DNA of 64,000 bases from Myxococcus dinghuensis. GTDB taxonomy: Bacteria > Myxococcota > Myxococcia > Myxococcales > Myxococcaceae. The notes under the pieces are model-generated. The model was not told the DNA's origin, made no database searches, and was given only the letters and a program-made list of their open reading frames with translations. The stretch covers positions 310,001-374,000 of the forward strand of contig NZ_JAKCFB010000001.1 in assembly GCF_024198235.1 (NCBI RefSeq). Direction: 5' to 3'. Positions 1 to 64,000 of the stretch are shown piece after piece (position 1 is the first letter of the stretch; the number at the start of each line of letters is the position of its first letter). The position numbers and the translations under genes were made by a program.

Positions 1-747
1 GCGAACACGAACGGCGGCGCGGCCTTCCGCCAGTGGTACCGCGACGTGGCCAACGTCAACAAGACGGTGGTGACCACGCTGACGCTGAACCTCCAGAAGC
101 CGGTGCCCACGGGCCAGTCCGGCACGTACGTGTTCGACACCGAGTACTTCTTCCCGCTGGACGGCAAGGGGTGGATCGCCACCGGCAACGAGCAGACGCG
201 CCAGGCCAACGACGGCAAGCCCCACAACTTCAGCTTCACCAGCGAGGTCCGTTACTGGTTCCAGTACAAGGGCGGCGAGACGCTCACCTTCCGCGGCGAC
301 GACGACGTGTGGGTGTTCATCAACGGCAAGCTCGCCCTCGACCTGGGCGGCGTGCACGGCCCGGCGAGCGGCACGGTCAACGTCTCCAACCAGGCCACGG
401 CGCTCGGCCTGAAGCTCAACGGCATCTACGAGGCGGTGGTGTTCCAGGCGGAGCGCCACACGTCGGGCTCCTCGTACCGGCTGACGCTCGGCAACTTCAG
501 CACCGAGACGACGGTGTGCCGCGCCACCTGCGGCAACGCCGTGGTCGACCAGGGCGAGGAGTGCGACGACGGCATCAACGCCGGTGGCTACAACAAGTGC
601 GCCCCGGGTTGCGTCAACGGCCCGCGCTGCGGCGACGGTCGCATCCAGCCGCGCTCGTCGACGCCGGGCGACGTCGAGGAGTGCGACGACGGCAACACCC
701 GCAACGGCGACGGCTGCAGCTCGACCTGCGAGGTCGAGATCGGCTGA
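1..747 (+). CDS. Fibro-slime domain protein with C-terminal disulfide repeats (5' truncated)
   Basis: The frame is open from the first base, so the N terminus lies outside the window. The visible part begins with a WYRDV stretch and continues through GDDDVWVFINGKLALDLGG and GVHGPASG, the hallmark of the fibro-slime/PA14-like beta-sandwich domain (about residues 10-170). It ends with two Cys-rich units containing CGNAVVDQGEECDDG and EECDDGNTRNGDGC, the disulfide repeat typical of myxobacterial secreted proteins. Known family members are extracellular or surface proteins, probably carbohydrate- or matrix-binding. I infer an exported adhesin-like or matrix protein. No catalytic residues are evident. 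A GTG at base 46 could be called as a start, but the conserved residues before it show the gene extends upstream. Confidence 0.85.
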   Translation, partial: ANTNGGAAFRQWYRDVANVNKTVVTTLTLNLQKPVPTGQSGTYVFDTEYFFPLDGKGWIATGNEQTRQANDGKPHNFSFTSEVRYWFQYKGGETLTFRGDDDVWVFINGKLALDLGGVHGPASGTVNVSNQATALGLKLNGIYEAVVFQAERHTSGSSYRLTLGNFSTETTVCRATCGNAVVDQGEECDDGINAGGYNKCAPGCVNGPRCGDGRIQPRSSTPGDVEECDDGNTRNGDGCSSTCEVEIG

Positions 748-763
748 GCCGGTGGTTCCCGGA

Positions 764-793
764 CCGCCCCGCGCCCGGACAGGGCCGGGGCGG
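764..793 (+). terminator. GC-rich hairpin after the fibro-slime gene
   Basis: A perfect 8-bp inverted repeat (CCGCCCCG / CGGGGCGG) with a further GCCC/GGGC pairing inside lies 17 bases after the stop codon of the fibro-slime gene. There is no T-run after it, so it is only terminator-like; it may work with Rho or merely protect the 3' end. Confidence 0.35.
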
Positions 794-929
794 CTCCGGA
801 GCAGGAGCCCGCACCCAGGCGTGAATCAGGCCCTGGGTAGCGGGTGACCGCGAACGGCAGGAGGGCAGGCGGCCTGGCTTCGTCCCGGGCTGCGTGCCCG
901 GAGCCGTCTGGTATCTTCCGCGCGACTCC

Positions 930-2384
930 ATGGCGTCCCTCCTCCCGTCGCGCGTGTCGTTGCTCCTGTCGCTGCTGCTGGCGCTCCCCGTCAGCGCGGC
1001 GGCGACGCGGGAGGCGCTGCCCGCGGTCGACGAGGTGATGGCGGTGCTGCGCCGGGTGGAGACCGCCCGCGTGCGGGGCACGTCGCGCGCGCTCGACAGC
1101 GAGTTCGAGGAGCAGGGCCGCGCGCGCCCGAGGGACGCGATGCCGCGCATCTACCGCGCGTGGCTCGCCTTCCCGGCGGACAGTTGCTGGAACGAGCTCA
1201 AGGCGCTCTCCACGCTGTACCCGGAGAACCCCTGGACCCACCTGGGCATGGGGCTCATCTACATCCGCTGGGGCCTGCTGAAGGAGGCGGCCGGACCGCT
1301 GGCCACCGCGTCGCGCCTGTCGCCGGGGTTCGCGCCCGCGCTGTGGGCGGAGGGGCTGTTGCTCCAGGCGGAGGGCAAGCCGGCGGAGGCGGAGGCGCGG
1401 CTGCGCGCGGCGCTGTCGACGTTGGACGCGGCCCAGGTCCACACGGCGCTGGGCCTGTTGCTGGCGCCGCTGCCGGGGCGCGAGGTGGAGGCGCGCGCGG
1501 AGCTGACGCGCGCCGTGGAGGCCTGGCCGGAGCAGCCCGAGGCGCTGCGCAGGCTGGCCGCGCTGGCCCACGCGGCGAAGGACGTGCGCGCCGCCGCCAC
1601 CGCGGGCGAGAAGCTGGTCTCCCTCAAGCCCTCGGACCGGGAGGCGCACCGCGCGCAGGCGGACCTGTGGCTGGCGGCCTCGGAGCGCGAGAAGGCCGCC
1701 GCCTCGCTGGAGCGCTACGTGGAGCTGGGCGGCGCGGACCCGGCGCCCCTGGCCGTGCGCGCCCGCGTCTACGCGGAGCTGGGCCGGGCGGCCGACGAGG
1801 AGAGGGCCCTGACGCGGCTCATCGAGGTGGAGCTGAAGGACCCGGAGCCCCTGCTGCGGCTGGCCGAACTGGCCGAGGCCCGCGCGGACGCCGCCGCCAC
1901 CGAGGCCTTCCTGGTCCAGGCCTCCGAGCGCGCCCCCGAGCGCTCCGACATCCACGTGCGCCGCGCGCGGCTGTGCGTGAAGCAGGAGCGCTGGCAGGAC
2001 GCGCTGGTGTCCTACCGCGCGGCGCTCGCGGCCCCGGAGCGCAAGGTGCCGGAGGCCCCGGCGGAGACGGAGGCGCTCGTGAAGCGCTTCCGGCTGCCGG
2101 CCACGCCGGCGAAGGGAACGGCGGACAAGCTCTACAACCGCGTGTCGCTGGGGCTGGTGGCCCTCTACATGGAGCGGCTGAAGGAGGTGCCGGACCTCAA
2201 GGGCAACCTCAAGCTGCAGGTCCAGGTGGACGAGTCGGGGCGCGCCACCCGGGTGTCCGTGCTCTACGACAGCCTGAGGGATCCGCTCATCGCGGGCCAC
2301 GCGTACTTCGCCTTCATGGACGCGGAGTACCCGCCCGGACGGGACGAGCCCGTCTTCCAGTACGTCTTCCGGCCTCCGAAGTAG
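930..2384 (+). CDS. TPR-repeat exported protein with TonB-C-like end
   Basis: This 484-aa protein starts at the ATG at 930, which gives a signal peptide (MASLLPSRVSLLLSLLLA then PVSAAA). An in-frame GTG 36 bases upstream would put twelve residues before it and is less likely. The body is a series of Ala/Leu-rich helical hairpins typical of tetratricopeptide repeats (about residues 90-390), which mediate protein-protein contacts. The last 80 residues (KLQVQVDESGRATRVSVLYD and on to the end) resemble the TonB C-terminal fold found in many myxobacterial periplasmic proteins. I infer a periplasmic scaffold; the partner is unknown. The next gene is convergent and ends 24 bases away. Confidence 0.7.
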   Translation: MASLLPSRVSLLLSLLLALPVSAAATREALPAVDEVMAVLRRVETARVRGTSRALDSEFEEQGRARPRDAMPRIYRAWLAFPADSCWNELKALSTLYPENPWTHLGMGLIYIRWGLLKEAAGPLATASRLSPGFAPALWAEGLLLQAEGKPAEAEARLRAALSTLDAAQVHTALGLLLAPLPGREVEARAELTRAVEAWPEQPEALRRLAALAHAAKDVRAAATAGEKLVSLKPSDREAHRAQADLWLAASEREKAAASLERYVELGGADPAPLAVRARVYAELGRAADEERALTRLIEVELKDPEPLLRLAELAEARADAAATEAFLVQASERAPERSDIHVRRARLCVKQERWQDALVSYRAALAAPERKVPEAPAETEALVKRFRLPATPAKGTADKLYNRVSLGLVALYMERLKEVPDLKGNLKLQVQVDESGRATRVSVLYDSLRDPLIAGHAYFAFMDAEYPPGRDEPVFQYVFRPPK

Positions 2385-2408
2385 TCCGGGCGGGGCGCCG
2401 CGCGTGCG

Positions 2409-3110
2409 TCAGTCGTTCGACGAGTCGCCGCTACCGCCGTAGCCGCGCAGCTTCTCGAACCGCGCGTGGGCGTCGCGCTCCTCGCGGGCGCGCGTGTCCA
2501 CCGCGCGCTGGGCCTCCTCCGTCTGGCGCTGGGCGTCGGCGACCGCGGCCAGGAACTCGCTCTCCGACAGGTCCTTGGCGCGCACGTCGTCGCTGTCCTT
2601 CATCGTCCGCATCTCGGCCTGGCGCAGGCGCGCGTTGGCCAGGTCCAGCTCGCGCTCGCGCAACTGCTTCTCCGCCTTCCTCGTCTCGATGGCGCGCTCG
2701 CGCCACTGCACCTCCGCCTGGGCGGCGGAGTACTGCGTCTCCCGGTGCTTCAGCCCGGAGTTCGCCTCGTCGATGCCCGGCTTCCGGCCGGTGGCCTGGG
2801 CGGCCTCGACGGCGCTCTTGCTCGCCTCCATGGAGTGCTTGGCCGCCTCCGACTGCTGCTTCGCGACGGTGACCTCCCGCTCCGCGTCCTTCACCGCGAC
2901 ATCGGCCCGGGTCACCGCGTCCTGGGCCCGGGTGCGCTCCGCCTGCGCGTCGCGGACGCCGCCGAGTTGCTCCTCGGGGACGCGCGCCAGCCACGACTCG
3001 TCGACCTGGGCCTTGGAGGACTTCGACGTGCTGCTGCACCCGCCGAGTACCGACAGGGCCGTGCCCAGCACCACACCCGCGAGTACCCGGTGCCTCGTTG
3101 CCTGGAACAT
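2409..3110 (-). CDS. Coiled-coil lipoprotein
   Basis: This 233-aa protein begins at an ATG preceded by AGAGGAG, which decides the start over an upstream in-frame ATG. Its lipoprotein signal ends in LGGC (Cys at about residue 24), so it should be lipid-anchored in the envelope. The rest is almost entirely charged alpha-helix with heptad-like Ala/Glu/Arg/Lys patterns, ending in a short GYGGSGDSSND tail. There are no catalytic motifs. Similar coiled-coil lipoproteins often act as envelope spacers or as accessories to secretion and efflux, but nothing here identifies a role. The gene stands alone between a convergent TPR gene and a co-directional methyltransferase. Confidence 0.7.
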   Translation of the reverse strand: MFQATRHRVLAGVVLGTALSVLGGCSSTSKSSKAQVDESWLARVPEEQLGGVRDAQAERTRAQDAVTRADVAVKDAEREVTVAKQQSEAAKHSMEASKSAVEAAQATGRKPGIDEANSGLKHRETQYSAAQAEVQWRERAIETRKAEKQLRERELDLANARLRQAEMRTMKDSDDVRAKDLSESEFLAAVADAQRQTEEAQRAVDTRAREERDAHARFEKLRGYGGSGDSSND

Positions 3111-3272
3111 GTTCGCTCCTCTCCGTGTCCGTTTCGGAACCATGCTTGCCCTTGACGGTAGGCACGGCGTTGGACCGGAGCAGCCGGCACGCGCCGCCCC
3201 CGAGCGGGCCCTCGGCGGGGGGGCGGGCGAGGGCCATCCCCTCCCGGCTGGCCGGACGATGGGCGGGCGTGC

Positions 3273-4082
3273 TCAGCGCTTCTCGAACATGACGGCGTAG
3301 AACTCGATGCCGATGCCCTCGCGGTCCTCCTCGGTGATGTGCCCTTCGGGCAGGCCGAGGAACTCGCGCACCGTCCTCACGCCCCCGGCGACGGGCGTCC
3401 AGGGCGCGCACAGCTCCAGGTACTCGGGCAGGGAGTAGAGCGAGAACGTCTCGCCCATCTTCTGGAACATGCCCACGAACTCCTCCCACCTCGGCGTCGT
3501 CAGGCCCGGCGCCTTCGTCTCGAACGTGGCCAACAGCTTCGAGCCCGGCGCGGCCCAGTCGTACAGCGCCCGGAAGAACCGCCGGTTCTCCTCGGTGGCG
3601 AGGAACACGGTGATGCCGTTGGCGCCGAAGGCCACGCGGCGCTCACCCCCGAGGAAGGCCTCGACGTCCGGCCGGCGCAGGAAGTCGCCCGCGGCGCGGA
3701 TGTCGCATTCCAGGTAGCGGGTGTCGGGGTGATGGGCCAGGAGCTGCTGTCCGGTGGCGATGGTGAGCGGGTTGATGTCGCTGTAGAGCACCTTCACCCC
3801 GGGCAGCACGGCGTGCACGTGGTCCTCCGTGGGGAGCCCGGACGCGAAGTCCACCCAGTGGTGGTAGCCATCCCGCGCCACCTGTTGCGCGGCGGCGCGC
3901 AGGCAGTCGCGCAGCATGCGCACCCACTTCCGCGTGGAGGGGACGAGCGAGAACATGTACTCGGCGGCCTGCCGGTCCGCCTCGAAGTGGTGCGTGCCGC
4001 CCAGCGTGTAGTCGTAGATGCGGGCCGCGTCGGGGACGTTGGGGTCGACGCCGGGGATTCGGGCCAGGTCGGGTGCGGTCAT
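3273..4082 (-). CDS. SAM-dependent methyltransferase, DUF574 (Methyltransf_19) type
   Basis: This 269-aa protein starts at an ATG with a good GGAGG ribosome site about eight bases upstream. The opening (IPGVDPNVPDAARIYDYTLGG, with THHFEADR following) is the signature of the Methyltransf_19/DUF574 family. A Rossmann fold follows: WVDFASGLPTEDHVHAV (SAM-binding loop), VLYSDINPL (acidic residue after strand 2) and a C-terminal helical part. Family members are presumed SAM-dependent methyltransferases, abundant in actinomycetes; the substrates are unknown. The co-directional kelch gene upstream ends 32 bases before it, so the two may be cotranscribed. The family assignment is firm, the substrate unknown. 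Confidence 0.85.
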   Translation of the reverse strand: MTAPDLARIPGVDPNVPDAARIYDYTLGGTHHFEADRQAAEYMFSLVPSTRKWVRMLRDCLRAAAQQVARDGYHHWVDFASGLPTEDHVHAVLPGVKVLYSDINPLTIATGQQLLAHHPDTRYLECDIRAAGDFLRRPDVEAFLGGERRVAFGANGITVFLATEENRRFFRALYDWAAPGSKLLATFETKAPGLTTPRWEEFVGMFQKMGETFSLYSLPEYLELCAPWTPVAGGVRTVREFLGLPEGHITEEDREGIGIEFYAVMFEKR

Positions 4083-4114
4083 CAAGATACCTCCAGGGGT
4101 GGGGGAAGGGGACT

Positions 4115-5263
4115 TCAGGGGCGCCAGACCTCGGACGTCGTCTCGGGCATGGCGTCCGGCCTGGGGCGGGAGACGCCCACGACGAGGAACGCGCCGTCCC
4201 CCAGCCGGACGAGGTGATGGCCCGCGCGACCGACGGCCATCGGCATGCCGGGGCTCCACGCGCCCGTGGCCGGGTCCCACAGCTCCACCGTGGGGAGGGC
4301 GTCGAACGACGGGCCGGTGCCCAGGCCTCCGGACACGGCGGCCCGTCCATCCGGGAGCGCGGTGAGCGTGAAGCTGGAGCGACCGACGGCCAGGCTCCCC
4401 GTCGCGCTCCACGTCTCCGCGCGCGGGTCCCAGACCTCCGCGCTGGTGAGGACCTGTCCCTGGTGCCAGCCGCCCACGACGAGGACGCGCCCGTCGGCCA
4501 GCGTCACGCCCGCCGCGTCGTCCCGGACCTCGGTGAGGGGATGCGGCGTCGTGCGCCACGCGCGGCCCGCGGGCTCCCAGACCTCCGTGCTGACGTCGAG
4601 CGGCGGGGCCAGGTGCACCCCGTCGATGACGGCGAAGCCGAAGCCGTTGTCGCGTCCGCCCGCGATGACCACGCGCCCACCGCTGACGCAGACGGGGCCG
4701 GGGTGGAAGATGCGCTGCGTCTGTCCCGCGGGCTCCCACGCGCTCGAGCCCGGGCGCAGCAGCTCCGCCCGCGTGCCGCGCGACAGGTCGTCGTCAGGGT
4801 CCGAGCCGAGCACGAGGACCGCGCCATCCGGCAGCGCCACGGCCAGCGGGCGCGAGCGCGCGGCGATGAGCGGCGGGCCCTCGGTGAAGCGCCGGGACTC
4901 GGGGTCGAAGAACACCGTCGAGCCCAGCTCGGTGACCTGCATGTCCCGCCCGCCGACGAGCAGCACGCGCCCGTCCGGCAGCGCCACCGCGGCGTGGTCC
5001 TGGCGCGGGGCGGGCAGGGCGGGCAGCTCCAGCCACTCCTCGCGCGCGGTGTCCCAGAACGCCGCGCCCGCGGAGGTGCGGGAGGTGGTGCCCCCGCCCT
5101 CCGGGTGCCAGCCCTGCCCGCCCGCGAGCAGCGCCCCGCCGGGGACCGGCGTGAGGGTGTACTGGTCGAGCCAGGCGCCCGCGTAGGGCACGCGTCTGCG
5201 GGCGGTGGAAGAGGGGCCTCGGGTCATCGCGCCATCGTACGCGCCACCCGGTGGCTTCCGCAT
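4115..5263 (-). CDS. Kelch-repeat beta-propeller protein
   Basis: The protein is up to 382 aa and made of about six kelch blades, each with a LPDGRVLLVGG-like strand and a following aromatic strand (for example ALPDGAVLVLG, TLADGRVLVVGGW, ALPDGRAAVSGGLG). These form a galactose-oxidase-like beta-propeller without visible copper-binding residues. No signal peptide or membrane segment is seen, so it is predicted cytoplasmic and protein-binding. Two starts are possible: the ATG at 5263, or the ATG at 5227 giving 370 aa; neither has a strong ribosome site. The gene lies just upstream of the methyltransferase and may be coexpressed with it. Confidence 0.75.
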   Translation of the reverse strand: MRKPPGGAYDGAMTRGPSSTARRRVPYAGAWLDQYTLTPVPGGALLAGGQGWHPEGGGTTSRTSAGAAFWDTAREEWLELPALPAPRQDHAAVALPDGRVLLVGGRDMQVTELGSTVFFDPESRRFTEGPPLIAARSRPLAVALPDGAVLVLGSDPDDDLSRGTRAELLRPGSSAWEPAGQTQRIFHPGPVCVSGGRVVIAGGRDNGFGFAVIDGVHLAPPLDVSTEVWEPAGRAWRTTPHPLTEVRDDAAGVTLADGRVLVVGGWHQGQVLTSAEVWDPRAETWSATGSLAVGRSSFTLTALPDGRAAVSGGLGTGPSFDALPTVELWDPATGAWSPGMPMAVGRAGHHLVRLGDGAFLVVGVSRPRPDAMPETTSEVWRP

Positions 5264-5318
5264 CCGGAAGACCGCTGATGCGTGCGGCCGGCGGCCACGA
5301 GGTCCGGCCGGGGTGGGC

Positions 5319-6347
5319 CTACTTCGCCTTGCCGAACTCGCGGCTGGCGATGACGCCCTGGACCTCCGCGAGCGCGCGGGCGCCGGAGGCGGACTCGAGC
5401 GCCTTCTCCGCGATGGCCTGCACCTGGCGCTTGGCCTCGGCCAGCTCCGTCTGGAGCGCCTGGATGCTCTGGGCCTGCTTGGTGGCGGTGTCCTTGAGCG
5501 AGGCGATCTCCATGCCCGCCACGCGCTGGGCCGTCTCCGCGTCCTTGGTGGCGAGCGTCAACTTCAGCTCCCAGTCGGACTTCACCCGGTTGCCGACGAT
5601 GGCGGACGCCGTGTCCGTCTCCTTCTTCAGCACCTGCGGGAACTCCGCCACCTGCTTGCGCAGGTCCTCCAGCTCCTTCTCCCGCAGCTTCAGCGCGTCC
5701 TCGCGCGTGGCCCAGTCCTTCTCCAGCTTCTCCTTGCGGTCGCGCTCGGCGGCGGCCTGCACGCGCAGCCCCTCCGCGAAGGCGTCCTGCTCCTTCTTGC
5801 GCTGGTTCTGGGTGTCGTAGGCGTACTGCTCCTCCGCGCGGCGGCGGGTCACCTCGGCGGTCTCCCGTTCGGCGGACAGGTCCGCGTCCGCGCGCTCGCG
5901 CCGCTCGGCGATGTCCTCCTGCAACTGCTCCATCTCCGCCTGCAGGTCCGCCTTGCGCTTGTCGTACTCGGCCACGAGCACGTCCACGGCGCTGGCGGCC
6001 ACGTCGCGGCCGTGCAGGTCCGCCAGCTCCTGCGTCTTGAGCTGGATGGCCTCGTCCAACTGCTTCATCTCCTCGACGAGGGCGACGACCTGCTCGTTGA
6101 TGCCGGCCAGCGTGCGGTTGATGGTGAGGCCCGCCTCGGTGACCTTCTTCACCGCGGACTCGGCGGACAGGGTGGAGACCTCCGCCAGGACGCTCTTGGC
6201 GTGGGTGTCGCGCGCCTCCTGCTCCTTGGCGGGCACCACGGGCTTGTTGCGGGCCTTGCGCGCCAGGTCCTCGAAGGCGGCCTTGGTGGCCTCCGACGAA
6301 CGGTTGCGGGAGGCGGACTTGCGGGTGGAAACGGACCGAGAAGCCAT
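5319..6347 (-). CDS. Long coiled-coil protein
   Basis: This 342-aa protein starts at MASRSVSTRKSASRN, with GGAGC seven bases upstream. After a basic Ser/Arg-rich N terminus, nearly the whole chain (about residues 20-335) is charged helix with heptad periodicity, for example EEMKQLDEAIQLKTQELADL and EKLEKDWATREDALKLREKE. There is no signal peptide, membrane segment or catalytic motif, so I infer a cytoplasmic filament- or scaffold-type protein. The stop is followed 55 bases later by the start region of the kelch gene on the same strand. Its start is divergent from asnS. Family not recognised. Confidence 0.7.
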   Translation of the reverse strand: MASRSVSTRKSASRNRSSEATKAAFEDLARKARNKPVVPAKEQEARDTHAKSVLAEVSTLSAESAVKKVTEAGLTINRTLAGINEQVVALVEEMKQLDEAIQLKTQELADLHGRDVAASAVDVLVAEYDKRKADLQAEMEQLQEDIAERRERADADLSAERETAEVTRRRAEEQYAYDTQNQRKKEQDAFAEGLRVQAAAERDRKEKLEKDWATREDALKLREKELEDLRKQVAEFPQVLKKETDTASAIVGNRVKSDWELKLTLATKDAETAQRVAGMEIASLKDTATKQAQSIQALQTELAEAKRQVQAIAEKALESASGARALAEVQGVIASREFGKAK

Positions 6348-6609
6348 GTGACGCTCCAGGTAGGAAATGGCCACGGCGGGCCGGGAGGCCCACGAATGAC
6401 GTGGCGGTGGTGTGGGATTCGATGGCCCCCTTCCGGGCGACCATGAGAGCAAGATACCTGTGGGGTCTGACATGGTTGGCCGGTTTCCGGGCCTCCGGGC
6501 GGGGGCCTGGATGGGGGTGGGCGGACCCCGGGAGGCAACACCGGGCTTGTCCTCGGGGCGCCCGCCCGGCTAACTCCGCCGTCCAGAATCCGCTCAAGGG
6601 AGAGCGTCA

Positions 6610-8010
<1,401 letters not shown>

Positions 8011-8027
8011 ACGTGCCGCCGGACACA

Positions 8028-8079
8028 ATCCCTGGCGCCCCGCGGCTGTGACGCGGGCGTCAGGGATTTCTTATTATTT
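8028..8079 (+). terminator. Rho-independent terminator of asnS
   Basis: The arms ATCCCTGGCGC (8028-8038) and GCGTCAGGGAT (8057-8067) pair over 11 bp with one G-U wobble, and an inner CCGCG/CGCGG extends the stem. The AT-rich tail TTTCTTATTATTT follows directly. This is a textbook intrinsic terminator and the clearest one in the window. The AT-rich stretch continues to about 8100 and may also hold the promoter of the PhoX-like gene. Confidence 0.85.
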
Positions 8080-8143
8080 CGTGATTTGCGGTCAAATCCG
8101 ACTAGGCGGCTAATGCCAGGCCTCTCGCAGAGGAGGTGCCTGG

Positions 8144-9316
8144 ATGCGTCTGGACCGTCGTGACTTCCTACGTCTCTCCGCGCTGGGTGGGGGGACGTTG
8201 GCGTTGGGGCCCGGGTTCTGGAGGGCGGCGTACGCCGCGCCGGCGGAGCCGGGGCCGGGGCCGTATGGGGCCCTCTCGGGGACCGCGGATGCCAATGGGG
8301 TGAGGCTGCCCGCGGGCTTCGCGTCGCGCATCGTCGCCCGCTCGGGGCAGGTGGTGGCCGGGACGGGCTACACGTGGCACGCCGCGCCGGATGGTGGCGC
8401 GTGCTTCGCGTTGTCGGACGGGGGATGGGTGTACACGTCCAACAGCGAGGTGTCGTCGGGAGGAGGCACGGGGGCGCTGCGCTTCGACGGTAGCGGCGCG
8501 GTGGTGGGCGCGTACCGCATCCTCTCCAGCACGCGCAGCAACTGCGCGGGAGGGCCCACGCCCTGGGGCACGTGGTTGTCGTGCGAGGAGTACAGCGGAG
8601 GACGGGTCTGGGAGTGTGATCCGACGCAGGCCTCGCAGGGCGTGGTGCGCGGCGCGATGGGGACCTTCTCCCACGAGGCGGTGGCGGCGGACCCCGGCGG
8701 GCTGAGGCTGTACCTGACGGAGGACAGCACCAGCGGGCGCTTCTATCGCTTCACGCCGTCCGCCTGGCCCTCGCTGGGCGCGGGCACCCTGGAGGCGGCG
8801 AAGGTGAACGGGGACCCGCTGGCGGGCACGGCGACGCTGACCTGGGTGACGTGCGCGGCGACCAGCCCCGCGTCGCAGCAGTCCTCCGTGGCGTCGAGGA
8901 CCACCGTGTTCAACGGCGGCGAGGGCTGCTGGTTCGACAGCGGCGTCGTCTACTTCACGACCAAGGGTGACAACCGCGTGTGGGCCCACACGCCCGCGAC
9001 GGGGGCGCTCGAGGTCATCTACGACGCGAGCCTGTTCGCCGACTCTCCGCTGACCGGAGTGGACAACGTCACGGTGTCCCGCTCCGGGGACCTCTTCGTC
9101 GCGGAGGACGGGGGGAACCTCGAAATCTGCCTCATCACCCCGGGGCCGCAGCGGGTGGTCGCGCCGTTCCTCCGGCTGTCGGGGCACTCCAGCTCCGAAA
9201 TCACCGGGCCGGCGTTCAGCCCGGACGGGCGGCGGCTGTACTTCAGCTCGCAGCGCGGCACGTCCGGGTCGAGCAGCGGCGGCATCACCTTCGAGGTGAG
9301 CGGCCCGTTCCGCTGA
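8144..9316 (+). CDS. PhoX-family (DUF839) Tat-exported phosphatase-like protein
   Basis: This 390-aa protein opens with a twin-arginine signal (MRLDRRDFLRLSALGGG), so it should be exported folded by the Tat system, as PhoX enzymes are. The body reads as a beta-propeller: YTSNSEVSSGGGTGALRF, TPWGTWLSCEEY (Cys-Glu-Glu motif of PhoX), GTFSHEAVAADP, LTEDSTSGRFYRF and VSRSGDLFVAEDGGN. PhoX is a Ca/Fe-dependent alkaline phosphatase; the CEE and EDS motifs are consistent with its metal site. This protein is shorter than classical PhoX (about 600 aa), so it may be a subfamily with a different substrate. A GAGGAGGTG stretch upstream provides the ribosome site. It is convergent with the next gene, 13 bases away. 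Confidence 0.85.
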   Translation: MRLDRRDFLRLSALGGGTLALGPGFWRAAYAAPAEPGPGPYGALSGTADANGVRLPAGFASRIVARSGQVVAGTGYTWHAAPDGGACFALSDGGWVYTSNSEVSSGGGTGALRFDGSGAVVGAYRILSSTRSNCAGGPTPWGTWLSCEEYSGGRVWECDPTQASQGVVRGAMGTFSHEAVAADPGGLRLYLTEDSTSGRFYRFTPSAWPSLGAGTLEAAKVNGDPLAGTATLTWVTCAATSPASQQSSVASRTTVFNGGEGCWFDSGVVYFTTKGDNRVWAHTPATGALEVIYDASLFADSPLTGVDNVTVSRSGDLFVAEDGGNLEICLITPGPQRVVAPFLRLSGHSSSEITGPAFSPDGRRLYFSSQRGTSGSSSGGITFEVSGPFR

Positions 9317-9329
9317 CGGAGGCGGGCGC

Positions 9330-11060
9330 TCAGGGGAGCTGGGACTCCAACGCGGGCCAGCGGGTGCGGATCCACTGGCGCACGTACGCCAGCTCCTCCT
9401 CGTAGGACAGGAAGTCCTGGCGCGCGTACCACATGGGGAAGTTCCCGGCGCCCACGGTGCCGGGGGCGCCGAAGGCGCGGTACTCGAGCTGCCACCGCGC
9501 CCAGTCGCGCCGCGCGGAAGGGGCCGTCTCCTTCACGTAGCCGTCGACGAGGCCGAGCACCGTCTCCACCTTCAGCTCGTCGTCCAGGAGCTTGCGGTAG
9601 CGCTCGCGCATGGGCGCGGCGAAGGTGGGGTCGGCGAGCAGCAGTTGGAAGATGCGGTTGCGCTCCGCGAAGGTCGTGCGCGTGGTGGCGCCGGTGCGCG
9701 TGGTGTCGAACGTCTGGCCCAGCGTCGCGTCGAGGTCCCAGGGGATGTAGCGCCAGGGGCCCTTCGTGGTGGTGTCGTAGGCGTGGTAGGCGTTCTTGGA
9801 GTGGGAGTCGGTGCCCAGGAGGAGCGTGTTGAAGATCCACCAGTCCGCGTAGTCGTTCAGGTGGGCGCGCTTCGGGAAGCCCTCGCGGAAGGTGGCGGTG
9901 TTCGCGTCCGCCACGAAGGCGACGAACTCGTCCAGGGTGACGAAGGCGCGGGGCTGACCCTGCTCGGGGTTGCCCACCTTCTTCTCGAAGCCCTCGCGCA
10001 GGTACTCCTTCGGCTCGCCGTTCTTGCGCAGCCGGGTGAAGTTGGCGTCGTTCTCCACGGCCTTGAACAGGTCCGCATCCTTGTCCAGGCCGTGGTCCGC
10101 CATCAGCCGCTTGTGGGGCAGGTCCGCCACCGTATAGAGCCCGTGATAGCGGTTGTTGACGAAGACGACCGCGCTGTAGGTCTTGATCTGGATGTGGTCC
10201 GGCGACATCCGGTTCCACAGGTCGAACGCCAGGCGGACGCGCACGTAAGAGTTGTCGTTGAACGTGGAGATGAGCGCCACGCGCTTGCGGGCCGTGAAGC
10301 CGTCGCCGAAGACGGGCTCGCTGAACAAGTCCTCGTCCTCGAACTTCAGCGTGAAGCTGCGCTTGGGGAACGCGCCGGAGGTGGCGCCCCGGAACTTCGC
10401 CTCGATGGCGTAGCGGCGGCCCCGGTAGACGAGCTGCGCGGGCCGGTAGCTGCCGGACGTGAGGTTGGGCGGGTTGGGGTAGTACAGGTGGAACACGGGC
10501 AGGCCGTACTCCTCCGTGTACGTCAGCGGGTCGGCGATGGGGACCTTGCCGGGCAGCGCGTCGTTGTCCACCACGCCCACGGTGAGGCGGCCCGTCTCGC
10601 CGGTGGAGTGCTCGCGCAGGAGCAGGGGCCACACCGCGGCCTGGTTCCTGGCGGGCGTCCAGCGCAGCGTGGCGGTGGCCTCGTCGAAGGTGGCGCCGGG
10701 CGGCAGCACCTCCACGCCGAAGCGCAGGGGCGCTCCCGTAAGGCCTGTCGAGCACCGGACGGTGGCCGTCAGCGCCTCTCCCTCGAGGAGCCAGCGTGTC
10801 TCGCCCGCGGTGGGCGCGCAGACGATGGGGACGGGGCCCGCGTCCGGCGCGCCGCCGTCCGGTTCCGCCGGGCCCGCGTCGGGCGTCCCCGCGTCCTCAT
10901 CGCCTTGCGACGAGGGAGGTGGGCTGCCCGTCCCTGGCGTCTCGGGAGGTGTGCCCGGGTCGTCCACGCTCACGGGCGTCGTGGAGGATGCGCCCCCACA
11001 TGCCATCCACGCACACACGAGCCCCGCCAGAAGCCCCCGCCCCATGCCACGACCGACCAT
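9330..11060 (-). CDS. CotH-kinase-family lipoprotein
   Basis: This 576-aa protein has a lipoprotein signal ending in WMAC, then a Pro/Asp/Gly-rich linker (about 25-80), an Ig/cadherin-like segment (about 85-160) and a CotH-type kinase domain (about 185-570). CotH features visible are the FRGATSGAFPKRSFTLKFED strand region, the NDNSYVRVRLAFDLWNRM helix, NNRYHGLYTV, and the acidic metal-binding YIPWDLDATLGQTFD. In spore-coat CotH this fold phosphorylates coat proteins; here a surface-lipoprotein kinase acting on envelope or extracellular proteins is an inference. The ATG at 11060 has GGGAGTGG upstream; a GTG one codon earlier is possible. Confidence 0.85.
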   Translation of the reverse strand: MVGRGMGRGLLAGLVCAWMACGGASSTTPVSVDDPGTPPETPGTGSPPPSSQGDEDAGTPDAGPAEPDGGAPDAGPVPIVCAPTAGETRWLLEGEALTATVRCSTGLTGAPLRFGVEVLPPGATFDEATATLRWTPARNQAAVWPLLLREHSTGETGRLTVGVVDNDALPGKVPIADPLTYTEEYGLPVFHLYYPNPPNLTSGSYRPAQLVYRGRRYAIEAKFRGATSGAFPKRSFTLKFEDEDLFSEPVFGDGFTARKRVALISTFNDNSYVRVRLAFDLWNRMSPDHIQIKTYSAVVFVNNRYHGLYTVADLPHKRLMADHGLDKDADLFKAVENDANFTRLRKNGEPKEYLREGFEKKVGNPEQGQPRAFVTLDEFVAFVADANTATFREGFPKRAHLNDYADWWIFNTLLLGTDSHSKNAYHAYDTTTKGPWRYIPWDLDATLGQTFDTTRTGATTRTTFAERNRIFQLLLADPTFAAPMRERYRKLLDDELKVETVLGLVDGYVKETAPSARRDWARWQLEYRAFGAPGTVGAGNFPMWYARQDFLSYEEELAYVRQWIRTRWPALESQLP

Positions 11061-11180
11061 CACGCCACTCCCTCGGGTCCGACTGCGTCCTCACGTCGGG
11101 TTGGAAGGAGTAGTCATCGCCGGAGCGGACGGAAGGCTCCGGGGCGCGGGGCCTGTTCGTTCATGGACGCCGGGGTGGGC

Positions 11181-11888
11181 TCAGCCCGCCTGGAGCCGCG
11201 CGTGCTGCGTGTCGTGCTGGGCCAGCGCGTGGGAAATCTGCTCCGACGACCAGAGGGGATCCAGACAGGGGCAGAAGTAGCCAGGGCCGGCCTTCTCCTG
11301 CACGGCCCAGGCGAAGAAGTCGCGGGCGATGCCGTGCTGCTCCTCGGGAAGGAAGAGCACGGCCACGTCGTACTCGGTGAAGCGCAGCAGCCCCGGCACG
11401 CGCCACTCGCGCTCCCAGTCGAAGCGGTAGCTGTAGGGCGCGTTGTGGGTGTCGCCCTGGATGTCCACGAAGGGCGTCATGGACCAGAGCGGATGCTGCT
11501 CCGGTTCCCGGCTCGCCAGCGCGGCGTCGACCTGGTGCTTCAGGGCCCGGTGCGCGGGCGAGGCGTACTGGACGTACCAGACGGGGCCGCCACCCTGGGA
11601 CAGGATGAAGCTCCGGCTGAAGCCGATGCCATACAGGCTCCGGCGCTGGACGAGTCGCTTGAGCTGGTCGAGCGGAATCTCGCTGAAGCAGACCGACCGG
11701 TGCCGCTCGGCGACGAGGGCCTCCCGCCGCGCGAGGCCGAAGCCCTCCGCGCCGGGAATCAGCGTCCGCGTCCCCAGGATGTTCATCATGTTCTGGTACG
11801 CGTCACCGTAGGGCGGCCCCGGCTTCGTGAAGTGCACCACGAAGTCGGACATGTCGCGCCACTGTGGATTCGCCTGGTAGCCGAGCAT
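11181..11888 (-). CDS. AbiGi-like (abortive-infection antitoxin family) protein
   Basis: This 235-aa cytoplasmic protein starts at an ATG preceded by AGGAG and AGGAAG. It contains SDFVVHFTK near residue 15, HRSVCFSEIPLDQL around 65-80, and YGIGFSRSFILSQGGGPVWY around 90-110. This series (HFTK, CFTEIPL, YGIGF, G-PVWYV) is the pattern I associate with the AbiGi/DUF2743 family, annotated as the antitoxin of a phage-abortive-infection pair. No partner toxin is visible: the neighbours are a CotH lipoprotein and a divergent lipoprotein. It may be an orphan or a DUF2743-like protein with another role. Confidence in the coding call is high, in the family moderate. Confidence 0.6.
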   Translation of the reverse strand: MLGYQANPQWRDMSDFVVHFTKPGPPYGDAYQNMMNILGTRTLIPGAEGFGLARREALVAERHRSVCFSEIPLDQLKRLVQRRSLYGIGFSRSFILSQGGGPVWYVQYASPAHRALKHQVDAALASREPEQHPLWSMTPFVDIQGDTHNAPYSYRFDWEREWRVPGLLRFTEYDVAVLFLPEEQHGIARDFFAWAVQEKAGPGYFCPCLDPLWSSEQISHALAQHDTQHARLQAG

Positions 11889-12048
11889 CTTCCTACTCCT
11901 GGAGCAATGTCCCGGAGTGAGGCGGAAGATGCAACCTGGCTGTGATTGCGTCACAGTGGCATGCTCCCTGGACGAGCGGCGGGACGGGGGCTCGGTGCAG
12001 CGTGGGAGCTCGGGGAGACGGAGCACCGTCCTCGAGAGGAGGCAGGGA

Positions 12049-13182
12049 ATGGAGCGGGAGTGCCGGCTGGCAGGGACAGCGACGCGCGGGAAGGTGTGGC
12101 TCGGTCGGGGTGTGGCGCTGCTGGCCTGGGCTTGGGTGTCCGGCTGTCAGGCGCCGGAGGTCGGGGCTCGCGCGGCGCGAGACGCCGCCACTCCGACGGC
12201 GCCCGCCTCGTCGCAGGCCGACGCGGCCATCGCGACCGCGCCCCGGGCGCCAGCCCTCCGCGGCGTCGTCAAGGATGCCCTGACGGGGGCCGCGCTGCGG
12301 GGCGCGCGGGTTTCGTGGGTGGAGGCCTCCCAGTTCTACCTGGTCGATGCGCGCGACTGGGAGTCCGCGTTCAAGGGGGAGGGCGCGGTCGTCACGGATG
12401 GGGAGGGGCGCTTCGAGATTCCGGCGGGCGTGATGTCGTCGAAGGCCCTCGTCGTGACGCATCCGACGTACGTGCCGGTGGAGGTGACCGAGTTCGCCCC
12501 GGACGCGCCGGTCCAGGTGGCGCTCCAGCCGGGGGCCACGGTGCGGGGCACCGTGCGCGGCGTGCCTTCGCGGGGCTTGCAGCTCGTCCTGCGCAACGAG
12601 GACTCGCGCCTGACCTATGAGGAAGGGCTGATTCCCGTGAAGGAGGGCGGCTTCGAGAAGGTGGGGGTTCCGCCCGGGAACTACGTCGCCTCCGTCGATG
12701 GCACGAGCGACGCGTTTGCGACGCCGGACATTCCTTCCCAGTACCTCCAGCTCACGCCGGGGGAGACGGTCACGCTGGACTTCAAGACATGGGCGCTCCT
12801 GGGGGTGAAGAAGGATGGAGCGCGGCTGCGCGTGCGTTGCGACAACCCCGCATGGCGCGTGCCCTCGCTGGTGTTGCTGCCAGGCCGCGCACCGACGCCC
12901 CTGGACGACTCGGCCTATTGGAAGGCGTCCTACATGAGCCTCCGCTCCAACCCTCCCGACCCGAACTCGAAGGCGGAGGTCGAGGGGCGCGTCGAGACCT
13001 TCGGCCCCCTGCTGCCCGGGCCCTATACCCTCTTCGTCATCGACCTGGACGAGGGCACCCTGGTCGCTGTGCAGCGCGCGGACCTGAAGATTCCCAAGCG
13101 GGGTGTCGTGGAGCACATCGTGAGGGACGATTGGCTCACCCCGTCCCAGTTGGCTGGCGACGCGGGCACACGCGCCGAATAG
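12049..13182 (+). CDS. Lipoprotein with carboxypeptidase-regulatory-like beta domains
   Basis: The 377-aa protein starts at an ATG with GAGGAGG seven bases upstream. The signal ends in VSGC (Cys at about 28), giving a lipid-anchored protein. A linker rich in Ala and Thr leads to a carboxypeptidase-regulatory-like/transthyretin fold: GVVKDALTGAALRGARVSW, then DGEGRFEIPAG and a second GATVRGTVRGVPSRGLQLVL unit. These Ig-like modules are usually structural or ligand-binding on the cell surface. It is the first gene of a plus-strand run; the TonB-C protein starts 10 bases after its stop, which suggests cotranscription. Confidence 0.75.
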   Translation: MERECRLAGTATRGKVWLGRGVALLAWAWVSGCQAPEVGARAARDAATPTAPASSQADAAIATAPRAPALRGVVKDALTGAALRGARVSWVEASQFYLVDARDWESAFKGEGAVVTDGEGRFEIPAGVMSSKALVVTHPTYVPVEVTEFAPDAPVQVALQPGATVRGTVRGVPSRGLQLVLRNEDSRLTYEEGLIPVKEGGFEKVGVPPGNYVASVDGTSDAFATPDIPSQYLQLTPGETVTLDFKTWALLGVKKDGARLRVRCDNPAWRVPSLVLLPGRAPTPLDDSAYWKASYMSLRSNPPDPNSKAEVEGRVETFGPLLPGPYTLFVIDLDEGTLVAVQRADLKIPKRGVVEHIVRDDWLTPSQLAGDAGTRAE

Positions 13183-13192
13183 CATCCGGCCC

Positions 13193-13600
13193 ATGCTCCG
13201 CCTCCGCTCCCTGTCGTCCGTGCCCGCAGTCTGCCTGCTCCTCCTGGCGCCGTTGGCGCTGGCCGCCTCGGGGACTCCCCAGCTCCAGACCTACTTCCAG
13301 CCGGAGCTGACCGACGCGACGTACCAGCAACAGGCCTACGGGAAGGTCGCCGTGAAGTGGAAGCAGCCCGGGAAGAAGGGCCTCCCCGCGGTGGGGCGCA
13401 AGGCGGTGGTCCAGGCGGTGATTGGCCGTGACGGCAAGCTCATCTCCGCGGTGGTGTCCACGGAGTCCGGCTCCAAGGCGTGGGACGACGCGGCGCTCGC
13501 GGCGGTGAAGAAGGCCGCGCCCTTTCCTCCGCTGCCCAAGTCATTTAGTCCTCCGACCATGGACGCCCACTTCCATTTCGCGTGGGTCGCGGGGTCGTGA
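13193..13600 (+). CDS. Small periplasmic TonB-C domain protein
   Basis: The 135-aa protein has a clear signal peptide (MLRLRSLSSVPAVCLLLLAP then LALAAS). The remainder matches the TonB C-terminal fold: RKAVVQAVIGRDGKLISAVV, then STESGSKAWDDAALAAVKKA and PFPPLPKSF. It lacks the N-terminal membrane anchor and Pro-rich spacer of a true TonB, so it is a free periplasmic domain protein, a common type in myxobacteria with no defined role. It starts 10 bases after the lipoprotein stop and ends 34 bases before the first giant TPM-like gene. Confidence 0.75.
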   Translation: MLRLRSLSSVPAVCLLLLAPLALAASGTPQLQTYFQPELTDATYQQQAYGKVAVKWKQPGKKGLPAVGRKAVVQAVIGRDGKLISAVVSTESGSKAWDDAALAAVKKAAPFPPLPKSFSPPTMDAHFHFAWVAGS

Positions 13601-13634
13601 CCATTCCCCTTGAACCGTCGTCCATGACCTCCTG

Positions 13635-16600
13635 ATGAGACTTCCGGGACACCTGTTCTCGTTGTCTTCGCAGCTCTGCTTCCTCCTCACACTGAGTCTC
13701 GCGGCGACGGACGTCGAGGCGGGGACGCGGCCGCGCGGCGTCCAGAGCGCGACCTCCGTGGTGGGGCTCTGGTCTCCCGCTCAGCACCTCTACGTGAAGG
13801 GCGACGTCGGCGTCTCCGGCGAGCAGCTCGCCGAACTGGAGGTCTGGCTCACCGAGAACGCGCCGCACTGGACCGTGGTCCTCGTCGACAGCGCTCGGGG
13901 GGAGCGGTACGTGGACGCCGAGGGCACGGCGTTCTCGAACGTCGAGGCCGTGTTGCACTCGCTGGGCAAGGGCCTCTCCAACCGCACCCGCTTCGGCTCC
14001 CTGCGACACCCGGAGACGGGCGAGCAGGATGGCACCATCCTGGTGGTGTCACTGCGCGACCGCGACCTGTCGTACTTCGGTTCGGACGCGCAGGACCTCC
14101 GCGGCCTGGGCGAGGCGTCGTGGAAGGGCGACCTCGACCAGCGCGCCATCAAGGCCATGCGCGACGGGGGGCGGGTCGTCGATGCGGTGATGGGCACCAT
14201 TCACGAAGTCGACGGGCGCCTGGGCGCGAAGCTCGTCGAGGAGGCCGAGGCCAGGGGGTTCGACGAGGCCGCGTTGGAGCTGGCGCGGCAGTCCGTCCGC
14301 GCGCCGCTGCTGCGCCTCCAGGAGCGCGTCGCCCGGCTCTCCGAGCGCCTGCGCGTCGCCACTGCCGAGGGGCCTCTTCCGGGCGTGCACGCGGAGGTGA
14401 TGAATGTCCCTGGGCTGGAGCAACGGCTCCTCTCCGCGCTGACGCTCCTGGAGCAGCCGACGCCGCAGCGATTGGCCCTGGCCCGGGTGACGCAGGTCAG
14501 CGTCCGCTCGCGCCTCGAGGTGATGGAGCGGTGGCTCGACTCCGTCGTCGCCGCTCGGGGGCGACTGTCGTCCCTGGAGCAGGCGCTTCGGGTGGCCGAC
14601 GCGAACCCCCTGGCTTCGTTCGCGTCGAGCGAGCTGGCCACGTTCAGGGCGACGTTGGAGTCTGCTCGCGCGGGCGTGCGGGACCTCGGGCCCACGCATC
14701 CGGCGCAGCTCGCCGCCGCGGAGCGGGCCCGGGACGCGGTGGTGGGAGTGCTCACCCGGGTGGCGGCGGACCAGCGACGCATGGACGCGCTGGCCGGCCT
14801 GCTCGATGGCACGGAGGCGGGGCCCCACGCGGATGCGGCGAAGGAGCCGCTCGCCGCGGCGCGCAAGGCACTGGACTCGGCCCGCGCGGCGTTCGCGCGA
14901 CAGGACCCGGCCTATGTCGCCCTGCTCCAGGAGGGCGAGGCACGCGCCGCCCAGGCGTCGTCGGCGGTGGAGCTGGCGCGGTGGGCTCACGGCCTGGGGC
15001 TGTCGGGCGGCGTGGTGGGCGGGCTGGGGCTGCTCGCCGCCGGCTTCTTCGCGCGCCGTCGCAGGAATCGAAGCCGGGGCCAGGCGCTCGAACTGCACAC
15101 GACGTGGCGTGGCACCCTCGACGAGCGCATCCAGCGCCTCCTGGCCCTCCAGGAACACGCCCATCGGGCGATGGGCGCATCGCGCGAGGAGCTGGAGCGG
15201 CGCTTCGAGGGCGCCTCGCGCGAGGAGGCGCTGCGGCTCGCCGCCGAGGTGGACGCGTTGTTCCTGCGCGTCGCCGCGGCGGCTCGGGTGCTCCAGCGGG
15301 CCGACGTGTTGCTCGCGCCCAGGCGCTTGTCGGCGGCCGCCGGGTCTCAACTGTCGACGGCGCCCTACGAAGCCGCCAGCGCGCTGTTGCGAGACGAACT
15401 CATCACCCTCCATCCCGACGAGAGCGTGGAGGCGGTGCTCCATGGGCTGCGCAAGGAGGTCCAACTGCTCCTGGGAGAGGGCGGTCGCCCCCCGTCCTTC
15501 TCACTGTCGTTTCCCGCCCTGGTTGCGTCCATCGACGCCGAGGTGGCGCGGGTCCAGGAAGGCCTCGCCGCTTTCGAGGGCGCGCCAGCCCGCGCTGACT
15601 CGACGGTGAAGCGCCTGGAGGCGCTCGTGACGCGCGTGAGAGGGCTCCCGGTGGAGGCGGGAGTCCCCCGTGGCGCGGAGGTCCTCGCGTGCGCGGTGGC
15701 GGCGGCGGAGGCCACGCTGGAGGAGGCGCGGCGGCGGCGCGTGACGGACCCGCTGGGCGTGGAGCAAGGCCCGCTCGTGAGCGGGCAGCGGCTCGAGGCG
15801 GACCTGCGGGAGTGGTGGGCCATGCTGGCGTCCACCGAGGCGAACGTCCGGGCCAAGATCGACAGGGCGGGGGCTGCGCTCGCGGGGGCGGGGCTCTCCC
15901 GGGAATGGCTCGATACCGCGCGCACGGTCCTGGCCGCGAGCGTCGTGGACGAGGCCCGGGCGCAGTTCTCCTCCCCCACGGACTCACGGTTCGCGAGCAT
16001 GAAGGCGTCCCTCGAGGCGTTGGGCGAGAAGGCCGTGCGGGTGCTCACGCTGGTGTCCGGCGTGGCGAGGACCCGGGCGATGCTGGAGCAGACGGGGCGC
16101 GCCGTGGACACCGCTCGCGCGGAGGTCGGGGCGTACCTCCATGCCCCCGCGTCGAGGGTGTTCCGCGAGGACGAAGGGGACGTCTACGGACAGTTGGCGC
16201 GGGTGGGGGCGACGCTGGACGAAGCGCAGGTCGCGCTGGGGCGGGGAGCGTTGGAGGAGGCTCGGGCCGCGGTCGATGCGTCGTCCTCGGGACTGGAGTC
16301 GCTGCGGGCCCTGGTGTCCCGGAACCTGGAGACCCTGCGCCGGTTCGAGGGTCGCCGCGACGCGTGCCTCGCGGAGTCCAAGCACCTGGAGAAGCTGGTG
16401 GAGGAAGCCTCCAATCTCGTGGGCGGGCTGACGCGGCGCTACCTCGAGTCCGCGCTGGTGCTGCGTCCGGACGACCCGGTGCGCCCGGAGGCCAACGGCA
16501 CCGTCGAGGACAACCCCCACGAGATGGCCGGGCATCTGGCGCAGTCCCGGCGGTTGCTCGCGGAGGCCGAGGAGGCCTGCTCGGAGGCCCGGTTGCTGGC

Positions 16601-17741
16601 GGTCGAGAAGCTGCTGGATGAGGCCGAGGCCGCGCAGGTCCTCGTCGTGACCCGGCGCGAGGAGCTGCAGGAGAAGGCCCGACGGCTGCAGCTCCTCGAC
16701 ACGCGGAACAAGAGGGCGCTCCAGACGCTCGAGCAGCTCGAGGCCGAGGGCGATGGGGTCATGAAGGACGTCCGCGTGCCACGCGCCACGCTCGAGGCGT
16801 GGGCCTCGGCGCGGGAGGGGACGCGGGCGGTTCGCGAGCAAGCGGGGCAGCCTCGCGTGGACCCCCACGAACTGGCGCGGGGGCTCGCCACCGTCACCCA
16901 AGCCCTGGAACAGGCGCGGCGCGGGGCGGAGGCCGACGTGTCGATGCATGAGCAGGTGACGCGGAACCTCGCCTCCGTGGAGGAAGCGCTCCGCGACGCG
17001 AACGTCTGGGTGGGCAAGCGGGTCGGCGTGGATGACGGGGCCAGCCAGTCGCCGGCGGCGTCCGTCGCGGCCCTGGCCTCGACCCCCAAGGCCATCGAAG
17101 CGGTGCGCGCGGAGTTGGCCCGGCCCCACGGGGACTGGCACGCACAGGCGCAGGAGGTCCACCGCATCGAGTCGGAGGTCGCGCGCGCGGCGGCGGTCGT
17201 TCGCGGCGAAGTGGAGGCCGCGGAGAAGGCCGTCGCGCTCATTCGCGAGGCGGAGCTCGTCCTGCGGCAAGGGGCGAGGTGGGACCGCCGGGATGGCCGC
17301 TCGCACTTGTCGAGCGCTCGCGAGCTGCTGTCTCGCGCCCGCTATCTGGAGGCACAGCAGGCGGCCCTGGCGGCGATCCACCTGGCGCGAGCGGCGAACG
17401 AGGCCGGTGAGCGGCGCGCGCTCGCGGAGGAGGTCCGCCGCAAGCAGAAGGAGGTGGCCCGACTCGCGCGCCTGGAGCGGGCTCGCCTCAAGCGCGAGGA
17501 GGCGGCCCAGGCCCGCCGCGAACTCGCCCGCGCCGTGAATTCGCTGGCCGTCGGTTCGTCGTGGTTCTCTTCCCATCGCCACCACCACCACGACCATCAT
17601 GACCACACGCGTCATGTGCATGTGCACTCCTCGAGTCACTCGACGCATTCGAGTCACTCGAGCAGTTCCGACTCTGGGGGAGACTCGTCCGATGGAAGCT
17701 CTTCTGGGAGTGGGTCCGGCTTCGAGAGCTCGAGCTGGTAG
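13635..17741 (+). CDS. Giant TPM-like membrane/coiled-coil protein, copy 1
   Basis: This 1368-aa protein has four parts. A signal peptide is followed by a domain at about 35-190 that resembles TPM (VGVSGEQLAELEVWL, GTILVVSLRDRDLSYFG). A helical region leads to one membrane helix at about 452-472 (LSGGVVGGLGLLAAGFFA) followed by RRRRNR, which places the C-terminal part in the cytoplasm. About 850 residues of charged helix follow. The tail (about 1310-1368) is rich in His then Ser/Gly and ends in SSSW, like many TPM proteins. TPM proteins occur in photosystem repair and as membrane proteins of unknown role; the function here is unknown. The next gene is a paralogue starting four bases after the stop. 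Confidence 0.7.
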   Translation: MRLPGHLFSLSSQLCFLLTLSLAATDVEAGTRPRGVQSATSVVGLWSPAQHLYVKGDVGVSGEQLAELEVWLTENAPHWTVVLVDSARGERYVDAEGTAFSNVEAVLHSLGKGLSNRTRFGSLRHPETGEQDGTILVVSLRDRDLSYFGSDAQDLRGLGEASWKGDLDQRAIKAMRDGGRVVDAVMGTIHEVDGRLGAKLVEEAEARGFDEAALELARQSVRAPLLRLQERVARLSERLRVATAEGPLPGVHAEVMNVPGLEQRLLSALTLLEQPTPQRLALARVTQVSVRSRLEVMERWLDSVVAARGRLSSLEQALRVADANPLASFASSELATFRATLESARAGVRDLGPTHPAQLAAAERARDAVVGVLTRVAADQRRMDALAGLLDGTEAGPHADAAKEPLAAARKALDSARAAFARQDPAYVALLQEGEARAAQASSAVELARWAHGLGLSGGVVGGLGLLAAGFFARRRRNRSRGQALELHTTWRGTLDERIQRLLALQEHAHRAMGASREELERRFEGASREEALRLAAEVDALFLRVAAAARVLQRADVLLAPRRLSAAAGSQLSTAPYEAASALLRDELITLHPDESVEAVLHGLRKEVQLLLGEGGRPPSFSLSFPALVASIDAEVARVQEGLAAFEGAPARADSTVKRLEALVTRVRGLPVEAGVPRGAEVLACAVAAAEATLEEARRRRVTDPLGVEQGPLVSGQRLEADLREWWAMLASTEANVRAKIDRAGAALAGAGLSREWLDTARTVLAASVVDEARAQFSSPTDSRFASMKASLEALGEKAVRVLTLVSGVARTRAMLEQTGRAVDTARAEVGAYLHAPASRVFREDEGDVYGQLARVGATLDEAQVALGRGALEEARAAVDASSSGLESLRALVSRNLETLRRFEGRRDACLAESKHLEKLVEEASNLVGGLTRRYLESALVLRPDDPVRPEANGTVEDNPHEMAGHLAQSRRLLAEAEEACSEARLLAVEKLLDEAEAAQVLVVTRREELQEKARRLQLLDTRNKRALQTLEQLEAEGDGVMKDVRVPRATLEAWASAREGTRAVREQAGQPRVDPHELARGLATVTQALEQARRGAEADVSMHEQVTRNLASVEEALRDANVWVGKRVGVDDGASQSPAASVAALASTPKAIEAVRAELARPHGDWHAQAQEVHRIESEVARAAAVVRGEVEAAEKAVALIREAELVLRQGARWDRRDGRSHLSSARELLSRARYLEAQQAALAAIHLARAANEAGERRALAEEVRRKQKEVARLARLERARLKREEAAQARRELARAVNSLAVGSSWFSSHRHHHHDHHDHTRHVHVHSSSHSTHSSHSSSSDSGGDSSDGSSSGSGSGFESSSW

Positions 17742-17745
17742 CTCG

Positions 17746-20700
17746 ATGCGACTTGCGCGGTCCGGACATCGTCCAGGCGTGGGGTGGTGGCTCGTGTTGG
17801 CACTGCTCCTCGTCGTGCCCCGCGCCGAGGCGGGGACGAGACCCCGGCGCGTCGCGAACGCGACGGACGTCGTGAAGGTCTGGTCCGACTCCCAGCACCT
17901 CTACGTGAAGGGGGACGTCGGCGTCTCCGACACCCGGCTCGCGGAGCTGGAGTCCTGGCTCACGGCGAATGCCCCGCACTGGACGGTGGTGCTCCTGGAG
18001 TCCTCCCAGGGAGAGCGCTTCGTCGACGCGGAGGGGAAGGGCTTCTCCGACAGCGAGGCCGTGCTGCATGCGTTGGGCAAGGGGCTCTCGAACCGCACCC
18101 GCTTCGGCGCGTTGACGCACGCGAAGACGGGAGAGACGGATGGCACCGTGCTCGTGGTGTCGCTGCGCGAGCGCAAGCTGTCCTACTTCGGCTCGGATGC
18201 GCAGGACCGGCGGGGGCTGGGAGAGGACGAGTGGGCGGGCAATCTCGACCAGAGCGCCGTCAAGGCCATGCGTGGAGGCGGGCGGCTCGTCGACGCGGTG
18301 ATGGGCACGGTGCAGTTCGTGGACGAGCGCCTGGACCTCATCCTCGCGGAGGAGGCCCAGAAGAAGCGGGAGGCCTTGGCCCGGGAAGAGGCGGAGCGTG
18401 CCCGGCGCCAGGCCGAGGCCGAGGTGGCGCTTGCCCAGGCGCGGGAGGCGGCGCGGACGCCCCTCTTGCAACTCCAGTCCCGCCTGCGGCTCCTCGTCGA
18501 GCGCAGGTGGACCACCTTCGGGGAGGCGCTCCCCGCGGCTGTGTCGCCCGACGTGTTCGACGTCGAAGGGCTCCAGCAGCGGCTCGCGGAGGCGCTGGTG
18601 CTCGCCGAGCAGCCGACGCCGGAGAACCAGGTGCGACTCCGGGCGACGGACGAAGCGGTCCGTCAGAAGCTCGAGGCGGCCGAGCAGGTGCTGGCCTCCG
18701 CGGAGGCGGCGGCCTCGCGACTGAAGGCGTTGGAGTCGTCGTTGGAGAAGGCCTCTTCGCATGCCGACGCCGCGCTCGCGAGCGCGGAGCTGGAGGCGGC
18801 TCGTGCCGCCATGGTGACCGCGAGGCGGGCGGCGCGGGACCTGTCGCCCTCGCGTGAGCAGGACTTCGCCGTCGCTGCACAAGCGCTCGCGAAGGTGGAG
18901 ACGGCGTTGGGGGAGGCCCAGCGGGCGAGGGCTCGAGTCCAGTCGCTCTCGGACCAGCTCGACGTCGCGGCGCGCAGCCCTCATGCCGGCAAGGCCCGGG
19001 GCGACCTGGCGAAGGCCCGCGCGGCGCTCGACGAGACTCGCGCGGCGCTGGAGCGGAACGACGCGGCCTATGCCACCCGCCTGAGTCAGGCGGAGGTGCT
19101 CTGTGCGAGCGCGGTGTCGGCGGTCGAGGCGGCACGCCAGGCGTTCGTGGCCATGGTGGCGGGGCTCGTCCTGGGCGGGGCGGGAGTGGTGCTCGCGGGC
19201 TACCTCGTGCGCAGGCGTCGCAACCAGCGGCGTCGCGCGGCGCTGGCGCTCCATGCCCGGCGCCGCTCCGCCGTGGACGGGGGGACCCAGGCCCTGTTCG
19301 TCCTCCAGGAGCGGACCCACGTGGCCGCCGGCGCCTCCCACGAGGCCACCGAGCGGCGCTTCGTCGGCGTCTCCCGTGAGCGGGCGGCGAGGTTGGTCTC
19401 CGGAGTGGACGAGCTGTTCCTCCTGTCCGCCGCCGCTTCGCGCGTCCTCCATCGCGCGGAGGCGGTGCTCACCCCGAAGGACGCGTGGGACTGGCTGGGC
19501 TCGCAGGTCTCGACGGCGCGCTATGACGCGCTCCTCGCGCTGCTTCGGGACGCGCCCATCGTCTTCCACTCCGACGACGGAGTGGAGGCCGTGGTGCGAG
19601 GTCCCCGGAAGGATGACTCGGGGGGCACCGGCGCCATCGCGCCCTTCTCGCTGACCTTCGGCGCGCTGTGGGACGCCTTCGACTCCCGGTCCGGTCGCGC
19701 GCGGGAGGACCTGGAGGCGCTGGAGGAGTCGCCCGAGCGCGCGTCCTCGCAGGTGGACGCACTGGAGCGCGGCGTCATCGGGTTGCGTGGCCTCGAGGCG
19801 GGCCCCGAGGTCCTGCGCACCCGGGAGATCGTCTCGGGAGTACGGGGCGCGTTGGAGGCGCTGTTGGTCGAGGCCCGTTCGCTGCTCGCCGCGGACCCGC
19901 TGGGAGCGTTGGAGGGGCCGCTCGCGCGGGGGCTTCGCCTCGACGCGGACTCACGGAGGCTCCTCTCGGTGCTGGAGCAGGCAGAGGAGGACGTGGTGCC
20001 CGAGGTCGAGAGGACGGGCGCCGCGCTCGTGGGGGCAGGGTTGCCTCGGCGCTGGTTGGATGAAGCCCTGGCCCACCTCACTTCGCGCGCCGTGGAGGAG
20101 GGACGCGCGCTGGCTTCACCACCGCATGCTCCACGCCTCGACGCGGCCTCGGTGGTCACGGCGTCCCAGTCTCCCGATGCGCTGGGGTTGATGGGGATGG
20201 CCCTGGTGGTCGCCGACCTGGGAGGCGGCGGGGGCTCGGCTCACGGGGCGGTGGGAGGCTTGAGCCTCGTCACGGGGCTGACGAACCTCTCTCGAACGCC
20301 GGCCGGACCGGTGGAGGGACTGGATGCGTCGTTCCGGGCGCTGCTCGAGAAGATGCTCGACGCTCGGGAGCTCGTGGACGGGGTGATGGCGGCGAGGCGC
20401 GAGGTGGACCGGACCGCTCGCGCGCAGGAGGCGGCGCGTGAGGAGGTTGGACATGTCGTGGGTCGACCGGCGAGGGAGGTGCTTCGGGAGAAGGGGCATG
20501 ACCCGTCGGAGCTCCAAGCCCAGGCGGAGTCGTCGCTGGGCGAGGCGTGCGCCGCGCTGGGCGAAGGACACGTAGAGGTCGCGCGGACGGCCCTCGCCGC
20601 GTGCGCGGACCGGGTGAAGCAGCAGGACGCGTTGCTGGCACGGAGCCTCGGCGTCGTGCGGACCTTCACGTCCCGTCGCGAGGTCTGCCTCGCGCAGTCC

Positions 20701-22053
20701 ACGCGCCTGGAGGTGCTGGTCGCGGAGGGCTCGGGGCTCGTGGAGTCGCTGACGCGACGTCATGCCGTCTCCACGCTCACGCTGTTGCCGGGGGAGCGCC
20801 TCCGCCCCGAGGATGGCGACACGGCGCCCGAGTACGCCGCGAGCATGGCTCGGCTGTGGACCGGAACCCGCGCACAGCTCACCTCGGCGGAGCGGGCCTT
20901 CTCGGAGGTTCGGTTGGTGGAGTCCGAGGGCTTGCTGGCCCAGGTCGAAGCCGGGCAGCGCCAGGTCCAGGCCCTGTTCGATGTCCTCGCGGGATTGGCG
21001 CGGAGACTGGAGTCCGCCGAGGCGGAGCACACCCGAGGACTCCATTCGGCGGAGGAGCTGGCCCGGCGATGTGACGCCGAGGTCGCAGACACCCGGACGA
21101 CGCGCGCCACGCTGGGCGCGTTCGCCTCCGCGCGTCAGCGCCTCGACTCGCTTCGAGAGGCCTCGGCGCGTCGGCCGTTGGACCTGGACGAGATGGTCCG
21201 CCAGCGGGGCGCTTTGATGGAGGCCCTCGACCGGGTCCGCCAGGACGCGAAATCCGACCGGCTCCTGCATGAACAGGCGACGCAGGGCCTGGCGGCGGTC
21301 AAGGGGGCCTACGCCGCGGCGGACCGCTGGGTCGCCACGTCCGCGTCGGATGGCGTCACGGACAGCCGGGCGACGGAAGCGGCCATCCGCGCCATCCGTG
21401 AGCTCGGGCAGCAGATGGAGAAGGCCTTCGAGACGCTGGGCCGGACCCACGAGGACTGGCTCGCCCTGGACCAGGAGGCGGGCCGGTTGTTGGCGGAGCT
21501 GGCGGCGCGGACCGCGGACCTTCGGGGCGAGGTCGAGTCCGCCGCGAGCGCCGCCCGTGAAGTCGAGTCCGCCGCGAGCGCCGTCCAGCGCGCGGCCTGT
21601 GGGGGACGTCGCGCGGGAAGCGGCATGTTGATCGTCGCGCGCGGACACCTGGAGCGAGGGGAGTACGAGGAAGCCCGGCGGGCCGCCAGCGAGTCCACGC
21701 GACAGGCCAAGGCCGCCATCGAGGCCGCCCAGCGGGAGGATGAACGGCGGAGGAAGCTCGAGGAGGAGGCCTACGTCCGCCGCATGGAAGCGGCACGCCG
21801 TCGCACCGGGCAGGGGTCTCATCACGCCGGTAGCGGCGGGGCGCTGCTCTTCGGGGGCCGGGACGATTCGTCCTCGGGGCGTGGCACGGGGCTGGGCTCG
21901 CTGTTCTCCTCGTCGTCCTCGTCCTCGTCCTCGTCGAGGGACTCCGGTGGCAGCGGTTCCGGGTTCTCCGGTTCCTCGTTCGGAGGAGGGGACTCGTCCG
22001 ACGACAAGGGCTCCTCGGGCAGCGGCTCCGGGTTCGGAAGCTCGAGTTGGTAA
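17746..22053 (+). CDS. Giant TPM-like membrane/coiled-coil protein, copy 2
   Basis: This 1435-aa paralogue of the preceding gene has the same architecture. The signal peptide ([17 protein letters not shown]) leads into a TPM-like domain that shares long identical stretches with copy 1, such as [20 protein letters not shown] and [11 protein letters not shown]. One membrane helix at about 467-487 ([19 protein letters not shown]) precedes [10 protein letters not shown] long helical cytoplasmic region follows. The tail is poly-Ser and Gly/Ser-rich and also ends in SSSW. The start was placed at the ATG at 17746 because its N terminus (MRLA) parallels copy 1 (MRLP); earlier in-frame starts would overlap copy 1. 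Ribosome site weak, so translational coupling is likely. Confidence 0.7.
21529..21588 (+). repeat. Tandem 30-bp in-gene duplication
   Basis: Two adjacent 30-base copies encode [10 protein letters not shown] and [10 protein letters not shown] within the coiled-coil region of the second giant TPM-like protein. The few differences suggest a recent slipped-strand duplication within a helical repeat. Confidence 0.7.
21905..21948 (+). repeat. TCC/TCG microsatellite encoding poly-Ser
   Basis: A run of TCC and TCG codons encodes about eleven consecutive serines just before the Gly/Ser-rich tail of the second giant TPM-like protein. Such a tract can change length by slippage in steps of three bases without shifting the frame. 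Confidence 0.7.
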
Positions 22054-22090
22054 TCGCGGTGCGCCGGCTGGGCGGCTATGGTGCGCCCCC

Positions 22091-22816
22091 ATGGCAACTC
22101 CCCATATCTCCGCGGCACCCGGAGACTTCGCAGACGTGGTGCTGATGCCCGGCGATCCTCTCCGGGCGCGTTACATCTCCGAGCGCTTCCTGGAGAACGC
22201 CCAGGGCGTCACCTCCGTGCGCAACATGTTCGGCTTCACGGGCACCTATCAGGGGCGCCGGCTGTCGGTGATGGGGCACGGGATGGGCATCCCCTCCATC
22301 TCCATCTACGCCACCGAGCTCATCAAGGTGTACGGCGCCAAGGTGCTCATCCGCGTGGGGAGCTGTGGCGCGCTCCGTCCGGACGTGAAGCTGCGCGACG
22401 TCATCGTCGCCACGGGCGCGGGCACCGACTCGCAGGTGAACCGGATGCGGTTGATGGGGCACGACTACGCCGCGGTGCCTGACTTCGAGCTGGCGCGGCA
22501 CGCGATGGAGTCGGCGGAGCGTCGGGGCAAGGCGGTGCGCGCCGGCAACGTCTTCTCCTCCGACCTGTTCTACCACCCGCAGGAGCAGCTCACCGCCGCG
22601 CTGGTGCGCATGGGCGTGCTGGCCATCGAGATGGAGGTCGCGGGGCTATACGGCGTGGCCGCGGAGTACGGGGCGCGTGCGCTCGGCCTGCTCACCGTCT
22701 CCGACCATCTCCAGACGGGCGAGGCGCTGTCGCCGCAGGACCGCCAGACGTCGTTCGACGAGATGATCGAACTGGCGCTGGACGTCGCCCTCAAGGTTCC
22801 CGCCTCCAAGCCGTGA
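22091..22816 (+). CDS. deoD: Purine-nucleoside phosphorylase (hexameric, DeoD type)
   Basis: The 241-aa protein has the usual DeoD length. It cleaves purine (deoxy)nucleosides with phosphate to the base and (deoxy)ribose-1-phosphate, in nucleoside salvage. The sequence shows the N-terminal [16 protein letters not shown], the phosphate-site [17 protein letters not shown], the ribose-binding [14 protein letters not shown] and the catalytic Asp in TVSDHL. The ATG at 22091 is in the position expected for the family (MATPHISA). It follows the giant gene by 37 bases, so it could be the last gene of that transcript. A GC-rich hairpin follows. Confidence 0.95.
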
Positions 22817-22821
22817 GGGGC

Positions 22822-22844
22822 CGCGGGGGCCTCGAACCCCCGCG
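22822..22844 (+). terminator. GC hairpin downstream of deoD
   Basis: An 8-bp perfect stem (CGCGGGGG / CCCCCGCG) with a 7-base loop begins six bases after the deoD stop. No T-run follows, so termination is plausible but not proven. Confidence 0.4.
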
Positions 22845-22952
22845 CGAAGTGTGAGCCGCTGATGCCCGGAGCACCCCTCCGGGCAGGTGGGTTGTCGAAA
22901 AGTCCAGGCGGGGCTTTGTGCTCGAACGAATCTCGGGCCATCCTTCGCCCCG

Positions 22953-24719
22953 GTGCGTTACCCCGTCCTTTTCCTCTTGGTCTGCGCCGGCTGTGCCGGA
23001 CGCGTTTCTCCCAATGCCGGCTCCACGCCGGCCCTGGCCGCCGTCCGTCCGGAAGCTCCGGTCTCGGCGAGCGCGGAGGCGGTGCCTTCCGCCGCGCCTG
23101 CATCGTCCGAGTCCGTCGCGGCTTCAGGCGCCGTCGCCGCCGCGTCGTCGGAGGTGACTGCCGCGGAGGCGGTCGGCTCCCCGGCTGCTTCCGCGGAGGG
23201 CGCGTGCGCGCTGGCTCCGGAGGACCTGGAGTCGGAGGACGAGACGGCGGAGGCCGCTGAAGGGGAGGGCGACGACGGCGAAGGCGAGACGCCGGTGGTC
23301 TCCTCGGGCGAGGTCCCGACGGGGCCGTTGTACTCGGCGGACATCTCCGACGATGAGCTGGCGCGGCGGTGGAAGGACGACATCACCTCGCTCGGGTCGA
23401 TGGCGGTGGGCTTCGCGCACAGTGGCCGGTTGGTGAACTCGGTGCAGTTCCCCAAGGGGCCGGAGTGGATCGTCGTGTCGCCGGAAGGGGCCTACGCGAC
23501 GCAGGAGAGCGTGGACTATCTGGCCACGGCCATCCGCGAGGTGCGTGCCCGCTTCCCCCTGGCGCCGCCCCTTCGTGTCAACGGCATGAGCAACAAGGAG
23601 GGTGGCTACATGCGCCCTCACAAGAGCCACCAGAACGGCCGGGACATCGACGTCGGCTTCTACTACCCGACGGTGGACCCCATCCGTGAGCGCGAGCGCG
23701 AGAAGGTCATCGACGTCGCGCTCAACTGGGCCTTCGTGCGCGCCGTCGTGACGAAGACGGACATCCAGCTCATCCTCGTGGACCGTCGCGTCCAGAAGGT
23801 GCTGTACGACCACGCGCTGGCGGTGGGCGAGGACAAGGCCTGGTTGGACTCGCTGTTCAACGACGGGCCATCCGGAATCATCAAGCACGCGCGTCGCCAC
23901 CGCGACCACTTCCACCTGCGTTTCTGGACTCCGCGCGCACAGGAGCTGGGGCGCCGCGTGCAGCCGCTGCTGGCGCTCCAGCCCGAGCACAACGTGACGG
24001 TGCACCGGGTCCGCTCGGGCGACACGCTCGGGGGGATTGCGCTCAAGTACAACTCGACGGTGGCGATGATTCGCAAGTCCAACCACATGCGCGGCAGCTT
24101 CCTGCGCATCGGTCAGCGGGTGTCGGTGCCGTTGCGTGGGCCGTGCACGCACTGCCCGGTGCCGCCTCCGGTCGTGCTGCCGCAGCGCATGTTGCCGCCC
24201 GAGCCCAAGGCGCCGGCGGTTGCCGCCGCGGGGGCCATCGACGCCGCGGCGACCGCGACGCGTGCGTGCCCGAAGCCCGCGTCGGATGCGCAGACCGTCC
24301 AGGCGGTGTCCGCGAAGCCGGCGGAGGATGCGGTCACGGGCCAGCCCGCGTCGGGTGCGGAGGCCGTCCAGGCGGCGTCCGCGAAGCCGGCGGAGGATGC
24401 GGTCACGGGCCAGCCCGCGTCGGGTGCGCAGGCCGTCCAGGCGTCTTCCGCGAAGACTGTGTCGGGCGCCTCGACCGCTGAGGCTGCCGCCCCGGCCACG
24501 TCCGCGAAGCCCGCGCCGAGTGAGTCCGTCGTCCAGTCCGTGGCGGGGACCGCCGCCCCAGCGGCTGCGACCATCCAGGCGGCGTCCACGAAGGCGGCTC
24601 CGTCCGCGACGACCGTTGAGGCCGTGTCCGTGACGCCCACGTCGCCGGCTCCGGTTCCGCCTGTCTCCGCGAAGGAGTCGGCGGGGGGCTCCTCGGCGGG
24701 CATCACCCACGCGCGCTGA
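22953..24719 (+). CDS. MepA-like murein endopeptidase (M74) lipoprotein with LysM
   Basis: The 588-aa protein is predicted to start at a GTG giving MRYPVLFLLVCAGC, a lipoprotein signal. After an Ala/Glu-rich linker, the penicillin-insensitive murein endopeptidase domain spans about 120-340: NGMSNKEGGYMRPHKSHQNG, then RDIDVGFYYP (zinc-binding H and D) and RRHRDHFHLRFW (last His ligands). A LysM peptidoglycan-binding domain follows (HRVRSGDTLGGIALKYNSTV). The last 190 residues are Ala/Pro/Ser-rich and contain a 23-residue duplication. MepA enzymes cut D-Ala-meso-DAP crosslinks, so this should act on the cell wall in the periplasm. An upstream in-frame GTG at 22887 would lengthen the signal and is less likely. 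Confidence 0.85.
   Translation: MRYPVLFLLVCAGCAGRVSPNAGSTPALAAVRPEAPVSASAEAVPSAAPASSESVAASGAVAAASSEVTAAEAVGSPAASAEGACALAPEDLESEDETAEAAEGEGDDGEGETPVVSSGEVPTGPLYSADISDDELARRWKDDITSLGSMAVGFAHSGRLVNSVQFPKGPEWIVVSPEGAYATQESVDYLATAIREVRARFPLAPPLRVNGMSNKEGGYMRPHKSHQNGRDIDVGFYYPTVDPIREREREKVIDVALNWAFVRAVVTKTDIQLILVDRRVQKVLYDHALAVGEDKAWLDSLFNDGPSGIIKHARRHRDHFHLRFWTPRAQELGRRVQPLLALQPEHNVTVHRVRSGDTLGGIALKYNSTVAMIRKSNHMRGSFLRIGQRVSVPLRGPCTHCPVPPPVVLPQRMLPPEPKAPAVAAAGAIDAAATATRACPKPASDAQTVQAVSAKPAEDAVTGQPASGAEAVQAASAKPAEDAVTGQPASGAQAVQASSAKTVSGASTAEAAAPATSAKPAPSESVVQSVAGTAAPAAATIQAASTKAAPSATTVEAVSVTPTSPAPVPPVSAKESAGGSSAGITHAR
24312..24428 (+). repeat. 48-bp direct repeat in the MepA-LysM tail
   Basis: Copies at 24312-24359 and 24381-24428 are identical over 48 bases with a 69-base period (23 codons). 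They encode AKPAEDAVTGQPASGA in the disordered C-terminal tail of the murein endopeptidase. Confidence 0.85.
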
Positions 24720-25085
24720 AGGCACCTCCGCCTCGAGGCTCCAGCGGGAACCCAGGGGGAGCCTTCGATGGCTCCTCGGGTCATGCACCGGAGTGTGACC
24801 GGCTTCGGTCGGGACACTGCATCGCCCTTCGTCGCTTCGATGGCTCCTCGGGTCATGCACCGGAGCGTGACGCCCGGTCTGCGTACCGGTGTCCCCCGTT
24901 CCATCGGCGACGCGAGAGTGGGCGGTGTGCCTCTCCTCGGCGATGGGTGTTCGTCGCGCGGCCCACCTCGCCGCAAGCGGGGGAGCGCCGCCCCGTCCGT
25001 CCGCTGCTGAGTCGGAGCGCCATCTGCCCCGTGCGCACCGAGCGATACGCAGGGGCGCGAGGGGTGTGGTAGCACGGGGCCGCCC
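24720..25085. other. Intergenic stretch of 366 bases
   Basis: This lies between the murein endopeptidase and the AlkB-like gene. It holds a pair of 37-base direct repeats (listed separately) and no gene I can support. A small open frame from 24768 to 25010 carries both repeats but has no ribosome site or recognisable protein. No clear terminator was found. Confidence 0.6.
24763..24871 (+). repeat. 37-bp intergenic direct repeat, 72-bp period
   Basis: Copies at 24763-24799 and 24835-24871 differ at one position (T/C). Both contain GATGGCTCCTCGGGTCATGC. They lie outside recognised genes and could be a dispersed intergenic element or a duplicated binding site. Confidence 0.75.
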
Positions 25086-25967
25086 ATGGCTCTTCCCCCT
25101 CGCCGAGGCCCCGCGCTGGCGCAAAAGGCCCGTCAGCGCACTCCAGGCCACCACTACAACGCGAGCTTCCTGTCCTCGATGGACCGGGAGGCCATCCTCA
25201 CGTGGCTCGGTGCGCTCCATCCGTTGTGGGAGGAGCGTTACTCCAAGCACTTCCCGCCGCCCCCGGGCCAGTCCCAGCGGCGACTGCTGCGTCCCGTGTA
25301 CTGGCTGGGCAACTGGCAGTTCGCGTGCCTCGACTACTACCGTCCGCCCAAGGGCGTGTGGAACCGGTGCGTGAAGGCGGAGCCCTTCCCCGCGGTGCTC
25401 CAGCGGCAGGTGACGAAGATCGAGGAGCTGGCGCGGCGCATGTTCCGGGGGCCGGACATGCCCAAGGGCTGGCACCTCAACACCTGCCTGGTGAACTTCT
25501 ACGGCAATCGCCTGGAGGACGGCCGCTGGGTGGACACCGCCCGAGTCGGTGAGCACAAGGACTTCGAGCCCGGGCCGGTGGCGTCACTCTCCTTCGGCGA
25601 GCGAGCCCTCATCCAGTTCGTCACCTCCTCGCGTCCCGGAGAGCGGGACGCGGTGGTGTTGGAGCAGTGGTTGGACGACGGCGCGTTGGAGTTGTTCGGC
25701 GGGACGCGGTGGAAGGACGAGACGTTCCACCGCGTCCAGCGCGTGGACACGCGCGCTGGCCACGACCTGGCGCCCAAGCTGCCGGACTTCCGGACTCGCC
25801 GCATCAACCTCACCTTCCGCTACGTGCCGGACCTCCACGTGACGCCCTTCGCCGCGCTGTCGCCCGAAGCGCGAGAGGACGTGCGGCCGTACATGGAGCA
25901 GCTCGCGAAGGGGAGCGCCTTCTTCCGCGCGGAACTGGACCGGGAACCCTCGACTCCGGCGCCCTGA
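25086..25967 (+). CDS. AlkB-like 2-oxoglutarate/Fe(II) dioxygenase
   Basis: The 293-aa protein shows the AlkB-type jelly-roll order: LNTCLVNFYGN, the iron ligands His157 and Asp159 in GEHKDFE, VASLSFGERALIQF, GALELFGGTRW, His215 in ETFHRVQR, and the 2-oxoglutarate-binding arginines in RRINLTFRYV near 238-245. AlkB proteins oxidatively demethylate alkylated bases in DNA or RNA, or modify tRNA; the N-terminal 120 residues are unlike E. coli AlkB, so the substrate is open. It has no signal peptide. The next gene is a convergent DEAD-box RNA helicase, which gives only a weak hint towards RNA. Confidence 0.8.
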   Translation: MALPPRRGPALAQKARQRTPGHHYNASFLSSMDREAILTWLGALHPLWEERYSKHFPPPPGQSQRRLLRPVYWLGNWQFACLDYYRPPKGVWNRCVKAEPFPAVLQRQVTKIEELARRMFRGPDMPKGWHLNTCLVNFYGNRLEDGRWVDTARVGEHKDFEPGPVASLSFGERALIQFVTSSRPGERDAVVLEQWLDDGALELFGGTRWKDETFHRVQRVDTRAGHDLAPKLPDFRTRRINLTFRYVPDLHVTPFAALSPEAREDVRPYMEQLAKGSAFFRAELDREPSTPAP

Positions 25968-26034
25968 TTCGACGGCGTCATCCGCGGGCGCAAGCGGGTG
26001 CGCCACCACGCGAAGGCCGCCTGCTCCACGCGGA

Positions 26035-27288
26035 CTACGTGGGCCGCCGCTTGCCGTGCGTGCGCGCGTGCCGCCCCGGCGTCCCGGTCGCGGGCTTGGG
26101 GGCGTTGTCCTTCTGGGGAGGACCCGGGTCCTTCTGTGAGGCGAGGAAGTGCGTCCAGGCCTCCTGGAAGACGGGGTCCTCGCGGGGCACCGCGACGCGC
26201 GGAATCTGCGTGCGCATGATGCGCTCGATGGCGGCCACCACGTCCTTGTCGCGCTGGGTGGCGAAGGTCGACGCGACGCCGCTGGCCTGGGCCCGGGCGG
26301 TGCGGCCGATGCGGTGGACGTAGTCCTCGGGCGCGTGCGGCAGGTCGTAGTTGATGACGTGGCCCACGTCCTCCACGTCGAGCCCTCGCGCGGCGATGTC
26401 GGTGGCGACGAGGCAGCGGTACGTCCCCTCCCGGAAGCCCTCCATCGCCTGGCGCCGTTGGTTCTGCGTCCGGTCCGCGTGCAGCACGGCGCTCTTGTGG
26501 CCGGCGCGCTGGAGGGTGCGGAGCACCTTGTCCGCGCGCTCCTTCGTCCGGGTGAAGATGAGCGCCGTGGCCTCGTCGCGCGCGAGCAGGGCGAGCAGCA
26601 GGGCGGACTTCTCCTCGGGCGTGACGATGTAGAGCCGCTGCTCCGCGCGCTCCGCCGGGGTGCCGCTGCGGGTGACCTCCACGCGCACGGGGCGATACAG
26701 GCGCTCGCGGGCGAAGCGCCCCACGTCCGCGCCCATCGTCGCGGAGAACAGCAGCGTCTGCCGGCGACGCGGCAGCGAGGAGAGGATTCGCTCCAACTGG
26801 GGCTGGAACCCCATGTCGAGCATCCGGTCCGCCTCGTCGAGCACGAGGACCTCCAGCCGGGGGAAGGCCGCGCTCCCGGACTCCAGCAGGTCCACCAGGC
26901 GACCGGGCGTGGCCAGCACGAACGTGGGCTGGGCCTTCAGGGCCTCGACCTGGGCGGCCATGTCCTCGCCGCCGATGACCACCGCCTGCTTCAGCCCGTG
27001 GGGTTCCGAGAACAGCCGCACGGGCTCGGCGATCTGCTGCACCAGCTCCCGCGTGGGCGCGAGCACCAGCCCGAGCGTCCCCGCGCGCCCCGTGAAGCGC
27101 TCGACCATGGGCAGCACGTACGCCGCCGTCTTGCCGGTGCCGGTGGCCGCGCAGCCGATGACGTCCTTGCCGGCGAGGGCCGGGGGGATCGCCTGCTGCT
27201 GGATGGGCGTGGGCTGGGCGAAGCGCACGCGCCGCAGGACGCCGAGGGTGGCTCGCGACAGCCCGAGCCGGTCGAAGGAATCACTCAC
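26035..27288 (-). CDS. DEAD-box RNA helicase (RhlE-like)
   Basis: The 417-aa protein carries all the helicase motifs: Q motif with TPIQQQAIPPAL, motif I AATGTGKT, Ia PTRELVQQ, GG, TPGRLVD, motif II LDEAD, motif III SAT, then ALIFTRTKERADKV, ARGLDVEDVGHVINYDLP and motif VI HRIGRTARA. It is an ATP-dependent RNA unwinding enzyme acting in ribosome assembly or RNA turnover. The short basic tail fits the RhlE group. The start is a GTG whose first G is part of a run of eight G on the coding strand, immediately after the upstream region; no ATG alternative exists. Confidence 0.92.
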   Translation of the reverse strand: MSDSFDRLGLSRATLGVLRRVRFAQPTPIQQQAIPPALAGKDVIGCAATGTGKTAAYVLPMVERFTGRAGTLGLVLAPTRELVQQIAEPVRLFSEPHGLKQAVVIGGEDMAAQVEALKAQPTFVLATPGRLVDLLESGSAAFPRLEVLVLDEADRMLDMGFQPQLERILSSLPRRRQTLLFSATMGADVGRFARERLYRPVRVEVTRSGTPAERAEQRLYIVTPEEKSALLLALLARDEATALIFTRTKERADKVLRTLQRAGHKSAVLHADRTQNQRRQAMEGFREGTYRCLVATDIAARGLDVEDVGHVINYDLPHAPEDYVHRIGRTARAQASGVASTFATQRDKDVVAAIERIMRTQIPRVAVPREDPVFQEAWTHFLASQKDPGPPQKDNAPKPATGTPGRHARTHGKRRPT

Positions 27289-27347
27289 CCCCCCCGGCTA
27301 TCACGTCGCGAGGCCCCATGGGAAAGGGCCTCGCGTGGACGCCGCGA

Positions 27348-28253
27348 CTAGGTCCCCTTCGCCACCAGCTCCGCCCACGGGGTGATGGCGCGGATGATGC
27401 CTTTCACACGGTCCGGCGCCATGCCCGAATCCCGCAGGCGCCGGGCCACCGCGTCGGTGTGGGGGACGGCGCGCTCGGTGAGGGCCACCAGCGCGGAGGC
27501 GACGGCGCAGGTGTCCTCGGGCTGGTCCATGCAGATGACCCGGTCATCCATGAAGACGCGCCAGAAGCCCTCGCACCGGCTGCGGCGGCGCTGGTCCGGG
27601 ATGAGGAAGAAGGGATGGAAGGTCCGGCTCAGCTCGTCGATGGCGTCGGTCAGGCCGATGCTGGCGTCGAGGTCGTCGCCGATGAGGTTCGCCACGTGTG
27701 TCCGGGACACCTCGTCGTCGGCGGGCTCGTCGCCCGTCATGAAGAAGTAGCCCTTCTTCCCCCGCTTCTCGAAGCAGTCCATCGCGGTGTGCCGGGCCGC
27801 GAAGTACATGCCCAGCTCATAGGACTCGAAGTCGTTCCCGCCGCCACCGCGCTCCAGGAACATCCAGGTGAGCCACTGGTCCATCTGCTGCTCGGAGGAC
27901 TCGAACTGACCTACCTGGAGCGGGGCGTCGTCGTTGACGGCGTCGCCCACCGCCATGAAGAGCACCTGCGGGTCGGGGATGCCGGCCTCCATCAGGTCCT
28001 TCATGAACGAGGGGAACGTCTGCCGCGCGAGGATTTCGGGGATGTTCCCCATGGAGCCCGTCACGTCGAGCGCCATGACGACCGCGAGCGACTGGGGATG
28101 GACGTCGCTGTCCCGGCTCTCGCGAAACTTCACCCGGTACGGATTCATGCGGGGGTGCAAGGCCTGCTGCAGGAAGACTTCCTGGGGAGGAAGTTCGCTG
28201 CGGGCCTTGGTCATCGCCTCGTGTGCTGCGTAGCTGTAGCTGCCGTACCCCAT
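27348..28253 (-). CDS. vWA-domain protein, copy 1 (end of pseudokinase/PurA-like operon)
   Basis: The 301-aa cytoplasmic protein opens with MGYGSYSY and has a von Willebrand A domain with MIDAS DVTGSMG at residues 63-69. Further conserved stretches are FMAVGDAVNDDAPLQVGQF, ESYELGMYFAARHT and KKGYFFMTGDE. vWA domains bind divalent metal and assemble protein complexes. It is a paralogue of the vWA gene at 29720-30712, with long identical blocks (RFRESRDSD/KFRESRDSD, PLQVGQFESSE). It is the last gene of a four-gene minus-strand operon and starts 81 bases after the PurA-like stop. GAGGGGG upstream of the ATG serves as ribosome site. Role unknown; a regulated scaffold is inferred. Confidence 0.8.
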   Translation of the reverse strand: MGYGSYSYAAHEAMTKARSELPPQEVFLQQALHPRMNPYRVKFRESRDSDVHPQSLAVVMALDVTGSMGNIPEILARQTFPSFMKDLMEAGIPDPQVLFMAVGDAVNDDAPLQVGQFESSEQQMDQWLTWMFLERGGGGNDFESYELGMYFAARHTAMDCFEKRGKKGYFFMTGDEPADDEVSRTHVANLIGDDLDASIGLTDAIDELSRTFHPFFLIPDQRRRSRCEGFWRVFMDDRVICMDQPEDTCAVASALVALTERAVPHTDAVARRLRDSGMAPDRVKGIIRAITPWAELVAKGT

Positions 28254-28334
28254 GGTGGTGCGACCCCCTCACGTCTCGTGGCGCGTGGACTGCGCTCGAA
28301 TGGGGGACAGGCTAGTCCGTGGGCCCGCCGGACG

Positions 28335-29723
28335 TCAGCACCGGGGCCGCTTGTCCCGCGCCGCCGGCCCATGGGACGTCACCGACACCTTCACCCGGAG
28401 CGCGGACTCCACCCAGGCGACGAAGCGCTCCGTCCGTTCGGCCGGTGTCCCTCCCAGGTCCAACGCCTCTCGCGAGGGGGCGCAGCGGGAGAGGAACCCG
28501 GTGAGTCGCGCCTGCCAGTCGAGGTCCTCGCGAGGTCCCGCCCGCAGCCCCGTGACGTGCCCGGAGTCCGGACTCCCGAGGAAGAGGGGCGCGTCGTCCT
28601 CCGATGTGGTCGTCGGGACCCGGTAGCTGTTGCTCACGGGCCAGCGAGACGCCAGCCGGTCCAGGTGGGTCAGGGCCAGCGTGTCCACGCCTCCGCAGAC
28701 CTCCAGGGCGTAACGGGCGAGCACGGCGTCGAAGTGGCCCACCCGGAACGAGCCCTGCCAGCCTCCGGCGTCGTTGTGCGGCTCGGGCACGGAGGGCGCC
28801 AGGGCGGGCTCCTCGGTGGGCAGCGGTCCCTCGCCATGGCGCGTGGCATACGTGCGCAGCACGCCGAGCCGACGGATTTCTCCCTCGAAGCCGTGCTCGC
28901 GCAGCAACTCCAGCGCGGGGTCGAAGGTGCAGGTGCTCCAGGTCGTGTGGGGATGGAAGCCCCGCCACTCGTCCAGCAACACGCCCTGCGCGCCCTCGAA
29001 GACGGTGTGGTGCGAGGCGCGCAGTCGATGACCGAGCCAGGCGTCCTCGACCACGAACCGACGTGGCCCGAGTGCCCGCACGGCGTCCGCCCAACGAACG
29101 ACGACCTCTGGGTCGTCCAGGAGCATCCACTCGCGTTCCGCGAACGGCAGCCTCCGGAGCACGGGACGCAGCGCCGCGACGTCCGCGCGCAAGCGCTCCT
29201 GGGCGGCGCGGGCCTTCCGGATGAGCGCGGTGGGATGGGCCAGCTCGCCCGCGAACACGATGTCCGTCGGATTCGCGAGCGCGTCGCGCACCGTCTCTCC
29301 CACGCCGACGCCGCACGTACCATGTCGGCGCTCCCCCCGGGCCAGCTCCCGCAGCCGGCCCACGGCCTGATGGAAGGGAGTGATGACGCGCGCATGCTCG
29401 CTGACCGTCACCCGCTCCATGGCGTCGGGCACGCCCTGCTTCGCGAGGAAGTCCGCCTCCACGCGCAGGGCCAGGGGGTGGAAGACGGTGGTGCGGGCCA
29501 GGTGCGTGCGCACGCCCGCGACGAAGCTGCCCGCGCCGACCTGGGAGAAGGTGTGGTGTCGCCCGTCATCGGTGACGACGTTGTGGCCCGCCTGGGCTCC
29601 GCCGTTGAAGCGCACCACGAGCCCCGCGCCGTGTCGCCGCACCAGCCAGTCGGTCAACGTCCCCTTGCCCGCGTCACCGAAGCCCAGGTCGACGACGACG
29701 TGGGCGGTCCGGGCCGGGCTCAT
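28335..29723 (-). CDS. Divergent adenylosuccinate-synthetase-like enzyme
   Basis: The 462-aa protein keeps the PurA framework: GTP-loop GDAGKGTLTD (Asp17 equals the catalytic Asp, while the usual following Glu is Ala18), FNGGAQAGHNVV with catalytic His47, GTCGVGVGETVRD, FEGAQGVLLDEWRG (242-255), and TYATRHGEGPLPTE (291-304). The loop that in PurA reads TTGRxRR and binds aspartate is replaced by DAGGWQGSFR (about 318-327). True PurA joins aspartate to IMP using GTP; the changes suggest another acceptor or amine donor. It overlaps the upstream vWA gene by four bases (ATGA), indicating translational coupling. It is unlikely to be the housekeeping purA. Confidence 0.85.
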   Translation of the reverse strand: MSPARTAHVVVDLGFGDAGKGTLTDWLVRRHGAGLVVRFNGGAQAGHNVVTDDGRHHTFSQVGAGSFVAGVRTHLARTTVFHPLALRVEADFLAKQGVPDAMERVTVSEHARVITPFHQAVGRLRELARGERRHGTCGVGVGETVRDALANPTDIVFAGELAHPTALIRKARAAQERLRADVAALRPVLRRLPFAEREWMLLDDPEVVVRWADAVRALGPRRFVVEDAWLGHRLRASHHTVFEGAQGVLLDEWRGFHPHTTWSTCTFDPALELLREHGFEGEIRRLGVLRTYATRHGEGPLPTEEPALAPSVPEPHNDAGGWQGSFRVGHFDAVLARYALEVCGGVDTLALTHLDRLASRWPVSNSYRVPTTTSEDDAPLFLGSPDSGHVTGLRAGPREDLDWQARLTGFLSRCAPSREALDLGGTPAERTERFVAWVESALRVKVSVTSHGPAARDKRPRC

Positions 29724-30712
29724 CGGTGGGGGTTCTCGGTGAGCCGCTGGAGGCCGGAGGGCGAGTCGTGCTCGGGGAGGGGCTCGTCCTCCAGGCGGGG
29801 ATGGGGCGTGCCATCGCGTCCCAGCGTCGCGGCGAACGGGGTGAGCGCGCGGATGACCGCGCCCAGCCGCTCGCGCCCCAATCCCCCGCGCTGGAGGTGT
29901 CCGGCGAGCGCGTCGAGGTCAGGGATGGCGCCCTCGCACAGCGCGACGAGCCCCGCCGCGACGTCGACGGTGTCCGTGGCGTCCTCCAGGCAGATGACGC
30001 GGTCGCCGAGCAGCTCGCGCCAGTCGCGCTCGCACTTCCGACGTCGCGCCAGGTCGGGGATGAGGAAGAACGGCTCGTAGCCGCGCTGGAGCTCACCCAG
30101 CACGTGGCGGATGGGGACGTCCTGCTCCAGCGTGTCCCCGATGAGGTCGGTCACCTGTCGTCGGGAGACGTAGCCGTAGGGGCGCTCGTCGCCCGTCATG
30201 AAGAAGTAGCCGCGGTGTCCGCGCTTGCGCCAGCAGTCGAGGTCGGTGTGGGCCGCGGCGAAGTACATGGCCAGCTCGTACGACTCCATGCCCTCGGTCC
30301 CGCCGCCACCCTCCAGGTAGAGCGAGGTGAGCCACTGGTCCATCTGCCGCTCGGAGGACTCGAACTGGCCTACCTGGAGCGGCGCGCGGTCGCTGTGCGC
30401 GTCACCCACCGCCATGAAGCACACCTGCGGGTCGGCAACGCCCGCTTCGAGCAGGGCCTTCATGAAGGCGGGGAGGCGCTGGCGCGCGAGCAGCTCCGGG
30501 ATGTGGCCCATGGAGCCGGTGACGTCGAGGGCGAAGACGATGCCCAGCGAGTTCGGGTGCCCGTCGCTGTCGCGGCTCTCCCGGAACCGCACGCCGTGGG
30601 GCTCCATCAGGGGATGACAGCGGTCCTGCCGGAACAACGCCTGGCGCGGGACGTGGGCGCGCTCACGCGTGAGCGACTCGTGCGCGTCGTAGCTGTAGCT
30701 CCCGTAACCCAT
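29720..30712 (-). CDS. vWA-domain protein, copy 2
   Basis: The 330-aa protein is a paralogue of the vWA protein at 27348-28253 with the same opening (MGYGSYSYDAHES) and MIDAS (DVTGSMG at 63-69). It also has FMAVGDAHSDRAPLQVGQF, GGGGTEGMESYELAMYFAA and RGYFFMTGDE. It carries a longer, Pro-rich C terminus (about 295-330) that copy 1 lacks. Its stop overlaps the PurA-like start by four bases, and it starts 36 bases after the pseudokinase stop, so it is cotranscribed with both. GGAGTG upstream of the ATG is the ribosome site. vWA proteins in such clusters usually hold multi-protein complexes; no enzyme activity is expected. Confidence 0.8.
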   Translation of the reverse strand: MGYGSYSYDAHESLTRERAHVPRQALFRQDRCHPLMEPHGVRFRESRDSDGHPNSLGIVFALDVTGSMGHIPELLARQRLPAFMKALLEAGVADPQVCFMAVGDAHSDRAPLQVGQFESSERQMDQWLTSLYLEGGGGTEGMESYELAMYFAAAHTDLDCWRKRGHRGYFFMTGDERPYGYVSRRQVTDLIGDTLEQDVPIRHVLGELQRGYEPFFLIPDLARRRKCERDWRELLGDRVICLEDATDTVDVAAGLVALCEGAIPDLDALAGHLQRGGLGRERLGAVIRALTPFAATLGRDGTPHPRLEDEPLPEHDSPSGLQRLTENPHR

Positions 30713-30748
30713 GGTCCGACACTCCTTCCACGCGCGGCCGGGCCGCGC

Positions 30749-31765
30749 TCAACGCCACCCGGGCAGGGTGAAGGGGGTGAAGCGCGACGGCCCGAAGGCC
30801 TCGTGCGCGGCGGCGGAGACCTGCTCCTTCAGCGCCCAGGCATCGACGTCGTCGTTCGCGGGCTCGCACTGCGCTCGCAGCAGGTCGGCCAGGGGAGGCG
30901 GGACCCGCGTGGGCGTCGTGCCCGTGGAGGGGTCACCGCCCAGCACCCAGACGAGGCTGCGCGCGCACATCGCCGCGTCGGTGGCGGTGGAGGGGGCTCC
31001 GCCTCGCCAGAGCGCCTCGGGGTAGAAGGCCCGGTGCGCGGTGCTGAGGGCGCGCGCCGAACCTCGGCCGCCGCGCGGGAGTGCGTGGGTCCAGCCCACC
31101 AGCATCAACCCATGGTCCCTGGGGTGGACGAGCAGGTGGGGCGGCAGGACGGCGCCGTGGACGTAGCCCGAGCGGTGCACGAAGCCGAGCAGCTCCAGCG
31201 CGCGCTTCCACATCCACACCGCCGCGCGCGGGTCGATGCCCTCGGCGTAGACCTCGCGAAGCTCCGTGAACGCGTGCTGGAAGCCGCTCGCCCAGCGATA
31301 CACGGTGGCGGGGCGCGGCGTACCGCCGGCCTCCTTCGCCAGCCCCCGCGCCACGGGTTGGGGCAGCAGCCGCGTGAAGTGCTCGGCGCCCTGGGCCGTG
31401 CTGCCTTGGAGCGTCTCGAGGGTGGTGTACTCGTCGCTCGACAGGTCCGCGTCGGCGAGGGCCCGGGCGACCTTGATGACCACCATCTCCGTGAGGCGCG
31501 CGTCACGCCGGGCGAGGAAGACGTCGCTGCTGTCCCCGCGCCCCAACCGACCGAGCAGGACATAGCGGGTGTCCTCCACCGTCACGCGGGGCCGGTCCGG
31601 CGCGAAGGGCGGGTCGTCCGCGGGACGCGCGGGGCGGGGCCAGACGGTGACACCCTTCGCGGACACCATCGCGCCGCAGTAGTCGCAGGTGAGGATGCTG
31701 CTGATGGACGAGGGAGGGGGCAGGTTCGCGCCACAGCCAGGACATTTCAGGAGCCGCGTTTCCAT
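30749..31765 (-). CDS. Zinc-ribbon pseudokinase
   Basis: The 338-aa protein begins with a zinc ribbon (CPGC at 8-11, CDYC at 27-30) followed by a protein-kinase-like fold from about 65. The Gly-rich loop GRLGRGDSSDV and lysine in VVIKVA (98) are kept, but the catalytic loop reads HGAVLPPHLL (203-212; Asp replaced by Ala, Asn by His) and DFG is replaced by VGW. I therefore predict a nucleotide-binding pseudokinase or sensor. The ATG at 31765 has GGGGTGGAG just upstream; a GTG two codons earlier is possible. It heads the four-gene operon and is divergent from the PIN gene with 51 bases between starts. Confidence 0.75.
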   Translation of the reverse strand: METRLLKCPGCGANLPPPSSISSILTCDYCGAMVSAKGVTVWPRPARPADDPPFAPDRPRVTVEDTRYVLLGRLGRGDSSDVFLARRDARLTEMVVIKVARALADADLSSDEYTTLETLQGSTAQGAEHFTRLLPQPVARGLAKEAGGTPRPATVYRWASGFQHAFTELREVYAEGIDPRAAVWMWKRALELLGFVHRSGYVHGAVLPPHLLVHPRDHGLMLVGWTHALPRGGRGSARALSTAHRAFYPEALWRGGAPSTATDAAMCARSLVWVLGGDPSTGTTPTRVPPPLADLLRAQCEPANDDVDAWALKEQVSAAAHEAFGPSRFTPFTLPGWR

Positions 31766-31816
31766 CTCCACCCCTCATGATGTACGGCCCACGATAGCGC
31801 ACTCGCCGAAGCCGCC

Positions 31817-32290
31817 ATGACTTCCTTCCTCGCCCCACTCCCCGTGGTACTCGACACCAACGTCGTCCTGGACCTGCACGTGTTCCGGGACGTCACGGCG
31901 CGGCCCCTCCTGGACGCGCTGGAGGCGGGGGTGCTCGTCGCGTGGGGGGACGACGCGACGCTGGCCGAGCTGGGGTTCGTGCTCGCGTCGCGCAACTTCC
32001 AGCCGGGCCTGGAGCGCTCCGCGCGGGACGGTGCGCTCGCCGCGTACCATCAGCGCGTGAGACATCTGCCGGAGGGCGAGGGCCGGCCCGTGCCGGAGCT
32101 GCCGCGCTGCCGCGACCGGGACGACCAGATGTTCCTGCGTCTGGCCGCTCGCGCGGGGGCCGCGTGGCTGGTGAGCAAGGACAAGCGGCTGTTGTCCCTG
32201 GCCGACCGCCACGGGCTCCCCTTCGCCATCCTCACGCCTCGGCAGGCGGTGGCGCGCCTGGCGTCTCAGGCGCTGGTGGCTGGCACGTAG
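31817..32290 (+). CDS. PIN-domain nuclease
   Basis: The 157-aa protein has the PIN-fold acidic residues: VVLDTNVVLDL (Asp13), ATLAELGFVL (Glu), DRDDQMFLRLA (Asp pair) and VSKDKRLL. PIN proteins are metal-dependent RNases, often toxins of toxin-antitoxin pairs (the VapC/YwlB-like group 'putative toxin, PIN family'). No antitoxin-like small gene is adjacent. Its start lies 51 bases from the divergent start of the pseudokinase operon, so the two share a regulatory region and PIN may be part of the same system. The 3' end overlaps the convergent downstream gene by 25 bases. Confidence 0.8.
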   Translation: MTSFLAPLPVVLDTNVVLDLHVFRDVTARPLLDALEAGVLVAWGDDATLAELGFVLASRNFQPGLERSARDGALAAYHQRVRHLPEGEGRPVPELPRCRDRDDQMFLRLAARAGAAWLVSKDKRLLSLADRHGLPFAILTPRQAVARLASQALVAGT

Positions 32291-33801
32291 CGGATGACAC
32301 GAATCGCGTCGATGCCCATCACGAACGTGGTGATGGACGTCACCTTCGCCTTGCCGCCCGAATCGCTCCAGCCGAGCACGTGGACGAAGACGGGGTCCCC
32401 CGCCTCCGACTCCATGGCGCCCGCGATGAGCACCGTGCTGGCCTTCTCTCCGTCATAGGTGACGAGCGTCTGCCGGAAGACGAGCCACGAGGCGCGGCTG
32501 CCCGCGTCCTCGGTGACGCCGCGGAGGAAGGCGGTGGGCTTCGCCAGGCTGCCCTGCACGAACTCCCCGCCCGTGAGCTGGTGCGCGAACTCCTCGCTCT
32601 TCAGGCTCAGCCCTCCCGGCTCGTCGCAGCCGTTGCAGTAGTCGACGCAGGAGCACTCCTTCTCGAACTCCTCGAGCGCTCGACCCTTCCGGTCCGCCTC
32701 GCACTTCTTGACGCAAGTGGCCTGCTCCCGGGCCTCCACCTTGCGTGCGGCGGTGAGCTTCTTCTGGAGCTTCGACTGGGCGGCGTCCGACTCGAAGAAC
32801 GACGCGTCCGCCAGATGGAGCAGGCCGGCGACGCGCACCAGGCCCGGGTCCTCCATCGCGGACAGCGCCGTGGTCGCGGCGGCCTTCTGGGCCGCGCGCT
32901 CGGCGGGCTTCACGCGCGTCCACTTCGCGCGGGCCTCGGACGCGGTGCCGTCCTGGTCCAGGTTGACGCGGTCGTAGAGCGCGGCGGCGGCCTTCGCGCG
33001 CTCGAGCTCCGCCTGGTACGCCTTGCCCGCCGGGAACTGGTCCAGCCACTTCCGCGTGGACGCACCGTGTTCGACGAACACGACCGCCTGCTCATCGCTG
33101 TTCTCTCGGGTGAACAGCGTCTCCTGCTTGAAGCGGGGGGCCCACTCGATGGCCGCCTTCGCGCCCGTCCGCGTCGCCGCCTGCTTGCGCTCGAAGGCGA
33201 AGGCGCGCACCTGCTCGAAGGCGGCGTTCTCCGCCTCCGCTTTGTACGGGTCCTTGCCGACGACGTACACGCGCAGGTCGCTCAGGCACGTGTCGTCGTA
33301 CGTGGTTCCGGGGAAGGTGGAGACGATGGTGAGGCGCACGCCCTGGACCTTCGTGGGCACCGGCACGCGCACCTCCTGCCAGCCCAGCACGTCCTTCAGC
33401 TCCACCTCCACGGCGGTCCCCGTCGTCTGGGGGCCGGTCTCACCCTGGACGAGCGGCTCCAGCTTCACCTTCTGGGGACGGGCGTTGGCCTGGTAGAGCT
33501 TCGCCGACTTCTGGTAGCCGTTGCGCAGGAAGACGCGGAAGACCTCCGCCTGCTGGAGCTCCGGGCCCCACCACTCGAGGGCCTCGCCCTCGCCTCGGCC
33601 CTTGGCGCCCTCCACCCACGCGGTGGCCGGGTCGTCGTCCGCGATGTAGAGCGGCAGATAGTTCTGCGCGTGCTTGTTCCACCCGTTCTCCAGGAACGAG
33701 GACGCCGTGACGCGCCGGGGATGGAGGCGGTGGGCGCCATCCACGTTCGGTTCGAGGAGGACCGGTGGCGCTGCGGCGAGGATGAGCGACAGGAGGATCA
33801 T
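32266..33801 (-). CDS. Exported NADase-type glycan-binding-domain protein
   Basis: The 511-aa protein starts at MILLSLILAAAPPVLL, a signal peptide, with GGAGCG upstream. The N-terminal region (about 20-190) has SSFLENGWNKHAQNYLPLYI, DDDPATAWVEGAKGRGEGE and VFRVFLRNGYQKS, the pattern of the discoidin-like NADase-type glycan-binding domain found in many bacterial surface proteins. The rest is helical and contains a Cys-rich patch (CVKKCEADRKG and CSCVDYCNGC) that may bind metal or form disulfides. No catalytic site is recognised. Its ATG overlaps the stop of the cytochrome gene upstream (ATGA), so the two are translationally coupled. It ends overlapping the convergent PIN gene. Confidence 0.75.
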   Translation of the reverse strand: MILLSLILAAAPPVLLEPNVDGAHRLHPRRVTASSFLENGWNKHAQNYLPLYIADDDPATAWVEGAKGRGEGEALEWWGPELQQAEVFRVFLRNGYQKSAKLYQANARPQKVKLEPLVQGETGPQTTGTAVEVELKDVLGWQEVRVPVPTKVQGVRLTIVSTFPGTTYDDTCLSDLRVYVVGKDPYKAEAENAAFEQVRAFAFERKQAATRTGAKAAIEWAPRFKQETLFTRENSDEQAVVFVEHGASTRKWLDQFPAGKAYQAELERAKAAAALYDRVNLDQDGTASEARAKWTRVKPAERAAQKAAATTALSAMEDPGLVRVAGLLHLADASFFESDAAQSKLQKKLTAARKVEAREQATCVKKCEADRKGRALEEFEKECSCVDYCNGCDEPGGLSLKSEEFAHQLTGGEFVQGSLAKPTAFLRGVTEDAGSRASWLVFRQTLVTYDGEKASTVLIAGAMESEAGDPVFVHVLGWSDSGGKAKVTSITTFVMGIDAIRVIRYVPATSA

Positions 33802-34871
33802 GGCTTGCGCTCCAGGGTGGCGGTGCGGGGTGGGAGGGGCTCGGCCCACAAGACCAGGCGCGAGAGCCCCTCGGGGTAGAGGCCCGAGTCTTCCTGCTCG
33901 CGGGCGACGAGGTGATAGACGACGCGGGCGTAGCGGGCGTTCCCCGGGATGGCGACGACGCGCTTCTCCCCGGGCTTCAAACGCGTGTCCTCGACGGCGC
34001 CCAGGTGGATGAGCGTCTCCGGCGGCCAGGCGCGGAGCGCGAGGCGCCGCCCGAAGGTGGCCACGGTGCGCGCGGACTCGAAGAGGGCATCGTCCGCCAC
34101 CTCCACGCTGACCCAGCGCATGACGTCGCCGGAGGGGAACCCGTGGCCCACCTCGCGCGTGGAGATGCGCAGCGCGCTGGCGGAGGGCTCCACGACGAGC
34201 GCGGCCTTGAGGGCCTCGGAGCGGCGCGTGCCCCCCATCGCATGGTCACCCCGGGGCATGTGGCAGTCGGCGCACTGCCGCGTGTCACCCGTGCTCGCGC
34301 GCCAACGGCGCCACTCGCCCGCCGTGTCCTGTTGCCATTGGGTGTCGGACAGGCGCTGGAGCCGTCCCCGTCCGTCGAACACCGGGAAGCCGAACTGGTG
34401 ACACCCGGCGCAGGGCATGCCCGGAGTGCCCGCCGCTGCGCCGAGCGGCGCGTGACATCCCGCGCAGGTGACGCCGTGCTCCTCGGGGGGGCTGTTCGGG
34501 GGCAGGGCGCCGCGCTCGAGGTTGCGCGCGAGTGGCGCATGGCACTGGACGCACCAGCCTGGGCGGTCCTCGGTGATGGCCACCTGGAAGACGTCGTCCG
34601 TGCGCGCGGTGGCGTGGCCGCTGTGTCGCCAGGACTCCACCTGCTCCGCGTGGCACCCCTCGCAGCGCGACACGCTCCAGTCGGGGAGGCCATGCGGCGC
34701 CTCGCCCACCTCCATGCGCGCCGTGCCCTGGGGGAAACGGGGGCTGGGGGCCGTGGCCAGCAGCGAGCAGGTGAGGAGCAGGAGCGCGGACAAAGCCGAT
34801 GGAGTGTAGGCGGCTTTACCCTGAGTGCGCGACTCCCTCTGGACGGCGAGGCGCGGTAGAACCGGCCCCAT
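33798..34871 (-). CDS. Pentaheme c-type cytochrome
   Basis: The protein of up to 357 aa contains five CxxCH haem motifs (CEGCH, CVQCH, CAGCH twice, CADCH) in its first 220 residues, with extra His residues for axial ligation, as in the cytochrome c554 family. A hydrophobic segment (SALLLLTCSLLATA) suits export to the periplasm. The C-terminal 130 residues form a beta-rich domain (EVGHGFPSGDVMRWVSVEV) often seen in these proteins. The ATG at 34871 would overlap the start of the divergent gene by two bases; a TTG at 34793 just before the hydrophobic segment is an alternative. It is translationally coupled to the glycan-binding protein gene. Electron donor and acceptor unknown. Confidence 0.8.
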   Translation of the reverse strand: MGPVLPRLAVQRESRTQGKAAYTPSALSALLLLTCSLLATAPSPRFPQGTARMEVGEAPHGLPDWSVSRCEGCHAEQVESWRHSGHATARTDDVFQVAITEDRPGWCVQCHAPLARNLERGALPPNSPPEEHGVTCAGCHAPLGAAAGTPGMPCAGCHQFGFPVFDGRGRLQRLSDTQWQQDTAGEWRRWRASTGDTRQCADCHMPRGDHAMGGTRRSEALKAALVVEPSASALRISTREVGHGFPSGDVMRWVSVEVADDALFESARTVATFGRRLALRAWPPETLIHLGAVEDTRLKPGEKRVVAIPGNARYARVVYHLVAREQEDSGLYPEGLSRLVLWAEPLPPRTATLERKP

Positions 34872-35883
34872 GAAGGCCTACGAGATTCGCGATGGCTTCG
34901 GGCTGGACAAGCTGGTGCTCGGGGAGCGGCCGGACCCGACACCCGGTCCCTTCCAGGTGCGGGTGCGCGTGACGGCGACGAGCCTGAACTACCGCGACCT
35001 GATGATGGTCGAGGGCCGCTACAACCCGAGGCAGAAGCTGCCCCTCATTCCCAACTCGGACGGGGCGGGCGTGGTGGACGCGGTGGGGCCGGGGGTCACG
35101 AAGGTGAAGCCAGGGGACCGGGTGGTGGCGCTGTTCTCCCAGGCGTGGCCGGCGGGAGAGCCCACGCGCGCCGCGCAGATGAACACGCTGGGCGGACCGC
35201 TGGATGGAGCGCTCGCGGAGTTCATGCTGCTGCACGAGGACGGGGTGTTTCCCACGCCCGCGTACCTGTCCGACGAGGAGGCCGCGACGCTGCCCTGCGC
35301 CGCGCTCACGGCGTGGAGCGCGCTGGTGACGCAGGGTGGGGTGAAGGCCGGCGACGTGGTGCTGGTCCAGGGCACCGGCGGCGTGTCGCTCTTCGCGCTG
35401 CAGATTGCCCGGCTGCTGGGGGCGCGCGTCATCCTGACGTCGAGCCGCGACGACAAGCTGGAGCGGGCGAAGGCGCTCGGCGCGCACGAGCGTATCAACT
35501 ACGCGACGACGCCGGACTGGGACAAGGCGGCGCGAGCCCTCACTGGCAACGCGGGCGTGGACCACGTCGTGGAGGTGGGAGGCGCGGGCACGTTCGAGAA
35601 GTCGCTGCGTGCGGTGCGGCCCGGCGGCACGGTGTCCGTCATCGGCGTGCTCAGCGGTGGCGCGGGGGCGGTGCCGCTCACGTCCATCCTGATGCAGAAC
35701 CTGCGCGTGCAGGGCATCTTCGTGGGGCACCGCCAGGGCTTCGAGGCGATGGCGCGCGCCTTCACGCTGCACGCGGTGCGGCCGGTGGTGGACCACGTCT
35801 TCGCCTTCTCCGAGGCCGTGCGCGCCTTCGAGCACCTCAAGAGCGGCGCGCACTTCGGGAAGGTCGTCATCCGCGTGGGCTGA
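34870..35883 (+). CDS. Zinc-type-ADH/quinone-oxidoreductase family enzyme (NADPH)
   Basis: The 337-aa protein belongs to the medium-chain dehydrogenase superfamily. It shows SLNYRDLMMVEGRY, PNSDGAGVVDAVG, PGDRVVALF, LPCAALTAWSALVTQG, the nucleotide-binding VLVQGTGGVSLFALQIA, and FAFSEAVRAFEHLKSG near the end. The zinc-binding Cys/His residues of true alcohol dehydrogenases are absent, as in the NAD(P)H:quinone oxidoreductase branch. It probably reduces quinones or enones with NADPH in the cytoplasm. Its ATG is on the opposite strand to, and overlaps, the annotated ATG of the cytochrome gene. It is convergent with the RIO kinase, separated by a strong hairpin. Confidence 0.88.
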   Translation: MKAYEIRDGFGLDKLVLGERPDPTPGPFQVRVRVTATSLNYRDLMMVEGRYNPRQKLPLIPNSDGAGVVDAVGPGVTKVKPGDRVVALFSQAWPAGEPTRAAQMNTLGGPLDGALAEFMLLHEDGVFPTPAYLSDEEAATLPCAALTAWSALVTQGGVKAGDVVLVQGTGGVSLFALQIARLLGARVILTSSRDDKLERAKALGAHERINYATTPDWDKAARALTGNAGVDHVVEVGGAGTFEKSLRAVRPGGTVSVIGVLSGGAGAVPLTSILMQNLRVQGIFVGHRQGFEAMARAFTLHAVRPVVDHVFAFSEAVRAFEHLKSGAHFGKVVIRVG

Positions 35884-35904
35884 GCCCGTCGCGGCCCGGG
35901 GAGA

Positions 35905-35937
35905 CACGGCCCGCGCGTGACCGCGCGCGGGACCGTG
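35905..35937. terminator. Bidirectional hairpin between convergent genes
   Basis: The arms CACGGCCCGCGCG and CGCGCGGGACCGTG pair over 13 bp with one bulged base and a loop of about six. It sits midway between the stop codons of the oxidoreductase and RIO kinase genes, so it is placed to end transcription from both sides, although no T-run is present. Confidence 0.6.
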
Positions 35938-35952
35938 GGACCGCTGATGGGC

Positions 35953-38397
35953 TCAGGAGCCCGTCTCCGTGGGGCCCGGGTCGGACGGGTTGTTCGACCG
36001 GGCGACGTAGGAGACCTGGGGACTGGAGCGCTGGCCGCGCCCTCCCGACCCGCGATTGCCGTTGCCGCGCGGCTGACGTGGACCCTGGTTGTTGGGGCGG
36101 AACTCCCGCTCGGAGGGGCCTCCGGCGCTGGGAGGGGTGCTGGTGGCGGAGCGCATCTCGACGACGGGCGCGTTGCCCCGCCCGCCGTTGCCACGCCACT
36201 CGCCCCGAGGAGGACGGCCGTTGCCCGGTCCACGCGGCTCGTCACCCACTGGGCGCCGCGTGTCCGGATGTCCCGGGTTGCCGTTGAGCGCGTCCGGAGA
36301 CGACGGACCCTCTGCGCGGAACGGTGCGTCTCCGCCGCGTGGGGCGTCGTGCGCGGGACGGCCGTTGCCATTGGCGGGGGGGCCGCCATTGCGGCGCTCG
36401 TCGCGGGGCGGGCGACCATTGCCATTGAACCGTGCGTCGTTGCCACGCGGAGGCCGGCTGTTGCGTCCGGGGTTCGACGGTGGACGACCGTTGCCCTCGA
36501 AGGACGTGCCCTGCGACTGCTCGTCTGGGGCGCTGGCCGTGCCGTTCGTGTGCCGGGGTTCGTTCGCGGGGCGGTGCGTGTTGCCGCCCTCGCGGCGTCC
36601 CATCTGGGGCGGACGGGGACCTCCGTTGCGGGGCGCGTTCGGGCTCTGGCCTCCACGCACCTCGTTGGAGGCGGAGCGTCCGTTGCCGCCACGCGCGTCG
36701 TTGGAGGCGGGGTGTCCGTTGGCTCCGTGCGTGTCGTAGCCGGAGGCTGGGCGTCCGTTGCCGCCGCGCGCGTCGTTGCTGGCTGGGCGTCCGTTGCCGC
36801 CACGCGCGTCGTTGCTGGCGGGGTGCCCGTTGGCTCCGTGTGTGTCGTAGCCGGAGGCTGGGCGTCCGTTGCCGCCGCGCGCGTCGTTGCTGGCTGGGCG
36901 TCCGTTGCCGCCACGCGCGTCGTTGGAGGCGGGGTGTCCGTTGGCTCCGTGCGTGTCGTAGCCGGGGGCGGGGCGTCCGTTGCCGCCACGCGCGTCGTTG
37001 GAGGCGGGGTGTCCGTTGGCTCCGTGTGTGTCGTAGCCGGGGGCGGGGCGTCCGTTGGCTCCGCGTGTGTCGTTGGTGGCGGGGCGTCCGTTACCGCCAC
37101 GCGCGTCGTTGCTGGAGGCGGGGCGTCCGTTGCCGCCACGCGCGTCGTTGCTGGAGGCGGGGCGTCCGTTGGCTCCGCGTGCGTCACTGCCGGGAGCAGG
37201 GCGTCCGTTGGCTCCGCGTGTGTCACTGCCGGGAGCGGGGCGTCCGTTGCCGCCACGCGTGTCGTTGCTGGCGGCGGGGCGTCCGTTGCCGCCACCACGC
37301 GCGTCTGTTCCCGCCGGGCGCGGCCCGTTGCCACCCATGGGGCGCGCGCCCTGGGGCGCCGGGCGGTTGTTGCCGAATCGCGGCGGTGGACGTCCACCGG
37401 GTCCCCGGTTGCGGCCTCCGCGTGGCGCGGGCGCCGCGGGGGGCTTGCCGCGCTCGCCGCCGCCCTGTCGCAGGACCAGGGCCTCCAACTCGAGCAGCTC
37501 TGCCTCGGCGGCCTCCTCGGGCGTCATGGGGGGCTTGGGAGCGGCCTCGACCACGGGTTCCACCGGCGCCGCGCGGAAGTCGCGGCGGGGCTCTCCTCCG
37601 TCGAAGCGGTTGCCTCGCGGCCCGCCCCGGCCATTGCGCCGGGGGGCGTCACGGAAGTTGCCGGACGGCACGAACTCCGGCGTGAGGTCCCGCCGCACGT
37701 ACGCCTGCCAGATTTCACCCGTGTCGCCGTGCGCGCCGCGCAGCCAGGGCGCGAAGCCCGCGAGGAACTCGCGCACGTTGTCCAGGTCGCGCCGGAAGTA
37801 GAACTCCGCGCGGTTGTTGCGCGCGGCGGCCACCGTCTGCGGGAAGTCGATGATGGTGGGCCCGCCGGAGCCCATGAGGATGTTGTACGGCGACAGGTCG
37901 CCGTGGATCAGGTCCGCGCACAGCATCTGGATGACCTGGGCCCGCAGGTCCAGGTACATCGCCTGCGCGTCCTCCGGCGTCGCCGGGGGGGCCTCCACGA
38001 GCCGGGGGGCCGGGTGACCCTCCGCGTCGAGCACCAGCTCCATCAGGAGGATGCCCTCGTAGAACATCACCGGCGTGGGGACGCGGACGCCCTGGGCGTG
38101 CAACTTGTAGAGCGAGTCCGATTCGGCGCTCTTCCACGCCTCCTCGGCCGCCTCCTGTCCGAAGCGGCTGCCCTTCTCCATGGCGCGGCGGGTGCGGGAG
38201 TTGCGGACCTCGCGGCCCTCCCGGTAGCCCACGTTGTTGCGGAAGTTGCGCTCGTGGCGCTCCTTGTACAGCTTGGCCGCGACCACCTGGCCGGCGTGCT
38301 GGACGAGCCACACCTCTGCCTCCTTGCCGGTTTTCAACTGGCCGATGACGGCCTCGATGATTCCGTCGGCGAGGAGGGTCTCTAGCGATTCATTCAT
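35953..38397 (-). CDS. RIO-family kinase with a long disordered NGRP-repeat tail
   Basis: The 814-aa protein has a RIO-type kinase domain at about 10-260: TGKEAEVWLV (23-32), ATP-binding Lys42 in AAKLYK, HGDLSPYNIL (catalytic Asp167, Asn172) and the metal-binding Asp184 in IIDFPQ. RIO kinases/ATPases act in small-subunit ribosome maturation in archaea and eukaryotes; the bacterial role is unknown. From about 270 the chain is disordered, rich in Gly, Asn, Arg and Pro, with RGG-like motifs and 17 tandem 12-13-residue units. Similar tails bind RNA or drive condensates; that is an inference here. The ATG reads MNESLE. The repeats make long antisense frames that are not genes. Confidence 0.88.
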   Translation of the reverse strand: MNESLETLLADGIIEAVIGQLKTGKEAEVWLVQHAGQVVAAKLYKERHERNFRNNVGYREGREVRNSRTRRAMEKGSRFGQEAAEEAWKSAESDSLYKLHAQGVRVPTPVMFYEGILLMELVLDAEGHPAPRLVEAPPATPEDAQAMYLDLRAQVIQMLCADLIHGDLSPYNILMGSGGPTIIDFPQTVAAARNNRAEFYFRRDLDNVREFLAGFAPWLRGAHGDTGEIWQAYVRRDLTPEFVPSGNFRDAPRRNGRGGPRGNRFDGGEPRRDFRAAPVEPVVEAAPKPPMTPEEAAEAELLELEALVLRQGGGERGKPPAAPAPRGGRNRGPGGRPPPRFGNNRPAPQGARPMGGNGPRPAGTDARGGGNGRPAASNDTRGGNGRPAPGSDTRGANGRPAPGSDARGANGRPASSNDARGGNGRPASSNDARGGNGRPATNDTRGANGRPAPGYDTHGANGHPASNDARGGNGRPAPGYDTHGANGHPASNDARGGNGRPASNDARGGNGRPASGYDTHGANGHPASNDARGGNGRPASNDARGGNGRPASGYDTHGANGHPASNDARGGNGRSASNEVRGGQSPNAPRNGGPRPPQMGRREGGNTHRPANEPRHTNGTASAPDEQSQGTSFEGNGRPPSNPGRNSRPPRGNDARFNGNGRPPRDERRNGGPPANGNGRPAHDAPRGGDAPFRAEGPSSPDALNGNPGHPDTRRPVGDEPRGPGNGRPPRGEWRGNGGRGNAPVVEMRSATSTPPSAGGPSEREFRPNNQGPRQPRGNGNRGSGGRGQRSSPQVSYVARSNNPSDPGPTETGS
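36649..37287 (-). repeat. 17-unit coding tandem repeat in the RIO kinase tail
   Basis: The block is 639 bases and encodes 17 units of 12 or 13 residues (213 residues in all). Units are of types NGRPASNDARGG, NGHPASNDARGG and NGRPASGYDTHGA. Within it a 111-base (37-codon) higher-order unit of one 13-mer plus two 12-mers recurs, for example with copies offset by exactly 111 bases around 36741 and 36852. Confidence 0.9.
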
Positions 38398-38839
38398 TCA
38401 GAGGCGGAAGTCCCAAGAATCATGGGCGGGTGAAACCAGATGGCGCGCGGGGCGGCCCTACTCGCAGCGCGCGCGGCGGCATGTGAACATCTCGAAGGCC
38501 CCTCTTGCTACCGCCAAACCAGGACGAGCGGCCAGGAGAACTGGCGCCAGACCCACCCTCAGTCTGGAGGCCGGGCTTTCCCGGCATCAAGCGCCCCCCG
38601 GGAGGGGTGGGTCAATGCTGACCAATCGAGAATCTCTCCGGAGCCTCGCCGGGCTGCCCGGGCGTCGACCAGGCGACAGGGATCATCGCCTCCGGGACGG
38701 GGGACCTGGGAGGTGGGGTGGAGGGGAGGGCTCCGGGTGGGGACGGCACATGGCCGCCGCGAGGACCCGGACGCGGGGGGACTGCCGACCCGCACCGTGA
38801 GAGCGCTACGATGCGCGCCGCCCAGGAGGGGACTCACCC
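38398..38839. other. Divergent intergenic region of 442 bases
   Basis: This lies between the divergent starts of the RIO kinase and the H1-like/EF-hand gene, so it should contain promoters for both. A short inverted repeat (CCAGAC / GTCTGG) sits near 38548-38570. I see no supported gene, tRNA or riboswitch in it. Confidence 0.5.
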
Positions 38840-39535
38840 ATGGCTACGAAGAAGCGCAAGTCGAGTGCTGCGAAGAAGTCATCCCTGCGTACCTCCACCG
38901 CGAAGAAGGCGACCACCCGGAAGGCGGCGGCGAAGAAGGCCGGCGCGCGCAAGTCCGCCGTGAAGAAGGCCGGCGCGCGCAAGTCGGCCGCGAAGAAGGC
39001 CCGCGCGAAGAAGGCGGCCCCGGCCACGCGGACGTCCGCCGTGAAGAAGGCCGGCGCGCGCAAGACGGCGGCGAAGAAGACGGGTGCGTCCGCCACGAAG
39101 CGGGGCACGACTCGCAAGGCTCCCGCGGCGAAGAAGTCGACGCGCACCGCGGGCCCCAGCTCGCCCCGGCTGGCCGTCGCGCGCGAGACGCCCGACGTGG
39201 AGCTCTCCTCCGTGTCGTGGGAGTCGCGCCCCGTCACCGGCGACCCCGACCTCGAGCAGGTGGAGACCACGTCCGCGGGCCTCCAGCCCCTGGCGCCCGA
39301 GCACGCCGCCGTGGACGAGCTGACCAGCTCCGGCAACGAGCTGCTCGACATCTTCCAGCGCTACGACCGCAACCGCACCGGCTCCATCGAGCGCGCCGAG
39401 TTCGCGCGCCTGCTGGAGGCGCTGGGGCAGAACGTCACCGACGAGGAGCTGGAAATCGCGCTCGACATCGTCGACACCGACAGCACCGGGAAGATCTCCT
39501 GGATCGAATTCAAGACGTGGTGGACCAGCCGCTAG
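38840..39535 (+). CDS. Histone-H1-like basic tail fused to an EF-hand pair
   Basis: The 231-aa protein has two unlike halves. Residues 1-110 are built of Lys/Ala/Arg repeats (AAKKAGARKSAVKKAGARKS), like bacterial histone-H1-like DNA-binding proteins and eukaryotic H1 tails. Residues 160-231 form two canonical EF-hand loops: DRNRTGSIERAE (176-187) and DTDSTGKISWIE (212-223), with the Ca2+-ligating positions 1, 3, 5 and 12 all suitable. Residues 111-160 are a linker. No signal peptide is present, so it should be cytoplasmic and nucleoid-associated. I infer a DNA-binding protein that could respond to Ca2+. The ATG follows a GAGGGG ribosome site. Confidence 0.85.
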   Translation: MATKKRKSSAAKKSSLRTSTAKKATTRKAAAKKAGARKSAVKKAGARKSAAKKARAKKAAPATRTSAVKKAGARKTAAKKTGASATKRGTTRKAPAAKKSTRTAGPSSPRLAVARETPDVELSSVSWESRPVTGDPDLEQVETTSAGLQPLAPEHAAVDELTSSGNELLDIFQRYDRNRTGSIERAEFARLLEALGQNVTDEELEIALDIVDTDSTGKISWIEFKTWWTSR

Positions 39536-39702
39536 GTCGGGTCCCCGGCCCGGACACCCGGGGGCGACACGGCCTGGGAGTCCTCCCGGGCTCGTGCTCC
39601 CAGCGCAGGAATCACGAGAAAATGGGGGCCTTCCTGGGTTCCGGATTCGTCATTGGTGACGGGAGACCCAGGTGACCTAGACTCCAGGGGGCAGGGGGAG
39701 CC

Positions 39703-42477
39703 TTGTCCGACCTGGCGTCCAGAGCCCATACGACGGTCTTCGAGTACGCGCGCGACGCGGTGCTCGTGCTCGACGCTGCGCTCGTCATCCGGGATGCGAA
39801 CCGGGCGGCGGAGCGCATCTTCGGGCCGAGGACCGGGTTGGTGGGCCTGCCCGTCGCGCAGGTCCTCCCCGGTTGGCGCGCTCCCGAGGCGCGTGGCGCG
39901 GGGGAGCCGCCCCACGAGACGGAGCTGGCGGGACAGCACCCGGGGGGCGAGGGTGGCGCCTACTACCTGCGGGTGCTGTCGCTGGCGCAGCTCGACGAGG
40001 CGGGACAGCCGCTGGGCTGGGTGCTCCAACTGCACGACATGCGGGGCAGCCTGGAGGTGGAGGCCTCCATCCGGCAGCAGAAGGAGTTCTTCGAGGGGGT
40101 GGTGCGCAACAGCCCGGTGGCCATCGTCACCATCACCCGCCAGTTCATCGTCCTGTCGTGGAATCCCGCCGCCGAGCGGCTCTTCGGGTACACGCCGCAG
40201 GAGGCGCTCGGCAAACACATCTTCGAGTTGATCGCGTCGGAGGACACCATCCTCCCGGAAGCACGCAAGGCGCAGCGCGACGTCATCCAGCGCGGCCGTG
40301 CGCACTCCGTCACCCGGCGGCTGCGCAAGGACGGCACCGTGGTGGACGTGGAGCTCTTGGCGCTGCCCGTGTCGGTGGGGGGACGCCAGCTCGGCTTCAT
40401 CGCCATCTACCACGACATCACCGACCTGCAGCGCGCCCGCCAGGCGGCCGAGTCCGCCAACCAGGCCAAGAGCCTGTTCCTGGCGACGATGAGCCATGAA
40501 ATCCGCACGCCGATGAACGCCGTCATCGGCATGACGGGGCTGCTGCTGGACACGAACCTGTCGGGCGAGCAGCGCGAGTTCGTCTCCACCATCCGCCAGA
40601 GCAGCGAGGCGCTCCTCACGCTGCTCAACGACGTGCTCGACTTCTCCAAGATCGAAGCCGGGCGCTTCGAGACGGACCTGTTCCCGTTCGACCTGCGGCA
40701 GTGCGTGGAGTCCGCGCTGGAGCTGCTCGCGGTGCGCGCGAGCGAGAAGGGCCTGGAGCTGGGCTCGGACATCGCGCCGCACGTGCCGCAGGTGGTGGTG
40801 GGCGACGCGTCGCGCCTGCGCCAGGTGCTGCTCAACCTGGTGGGCAACGCGCTCAAGTTCACCGAGCAGGGTGGGGCGGTGGTGTCCGTGGACGGAGGGC
40901 GCCGCTCGGAGGCGCCGGACGCGCCCTGGGAGCTGACGTTCTCCGTGCAGGACTCCGGGCCGGGCATCCCGACGGAGAAGCAGAAGGGCTTGTTCCAGCC
41001 CTTCAACCAATTGGACGTGTCGGTGGCCCGTCGCTTCGGCGGCACGGGGCTGGGGCTGGCCATCTCCAAGCGGCTGGTGGAGGCCATGGGGGGCCGCATC
41101 TGGGTGGAGAGCGAGGGCGTGCCGGGACGTGGCACCACCTTCTCCTTCTCCCTCATCGTCACCGCCGCGTCCCAGGCCCCCTCCGGCTACCGGCGCGAGC
41201 AGGCGACGGTCCTCCAGGGGCGCCGTGTGCTCATCGTGGACGACAACGCCATCAACCGGCGGCTGCTCGGGCGGCAGTTGCAGTCGTGGGGGGCGGAGAC
41301 GGTGGAGGCGGGGTCGGGGATGGAGGCCCTGACGAAGTTCCAGTCCGGGACGCGCTTCGACCTGGCCCTCATCGACCACCAGATGCCGGGGCTCGACGGG
41401 CCGACGCTGGCCGCGCGCATCCGGGAGCGCGAGGACGGCCGGGCGCTGCCCATGTTGCTGCTCACCTCACCGGGGCGGCGCGCGGTCCCTCCGCCGGGGC
41501 TGTTCCGCGGCGTGCTGTCACGACCGATGAAGGCCTCCCAGCTCCACGACACGTTGATGTCGTGCTTCGCCCAGGACGTGGCGCGCGTCGCCCCGCCGGC
41601 CGTGGAGGGGCAGCCCCCTCCGCGCGACAGGCCCGGGGACCGCGTCCCGCTGCGCATCCTGCTGGTGGAGGACAACCCCACCAACCAGCGGCTGGCGTCG
41701 CTGATGCTGGACCGGCTCGGGTATCGCGCGGAGACGGCGGCCAACGGGCGCGAGGCGGTGCAGTGGACGCTGCGCATGCGCTTCGACGTGGTCCTCATGG
41801 ACCTGCAGATGCCGGAGATGGACGGCCTGGAGGCGACCCGGCAGGTGCGCCGGGAGCTGCCTCCCAACGTGCAGCCCTGGGTCATCGCCATGACGGCGAA
41901 CGCCATGGACTCGGACCGCGAGCAGTGCTTCGCCGCGGGCATGGACGACTTCCTCACCAAGCCCATCCGGGTGGAGTCGCTGACCGCCGCGCTGCTGCGC
42001 TGCCAGACGCCGCGCCCCGAGGGGGGCGTGCGCGGCCGGCGGGAGCCGGCGCCCGTGGAGGTGCCCGCGGCGGACGTGGACGTCGTGCCGCAGTCGGCGC
42101 GAATCCCGGGGCTGCAGACGGAGGCGCTCGCGAGGCTGTGGCGGGAGCTGGGCTCGCAGGCGGGGCAGATCCTCCCGGAGCTCATCGACACCGCGCTGCA
42201 GAGCATGCCGGGCGTGCTCGAGGAGGCCTACGAGGCCCTGTCCCGGGACCACGCGGACGACCTGGGGCGCGCGGCGCACACCCTCAAGTCGAACGCGGCC
42301 TGGTTCGGGCTCTCCGCCCTGGAGGTGCGCTGCCGCGACATCGAGCTGCGCGCGGACCGGGGGGAGCTCGCGGGCCTGCGGGAGCGGTTGGACCGGGCGA
42401 GCGTGGAGCTGGACGAGGCCCGCCGGCTCTTGTCCCTGCTGCGCGAGAGCGTGCTGTCGCCCTCGCCCCGCTCGTGA
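39703..42477 (+). CDS. Hybrid sensor histidine kinase (PAS-PAS-HisKA-HATPase-REC-REC-Hpt)
   Basis: The 924-aa protein starts at a TTG with GGGGGAG upstream. Domains in order: PAS at about 10-115 and 128-245, HisKA with phospho-accepting His265 (MSHEIRTP), HATPase with N box LLNLVGNALKF and G boxes DSGPGIP and GGTGLGLAIS, REC1 with Asp558 (LIDHQMPG), REC2 with Asp700 (LMDLQMPEMDG), and Hpt with His859 (AAHTLKSNAAWFG). This is a complete BarA-like phosphorelay with no membrane segment, so the input is cytoplasmic. No separate output regulator gene is adjacent, which means the final receiver must be elsewhere. Confidence 0.95.
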   Translation: MSDLASRAHTTVFEYARDAVLVLDAALVIRDANRAAERIFGPRTGLVGLPVAQVLPGWRAPEARGAGEPPHETELAGQHPGGEGGAYYLRVLSLAQLDEAGQPLGWVLQLHDMRGSLEVEASIRQQKEFFEGVVRNSPVAIVTITRQFIVLSWNPAAERLFGYTPQEALGKHIFELIASEDTILPEARKAQRDVIQRGRAHSVTRRLRKDGTVVDVELLALPVSVGGRQLGFIAIYHDITDLQRARQAAESANQAKSLFLATMSHEIRTPMNAVIGMTGLLLDTNLSGEQREFVSTIRQSSEALLTLLNDVLDFSKIEAGRFETDLFPFDLRQCVESALELLAVRASEKGLELGSDIAPHVPQVVVGDASRLRQVLLNLVGNALKFTEQGGAVVSVDGGRRSEAPDAPWELTFSVQDSGPGIPTEKQKGLFQPFNQLDVSVARRFGGTGLGLAISKRLVEAMGGRIWVESEGVPGRGTTFSFSLIVTAASQAPSGYRREQATVLQGRRVLIVDDNAINRRLLGRQLQSWGAETVEAGSGMEALTKFQSGTRFDLALIDHQMPGLDGPTLAARIREREDGRALPMLLLTSPGRRAVPPPGLFRGVLSRPMKASQLHDTLMSCFAQDVARVAPPAVEGQPPPRDRPGDRVPLRILLVEDNPTNQRLASLMLDRLGYRAETAANGREAVQWTLRMRFDVVLMDLQMPEMDGLEATRQVRRELPPNVQPWVIAMTANAMDSDREQCFAAGMDDFLTKPIRVESLTAALLRCQTPRPEGGVRGRREPAPVEVPAADVDVVPQSARIPGLQTEALARLWRELGSQAGQILPELIDTALQSMPGVLEEAYEALSRDHADDLGRAAHTLKSNAAWFGLSALEVRCRDIELRADRGELAGLRERLDRASVELDEARRLLSLLRESVLSPSPRS

Positions 42478-42555
42478 GACTCCTCGGACGGGGCCGGTCA
42501 GCCCCTCGCGGCATCCTCCGTCCCTGGGCGACGCCGTGACACCCGGAGGCAGGCG

Positions 42556-43851
42556 ATGAGCGATTCTCCAACGGATTCCCCGCGCGCGGACGGCCCGCGC
42601 ATCCGGGGCTTGGAGCAGGTGGACCGGCTGTCGGTGCCCCTGCCGCATGGCACGGAGGTCACCACGCGCGTGGAGCGCCTGGCCTCCGGAGGTCGCCGCA
42701 TCCCCCAGGGCGTGGTGGGCCGGGTGGTGCGCGCGCACGACGGCGGGTTCGACGTGCAGATCGTCGGCGTGGGCGAGGTGTGGTTCGCGCGGGATGAGCT
42801 GGTGCCCCGTCGCCCGGGGCAGGTGCAGTTCGCCCGGCGCCGCGAGGCGGCCTGGAGCGCGCTGACGCCCTGTGTGGTGCTGGAGACCCGCGTGGGCAGC
42901 CACGCCTGGGGACTGGCCAACGAGCACTCGGACGTGGACGTGCGGGGCGTCTTCGCGCTGCCGCTGCCGTGGACCTTCGGGTTGACGCAGGCCCCGGTGG
43001 ACCTGGTGAGCGCGGACGGGAGCACCACGTACTGGGAGGTGCGCAAGCTGGTGGAGCAGGCGCTGCGCGCGGACCCCAACACGCTGGAGACGCTGTTCGT
43101 CCCCGGCGCGAGGGCGCTCGACGTCGTCGGCGAGTGGTTGCTCGCGGAGCGCGAGGCGTTCGTGTCCAAGGCCATCTTCGGCAGCTTCGGCCGCTATGCG
43201 ATGAGCCAGCTCGACAAGCTCACGCGGAGCCAGCGCCTGGCCGAGCACCGCGACCTGCTCCTGGCGTGGCTGTGCGAGGAGCCGGCGCCCGACCTGGACG
43301 AAGTGGCGCGGCGGCTGGCGGCGGTGTCTCCCCGGAGCGCCACGTCGGAGGACAACGCGCTGCTGGCCGCGAAGACGTACGTGAAGCAGCTCTACCGCTC
43401 GCTGTGGGACCAGGGGTTGCTGACGGCCAACGACTTCGCGGCGCTCACGGCGTACGCGCGTGGGGGAGGGCAGCGTCCGCCGTCCGCGCGCGAGCTGCGC
43501 CCGAAGAACGCCTACAACCTGCTCCGGCTGGTCTCCACGGCCACGGGCTGGCTGCGGCACGGCGAGCCCACCTTCGAGGCGACGGGCGCGCTGAAGGCGC
43601 GACTGCTCGACATCAAGGGCGGCAAGGTGCCGTTGGAGGAGGTGCTGCGGGACGCGGAGGCCCTGGCGCCGGAGTTGGAAGCGGCGCAACGCGACAGCCG
43701 CCTGCCGGAGCACCCGGACTTCGCCCGCGCGGATCGCCTCCTGCGCCGCGTGGGGGAGGAGCTGGCGCACCGCTGGGTGACGAAGGCGCCGGGCCCGCTG
43801 GGCCGGGACGCGCCGGAGCCCCCGGCCATGGAGTGGAGGGATCCGGAATGA
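42556..43851 (+). CDS. RlaP-type nucleotidyltransferase with N-terminal SH3-like domain
   Basis: The 431-aa protein carries the DNA-polymerase-beta-superfamily signature GSHAWGLANEHSDVDVRGVF around residues 115-134, with the two metal-binding Asp residues, and a helical C terminus. This fits the RlaP (RNA-repair pathway polymerase-beta) family. The first 100 residues (TTRVERLASGGRRIPQGVVG, GFDVQIVGVGEVWFARDEL) look like a small SH3/KOW-type beta-barrel that could bind RNA. Its stop overlaps the start of a second nucleotidyltransferase of the same superfamily by four bases (ATGA), so they are coupled. It likely adds nucleotides or processes RNA ends; the substrate is unknown. Confidence 0.8.
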   Translation: MSDSPTDSPRADGPRIRGLEQVDRLSVPLPHGTEVTTRVERLASGGRRIPQGVVGRVVRAHDGGFDVQIVGVGEVWFARDELVPRRPGQVQFARRREAAWSALTPCVVLETRVGSHAWGLANEHSDVDVRGVFALPLPWTFGLTQAPVDLVSADGSTTYWEVRKLVEQALRADPNTLETLFVPGARALDVVGEWLLAEREAFVSKAIFGSFGRYAMSQLDKLTRSQRLAEHRDLLLAWLCEEPAPDLDEVARRLAAVSPRSATSEDNALLAAKTYVKQLYRSLWDQGLLTANDFAALTAYARGGGQRPPSARELRPKNAYNLLRLVSTATGWLRHGEPTFEATGALKARLLDIKGGKVPLEEVLRDAEALAPELEAAQRDSRLPEHPDFARADRLLRRVGEELAHRWVTKAPGPLGRDAPEPPAMEWRDPE

Positions 43852-44639
43852 AGGGCACGATGACGGAGCACGAGCACGCGGTCGCGAGCCGCGTGCTCGA
43901 CGAGGAGTCCACCAGACGCGAGCACCTGGTGGTGGCGTTGTCGGGGGCGCATGCCTATGGCTTCCCCTCACCCGACAGCGACCTGGACCTGAAGTCCATC
44001 CATGTCGCGTCCACCGCCACGTTGCTGGGGCTGCAGCCGCGGCACATCACCGCCGAGCGCCTCCAGGTGGTGGACGGCGTGGAGGTGGACTACTCGTCCA
44101 ACGAGCTGCACCCGGTGCTCCTGGGGCTCCTCCAGGGCAACGGCAACTACTTCGAGCGCGTGCTCGGCGCCATCCCGGTGCGGACGTCGCCGGAGCTGCC
44201 GGCGCTCCAGCCCCTGGTGGCGGGTGTGCTGTCGCGTCGCGTCCACCGGCACTACCGGGGCTTCGCGCACGGACAGCTCCGGGAGTGGGAGAAGAGCGGG
44301 TTCCGCTCCGCGAAGAAGCTGCTCTACGTGCTGCGCACCACGCTCACCGGGACGCACGTGCTACGCACGGGCGTGCTGGAGACGGACGTCACGGAGCTGC
44401 TGGACCTGTACGGCTTCTCGGAGGCGCACGCGTTGGTGGAGCAGAAGCGGCGGGGCGAGAAGAGCGAGCTGCCCGACGCGCTGAGCGAGACCTGGCGCAG
44501 GGAGGTGTCCCGCTCCTTCGAGGTGCTCGACCAGGCGCTGAGCGCCTCCGTGCTGCCCGAGGAGCCTCCCGCGCAGGCGGTGGAGGCGCTGGAGGCGTGG
44601 CTGCTCGACGTGCGGCGACGGAAGTTCGTCGCCGCCTGA
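43848..44639 (+). CDS. RlaP-type nucleotidyltransferase, second gene of pair
   Basis: The 263-aa protein has the signature SGAHAYGFPSPDSDLDLKSI near residue 33, with DxD metal ligands as in RlaP/polymerase-beta nucleotidyltransferases, then VEVDYSSNELHPVLLGLLQG (third acidic residue) and a helical C terminus. It is related to the preceding protein but lacks its N-terminal beta domain and is shorter. It starts inside the end of the first gene (ATGA), so the two should be made together, perhaps as a heteromeric enzyme. RNA-repair function is inferred from the family and from the RNA-repair protein encoded 1.7 kb away. Confidence 0.8.
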   Translation: MKGTMTEHEHAVASRVLDEESTRREHLVVALSGAHAYGFPSPDSDLDLKSIHVASTATLLGLQPRHITAERLQVVDGVEVDYSSNELHPVLLGLLQGNGNYFERVLGAIPVRTSPELPALQPLVAGVLSRRVHRHYRGFAHGQLREWEKSGFRSAKKLLYVLRTTLTGTHVLRTGVLETDVTELLDLYGFSEAHALVEQKRRGEKSELPDALSETWRREVSRSFEVLDQALSASVLPEEPPAQAVEALEAWLLDVRRRKFVAA

Positions 44640-44648
44640 TTCGAGGGC

Positions 44649-45569
44649 TCAGGGCGACAGTTCGGAGAGTCGCGACAGCGAGCGGTCCTTCACCTTGAGC
44701 CAGGCTTGCTGCCGGAACAGGTACGTGGCGCAGACGCGGCGCCACGTCCACACGTCCGGCAGCGTCCACCACTCCTCGGGGGGCCGGACGCCCCGGTCGC
44801 GCAGGTTGCCGATACCGCGGTAGCCCACGCCATCGAGTCCGTTGGCGGCGTTGGACTCGAGCACCAGCACCTTGTCCGTCTCCGGGTGGTGGTCGACGAT
44901 GAGGAAGGTGTGTCCGGAGCGCCACTGGTTGCGCCACCCCTGGATGAGCGTCCACGGGTGCGGCGCGACGTCGTCGGACGGCGCGGGGATGGCCATGCCA
45001 CTCTCCACGGCGGCGGTGACCGGGGAGAAGTAATCCTCCGAGGAAGCGATCATCATCTGGCGATGCCGACGCGCATCCCACGCGAGGGCGTCACCGTGTG
45101 CGTCCGCGAAGGCCTTCACCGTCAGGGCCTCGACGAAGGTGCAGCAGTTGTTGCGCTGGGGCGGCGCCATGGGCACGCGGATGCCGGGCAGGGCCCAGGG
45201 ATAGAAGGCCTCGTCCAGGTCGTAGCGGAAGTCGCGGAACGCGCCGAGCAGGTTGACGAGTCGCTCCTCGGCGATGGCCATGGGCTCGTCGTCGAAGGGC
45301 AGCCGCACCGCTGGCGGCGGCTTCGCCTGGTTGACGAGCGACACATAGCGTTGTGTCCGCCACCGCGTGCAGATCCACGTGTCGAGCGCGCCCAGCGTCG
45401 GCACCTCCAGCCGCGCGTAGTCCGTGTCCGGCGTGGGGAAGCCCTGCTTCTCGTCGAGGACGAAGTAGTCGCCGGGTTCGACGTAGCCCTCGAACTGGGA
45501 CTGGGTGTTTGGCTCCACATAACCGCGAAGCCGGATGGGCAGCTTCGCGACGCGGTAGGTGTCTGACAT
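44649..45569 (-). CDS. SH3b-like plus NlpC/P60-like (papain-fold) protein without signal peptide
   Basis: The 306-aa protein starts at MSDTYRVAKL. Residues 5-75 form an SH3-like beta segment (LRGYVEPNTQSQFEGYVEPG). Residues 125-270 read as a papain-like fold: a Cys in RNNCCTFVEAL (142-143), a His in WRSGHTFLIVDHH (220) and an acidic/Asn in VLESNAANG (238-240), matching the NlpC/P60-CHAP triad order. Such enzymes cut peptidoglycan peptides or amides. No signal peptide is present, so it is either cytoplasmic or exported by a non-Sec route. The family is inferred from triad order and is not certain. It is convergent with the nucleotidyltransferase pair, nine bases away. Confidence 0.55.
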   Translation of the reverse strand: MSDTYRVAKLPIRLRGYVEPNTQSQFEGYVEPGDYFVLDEKQGFPTPDTDYARLEVPTLGALDTWICTRWRTQRYVSLVNQAKPPPAVRLPFDDEPMAIAEERLVNLLGAFRDFRYDLDEAFYPWALPGIRVPMAPPQRNNCCTFVEALTVKAFADAHGDALAWDARRHRQMMIASSEDYFSPVTAAVESGMAIPAPSDDVAPHPWTLIQGWRNQWRSGHTFLIVDHHPETDKVLVLESNAANGLDGVGYRGIGNLRDRGVRPPEEWWTLPDVWTWRRVCATYLFRQQAWLKVKDRSLSRLSELSP

Positions 45570-45710
45570 GGGAATCCCCGAGCGGTGTGACTTCGGGTGA
45601 AGTCTATCCCGCTCGGAGGCATGGCTCGTATGACTCGCCAAGGTGTCCATGGCGTCGCCGCCCCTCGGGGTTCCGCGAGGGGGGGGCTCGACGCACCGGG
45701 GGGGCGCCGG

Positions 45711-46199
45711 TCAGCAGCCGCAGTCCGCGGGGCAGGTGGCGTGAGACTCCCCCCATTCGCAGCGACCATTGCCACAGACCGGGTCCGTCTCCTCGGGAGG
45801 ATCCTCCCGGCCGTCGCAGTCCGGCGCGCAGCGGCCCCACTCGCCGAAGTCGCAGTAGCCATCTCCGCAGTAGCCGAGGGGATTGGGAGTGCCCGGCGTC
45901 GTCCCGAAGCAGGGGCAGTCCTGCGGGCAGACGGTGGGCGTCTCTCCCAGCTCACAGACGCCATTGCCACAGACCGGGTCCGTCTCCTCGGGAGGCTCCT
46001 CCTGGCCCTCGCAGTCGAGGGGACAGCTCCATCGCTCCGCGTCCTCACAGATGCGGTCCCCACACAGCAGGGCGTGCTGGACCTGGGAAGTCCCTCCGGT
46101 GCCTGGAGTGGTGGCGAGGTCGGCCGGCTCCAGGCTCACACCACAGGCCAGCAGACCGCAGGCGGACAGCGTGACCACCACCGCGCTCCAACGATTCAT
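45711..46199 (-). CDS. Cys-rich disulfide-repeat lipoprotein
   Basis: The 162-aa protein starts at an ATG with a strong AGGAGG ribosome site. Its signal ends in GLLAC (Cys19), giving a lipoprotein. The mature part consists of three to four units of CGxGxCxxGEx...CPxDC, for example CGNGVCELGETPTVCPQDC and CGNGRCEWGESHATCPADC, joined by acidic PPEETDP linkers. These disulfide-stapled repeats are typical of myxobacterial surface proteins and probably bind metal or partners. Function unknown. It lies between two co-directional genes with larger gaps and appears independently transcribed. Confidence 0.8.
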   Translation of the reverse strand: MNRWSAVVVTLSACGLLACGVSLEPADLATTPGTGGTSQVQHALLCGDRICEDAERWSCPLDCEGQEEPPEETDPVCGNGVCELGETPTVCPQDCPCFGTTPGTPNPLGYCGDGYCDFGEWGRCAPDCDGREDPPEETDPVCGNGRCEWGESHATCPADCGC

Positions 46200-46318
46200 G
46201 TCGCCTCCTGGGAAAGGAGGCTGAACCCTATCAATCGCGCGGCACGTGGGACGTGCCGGATGCGTGAAGAGCGCGGGTGTCTGTCTTTCGCGTGGCGGTC
46301 GGCCGGGACGGCCTCGCT

Positions 46319-49300
46319 TCACGTCTCCCCGCGCAGCAGCTCTATCTGGAGCCCCGCGTCGGGAGGGCGTGCGGGCCACGCCTGGAATGAGGCCTTGAAC
46401 GACTCGACGGCCCTGAAGAGGGGGCTGTCCGGCACCCAGCGCAGCGCCTCCGCGTCCCGGGTGTCGCGGATGGACAGGCCCAGGACGATGGCGCCCTGGG
46501 CGGGAGTGTCGAACATGGGCCGGACGGCGAGGCGCCGGTCGCCCTCCAGGCGGTACACCAGCTCCGTGATGTGGCCCAGCACCCAGCCCTGTTCGACGAC
46601 GAGGTCCGAGCGAGGGGCGGAGACGCTCACGCGCAACCGCGTGGAGGCGATGCGCGGAGGCTCCACGGGCTCGAAGAGCGCGGACCACGCGGCGGGGCTC
46701 GCGTCCTGTCGGGCCTGGGTGATGAGCTCCAGGGCGCGGGTCAGCTCCTCTCGAAGGACGCGGACGGTGGAGCGCGACACGTTGCGCGCGGTGTTGCGCG
46801 CGGGCATCGCGGGGGCGATGACCGGGAACAGGTCGCGCTTCCCGTCGGGGTGATAGCGGGTCGCCTCGGGCGTGAGGCCCACGGGCTGGGGCCAGGGCCA
46901 GGCGGCGAAGGTCTGGAAGAAGTGGGCGAGTCGGGCGGCGTCGGAGGTGGACGCGGCTCCCGGCGCGCGCGTGCGCGCCCAGGCAACCATCACCGCCCAG
47001 GACAAGCCGCCCAGATAGCCGAGCGCGTGTGAGTAGAGGCCGCGCGCCTTCGCCCAGGTCTTCACCAGCCGCAGCAGGGCGCGGAAGTGCTCGAGTTCGC
47101 CCTCCTCGCGGGAGACGTGCGCGAGCAGCTCCTGGGAGTCGAGCAGGCCCAGCAGCGCGCGCTGCCCCGCGACGTCCAGCCCTTCTTCCTGTCGTGCGAG
47201 CAGCTCGGGAGGGGCATCGGCATCCATGCCTTCAGGCCGGCTCGCGTACGTGAGGTCGATCCCCAGCCCGCCCAGTGACAGCTTCACGAGCGGGATGGCG
47301 GCATCGGCGACGAAGCGGGCGGAGTCGAGCGGAGACGCTCGCCGCGCCGCGACGAGGTCGGTGAGCGCGCGCGCGAAGTCCTGGCGGGACAGGTCCGAGG
47401 GGCCCAGGGCCACCGCGTCCACGTCACCGTCTACGCCCGCCGTGCCCAGCAGGGACGAGCCATACAGGTGCAGCGTGGCGCCCGACTGCTCACACAGCCC
47501 ACGCAGCCGCTCGATGACCTCCTCGCGAGGGCGCGGCACTCGCGAGGGCGCGGTCTGGACCTGGGCGACCGCGGCATAGAGCAGGACGTCTTCCTGGTGG
47601 GCATCCAGGACCTTGGGACGCCCCAAGGGGATGCGGCGGACGACCTCGAACGGTGTGTCGCCCACGCGTCGGATGATGCAGACCTCTCGCGCTTCGAACG
47701 TGACGGGGCGCCAGGTCCGCTCCCATTGGGAGAGCGTGCGTTCGAGCTGCCCGTCACGAGAGAGGGGGAGCTGGCCCACGGACAGGTGCGGCGTGAAGCC
47801 GTGGCCCGCCGGCGTGGCGCACTCCGGCAGCGCCTGCTCCAGCCTCGCGTGGAGCGCGGCCAGCGCGCCCTGGGGCTGGTCCTCGGGCTTCAGCCAGGCC
47901 GTCGCGTTGACGCGGTGCTCGAAGTGGTGGAAGCCGGCGAGGGTGACCTCGAAGGGCTCCACCTGGCGGAGCGCATCGACGAGCACCGCCTCGGCCGCGT
48001 CGAGGTCCTCCTCGGGGAGGAACGGGTAGAGCAGGGTGACGTGGGGCATCCACCGCTCGAACTTCGCGTCGTGCTTCTTGCGCAGGGCCTGGATGGGGCC
48101 CCAGGAGGACTCGGGCGGGATGAGCACCACCGCGGTGTGGTGGACGCGGCGCGTGGTCCCAGCGCCTGTCGCTCCGGTGGTGGCCGCTGGTCCGCGACGC
48201 AAGACACAGGACAGGCCGTAGTGGTCCGACGCGAAGAGAGGGCCGCCGTCGGGGGCGGGGGCTCCCTCCAACGGCGCCTCCGCGAAGAGGGCGATGGTGT
48301 CGGGGGCGAGACGACCCGAACCGGAGGCGACGAGGACGCGGTCCAGCCGCTGGAGTCGTCCCGAGGTCGTGGTCAGCGCCGCGAGGTCGTTGAGGCGGGG
48401 GTTGTACGTCTCGCCCGTCTCCGAGGGGCGCAGCTCGGGCCACGCGTCCACGAAGCCCGCCTGGACGAAGCGGTCGGCCTCGGGCTCACCGTCCGACAGG
48501 TTGAAGTCACCCGCGAGCACGAGGTCCGGTGCGCCCTGCTCCTGGTGTGTGCCGACTGCCTGGGCCCACTCGATGATGGCCTGCACCTGGGCGGTGCGCG
48601 CGGCGCTCCCCGAAGGGTCCCGGTTGCTGGTGAGGTGCGGCGTGGCCACCCACAACGGGCCCCCCTCGAACGCGAGCTGGCCGGCGATGAGCCGCTTGTC
48701 CCGCGAGAACACGCGCTGCGACAGGGCGGCGAAGGGCCACTTCGACAAGAGCACCTGTCCGTAGGGCGTCACCGTGTCGGCGGAGGGCCCTTCGGAGACG
48801 TGGTAGCGCTCGCGCACCCAGGGCTCGGCGAGCAGCGCGCGCAGGAAGGGGGGCGTGACCTCTTGGAGGGCGATGACGTCCGCGTCCTGCTCGGCGAGGA
48901 GCGCGAGCGCGGCCGGCGTCCTCCGTTCGGTGGCCAGCAGCTCCGCGTCGTACAGGTCGAAGAGGACGTTGAAGGTGGCGACCGTGAGCGCGGAGGGCGC
49001 CGCCGTCACGGAGGCGGTGGCGGGTGTACCGACCCACTCACCGAGGCCCGCGTCGAAGCGATGCGCGGGCAGGGCGCTGAACCCGGCGGGGAGCGGGCCC
49101 GGGCGTGCCGGCGTGGAGACGGGCGGGGATGGCTCCGTCTCCGTGGGCCTGGGCTGGCTCAGCAGGTCGAGGCGCTCCTTGCGGTCCCACACCTTCTGGC
49201 GCCCGCGCTTGAAGTACCAGACACGGTGCCAGGGAATCTCGCCGTCGGGGACGAAGGCCTCGAAGGGCATCTCCTCCAGCGTCTCGCCGTGCGTGTCGTA

Positions 49301-49390
49301 GCCGATGACGAACTCACGCGCGTCCAGCCGCGGGTCCCAGCGGATGCGGTGGTACACCTCGCGGCTGGTCGTGAAGCGTTCCTGGGACAT
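46319..49390 (-). CDS. Multidomain RNA-repair protein (MJ1316-EEP-2H-PAP)
   Basis: The 1023-aa protein joins four RNA-end domains. MJ1316 (about 8-75): VYHRIRWDPRLDAREFVIGY, with IPWHRVWYFKRG. An endonuclease/exonuclease/phosphatase domain (135-398): TFNVLFD, IALQEV, LAGDFNLSD, SDHYGLSC. A 2H phosphoesterase domain (415-590) with its two HxT/S motifs at His450 (PHVTLLYPF) and His535 (PHLSVGQ). A poly(A)-polymerase-like nucleotidyltransferase (595-1000) with LYGSSLLGTAGVDGDVDAV (Asp656, Asp658) and IDLTYA (Asp712). All catalytic residues appear intact. It could open 2',3'-cyclic ends, trim and re-extend damaged RNA. This combination has been predicted in comparative genomics of RNA repair. Confidence 0.9.
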   Translation of the reverse strand: MSQERFTTSREVYHRIRWDPRLDAREFVIGYDTHGETLEEMPFEAFVPDGEIPWHRVWYFKRGRQKVWDRKERLDLLSQPRPTETEPSPPVSTPARPGPLPAGFSALPAHRFDAGLGEWVGTPATASVTAAPSALTVATFNVLFDLYDAELLATERRTPAALALLAEQDADVIALQEVTPPFLRALLAEPWVRERYHVSEGPSADTVTPYGQVLLSKWPFAALSQRVFSRDKRLIAGQLAFEGGPLWVATPHLTSNRDPSGSAARTAQVQAIIEWAQAVGTHQEQGAPDLVLAGDFNLSDGEPEADRFVQAGFVDAWPELRPSETGETYNPRLNDLAALTTTSGRLQRLDRVLVASGSGRLAPDTIALFAEAPLEGAPAPDGGPLFASDHYGLSCVLRRGPAATTGATGAGTTRRVHHTAVVLIPPESSWGPIQALRKKHDAKFERWMPHVTLLYPFLPEEDLDAAEAVLVDALRQVEPFEVTLAGFHHFEHRVNATAWLKPEDQPQGALAALHARLEQALPECATPAGHGFTPHLSVGQLPLSRDGQLERTLSQWERTWRPVTFEAREVCIIRRVGDTPFEVVRRIPLGRPKVLDAHQEDVLLYAAVAQVQTAPSRVPRPREEVIERLRGLCEQSGATLHLYGSSLLGTAGVDGDVDAVALGPSDLSRQDFARALTDLVAARRASPLDSARFVADAAIPLVKLSLGGLGIDLTYASRPEGMDADAPPELLARQEEGLDVAGQRALLGLLDSQELLAHVSREEGELEHFRALLRLVKTWAKARGLYSHALGYLGGLSWAVMVAWARTRAPGAASTSDAARLAHFFQTFAAWPWPQPVGLTPEATRYHPDGKRDLFPVIAPAMPARNTARNVSRSTVRVLREELTRALELITQARQDASPAAWSALFEPVEPPRIASTRLRVSVSAPRSDLVVEQGWVLGHITELVYRLEGDRRLAVRPMFDTPAQGAIVLGLSIRDTRDAEALRWVPDSPLFRAVESFKASFQAWPARPPDAGLQIELLRGET

Positions 49391-49534
49391 GGCGCGGACT
49401 CACTCGGGAGGAGGGAAGGTGGACCGGGGACGGACTCGACGAGCCCCGCCCCATCGTATCCATGCGGGCCGCGTCGTGACGGGCCTCGCACGCGCCGACC
49501 TGACGCGAGGCCCGACGGGCAACTGACACCCGCC

Positions 49535-50893
49535 TCAGGACGGGTTGACGCCGGCCACGAGGTAGAAGCGGAACTCGCCGGAGTTGACGCCATACGCGGC
49601 GTCCACGCCCACCAGCGGCAGGACGAGGTTGCGCAGATACAGCCTCAGCCCCGCGCCCACGCCCTGGGCCAGCGTGGCGCCCTTCAGGCCGCCGCGGCTG
49701 TCGGGCAGGTACCCACGGACCATCCGCCCGTCGACGTCGAGCAGCGCGTCGCCGGAGGGCAGGTCCCGCCACATCATCAACCCCGTGTCGGAGAAGCCCA
49801 CGCCCCGGAAGGACAGCGAGCGGATGGTGAAGAGCGGGAAGTGGTACTCGGCGGTGAAGGACAGGCGCGTGTCGCCCCGGAACTGTCGGTGGAGGAAGCC
49901 TCGCAGCGAGTTGCCGCCCATCACCAGCTCCTGGTGGAAGGGCAGGTCCACGCCCGCGGCGGCCTCGCCCCTCAGCACCAGGTTGTGCTCCTCGAACAAG
50001 CGCAGGCCGTGCCGGTACAGCAGGCCGAAGCGCTTGTAGCGGAAGTCGCTCCAGACGCCCGGGTTGGAGACCTCGTAGGAGGCCTCCAGGTTGATGCCCT
50101 CCATGACCGCGTGCAGGTTCTGTCGCGTGTCGATGCCCACCATGAGCCGCAGCGAGGCGTCCCGCTGCGACGGCCCGGTGGAGAAGGCGGGCGTGGTGAC
50201 CTCCTCCGCGTCGTCCGGCGACTTCGCGTCGATGCTCATCAGCCGGTACTTCGCCGCGGCGCGCACGCGCTCGAAGAGCATCACGCCCAGCTCCGCGGCG
50301 ATGGAGGCGGAGTTGAGCCGGGTGCGGCGCACCACCGCTGGGTCCGCCTGGCCGGCGCCGGGGCGATATTCGTCCACCCGGTCGCTGCGCAACTGGCCCT
50401 CCAGGCTGAAGCGCAGTTGGGGGAGGCCGAAGAGGTTCGGGTCCAGGTAGCCCGCGAACAACCCGCTCTCGGCGGTGCTCACCTGGACGGCGGTCGCGAA
50501 CTTCTTGCTGCGGCCCCAGAGGTTGTTCTCCGCGTAGAGCAAGCCGCCGCCCACGTTGGCCGCGGACAGCGCGAAGGTGGGGGCGACCACCCAGGAGGCC
50601 TTGTCCTCGACCTCCAGGACGACGCGCACGCGGTCGGGGCCCGTGGGCTCGGTGCTCACCCGGACCTCCTGGAAGAGGCCCGTGGCCAACAGCCGCCGCT
50701 CCACCTTCTCCAACTCGTCCGGCGCCAGGCGGTCCCCGGCGTCGACGCGCGAGTAGGCCTGGACGGTGCCGGGGCGCGTCTTCTCCGGACCCCGCACGAC
50801 CACCTCGTCCACCACCGGTCCCGGCTCCTGCGCGCCGGCCAGCCCGGCCAGCAGGACCAGGACCGCGCACCCCTTCACCGCTCGTCCGCTCAT
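49535..50893 (-). CDS. Omp85-family outer-membrane protein with one POTRA domain
   Basis: The 452-aa protein has a signal peptide (AVLVLLAGLAGAQ), one POTRA-like domain at about 28-105 (VDEVVVRGPEKTRPGTV, LLATGLFQEVRVS) and a 16-strand-type beta barrel to the end, with the Omp85 loop-6 type motif NSLRGF in VMGGNSLRGFLHRQFRGD and a last strand FRFYLVAGVNPS. BamA/TamA members insert or secrete outer-membrane proteins; those with one POTRA are usually specialised or associated with lipases or patatins. It is upstream of the RNA-repair gene but 144 bases separate them. The start codon ATG is divergent from the MtfA-like gene. Confidence 0.85.
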   Translation of the reverse strand: MSGRAVKGCAVLVLLAGLAGAQEPGPVVDEVVVRGPEKTRPGTVQAYSRVDAGDRLAPDELEKVERRLLATGLFQEVRVSTEPTGPDRVRVVLEVEDKASWVVAPTFALSAANVGGGLLYAENNLWGRSKKFATAVQVSTAESGLFAGYLDPNLFGLPQLRFSLEGQLRSDRVDEYRPGAGQADPAVVRRTRLNSASIAAELGVMLFERVRAAAKYRLMSIDAKSPDDAEEVTTPAFSTGPSQRDASLRLMVGIDTRQNLHAVMEGINLEASYEVSNPGVWSDFRYKRFGLLYRHGLRLFEEHNLVLRGEAAAGVDLPFHQELVMGGNSLRGFLHRQFRGDTRLSFTAEYHFPLFTIRSLSFRGVGFSDTGLMMWRDLPSGDALLDVDGRMVRGYLPDSRGGLKGATLAQGVGAGLRLYLRNLVLPLVGVDAAYGVNSGEFRFYLVAGVNPS

Positions 50894-51031
50894 GTCTCGT
50901 GTACGCCCGTGATGCCCTCGGGGCCGCCGGCCAGCGCCCTGGGGGCCCCCACCCTACCGCCAGACGGGGCTCCCGGGGGATTCGACCGCGAGGGCGCGGC
51001 CCCGGGACATCTGCTATGCCTCGGCTCGTCG

Positions 51032-51763
51032 ATGACCGGACTCTTCCGTCAGCTCCGGCGCAGGCGCCTGGCTCGCCGCCCGTTCCCTCCCGACTGGCTC
51101 GGCTACCTCGACGCGCGCGTGCCCTTCTTCGCCAGGCTGTCACCGGCGCTGCGCGAGGACTTCCTCACCAAGCTGAAGCTCTTCGCCTGGGAGAAGGAGT
51201 TCATCGGCGCGGGGGGCATGGTCATCACCGACGAGGTCCGCGCGGTCGTCTCCGCCACGGCGGTGCAGCTCGTCGTGCACCTGGACCTGTCGTACTACGA
51301 CCGGCTGCGCGAGGTCATCGTCTACCCCGATGCCTTCCTGCTGCCGGACCGCACCGGCGTGGTGCTGGGGGAGGCGAAGAACTGGGGCACCGTCATCCTC
51401 TCGTGGCAGGCGGTGCTCTCCGGGCTGCAGGACCCGGAGGACGGCCACGACACGGCCACCCACGAGTTCGCGCACGTGCTGGACCGCGCGGACGGGGCCT
51501 TCGATGGGACGCCGAAGCTGCGCAGCTACTCGCACTACCGCGCGTGGGCGGTGGTGATGAGCGAGCACTTCCACGCGCTCCAGGAGGGGCGGAGCGTGGA
51601 GCGCCAGGTGATGGATGACTACGGCGCCGTCAACGAGGCGGAGTTCTTCGCGGTGGCGACCGAGTCCTTCTTCGAGCGGCCCCACCGGATGCGTGAGCTG
51701 ACCCCCGATTTGTACGAAGAACTGAAGCGATTCTATGGCTGGGACCCCGCCTCGGGTACATGA
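51032..51763 (+). CDS. MtfA-like zinc metallopeptidase (M90)
   Basis: The 243-aa cytoplasmic protein has the HExxH zinc site (HEFAH, 144-148), the upstream GEAKNWGTVILSW strand and a downstream EAEFFAVATESFFERP that supplies the third ligand Glu, all typical of MtfA. In E. coli MtfA binds the glucose repressor Mlc and has aminopeptidase activity. Here the target is unknown because no Mlc/pts genes are near. The ATG at 51032 was chosen because the family starts with LFR-type sequence just inside. It is convergent with no neighbour and precedes coaA by 75 bases. Confidence 0.88.
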   Translation: MTGLFRQLRRRRLARRPFPPDWLGYLDARVPFFARLSPALREDFLTKLKLFAWEKEFIGAGGMVITDEVRAVVSATAVQLVVHLDLSYYDRLREVIVYPDAFLLPDRTGVVLGEAKNWGTVILSWQAVLSGLQDPEDGHDTATHEFAHVLDRADGAFDGTPKLRSYSHYRAWAVVMSEHFHALQEGRSVERQVMDDYGAVNEAEFFAVATESFFERPHRMRELTPDLYEELKRFYGWDPASGT

Positions 51764-51838
51764 GTTCGCGCGCGAACGGTCGCGCTGTGGTAGGCGCAAG
51801 GCGCGGTGGTCCACAGGTTTTCCGAGGAGAGTCACCCC

Positions 51839-52789
51839 ATGACCGCAGCCTCCCCCGGGGCATCCATGTTCATCGACCTGGAGCGCGAGGCGTGGCGGTC
51901 GCTGCGAGCGTCCACCCCGCTGACCCTCATGGCGGAGGACCTCGATGGCCTGCGGGGCCTGGGGGAGCAGTTGGACCTGGAGGAGGTGGCGGACGTCTAC
52001 CTGCCGCTGTCCCGGTTGCTGAACCTCCAGGTGGCCGCGGCGCAGCGGCTGTGGATGGAGCAGCAGGCGTTCCTGGGGGGCTCCACCCGCAAGGTGCCCT
52101 TCATCATCGCCATCGCCGGGAGCGTGGCGGTGGGCAAGAGCACGACGGCCCGCATCCTCCAGGCGCTGCTCGCGCGCTGGCCGGACCACCCGCGGGTGGA
52201 GCTGGTCACCACGGACGGCTTCCTGTTCCCGAACAAGGTGCTGACCGAGCGCGGCCTGATGAAGCGCAAGGGCTTCCCGGAGAGCTATGACCGGCGGGCG
52301 CTGGTGCGCTTCCTCGCGGAGCTCAAGTCGGGGCGCGCGGAGGTGACGGCGCCGGTGTACTCGCACCTCGTCTACGACGTGGTGCCCGAGGAGGCGAAGG
52401 TCATCCGCCAGCCGGACATCCTCATCCTGGAGGGGCTCAACGTGCTCCAGGCGGGAGCGGGCGCGGCGCAGCGGATGCCCGCCACGTTCCTGTCCGACTT
52501 CTTCGATTTCTCCATCTACGTGGACGCGACGGAGCAGGACATCCGCCGCTGGTACGTGGACCGCTTCCTGCGGCTGCAGCAGACGGCGTTCCGCGACGAG
52601 CGCAGCTACTTCCGGCGGTTCTCCGACCTGACCCACGAGCAGGCCGTGGCCATGGCGGAGAACGTCTGGTCGGAGATCAACGGCCCCAACCTGGCGCAGA
52701 ACATCGCGCCCACGCGCACGCGCGCCCGCCTCATCCTGCTCAAGGGGCCGGACCACAAGGTGAAGCGCGTGCGCCTGCGGAAGATGTAG
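51839..52789 (+). CDS. coaA: Pantothenate kinase type I
   Basis: The 316-aa protein has the same length as E. coli CoaA. It phosphorylates pantothenate with ATP, the first and regulated step of coenzyme A synthesis. The P-loop is [10 protein letters not shown]; other conserved stretches are [41 protein letters not shown], and FDFSIYVDA with the C-terminal [13 protein letters not shown]. The ATG at 51839 has GAGGAGA nine bases upstream; an earlier in-frame GTG would add eleven residues. It is convergent with the acetyltransferase, ten bases away. Confidence 0.97.
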
Positions 52790-52799
52790 TCATCCGCCC

Positions 52800-53267
52800 T
52801 CAGCGCCGCGTCACCCGGACCATCTCGACGTGGGGGATGCCGTCCTCGTCGTAGACGTCTCCCTCCGCGACGAAGCCGAGGCTCTCGTAGAAGCCGCGCA
52901 GGTAGTCCTGCGCGGAGATGCGGATGTCCACGCCGGGGAAGCGCTCCTCCAAGCTGGCGATGCCCTTCTCCGTCAGCTCCCGCCCCAGCCCCCGGCCTCG
53001 CGCGCGGGGTGACGCCACCACGCGCCCCAGGCTCGCGGCGCCCGGGTACTTCACGCCCGGGGGCAGGATGCGCAGGTAGGCCGCGAGCCACGGCTTCGAC
53101 CCCTCCTCCCCGAAGCCCAGCAGGTGGAGGGCGCTCGGGTCGAGCCCGTCCACGTCCTGGTAGATGGAGCGCTGCTCCACCACGAACACCTCCTGTCGCA
53201 GGGCGAGCACCGCGTACAACTCGTCCAGCGTCAGCTCCTGGAACGCCTTCCATCTCCAGACGGGCAT
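52800..53267 (-). CDS. ElaA-like GNAT acetyltransferase
   Basis: The 155-aa protein matches the small ElaA type: FQELTLDELYAVLALRQEVF, VEQRSIYQDVDGLDPSALHL, then the acetyl-CoA loop RGRGLGRELTEKG and GFYESLGFVAEGDVYDEDGI with PHVEM at the end. GNAT enzymes transfer acetyl from acetyl-CoA to amines; the ElaA substrate is unknown. It is cytoplasmic and lies 38 bases downstream of the M48 peptidase stop on the same strand, so it may be cotranscribed with it. Confidence 0.88.
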   Translation of the reverse strand: MPVWRWKAFQELTLDELYAVLALRQEVFVVEQRSIYQDVDGLDPSALHLLGFGEEGSKPWLAAYLRILPPGVKYPGAASLGRVVASPRARGRGLGRELTEKGIASLEERFPGVDIRISAQDYLRGFYESLGFVAEGDVYDEDGIPHVEMVRVTRR

Positions 53268-53305
53268 GCGGAGCCTCTATCACGGCGAGACGCGCCGGGG
53301 GCGCC

Positions 53306-55564
53306 TCAGGCCGCGTGTTGCTCGGGGACCTGCGAGAGCAGCTCCCGGAGCGCGTCCACCTGCTGCCGCGGGTGGTCGGGCTGGGCCTGGACGATGTCGA
53401 TGGCACGCTGGAGGGCCTGGCGCGCGTCCTCGGGGGCTTCGTGGTCCAGGTGGAGGCGAGACAGCTCGACGAGCGTCGGGACGAGGTACGGGTCGTCCGC
53501 CCCCGCCGTGCGCTCCAGGTGCCACAGCGACTCCTGGAGGAGGCGATAGGCATCGGCGTGGTTGCGCTCGCCCAGGTCCAGCGCGGAGGTCTGCAGGGCG
53601 ATGGCGCTGGCGAGCCGTTCCTGCTCGTCGTCCGTCGTGGCGACGGTGGGGGGCGCCTCGTAACCATCGAGCTCGAGGTTGGCGTCCAGGTCCTCCAGGA
53701 CCTTGGTGCCCAGCTCGGCGGAGAGCTGCTCCGGCGCCTCGAACAGCGTGAGCGCGGGCTCGGCCTCCACGGGGCGTTGGCCCGGCAGTCCCTTCACCCG
53801 CTCGATGCGCTCGGACGGTGGGGGATGCGAGTCGTACGCGTCCACGGGGCGCGAGAACAGCTCCTCGCGGATGAGGGACTGGAGGACGGGCGGGGTGTTG
53901 CGCTCCACGGAGTCGAGCGTGCGGAACAGGTCCCGGGCGGGGCGCCCCGCCTGCCGCAGCCGCGCGGCGACCAGGCGGCCCCGGTCGTACGTGGCGCTGC
54001 TCTCCACCGCCTTCGACAGGGCGCTGCCGAACGTGTCGCCGCCATAGGCGAGCGCGGAGACCCGGTCGGCGAGCAGCTCCCGGCGGCGCCCATGTCCGGC
54101 GGTGATGCGCAGGTAGACGAAGAAGTACGCGCGCAGGTACCAGCCCACCGGGTTGAACGCGCCTCCGCCCATCTCGGCGATGCTCTGGACGACCTGGAGC
54201 ACCTGCGTCTGGATGCGCCCGATGATGGGCGTCAGCCGCGTCTCGCCGTGGGAGAAGTGGCCGTACTCGTGCGCGAGGATGGACTTCAGCTCCGTCACCG
54301 TGAGGCCGCGCAGCGCGCCCATCCCCAGGTGGAGGATGCGCTCGCCCCGCCCGAACAGCACGTTCAGCCGCCCGCCCGCCTCGCGCACGCCGATGCCCGT
54401 GCCCGCGTCGAGCAGCACCCGGTCCACCTTGCGCGACCTCGCCACCTCCGCGACCTCCTCCAGCGCGTCGAAGAGGGCGGGCGCCTCCTCGGGGCGGAGC
54501 AGCCGGCCCTCCTCGGGTGGCTCGGAGCCCGAGAAGACACCCCGGAGGATGGCGAAGAGGCCGCCGAGGCCCACGAACCCGACGATCAACAGCAGCTTCA
54601 CCGGGATGACCGGCATCATCGCGATGAGCAGCACGAGGCCACCGGCGATGGCCACCGTCAGCACCAGCATCATCGGGATGGAGACGTAGAACAGCAGGGA
54701 CGCGAACCAGAGGACCGCCGCGTAGAGCCGGTCCACCCAGCGCTCCCGGCTCGTCTGCTCCGCGCGCAGCAGGTGGAGGTCGTCCGCGCGCAACTGTCCC
54801 AGTTGCATGGAGGAGAGCGCGTGTCCCGCGCCCCAGGACAGCAACAACCCCAGTCCGAGGAACAGCGCCATGCCCAGCGGCCACTGCCACAGGCGCCGTC
54901 GCCATTGGAGCTTCCGGGACACCTTCTCGACGCGTTTCGACAGGTCCTCGGGTTCCAGGCCCAGCGCATAGGCGCGCTCGAGGGATTCCAGCGCCGCGTC
55001 GGGCTCCTCGAGCTGGGTCAGCGTACTGGCGAGCATCAGATGCGGATGGGGATCCGTGCCCTCGGGGGTGAGCTCCAGGACCCGGTGATACAGGTCCCGG
55101 GCACGCTCCAGTCGACCTTGGATGAGCGCGACGAAGGCGAGGTTCTCGAGCGCCCGGACATGGTTGGGCTCGACGCTCAGGGCCTCCGTGAGGAGCTTCT
55201 CCGCCTCGGGTAGCCGCTCCCGCTCGAGCTCGAAGCCAGCCAGCCTGTTCAGGACATCCGCCTTCCACCGGCCGGCGACTCCATGTTCCAAAGCGTCCCT
55301 GAAGTGCTTCTCCGCCCATTCCTTGTCCCCCAGGGCGGAATGGTGCAGGCCCATGAGCCGGTCGACGCGAGGATTGTCGGGGGCCTCGTCCTCGAGTCGT
55401 TTGACGTGGGGCGCGGCGTCGTCGGGCTTCTTGGCGTTCAACGCCGCGATGGCGGCGTCGTAGACGGCCTCCAGCTCCGGGCCCAGGGGATGGGGCTCGG
55501 GAGCCGCCTGCCCCGCGGATGGAGCCTGGAAGACGAGGAACAAGGTCAGGACGAGTGAATGCAT
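53306..55564 (-). CDS. M48-family metallopeptidase with N-terminal TPRs
   Basis: The 752-aa protein starts at MHSLVLTLFLVFQAP, a signal peptide. Residues 30-220 are TPR-like helices, then membrane segments at about 230-247 and 283-345, followed by the M48 domain with the zinc site HEYGH (432-436) and RRRELLADRVSALAYGG supplying the third ligand. A C-terminal tail of about 150 residues is helical. HtpX/Oma1-type M48 enzymes degrade or process membrane proteins in quality control. The domain order (TPR before protease) is the reverse of BepA. Translational starts further upstream would run into low-complexity sequence with no signal peptide. Confidence 0.85.
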   Translation of the reverse strand: MHSLVLTLFLVFQAPSAGQAAPEPHPLGPELEAVYDAAIAALNAKKPDDAAPHVKRLEDEAPDNPRVDRLMGLHHSALGDKEWAEKHFRDALEHGVAGRWKADVLNRLAGFELERERLPEAEKLLTEALSVEPNHVRALENLAFVALIQGRLERARDLYHRVLELTPEGTDPHPHLMLASTLTQLEEPDAALESLERAYALGLEPEDLSKRVEKVSRKLQWRRRLWQWPLGMALFLGLGLLLSWGAGHALSSMQLGQLRADDLHLLRAEQTSRERWVDRLYAAVLWFASLLFYVSIPMMLVLTVAIAGGLVLLIAMMPVIPVKLLLIVGFVGLGGLFAILRGVFSGSEPPEEGRLLRPEEAPALFDALEEVAEVARSRKVDRVLLDAGTGIGVREAGGRLNVLFGRGERILHLGMGALRGLTVTELKSILAHEYGHFSHGETRLTPIIGRIQTQVLQVVQSIAEMGGGAFNPVGWYLRAYFFVYLRITAGHGRRRELLADRVSALAYGGDTFGSALSKAVESSATYDRGRLVAARLRQAGRPARDLFRTLDSVERNTPPVLQSLIREELFSRPVDAYDSHPPPSERIERVKGLPGQRPVEAEPALTLFEAPEQLSAELGTKVLEDLDANLELDGYEAPPTVATTDDEQERLASAIALQTSALDLGERNHADAYRLLQESLWHLERTAGADDPYLVPTLVELSRLHLDHEAPEDARQALQRAIDIVQAQPDHPRQQVDALRELLSQVPEQHAA

Positions 55565-55708
55565 GGAACCCGCGGCGCCCCCCTGTGGATGTCCGCCTTG
55601 TAACACGCCGGCCGACCGAGCCACCGACACGCGCCTGCCCTCGCACCGGGGGCTGGACGGTCGGTCACCTGGGCGCGGGACTCGGCGTGCCATTATAGGA
55701 AGGCCGCC

Positions 55709-56572
55709 ATGAGCTCCCTGTCGCATCCTCCGACCGTCCCCGCGTCCCCTCCCGGCGTGGACGCCCTGGCCTCGCTCCTCCGTGGGCGCCGCGCCGTCGT
55801 GCTCACGGGCGCGGGGTGCAGCACCGAGTCAGGGATCCCCGACTATCGAGGGCCCGGCACCCGAGCCCGCGCGCGCAACCCCATCCAGCACCGGGAGTTC
55901 CTCCGCCAGCCGGAGATTCGCGCGCGCTACTGGGCGCGCAGCCTGCTCGGCTGGCCCCGCTTCGCCTCCGCGACGCCCAACGCCGCGCACCATGCCCTGG
56001 CGGCGCTGGAGCGCGAGGGGCGGGTGCTCGGGCTCATCACGCAGAACGTGGACCGGCTGCACCACGCGGCGGGCAGCTCTCGCGTCATCGAACTGCACGG
56101 CGCGCTGGCGCGGGTGCGGTGCCTCGACTGCGGGGCGATGGAGGGCCGCGACGGGCTCCAGCAGCGGTTGCTCGCGCTCAACCCGGGCTTCTCCCACCAG
56201 GTACTGGAGCTGCGTCCGGACGGCGACGCGGAGCTGACGTCGGAGCAACTGTCCTCCTTCCAGGTCCCCGCGTGCCTGGGCTGCCAGGGGACGCTGAAGC
56301 CGGACGTGGTGTTCTTCGGCGACAACGTTCCGCGTCCCACGGTGGACGAGGCGTTCGCGCTGCTGGAAGAGGGGGACGCGCTGCTCGTCGTGGGCTCGTC
56401 GCTGGCCATCTTCTCCGGCTATCGCTTCCTGGTGCGCGCGTCGGAGCGGCGGATGCCCATCGGCATCCTCAACATCGGCGAGTGCCGGGGCGTGGAGCTG
56501 GCGGACGTATGCGTGGAGGCGAAGGCGGGCGAGGTGCTCCCCGCGCTCGTGTCCTCGCTCGCGCGAAGCTGA
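55709..56572 (+). CDS. Sir2-family NAD-dependent protein deacylase
   Basis: The 287-aa protein has the sirtuin motifs GAGCSTESGIPDYRG, the catalytic QNVDRLHHAAG and ELHG, two zinc-binding pairs (CLDC and CLGC), PDVVFFGDN and GSSLAIFSGYRF near the end. It removes acetyl or other acyl groups from lysine using NAD. It is longer than E. coli CobB because of an insertion between the zinc pairs (about 150-190), typical of a myxobacterial/proteobacterial class II-like sirtuin. An ATG with AGGAAGG upstream begins the gene. It is convergent with the LysR gene, 12 bases away. Confidence 0.92.
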   Translation: MSSLSHPPTVPASPPGVDALASLLRGRRAVVLTGAGCSTESGIPDYRGPGTRARARNPIQHREFLRQPEIRARYWARSLLGWPRFASATPNAAHHALAALEREGRVLGLITQNVDRLHHAAGSSRVIELHGALARVRCLDCGAMEGRDGLQQRLLALNPGFSHQVLELRPDGDAELTSEQLSSFQVPACLGCQGTLKPDVVFFGDNVPRPTVDEAFALLEEGDALLVVGSSLAIFSGYRFLVRASERRMPIGILNIGECRGVELADVCVEAKAGEVLPALVSSLARS

Positions 56573-56584
56573 GGCCCGCGCACC

Positions 56585-57490
56585 TCAGCGCCAGCGCACG
56601 GTGGCCGTGAGGTGGTCGAGGAACACGCGCACGCGCGCGGGCAACTGTCCGCCCTGGCCCACGAAGACGGCGTGGAAGGACTCGGTGTCGCCGGGGTTGA
56701 ACGCCTCCAGGACGGGCAGCAGCGTCCCGGCCGCGAGGTCCTCCGCCACCTGGAAGTGCGCCAGCCTCGCGAGCCCGCCGCCCGCGAGCGCGACGAGGCG
56801 CAGGGCTTCTCCCTCGCTCGCCTGGAGGCCACCCGAGGGCGGGACCATGAGCGTCGCGCCGTTCTCCGTCAGGGGCCACCCCTCCACGGCGCGCGTGTAG
56901 CTGAAGCCGAGCCGCTGGTGGGTCAGCAGCTCGGAGGGGGCGCGTGGCATGCCGTGGCGTTCGAGATAGGCGGGGGCGCCCACGATGACCATCCGCGTCT
57001 CGAACAGCTTGCGCGTGACGAGCTGTGAGCTCTTCATGGGGCCGGCGCGGATGGCGACATCGGTCCGGTCGTCGATGAGGTCGATGATCTGGTCCGTCAG
57101 GATGACGTCGACCGACATCGCGGGGTAGCGGGCGATGAACGCCGGAAGGTGGGGGATGAGGAAGCACCGGCCGAACGCCGAGCTGGTGTTGACCCGCAGC
57201 CGCCCCACGGGCTCGTCGCTGGTCGACACGCCCCGCTCGGCCTCCTCGAGCTGTGCGAGCAACCGCACGCTGCGCTCATAGAAGGTGCATCCCTCGGGGG
57301 TGAGCTGGAGCGCGCGGGTGGAGCGGTTGACCAGCCGGGCTCCCAGTCGCTTCTCGAGGCGGGCCACCAGCTTGCTGACCGCGGAGGGCGTCATGCGCAG
57401 CGCGCGGGCGGCGGCGGAGAATCCGCCCAGGTCCACCGCCCGGACGAACACCTCCATCTCTCCGAAGCGGTTGATGTCTGGTCTGGCCAT
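56585..57490 (-). CDS. LysR-type transcriptional regulator
   Basis: The 301-aa protein has the winged helix at 8-66 (FVRAVDLGGFSAAARALRMT, PSAVSKLVARLEKRLGARLV) and the effector-binding domain of the CrgA/DHPR subgroup (GRLRVNTSSAFGR, IDDRTDVAIRAG, ETRMVIVGAPAYLERHG). LysR proteins bind upstream of divergent targets. It is divergent from the MFS transporter with 106 bases between starts, so it most likely controls the MFS/reductase operon and itself, in response to an unknown small molecule. Confidence 0.93.
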   Translation of the reverse strand: MARPDINRFGEMEVFVRAVDLGGFSAAARALRMTPSAVSKLVARLEKRLGARLVNRSTRALQLTPEGCTFYERSVRLLAQLEEAERGVSTSDEPVGRLRVNTSSAFGRCFLIPHLPAFIARYPAMSVDVILTDQIIDLIDDRTDVAIRAGPMKSSQLVTRKLFETRMVIVGAPAYLERHGMPRAPSELLTHQRLGFSYTRAVEGWPLTENGATLMVPPSGGLQASEGEALRLVALAGGGLARLAHFQVAEDLAAGTLLPVLEAFNPGDTESFHAVFVGQGGQLPARVRVFLDHLTATVRWR

Positions 57491-57596
57491 CGTGAGCCCG
57501 ATTCACAGGTGCTGTTCCACACGGCGCTCTACCGCCGCGGACGCGCGCCGACCATACAAGGCCCCATTCCACTCTTCCATGGAGGACAGCGAAGCC

Positions 57597-58787
57597 ATGC
57601 CGCTGGCCTTGTTCGCATTGACCGCTGGCGCCTTCGGCATCGGCGTCACGGAGTTCGTCATCATGGGCTTGTTGATGGAGGTGGGCACCGACCTGGGTGT
57701 GTCCATCTCCACGGCGGGCCTGCTCATCTCCGGCTACGCGCTGGGCGTCGTCGCGGGGGCGCCCGTCCTGACGGTGCTGACCGGCCGGTGGCCCCGCAAG
57801 CGCGTGCTGCTGGTGTTGATGGTCCTCTTCACGCTGGGAAACATCGGCTGTGCCATCGCACCCAGCTACGGCGCGTTGATGGCGGCGCGGGTGCTGACGG
57901 CGCTGTCTCACGGGACGTTCTTCGGCGTGGGCTCCGTGGTGGCCACGGGGCTGGTGTCGCCGGACCGTCGGGCTTCGGCCATCGCGCTCATGTTCACCGG
58001 GCTGACGGTGGCCAACATCCTCGGGGTGCCGCTGGGGACGTGGCTGGGGCAGGGGTTGGGGTGGCGCGCCACGTTCTGGGCGGTGGCGGGCATCGGCCTG
58101 GTGGCGGTGTTGGTGATTGCCTTCTTCGTCCCCCGGGACGCGGGGGCGGTGGAGTCGAGCGACTGGCGCGACGACGTGAAGGCCTTGTCGCGGCGACCGG
58201 TGCTGCTCGGGTTGTTGACGACGGTGCTGGGGTTCGCGGGCGTGTTCGCCGTCTTCACGTACGTGGCGCCGCTCCTGACGCAGTTGAGCGGGTTCTCCGC
58301 GTCGGCGGTGTCGCCGGTGCTGCTCGTCTTCGGCGGTGGGCTGGTCGTGGGCAACCTGGTGGGCGGGAAGCTGGCGGATCGCTGGCTGGTGCCCACCATC
58401 CTGGGCTCGCTCGCGGCGTTGGTGCTGGTGCTCGGGGGGATGACGTTCGGCGTGCATGACCGCGTGGGCGCGGTGGTGTTCGTCGCGCTGCTGGGGGCGG
58501 CGGGCTTCGCGACGGTGCCGCCGCTCCAGATGTGGGTCCTGGAGAAGGCGTCCGGGGCGGGGCAGAGCCTCGCGTCCAGCCTCAACATCGGGGCCTTCAA
58601 TCTCGGCAACGCGCTGGGGGCATGGCTCGGGGGCGAGGTGATTGCACGGGGGCCGGGACTCCAGGCCGTCCCATGGGTCGCGGCGCTGGTGCCCCTGGCC
58701 GCCATCGTCGTGGTGCTCGTCGCGCTGCGCCTGGAGTCGGGGGCGAGGGCCGTCGAGGTGTCACCGATGCGGAGGCGCGCGTCATGA
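57597..58787 (+). CDS. MFS transporter (AraJ/PbuE/drug-efflux-like)
   Basis: The 396-aa protein has 12 predicted membrane helices and the DHA1-type opening LALFALTAGAFGIGVTEFVI with MGLLMEV, then motif A-like TGRWPRKRVLLV and SHGTFFGVGSVVATGL. It should export a small hydrophobic or sugar-like compound by proton antiport. The ATG at 57597 was chosen over one at 57579 because GGAGGA lies ten bases upstream and homologues start with MPLAL. The stop overlaps the reductase start (ATGA), so both are translated together; the LysR gene is divergent. Confidence 0.92.
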   Translation: MPLALFALTAGAFGIGVTEFVIMGLLMEVGTDLGVSISTAGLLISGYALGVVAGAPVLTVLTGRWPRKRVLLVLMVLFTLGNIGCAIAPSYGALMAARVLTALSHGTFFGVGSVVATGLVSPDRRASAIALMFTGLTVANILGVPLGTWLGQGLGWRATFWAVAGIGLVAVLVIAFFVPRDAGAVESSDWRDDVKALSRRPVLLGLLTTVLGFAGVFAVFTYVAPLLTQLSGFSASAVSPVLLVFGGGLVVGNLVGGKLADRWLVPTILGSLAALVLVLGGMTFGVHDRVGAVVFVALLGAAGFATVPPLQMWVLEKASGAGQSLASSLNIGAFNLGNALGAWLGGEVIARGPGLQAVPWVAALVPLAAIVVVLVALRLESGARAVEVSPMRRRAS

Positions 58788-59836
58788 GCCGGAAGGTCGC
58801 CCTCGTCGTGGGTGCGCAGGGTGTCATCGGCCGCAACCTCGTGGAGCACCTGGTGGCGCTGGGGGATTGGGAGGTCATCGGCCTGTCTCGGCGGGCGGGC
58901 GCGGCGTCGGAGCGGGTGCGGCACGTGGCGGTGGACCTGCTCGACGCGGAGGATTGCCGGCGGAAGCTCTCGGAGCTGGGGCGGGTGACCCACGTGTTCT
59001 ATGCGGCGTACCAGGACCGGCCGAGCTGGGCGGAGCTGGTCGCGCCCAACGTGGCGATGCTGGTCAACGTGGTGGAGGCGCTCGAGCCGGTGGCGACGGG
59101 GCTGGAGCACGTCAGCTTGATGCAGGGCTACAAGGTGTATGGCGCGCACCTGGGGCCCTTCAAGACGCCGGCGCGGGAGTCGGACCCGGACCACATGCCG
59201 CCCGAGTTCAACGTGGACCAGCAGCGCTTCCTGGAGCAGCGGCAGCGGGGCAAGGCGTGGACGTGGTCGGCCCTGCGGCCCTCGGTGGTGTGTGGGTTCG
59301 CGTTGGGCAACCCGATGAACCTGGCGATGGTCATCGCCGTCTACGCGTCCATCTCGAAGGAGCTGGGGCTGCCGCTGCGCTTCCCGGGCAAGCCGGGGGC
59401 TTATGACTCCCTGCTGGAGATGACCGACGCGGGGCTCCTGGCGAAGGCCACGGTGTGGGCGGCCACGGACCCGCGCTGCGCGAACCAGGCGTTCAACATC
59501 AACAACGGGGACCTGTTCCGCTGGAGCGAGCTGTGGCCGAAGATTGCCCGCTCCTTCGGGCTGGAGGTCGCGCCGCCGCTGCCCATGTCGCTGGACGTGG
59601 TGATGGCGGACAAGGGTCCGCTCTGGGAGGAGATGACCCGGAGGCATGGACTCGCGGGCCACTCGTACGAGGAGGTCTCGTCGTGGCGCTTCGGTGACTT
59701 CGTCTTCTCGTGGAACTACGACATGTTCGCGGATGGTTCGAAGGCGCGCCGGTTCGGCTTCCATGAGTTCGTCGACACGGAGGCCATGTTCCTGCGCATC
59801 TTCGAGGACCTGCGCAGGCGCCGGGTCATTCCGTGA
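58784..59836 (+). CDS. PRISE-type SDR reductase (progesterone 5-beta-reductase/iridoid-synthase-like)
   Basis: The 350-aa protein has a Rossmann loop (VGAQGVIGRNL), HVFYAAYQDRP, SLMQGYKVYGAHLGP with the conserved Lys, WSALRPSVVCGFALGNPMNL, YASISKELGLPLRFPG, and ATDPRCANQAFNINNGDLFRW. These match the PRISE family, NADPH-dependent reductases of activated enones. Plant members have Tyr-Tyr at the site that here reads FNVDQQRF, so the classic catalytic Tyr may be missing. It is coupled to the MFS exporter and LysR, suggesting detoxification or modification of a small molecule. Confidence 0.85.
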   Translation: MSRKVALVVGAQGVIGRNLVEHLVALGDWEVIGLSRRAGAASERVRHVAVDLLDAEDCRRKLSELGRVTHVFYAAYQDRPSWAELVAPNVAMLVNVVEALEPVATGLEHVSLMQGYKVYGAHLGPFKTPARESDPDHMPPEFNVDQQRFLEQRQRGKAWTWSALRPSVVCGFALGNPMNLAMVIAVYASISKELGLPLRFPGKPGAYDSLLEMTDAGLLAKATVWAATDPRCANQAFNINNGDLFRWSELWPKIARSFGLEVAPPLPMSLDVVMADKGPLWEEMTRRHGLAGHSYEEVSSWRFGDFVFSWNYDMFADGSKARRFGFHEFVDTEAMFLRIFEDLRRRRVIP

Positions 59837-59857
59837 GCCGAGCGACCCACGCGTGCG

Positions 59858-60580
59858 TCAACGCGTGGGCAGCTCGCGGAAGGTGAGGCCCTCCAGTTCC
59901 AGGGCGCGCACGGCGTCCACGAAGCGCTCCGTGGCGATGAGCATGGTGGCGAAGTTGCCCAGGCGGAACAGGTCCAGCTCCGTCGGGAGGATGGCCGCGG
60001 CCAGGACGGGTTCGTCCGGGCGACTGAACCCATGGCGGCCACACGTGGGGCAGGGAGGGGGCGTCTCCACGGGGATGCAGTCGGGGTGCAGGGCCCCTCG
60101 GTGCTCGAGCTGGACCTCTCGCAGCGCTGGCGCTGGCTTCTGGCGGAACTTCACGGCCGTGGGATGGCCCGTCATGCCGCGCACACCGGTTGCCTGGAGT
60201 CGCTCCAGCGCTTCTTGGTGAGCCAGCAGCACCGAAGTCATCCAGATGAAGTCAGGCAGTCTCCCGGCGGACTTTCCTTCCAGGGGGCCGAACCCGGTGC
60301 CAGGAGGAAGCCATGCATTCGGAGGGGCCAGTGGGCGGACGAGCTCACGCAGTCGCGAGAACTCGGGGAACGGCTCTGGCCTGGCTCTTTCGAACTCGTG
60401 GTGCTCTGGAATGAGCGAGAGGTCGATGCCGGGGTAGTCGTGACCTGTGCTGCTCCAGGTCAGGAGGCAAGTGGGGCAGCCCTTCAAGCCAGGCAAGCCC
60501 CACCGGTGGGCGGCCTCGACCCACCCGCCGTACCGCGCGACGACCGCGTCGTCTTCATCCACCCAAAAGAATCGCCTCAT
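59858..60580 (-). CDS. SitI6-family immunity protein (double-CxxC)
   Basis: The 240-aa protein contains two CxxC pairs (CPTC at 35-38 and CPTC at 177-180), the hallmark of the myxobacterial double-CXXCG family that includes SitI6. SitI proteins neutralise the cognate SitA toxin inside sibling cells. It follows the toxin gene by six bases on the same strand, the usual SitA-SitI order, so they are coexpressed. It is cytoplasmic, without signal peptide. The specificity partner is the toxin at 60587-61258. Confidence 0.85.
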   Translation of the reverse strand: MRRFFWVDEDDAVVARYGGWVEAAHRWGLPGLKGCPTCLLTWSSTGHDYPGIDLSLIPEHHEFERARPEPFPEFSRLRELVRPLAPPNAWLPPGTGFGPLEGKSAGRLPDFIWMTSVLLAHQEALERLQATGVRGMTGHPTAVKFRQKPAPALREVQLEHRGALHPDCIPVETPPPCPTCGRHGFSRPDEPVLAAAILPTELDLFRLGNFATMLIATERFVDAVRALELEGLTFRELPTR

Positions 60581-60586
60581 GTCTCC

Positions 60587-61258
60587 TCAAGCGCCGGGCT
60601 TCGAATAGTAGGGCCGGATGGGGTCTCCGCTGAGCTGAAAGCGGTAGATGAGTTCTCCCGCATGCTTGAAGATCGCCTCCGACGACGCATCCGGGTTCGC
60701 CCGCCGGAATTGCCGCCAAGCATCATTCCATGCGCCTCCTCGTGCAGTACCGTCATGGATCCGTCGGTGGACCGCGAGCGGGATGGGCATGGTGTAGTCG
60801 TGGATCTTCACGCCTTGGCGCTCGAACCACAGCGCCAGGTCGGACGCCTGCGGGAAGATGTGATGTTTCTCCCAGCGTCCTGGCGTGAGCCGGTGCGAAG
60901 GCGGGATGACTCGTGACGGTGCCCCATTCCAGTTGGGGAACGTCATGACCGAGCCCGGGGGGAGTTGCTGCGCGGCCCCCCAGTTCCTTCGAGGCCCACT
61001 GCCAGGTGCTGCCGCGGCGGCAGGCGGGCGTGAGGGCGGGAATCGTGCCTGCTCTACGTCCGCTGGGAGTTCCTCGCAGCGGTAGAAGCCGCAGACATCG
61101 TCCAGGCACACGAGGGTGACACACGCGTCTTCGCCAGGGTCGTCACACTCGACCTCCGCTCCATCCCATGCTGCCTGCACGGAGGGCCTGGTCGCGGAGG
61201 CACAGCCCAACCAGCTCACTGCGAGGAGAGAAAGCCAGAAACCGGGAATGGCTCGCAT
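60587..61258 (-). CDS. SitA6-family polymorphic toxin lipoprotein
   Basis: The 223-aa protein has a lipoprotein signal (SWLGC, Cys19), a Cys-containing N-terminal region, a Pro/Ala-rich linker (about 70-90) and a C-terminal toxin domain with KHHIFPQASDLALWFERQG (131-149) and PIPLAVHRRIHDG (His164, His168), resembling an HNH/AHH-type nuclease. SitA toxins in Myxococcus pass between kin cells by TraA/TraB-dependent outer-membrane exchange, killing those that lack the matching SitI. It starts at an ATG and is followed six bases later by the immunity gene. Nuclease activity is inferred from the histidines. Confidence 0.85.
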   Translation of the reverse strand: MRAIPGFWLSLLAVSWLGCASATRPSVQAAWDGAEVECDDPGEDACVTLVCLDDVCGFYRCEELPADVEQARFPPSRPPAAAAAPGSGPRRNWGAAQQLPPGSVMTFPNWNGAPSRVIPPSHRLTPGRWEKHHIFPQASDLALWFERQGVKIHDYTMPIPLAVHRRIHDGTARGGAWNDAWRQFRRANPDASSEAIFKHAGELIYRFQLSGDPIRPYYSKPGA

Positions 61259-61389
61259 GAAAGGAAAAGCTACCAGGTCGCTCGCTCGTCCGGGCCCGCG
61301 AGGTCGGGGGACACTGGCGATGCGCGGAAGCGTTCCCCTCGTCCCCGGTTGGCGATAGGAGTGTGGGCGGACTGCCAGGAGCGACGCCA

Positions 61390-61998
61390 GTGGACGCGAA
61401 CCAGATTGCGGGCAATGGGATGCAGCAGATCATCGGCTTCATCCTGGAGCTGGACAAGCTCAAGGGCGTGACGCGCAAGACGCGGCCCCTGGGGCTCACG
61501 CGCTACGAGAACTCCGCCGAGCACAGTTGGCAGATTGCCTTGCTCGCCACGTCGCTCGCGCACTTCGCGCCCTCCGACATCGACGTCAACCGCGTCATCC
61601 GCATGCTGCTGGTGCACGACATCGGCGAAATCGACACCGGTGACACGCTCGTCTACGTCGAAGGAGGGTGGAAGGAGCGCAAGGCCGCCGAGCTGGCCGC
61701 CGTGACGCGCATCTTCGGCCTGCTCCCCGGCACCCAGGGTGCGCCCTTCCTGGAGCTGTGGCAGGAGTTCGAGCGCGGCGAGTCCCCCGAGGCCCGCTTC
61801 GCCAACGCGGTGGACCGCGCCATGCCCGTCCTCCTCAACCTCGCCAACGAGGGCCAGAGCTGGCGCGAGAACGGCATCAGCCACGCCCGCGTGGTGGGGC
61901 GTATCGCCGCCCCCATCCAGGAAGGTTGCCCCGCCCTGTGGACCTACCTCGAGGGCAAGCTCGACGAGGCCCGCGCGAAGGGCTGGTTCGGCGCCTGA
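61390..61998 (+). CDS. HD-domain phosphohydrolase (YfbR/HDDC2-like)
   Basis: The 202-aa protein has the HD motifs: His in [16 protein letters not shown] in [14 protein letters not shown] and the final Asp in [13 protein letters not shown]. These coordinate one or two metals and hydrolyse phosphomonoesters, commonly 5'-deoxynucleotides. The start is taken as the GTG at 61390 because AGGAG lies nine bases upstream; another GTG at 61363 has AGGAG too close. The 3' end overlaps the convergent cysI gene by 55 bases. Confidence 0.85.
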
Positions 61999-63665
61999 AC
62001 CGGCGCCGGCACGTGGCCGGCCCGGACGACGTAGTCCCCGAACCCTTCTTCCGGCCGCCGCTCGGTCGCGTAGGCCGCGAAGAGTGGATCCAGCGCCGCG
62101 AGGATGGCGGCCTCGTCGATGTTCTCTCGATAGAGGCGGTTGAGTCGCTGGCCTCGCGCATCTCCGCCGAGGTGCAGGTTGTAGCGACCCGGCGCCTTGC
62201 CCACGAGGCCGATCTCCGCGAGGTACGGCCGCGCGCAACCATTCGGGCAACCCGTGATGCGCAGCAGGATGTTGGCGTCCTGGAGTCCATGCGCCAGCAG
62301 CCGTGCCTCCACGCGCTCGACGAAGGAGGGCAGGTAGCGCTCGGCCTCGGCCATCGCCAGGCCACAGGTCGGGAGCGCCACGCAGGCCAGCGCGTGGCGC
62401 CGCAGCGGACTGGCCGTCCGGAAGCTCTCCAGTCCATGGGCCCGCACCAGGGCGTCGACCGCGTCGCGTGTCTCGGGTGCGATGCCGGCGATGACCAGGT
62501 TCTGATTGGGCGTCAGCCGGAAGTCACCCGTGTGGATGCGGGCAATCTCGCGCAGCGCGGTGAGGTGCGTGGCGCCGGGCTGGTCCGCGACCCGTCCACT
62601 GTCCAGGTGCAACGTCAGGTGCCAGCGTCCGTCATGTCCCTCCTTCCAGCCGAAGCGGTCTCCGTTGTGCTCGAAGACGAACGGGCGCACCGGCTCCAGC
62701 GCGAAGCCGAGCCGCCGCTCCAACTCCTCGACGAACCACGCCACGCCCCGGTCCTCCAGCACGTACTTCAACCGCGCCCGCTTGCGATTCGTCCGGTCGC
62801 CGTGGTCGCGGTGGATCTTCAGCACCTCCTCCGCCACCGCGAGCATCCGCTCCGGCGCCACGAAGCCGATGACATCCGCCAGCCGGGGGAAGGTGTTGGT
62901 GTCGCCGTGTGTCGCCCCCATGCCGCCACCCACCGCGACGTCGAAGCCACGCAAGGCGCCGTCCTCGATGATGGCGACGAAGCCCAGGTCCTGGGCGAAC
63001 AGGTCGACGTCGTTTTCAGGAGGTACCGCCACCGCGGCCTTGAACTTCCGGGGGAGGTACGTGGGGCCATACAGCGGCTCCTCCTCGCCCCCGCCGACCT
63101 TCTCCTCGTCGAGCCACAGCTCGTAGTACGCGCGGGTCCTCGGCAGCAGGTGTTCGGACAGGCGGACCGCCCAGTCATACACCGTCGCGTGGACGCGCGA
63201 GTCCACGGGGTTGGGATTGCACAACACGTTGCGGTTGACGTCGCCACAGGCGGCCAACGTGTCGATGAGCGTGGCGTTGATGCGTGCGATCGTCGGCTTG
63301 AGGTCGCCCTTGAGGATGCCGTGGAGCTGGAACGCCTGCCGCGTGGTGATTCGCAGCGTGCCGTTGGCGTGGGTGCGCGCGAGCCCGTCCAGGGTGAGCC
63401 ACTGGGCCGGCGTGCAGACGCCACCCGGGAGGCGGGTGCGGAGCATGAAGCTGTAGTCCGGCTCCAGCTTCTGTTGGCGGCGCTCCTCGCGCAGGTCCCG
63501 GTCGTCCTGCTGGTAGCTGCCGTGGAACTTGATGAGGCTGGTGTCCGAGGACGCGAGTGCGCCGGTCACCGGGTCCGCGAGGCTTTCGGCCAGGGTTCCT
63601 CGCAGGAGCCGGCTCTGCGCCTTGATGTGCTCCACCTCGGTGAGGGGCTTGGGCTGGGTGCTCAT
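61944..63665 (-). CDS. cysI: Assimilatory sulfite reductase hemoprotein beta subunit
   Basis: The 573-aa protein binds sirohaem and a 4Fe-4S cluster and reduces sulfite to sulfide in assimilatory sulfur metabolism. The cluster ligands are clear: CVALPTC and GCPNGC, with the duplicated ferredoxin-like repeats ([24 protein letters not shown]) typical of CysI. The start is placed at MSTQPKPL; a TTG at 63686 would add seven residues. It follows cysJ on the same strand with a gap of only a few tens of bases, so they form a cysJI operon. The 3' end overlaps the HD-domain gene. Confidence 0.95.
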
Positions 63666-63690
63666 GTCAGTGCTCTCGTTCGACAAGGAT

Positions 63691-64000
63691 TCAGTAGACG
63701 TCCCGCAGGTATCGGCGCTCGTCCCGCAGCGCCTTCAGCCAGTCCTCGGCGGCCTCGCGACTCCGGTCTCCATGAGTGGCGACGATGTCCACCAGCGCCG
63801 CGTGGACGTCGGGGGCCATGCGCTTCGCGTCTCCGCACACGTAGAGCGAGGCGCCGCCGTCCAGCCACGCGAACACGTCGCGCCCCGCCTCGCGCAGCCG
63901 CTGCTGCACGTAGACCTTCTCGGCGGTGTCCCGGGAGAAGGCCAGGGAGAGCCGATGGAGCGTCTTCTTCTTGAGCGCCTCCTGCCACTCCGACTGATAG
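63691..64000 (-). CDS. cysJ: Sulfite reductase flavoprotein alpha subunit, C-terminal end (truncated by the window)
   Basis: The frame is open through base 64000 and ends at 63691. The visible 102 residues include [37 protein letters not shown] and the end ERRYLRDVY, the NADPH-binding C terminus of CysJ-type flavoproteins. CysJ passes electrons from NADPH via FAD and FMN to CysI. Only the 3' end lies in this window. The stop is 25 bases before the cysI start, so they are cotranscribed. Confidence 0.93.

Follow-up and report, generated by a model that had tools for sequence, protein, structure and literature searches.

A horizontally moving gene cassette of a vWA protein and a divergent PurA-family ligase, usually with a pseudokinase, in bacteria, plasmids and phages

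Introduction

The Ter / TerY-phosphorylation systems couple vWA and kinase-fold proteins to nucleotide-type metabolism, while in the MoxR-vWA and ternary NTP-dependent conflict systems the vWA protein acts as a scaffold or co-chaperone (PMC7159879); MoxR systems include vWA co-chaperones (PMC7824862). Neither of these two papers mentions adenylosuccinate or PurA. On the side of the enzymes, phage PurZ (succino-amino-deoxyadenylate synthase) is, like the protein described below, PurA-derived and phage-borne. We know of no vWA partner for PurZ, whereas our enzyme has a constant one. The PHROGs collection lists families 3043, 2971 and 1211 separately, as a kinase, an unknown and a '2-aminooxy adenylosuccinate synthetase', and describes no system; three phage proteins and the proteins of our locus fall in these three families.

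The locus lies in a window of 64,000 nucleotides from Myxococcus dinghuensis (the whole stretch of DNA that was analysed), with the following features:

26035-27288, minus strand: DEAD-box RNA helicase, bordering the cassette on its other side in Myxococcus, outside the system
27348-28253, minus strand: vWA copy 1, 301 aa, a Myxococcus-type duplicate, dispensable for the core
28335-29723, minus strand: PurA-like ligase (predicted), 462 aa, the core enzyme, PF00709 E 1.4e-57, a subfamily apart from adenylosuccinate synthase
29720-30712, minus strand: vWA copy 2, 330 aa, the core partner of the PurA-like protein
30749-31765, minus strand: zinc-ribbon pseudokinase, 338 aa, the usual third component, of kinase fold
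31817-32290, plus strand: PIN-domain protein, PIN_3 E 1.1e-17, a flanking genus-core gene, outside the system

Positions 27348-31765 hold one copy of a cassette that moves horizontally: a vWA protein and a divergent PurA-family ligase make up its obligate core, and a pseudokinase, of J-domain or zinc-ribbon type, is the usual third member. One phage lineage of the cassette has a Ter-type PRTase and a HAD gene next door. A TerY-type assignment was nevertheless rejected: the kinase of the cassette is degenerate, its vWA protein is outside the known Pfam vWA families, and the window locus is flanked by helicase, PIN and discoidin-type genes, not by Ter genes. From the MoxR-vWA systems it differs by its PurA-like enzyme, and no MoxR AAA+ ATPase is found in or beside the window cassette. 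We found no description of the gene set in the literature searched, preprints and most subscription papers lying outside that search, and the case for a new gene system is well supported.

Results

The layout that an earlier note on this DNA had reported, four packed minus-strand genes with an ATGA overlap and a divergent PIN gene at 51 bp, is all in the sequence. A gap of 36 bp separates the pseudokinase from vWA copy 2, vWA copy 2 and the PurA-like gene overlap by 4 bp (ATGA), the PurA-like gene and vWA copy 1 are 81 bp apart, and the pseudokinase and PIN genes are divergent, with starts 51 bp apart. The note had also proposed a vWA duplication within the locus; the two copies are 58% identical and the tree shows the duplication as well, as one event in Myxococcus, a separate tandem duplication having taken place in other Myxococcota. 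A second vWA does not belong to the core. Since the gene order recurs across phyla, the arrangement is not due to chance.

With vWA copy 1, and no other cassette gene, as bait, ten relatives were found in the species-genome collection, in a set spanning Myxococcus to a Planctomycetota MAG, an Uhrbacteria MAG and Pseudoroseomonas. A PurA-like gene is present in all ten neighbourhoods, and a pseudokinase in each whose contig extends far enough; the same gene set is found in fifteen neighbourhoods of additional Myxococcaceae genomes. The order pseudokinase-vWA-PurA-like is that of every Myxococcaceae neighbourhood of readable length, and is also seen in Planctomycetota, Uhrbacteria, and alpha- and betaproteobacteria. 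Carriers of the three genes comprise Myxococcota, Planctomycetota, Pseudomonadota, a Patescibacteria MAG, actinobacterial plasmids and phages. The earlier proposal of a new conserved system, in which pseudokinase and vWA proteins accompany a nucleotide enzyme, is thus borne out: the same set occurs in other phyla, and the families are found together in cells, on plasmids and in phages. Almost beyond doubt, the pseudokinase/vWA/PurA-like cassette is a real conserved unit.

Of 96 Myxococcaceae genomes, 27 encode the PurA-like protein, and a full-length vWA occurs in exactly these 27; two further genomes have decayed cassette fragments only. A vWA remnant without an intact cassette lies at G075:C9:315841-316221, on a contig different from that of the PIN gene, and decayed vWA and PurA-like remnants are found at G076:C31 (L142), in a genome without an intact cassette. 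In a wider sampling, the vWA protein was detected in 35 of 195 Myxococcota, 6 of 398 Pseudomonadota and 13 of 294 Planctomycetota genomes, part of the Planctomycetota matches being more distant proteins whose partner is absent from the short stretch examined. In an Uhrbacteria locus (L103), a distant vWA adjoins a protein with a strong protein-kinase domain, with no PurA-like gene in the stretch examined, and may belong to a relative system. In Pyxidicoccus-type Myxococcus, an insertion of about 1.4-9 kb separates vWA2 from the PurA-like gene, and in one other Myxococcaceae genus vWA1 lies at a distance of about 23 kb; tight co-translation is therefore not a feature of all copies. The inserted genes were considered as effectors and set aside, as they follow no theme: two are related and have no Pfam match, the others are of beta-helix, hexapeptide or helicase type.

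Inheritance was compared by correlating distance matrices. The coefficients were 0.92 for vWA and PurA-like (38 loci), 0.93 for the pseudokinase and PurA-like, and 0.93 for the pseudokinase and vWA (30 loci). In the 15 genomes with both enzymes, housekeeping PurA gave 0.44 with PurA-like and 0.36 with vWA, against 0.94 for vWA with PurA-like; distances are partly saturated at such depth, and the contrast weighs more than the absolute values. We conclude from the high correlations within the cassette and the low ones with housekeeping PurA that the cassette travels as one piece, with little dependence on the host lineage.

Plasmids of Rhodococcus, Tsukamurella, Acetobacter and Agrobacterium vitis carry pseudokinase, vWA and PurA-like genes in that order, and a Variovorax plasmid also has the cassette. 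Among isolate phages, 207 records have the vWA and 228 a PurA-type match, an excess that includes short or bacterial-looking records; the gene order is kinase-vWA-small gene-PurA-like in mycobacteriophage I3, and Vibrio and Rhizobium phages have the vWA-PurA-like pair. In IMG/VR, a vWA relative is encoded on 333 contigs. The PurA-like gene accompanies the vWA in 78 of the 81 loci examined, the other 3 being cut by the contig end. Upstream of the vWA stands a pseudokinase in 27 of these 81 loci (it is absent from the other 54) and a small, unrelated protein in 37, never both (Fisher p 3e-10). This small protein has about 120 residues and no useful Pfam match (for example L268:5630-5995). vWA and PurA-like thus form the invariant core, and different genes can fill the third position. 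GIY-YIG-type homing-endonuclease genes lie between vWA and PurA-like in several viral loci (L231, L232, L234, L278-L280).

The PurA-like protein has the PF00709 fold and the catalytic D13, K16, H41 and Q224 of PurA, and forms a separate clade (SH-aLRT 100). It scores 153 and 125 bits against PurA equivalog cut-offs of 402 and 395, and 47.4 bits against the PurZ model NF038379, far under the cut-off of 300, so that identity with PurZ was rejected. Replacement of the housekeeping enzyme was rejected as well, ordinary PurA being also kept in 15 of 16 genomes; the 10.4 Mb Myxococcaceae genome that hosts the window also has one, with 33% identity. Besides PurA and the PurA-like enzyme, several further PF00709 matches were noted in long frames of a single genome, at G035:C1:2515261-2516172, C2:5237-6148 and 13652-14484.

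Residues were tabulated for 100 PurA-like sequences, 38 of them cellular, plasmid or from isolate phages and 62 environmental viral. In the numbering of E. coli PurA, T129 and R143 hold the phosphate of IMP, T300, T301 and R303 bind aspartate, and K331 and D333 bind guanine; the numbered chain of 3hid served to check the positions of D13, H41, T129, R131 and R143. All 100 sequences retain the equivalents of D13, K16 and H41, while 99 retain that of Q224 and 99 that of T239; the P-loop GDxGKG and the arginine adjoining the aspartate loop are also shared with PurA. The aspartate loop itself, TTGRPRR in PurA, is of the WQGxFR type: T301 is replaced by Gln in 100/100, the T300 position is mostly aromatic, and around R303 the loop is both shorter and rewritten, the T300/T301/R303 set not being found. 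The Val of the TRVG motif is His in 100/100, T129 is Cys or Val in 99/100, and nearly all sequences have His or Cys at K331. Neither R143 nor R303 is conserved, but the alignment is uncertain there: their exact partners depend on gap placement, which differed between two alignments.

Read conservatively, these residues would make the PurA-like protein an active ligase that activates 6-oxopurines and whose specificity for purine and amine has changed; altered substrates appear likely. With the catalytic residues intact but the aspartate loop rewritten and the phosphate-site Thr missing, the enzyme probably joins a different amine to a non-IMP purine. The purine would not be IMP since the residues that hold its phosphate in PurA are lost, and the amine would not be L-aspartate since the loop for it is replaced.

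No Pfam family is matched above cut-off by the vWA proteins of the window, and none strongly by the pseudokinase. The structures of both were predicted from alignments without phage and plasmid rows. The vWA model (pLDDT 91.9) has a vWA/integrin-I fold (best Foldseek E 8e-6, matches including the NorD vWA), and the MIDAS residues D63, T/S65 and S67 are conserved in 30/30 relatives. The pseudokinase has a kinase fold by profile (E 9e-15) and by Foldseek (7.6e-11). Its HRD Asp is changed to Ala in 24 and its DFG Asp to Gly in 26 of the 28 aligned proteins, which is not the pattern of an active kinase, and the ATP-site Lys and Glu are kept in 26/28. The N-terminus is a zinc ribbon in Myxococcota, most Planctomycetota and the Variovorax/betaproteobacterial copies; in alignments of most phage and alphaproteobacterial copies it is a DnaJ-type J-domain (PF00226 E 2e-25 in L058), with the HPD motif in 21 of 27 viral pseudokinases. 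That the N-terminal module is swapped and the remainder kept suggests that the pseudokinase may be an adaptor.

Neighbours of the cassette vary. The one consistent functional cue, limited to alphaproteobacteria and actinobacteria, is an NrtR-like gene, divergent to the cassette in the former and, in Rhodococcus and Tsukamurella, located downstream as an NrtR-related gene; these NrtR-like proteins lack the Nudix catalytic box. In L126, at about 7796-7835, a perfect 36-bp palindrome, CCATATCTTTGTTATTTGCAAATAACAAAGATATGG, lies between the NrtR-like regulator and the vWA gene, and is a probable operator. A NADAR gene is near the cassette in a Vibrio phage, Ter-type PRTase, HAD and NUDIX genes in a Rhizobium phage, and an R2K ATP-grasp ligase follows the PurA-like gene in one jumbo-phage lineage; some phage copies are near RNA-repair-type genes (HAD_SAK, TROVE/Ro60). 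The NrtR-like, NADAR, PRTase, HAD, NUDIX and ATP-grasp neighbours point to nucleotide-derivative chemistry, but are lineage-specific. Residence in defence islands was rejected: PADLOC detected no defence enrichment among 95 neighbouring genes, only generic or single hits, and its models gave no match to vWA and PurA-like and weak kinase matches only to the pseudokinase.

The PIN gene is present in 27/27 Myxococcus genomes and the cassette in 14/27. In all nine cassette-less genomes examined, PIN abuts the DEAD helicase, with starts 79-120 bp apart, as against about 4.5 kb in the window, whose left flank can be traced in the empty site as far as the bases that border vWA1. In the other genera examined, no PIN gene was found next to the cassette. 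The PIN nuclease, which the earlier note had counted in, thus drops out of the system. The helicase and discoidin-type neighbours were likewise rejected as members, being genus-local flanks only.

Discussion

With the gene pair present in at least 5 bacterial phyla, on plasmids and on hundreds of phage contigs, a selectable function in cells and phages is almost certain. As an altered purine-making enzyme sits beside two scaffold-like proteins, the cassette probably makes an undescribed purine-derived molecule. The PurA-like enzyme would phosphorylate a non-IMP purine on its 6-oxo group at the expense of a nucleoside triphosphate, then add an amine other than L-aspartate; the result would be a new purine compound, N6-substituted or aminated. 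The vWA protein would bind the enzyme, its MIDAS metal site binding a partner, and the pseudokinase, or the small alternative protein in many phages, would gate the complex, with Hsp70 recruited where the pseudokinase has a J-domain. The product would act in stress or phage-host conflict. To this whole, a mobile vWA/PurA-like cassette making a new purine compound under partner control, we give a probability of about 0.55. Among its parts, we lean slightly towards the cassette proteins forming a regulated complex; a role in stress or phage-host conflict is tentative.

The cassette may bring to light a new molecule derived from purines, as well as a new way in which pseudokinase, vWA and Hsp70 parts control an enzyme. 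It could even represent a new purine-ligase pathway, for which the odds are somewhat below even: a PurA-derived family always with a vWA and often with a J-domain pseudokinase, whose undescribed metabolite would be a signal, an inhibitor or a modified building block in bacteria and large phages. With catalytic residues kept and substrate-recognition residues uniformly replaced, the product is open to direct biochemical search.

Loss of the threonine for the 5'-phosphate of IMP would also fit a larger substrate, and the cassette has no lyase partner. The enzyme might thus repair or modify nucleic acids or dinucleotides, using ammonia or another small amine to aminate hypoxanthine, be it in RNA, DNA or an NAD-type dinucleotide, with the vWA protein delivering it. 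The HAD_SAK, TROVE/Ro60, NADAR or Ter-type PRTase genes near some phage copies, and the NrtR regulators, which belong to NAD-linked families, agree with this; such neighbours are lineage-specific, however, and the core has no nucleic-acid-binding domain, so that we judge it unlikely.

Less likely still is a place in accessory purine metabolism, as a second adenylosuccinate or 2-aminoadenylosuccinate synthase. PF00709 membership, the intact catalytic residues and the phage annotation '2-aminooxy adenylosuccinate synthetase' would suit such an enzyme, but the aspartate-recognition loop is replaced in 100/100 sequences, the scores are far under the PurA and PurZ cut-offs, ordinary PurA is retained, and the constant vWA partner is left unexplained. 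The annotation name, attached to the family as phrog_1211, has no visible support, and our findings question it on many mycobacteriophage records. Equally improbable is that the PurA-like protein is no enzyme, but serves a chaperone-like vWA/Hsp70 assembly as a nucleotide-driven switch or a structural subunit, as the constant vWA partner, the J-domain pseudokinases and the vWA co-chaperones of MoxR systems (PMC7824862) could suggest: the catalytic residues, including the general acid and base equivalents, are kept in 99-100/100, which makes a non-enzyme role unlikely.

A defence module with PIN as effector, as the earlier note had it, is very improbable: PIN is close to the cassette in Myxococcus and the cassette is carried on phages and plasmids, but 13/27 genomes have PIN without the cassette, PIN adjoins the helicase in the nine examined, and neither PIN near cassettes of other examined genera nor defence-gene enrichment among neighbours was found. 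Beyond PIN, the window holds at 32266-33849 (minus strand) a NADase_transloc/discoidin-type domain protein, convergent with PIN and overlapping it by 25 bp, and at 35953-38397 (minus strand) a protein whose RIO-kinase-like N-terminus leads into a long repetitive NDARGGNGRPAS-type tail.

Follow-up and report, generated by a model that had tools for sequence, protein, structure and literature searches.

A four-domain bacterial protein with a eukaryotic-type poly(A) polymerase, predicted to heal and rebuild RNA 3′ ends

P0001, a 1,023-residue protein encoded by Myxococcus dinghuensis, is probably a single-chain enzyme that heals and rebuilds RNA 3′ ends within a repair pathway involving an ATP-dependent ligase. 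We arrived at this reading by sequence analysis of a window of 64,000 nucleotides (the whole stretch of DNA that was analysed) and of homologous loci in other genomes. The gene and its domains are laid out in the window as follows:

46319–49390, minus strand: coding sequence of the four-domain protein P0001 (1,023 aa; ATG at 49390)
49181–49372, minus strand: MJ1316 domain (aa 7–70), a predicted binder of RNA 2′,3′-cyclic phosphate ends (Pfam PF04457, 8e-17)
49034–49081, minus strand: conserved short motif F104..D113..W119 (aa 104–119), between MJ1316 and EEP
48191–48994, minus strand: EEP (TDP2/ANGEL2-like) phosphatase/nuclease domain (aa 133–400; Pfam 1.7e-16; fold Z 27 to TDP2, 22 to ANGEL2)
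47615–48139, minus strand: 2H phosphoesterase domain (aa 418–592; H450, H535; Pfam PF13563, 4.8e-38)
47096–47524, minus strand: poly(A)-polymerase nucleotidyltransferase (palm) domain (aa 623–765; D656, D658, D712)
46670–47089, minus strand: poly(A)-polymerase central domain (aa 768–907; Pfam PF04928, 8.3e-28)
46331–46660, minus strand: C-terminal RRM-like domain, as in canonical poly(A) polymerases (aa 911–1020; PAPOLG profile match, predicted fold)

The first-pass annotation had placed four domains (MJ1316, EEP, 2H and poly(A)-polymerase-like) in this one chain, and had named the loss of a domain match in a profile search as grounds for refutation. The profile search recovered all four and lost none. 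Pfam matches above gathering scores cover residues 7–70 (MJ1316), 138–390 (Exo_endo_phos), 425–578 (2_5_RNA_ligase2) and 768–907 (PAP_central). Residues 133–400 combine the predicted EEP fold with the N/E/H/D/N/D/H set of that superfamily (N141, E177, H252, D295, N297, D389 and H390), and the 2H domain carries both of the motifs expected of it, H450-x-T and H535-x-S. Judged by these domains, the modules of P0001 are those of the predicted RNA-repair set, namely cyclic-end recognition, a 3′ phosphoesterase and a nucleotidyltransferase. The Pfam entries for RlaP (PF10127) and MJ1316 (PF04457) describe both in RNA-repair terms, and Burroughs & Aravind (2016), as relayed by PMC6514570 and PMC7824862, predicted RlaP, MJ1316, 2H and Rnl/RtcB as RNA repair modules.

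The first-pass annotation gave no strand, and the frame proves to lie on the minus strand. RlaP had been listed among the domains to look for in P0001, and here too the annotation needs correcting. P0001 has no match to PF10127, its polymerase being a canonical eukaryotic-type poly(A) polymerase (PAP), and the true RlaPs are neighbouring genes. Pfam detects the palm weakly (PAP_NTPase, 3e-5, under the gathering score); phmmer against solved canonical poly(A) polymerases gives 1e-34, and a profile built from 19 homologues matches canonical PAP over residues 631–1010 at 2.9e-69. The C-terminal 110 residues have no Pfam match when searched alone and are the counterpart of the RRM-like domain in canonical PAPs, the PAPOLG profile running through residue 1010 and the fold aligning to the end. 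Structures were predicted from input that left out plasmid-derived rows. The full-length AF2 model had a mean pLDDT of 72 with low confidence in the PAP half, and the PAP part was therefore modelled separately (pLDDT 84, pTM 0.84). This second model aligns with human PAPOLG over 374 residues with a Z of 34, and with other canonical PAPs at Z 30–33; TUTases come next at about 21. Sequence profile and predicted fold both point to a canonical PAP, and hence to a polymerase other than RlaP. On these two lines of prediction, the last third of P0001 has a palm, a central domain and an RRM-like C-terminal domain, and so is a complete three-domain poly(A) polymerase of eukaryotic type.

Conservation was scored on 34 full-length homologues from three phyla. 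The whole EEP catalytic set, both 2H histidines and the nucleotidyltransferase DxD (D656/D658) are invariant in 34 of 34; among them are His450, His535 and Asp656, which the annotation had proposed as sites for mutation and which do stand at the expected catalytic positions. The third nucleotidyltransferase acidic residue, at position 712, is Asp or Glu throughout, and the W/D/H/R residues of MJ1316 are invariant with the sole exception of a drifting tandem duplicate in Pyxidicoccus fallax. The F104..D113..W119 motif is missing only from the homologues of one myxobacterial genus, g5. Some positions vary by lineage. Most myxobacteria have HxT as their first 2H motif, cyanobacteria and actinobacteria HxN, and position 786, a tyrosine in P0001 and, by alignment, in canonical PAPs, is Asp, Glu or His in several lineages, so that nucleotide preference may differ between them. 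Pairwise dN/dS is about 0.06–0.6 in every domain and often higher in the linkers, from which purifying selection is seen to act on each domain. Full-length homologues in Myxococcaceae, cyanobacteria and actinobacteria, conserved catalytic columns and the dN/dS of each domain together argue that the open reading frame did not arise by chance. In P. fallax the four-domain gene is tandemly duplicated (L031:4695-11285), and the upstream copy lacks several conserved MJ1316, 2H and nucleotidyltransferase residues.

Homologues were sought by protein search in 100 relatives and by profile search in 195 Myxococcota genomes. Full-length copies at 55–75% identity occur in most large-genome Myxococcaceae, divergent ones at 28–32% in genus g5, and full-length cyanobacterial and actinobacterial homologues at 32–36%; named relatives include Myxococcus, Corallococcus, Pyxidicoccus, Archangium, Hyalangium, Citreicoccus, Nostoc and Calothrix. 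Among plasmid records, homologues lie on large replicons of Embleya and Nonomuraea and on a Calothrix plasmid that is conjugative. Across the cyanobacterial phylum, 4 of 386 sampled genomes hold a full-length or nearly full-length relative, a patchy distribution that is compatible with lateral transfer. A phage or virus origin was rejected, with no relative found in viral contigs or phage records. One Nostoc-type homologue (L082:2500-7296) is interrupted where its PAP part begins, and its last 76 residues lie about 3 kb away. A record titled Comamonas sp. KCTC 72670 (L044) looks myxobacterial (9 Mb, Myxococcus synteny) and is probably mislabelled.

The gene neighbourhoods point to RNA repair. 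In two Embleya records and one Nonomuraea record, the start of the four-domain gene overlaps the stop of the upstream gene (TGATG). The upstream gene encodes a fusion of an RNA ligase (PF09414, 8e-33; motif KLDGEN) with an AAA_33 kinase, as identified by Pfam on one Embleya copy and extended by tblastn homology to the other two records. As read from these overlapping frames, translation of the four-domain gene in Embleya and Nonomuraea is coupled to that of the ligase-kinase fusion. Homologues from genus g5 are likewise encoded with a ligase and a kinase, three genomes having a 260-aa Rnl-type ligase and an AAA_33 kinase divergently adjacent to the four-domain gene. The window genome has neither a ligase nor a kinase next to the gene; elsewhere it has RtcB at five loci and Rnl-type ligases, three in all, and inspection of open reading frames around these three ligases revealed no evident repair cluster. 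In Nostoc, a further cyanobacterium and Corallococcus, a scan of the immediately neighbouring genes found none for RNA repair. The genes adjacent to P0001 in the window include RlaP:

42556–43851, plus strand: RlaP nucleotidyltransferase 1, convergent neighbour and probable partner (Pfam PF10127, 9e-20)
43848–44639, plus strand: RlaP nucleotidyltransferase 2, overlapping RlaP 1 by ATGA (PF10127, 2.3e-25)

This tandem pair lies 1.7 kb from the four-domain gene. The distance is about 1–4 kb in most Myxococcus and 11–22 kb in Archangium-type genomes, and the two are unlinked in Corallococcus-type genomes. Inherited synteny could account for part of the linkage, since the pair is present in most sampled Myxococcaceae genomes with or without the four-domain gene; RlaP is found in 27 of the 46 family genomes that lack a full-length copy. 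Taken together, the ligase-kinase operon, the adjacent ligase and kinase, and the RlaP pair favour the RNA-end-processing role that had been predicted for P0001 at the outset. Separating the RlaP pair from the four-domain gene is a gene for a 333-aa protein without a Pfam match (44649–45650, minus strand), which is present in full-length Myxococcus and Pyxidicoccus loci and missing where MJ1316 alone remains. Elsewhere in the window, an unusual cluster (27348–30712, minus strand) encodes two paralogous proteins of about 300–330 aa (MGYGSYSY...; the one that was searched has no Pfam match) that flank an adenylosuccinate-synthetase-like gene (28335–29723), with a zinc-ribbon/kinase-like gene upstream (30749–31771).

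We scored co-occurrence in 84 genomes of the family, with two that carry broken copies set aside. An Rnl-type ligase is present in 36 of 38 genomes with the full-length gene and in 12 of 46 without, at a cut (E<1e-9) that was set after inspection, weaker matches being mostly long (about 530 aa and up), DNA-ligase-like open reading frames. Within the four genera that have both states the counts are 29/29 and 6/16 (within-genus permutation p about 5e-5), a test that corrects for phylogeny and genome size in part, since near relatives are non-independent and genome size differs. RtcB is nearly universal and has no within-genus association with the four-domain gene (p 0.43); for RlaP the within-genus p is 0.12. 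A within-genus association with Rnl and none with RtcB fits an enzyme that makes 3′-OH ends, of the kind that Rnl requires and RtcB can do without, for an ATP-dependent ligase. RtcB ligation consumes the terminal phosphate that P0001 would remove (established chemistry; also PMC9525292).

These observations suggest how P0001 might work. Metal-independent RNases produce 2′,3′-cyclic phosphate and 5′-OH ends, and 2H enzymes open the cyclic phosphate ring. In the order of reactions that we infer, a metal-independent endoribonuclease would leave a 2′,3′-cyclic phosphate end to be bound by MJ1316, whose recognition of such ends is a prediction from the literature (PMC6514570). The 2H domain would then open the ring to a 2′- or 3′-phosphate and the EEP domain would remove it, or else attack the cyclic end directly as does ANGEL2, an EEP enzyme that hydrolyses 2′-phosphate and 2′,3′-cyclic phosphate (PMC9525292); some trimming is possible. 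The eukaryotic-type poly(A) polymerase would add one or more nucleotides to the resulting 3′-OH, replacing those that were lost, before a polynucleotide kinase phosphorylates the 5′ end and an ATP-dependent Rnl-type ligase seals the break. Kinase and ligase would be supplied from the same operon in actinobacteria, from next door in one myxobacterial genus and from elsewhere in the window genome.

The same clearing and tailing steps could instead serve disposal, with P0001 clearing phosphate-blocked 3′ ends and adding oligo(A), and 3′ exonucleases such as PNPase degrading the fragment. A canonical PAP with all three domains is a polymerase of the tailing type, no ligase is adjacent in the window genome, and ANGEL2 with MTPAP sets a precedent for coupling phosphate removal to polyadenylation, in that some mitochondrial transcripts need ANGEL2 hydrolysis before they can be polyadenylated (PMC9525292). 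The actinobacterial ligase-kinase operon, the ligase and kinase beside the gene in genus g5 and the co-occurrence with Rnl ligases speak against disposal, and because of this ligase linkage we favour repair over tailing and decay, which we consider unlikely. The EEP domain raises a different question. TDP2 is a 5′-end enzyme and the best match of this domain in both sequence (5e-19) and fold (AF2 model, Z 27), such that a TDP2-like activity on 5′-phosphotyrosyl or similar groups might let P0001 repair protein- or modifier-linked RNA or DNA ends at both termini. However, nocturnin, PDE12, CNOT6L and ANGEL2 follow at Z 22–23, no 5′-adduct-related genes occur in the gene context, and the remaining three domains concern RNA 3′ ends, leaving this a very improbable account. 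Scarcely credible is a CBASS/OAS-like defence role in which the nucleotidyltransferase makes, and 2H or EEP break, 2′-5′ or cyclic oligonucleotides: the central domain matches CBASS cyclase models weakly (NCBIfam 4.5e-5, PADLOC 5e-4), the NCBIfam match reaching 22.7 bits against a cut-off of 200, PAP matches are stronger by over 30 orders of magnitude, no effector gene was found nearby, and MJ1316 and the ligase/kinase context would be left unexplained. A CBASS oligonucleotide cyclase was rejected on these matches, all of them sub-threshold, and PADLOC returned no convincing match to a defence system.

Some genomes keep one domain of the putative repair enzyme. At the syntenic position in M. 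xanthus and close relatives, an MJ1316 open reading frame of about 77–90 aa is all that remains beside the RlaP pair, and these loci show no trace of EEP, 2H or PAP domains; in M. vastator this frame is about 15 bp from the pair. Some Archangium-group genomes also have a gene of this MJ1316-only kind (the MJ1316-only loci are L041–L044 and L085–L087). In a tree of the 80-column MJ1316 domain, many branches of which lack resolution, both MJ1316-only sets nest among full-length forms and supported branches force at least two label changes. We infer from this nesting that the enzymatic part was lost independently at least twice and the binding domain kept. A broader scheme can be put forward tentatively, in which one chain clears the cyclic-phosphate 3′ end and rebuilds it with a full eukaryotic-type PAP before Rnl sealing, and the kin of M. 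xanthus keep a lone MJ1316 as a trans-acting partner of the RlaP pair.

To our knowledge, a handful of bacterial RNA repair systems are known biochemically. If the repair reading is true, bacteria of three phyla possess a one-chain enzyme for clearing and rebuilding 3′ ends, built with a class of polymerase otherwise associated with eukaryotic mRNA tails. On this reading, MJ1316 should recognise cyclic-phosphate ends and a non-templated polymerase should put back lost nucleotides before sealing. Our literature search found no paper on the four-domain protein or on MJ1316 biochemistry. The RNA-repair modules had already been predicted, and the four-domain chain with a canonical PAP is a new form of them, although it may be listed in the 2016 work. 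New here are the identity of the PAP, the ligase-kinase coupling, the Rnl co-occurrence and the neighbouring RlaP pair with MJ1316-only remnants.

P0001 shares features with several known systems. With the predicted RNA repair systems of Burroughs & Aravind (2016), so far as secondary accounts describe them, it has in common MJ1316, 2H, ligase, kinase and nucleotidyltransferase modules and gene neighbours; it differs from them in carrying four modules per chain and in a canonical eukaryotic-type PAP that replaces RlaP. Streptomyces MJ1316-2H proteins (L050, 300 aa) share those two domains with P0001 and, unlike it, lack EEP and PAP. Canonical eukaryotic PAPs (PAPOLA, PAPOLG, Pap1 and Pla1) have the same palm, central and RRM-like domains and catalytic DxD..D, whereas the P0001 polymerase is bacterial, is fused behind MJ1316-EEP-2H and has Tyr786 replaced in several homologue lineages. 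ANGEL2 shares the EEP fold (Z 22), and P0001 would likewise clear ends before polyadenylation, but its EEP domain is nearer to TDP2 and its phosphatase activity is predicted. Finally, T4 Pnkp/Rnl1 and bacterial Pnkp-Hen1-type tRNA repair join healing, a kinase and an ATP-dependent ligase. The actinobacterial operon follows the same logic, except that 3′ healing would fall to the predicted 2H and EEP activities in place of a Pnkp phosphatase, and that a polymerase has been added.
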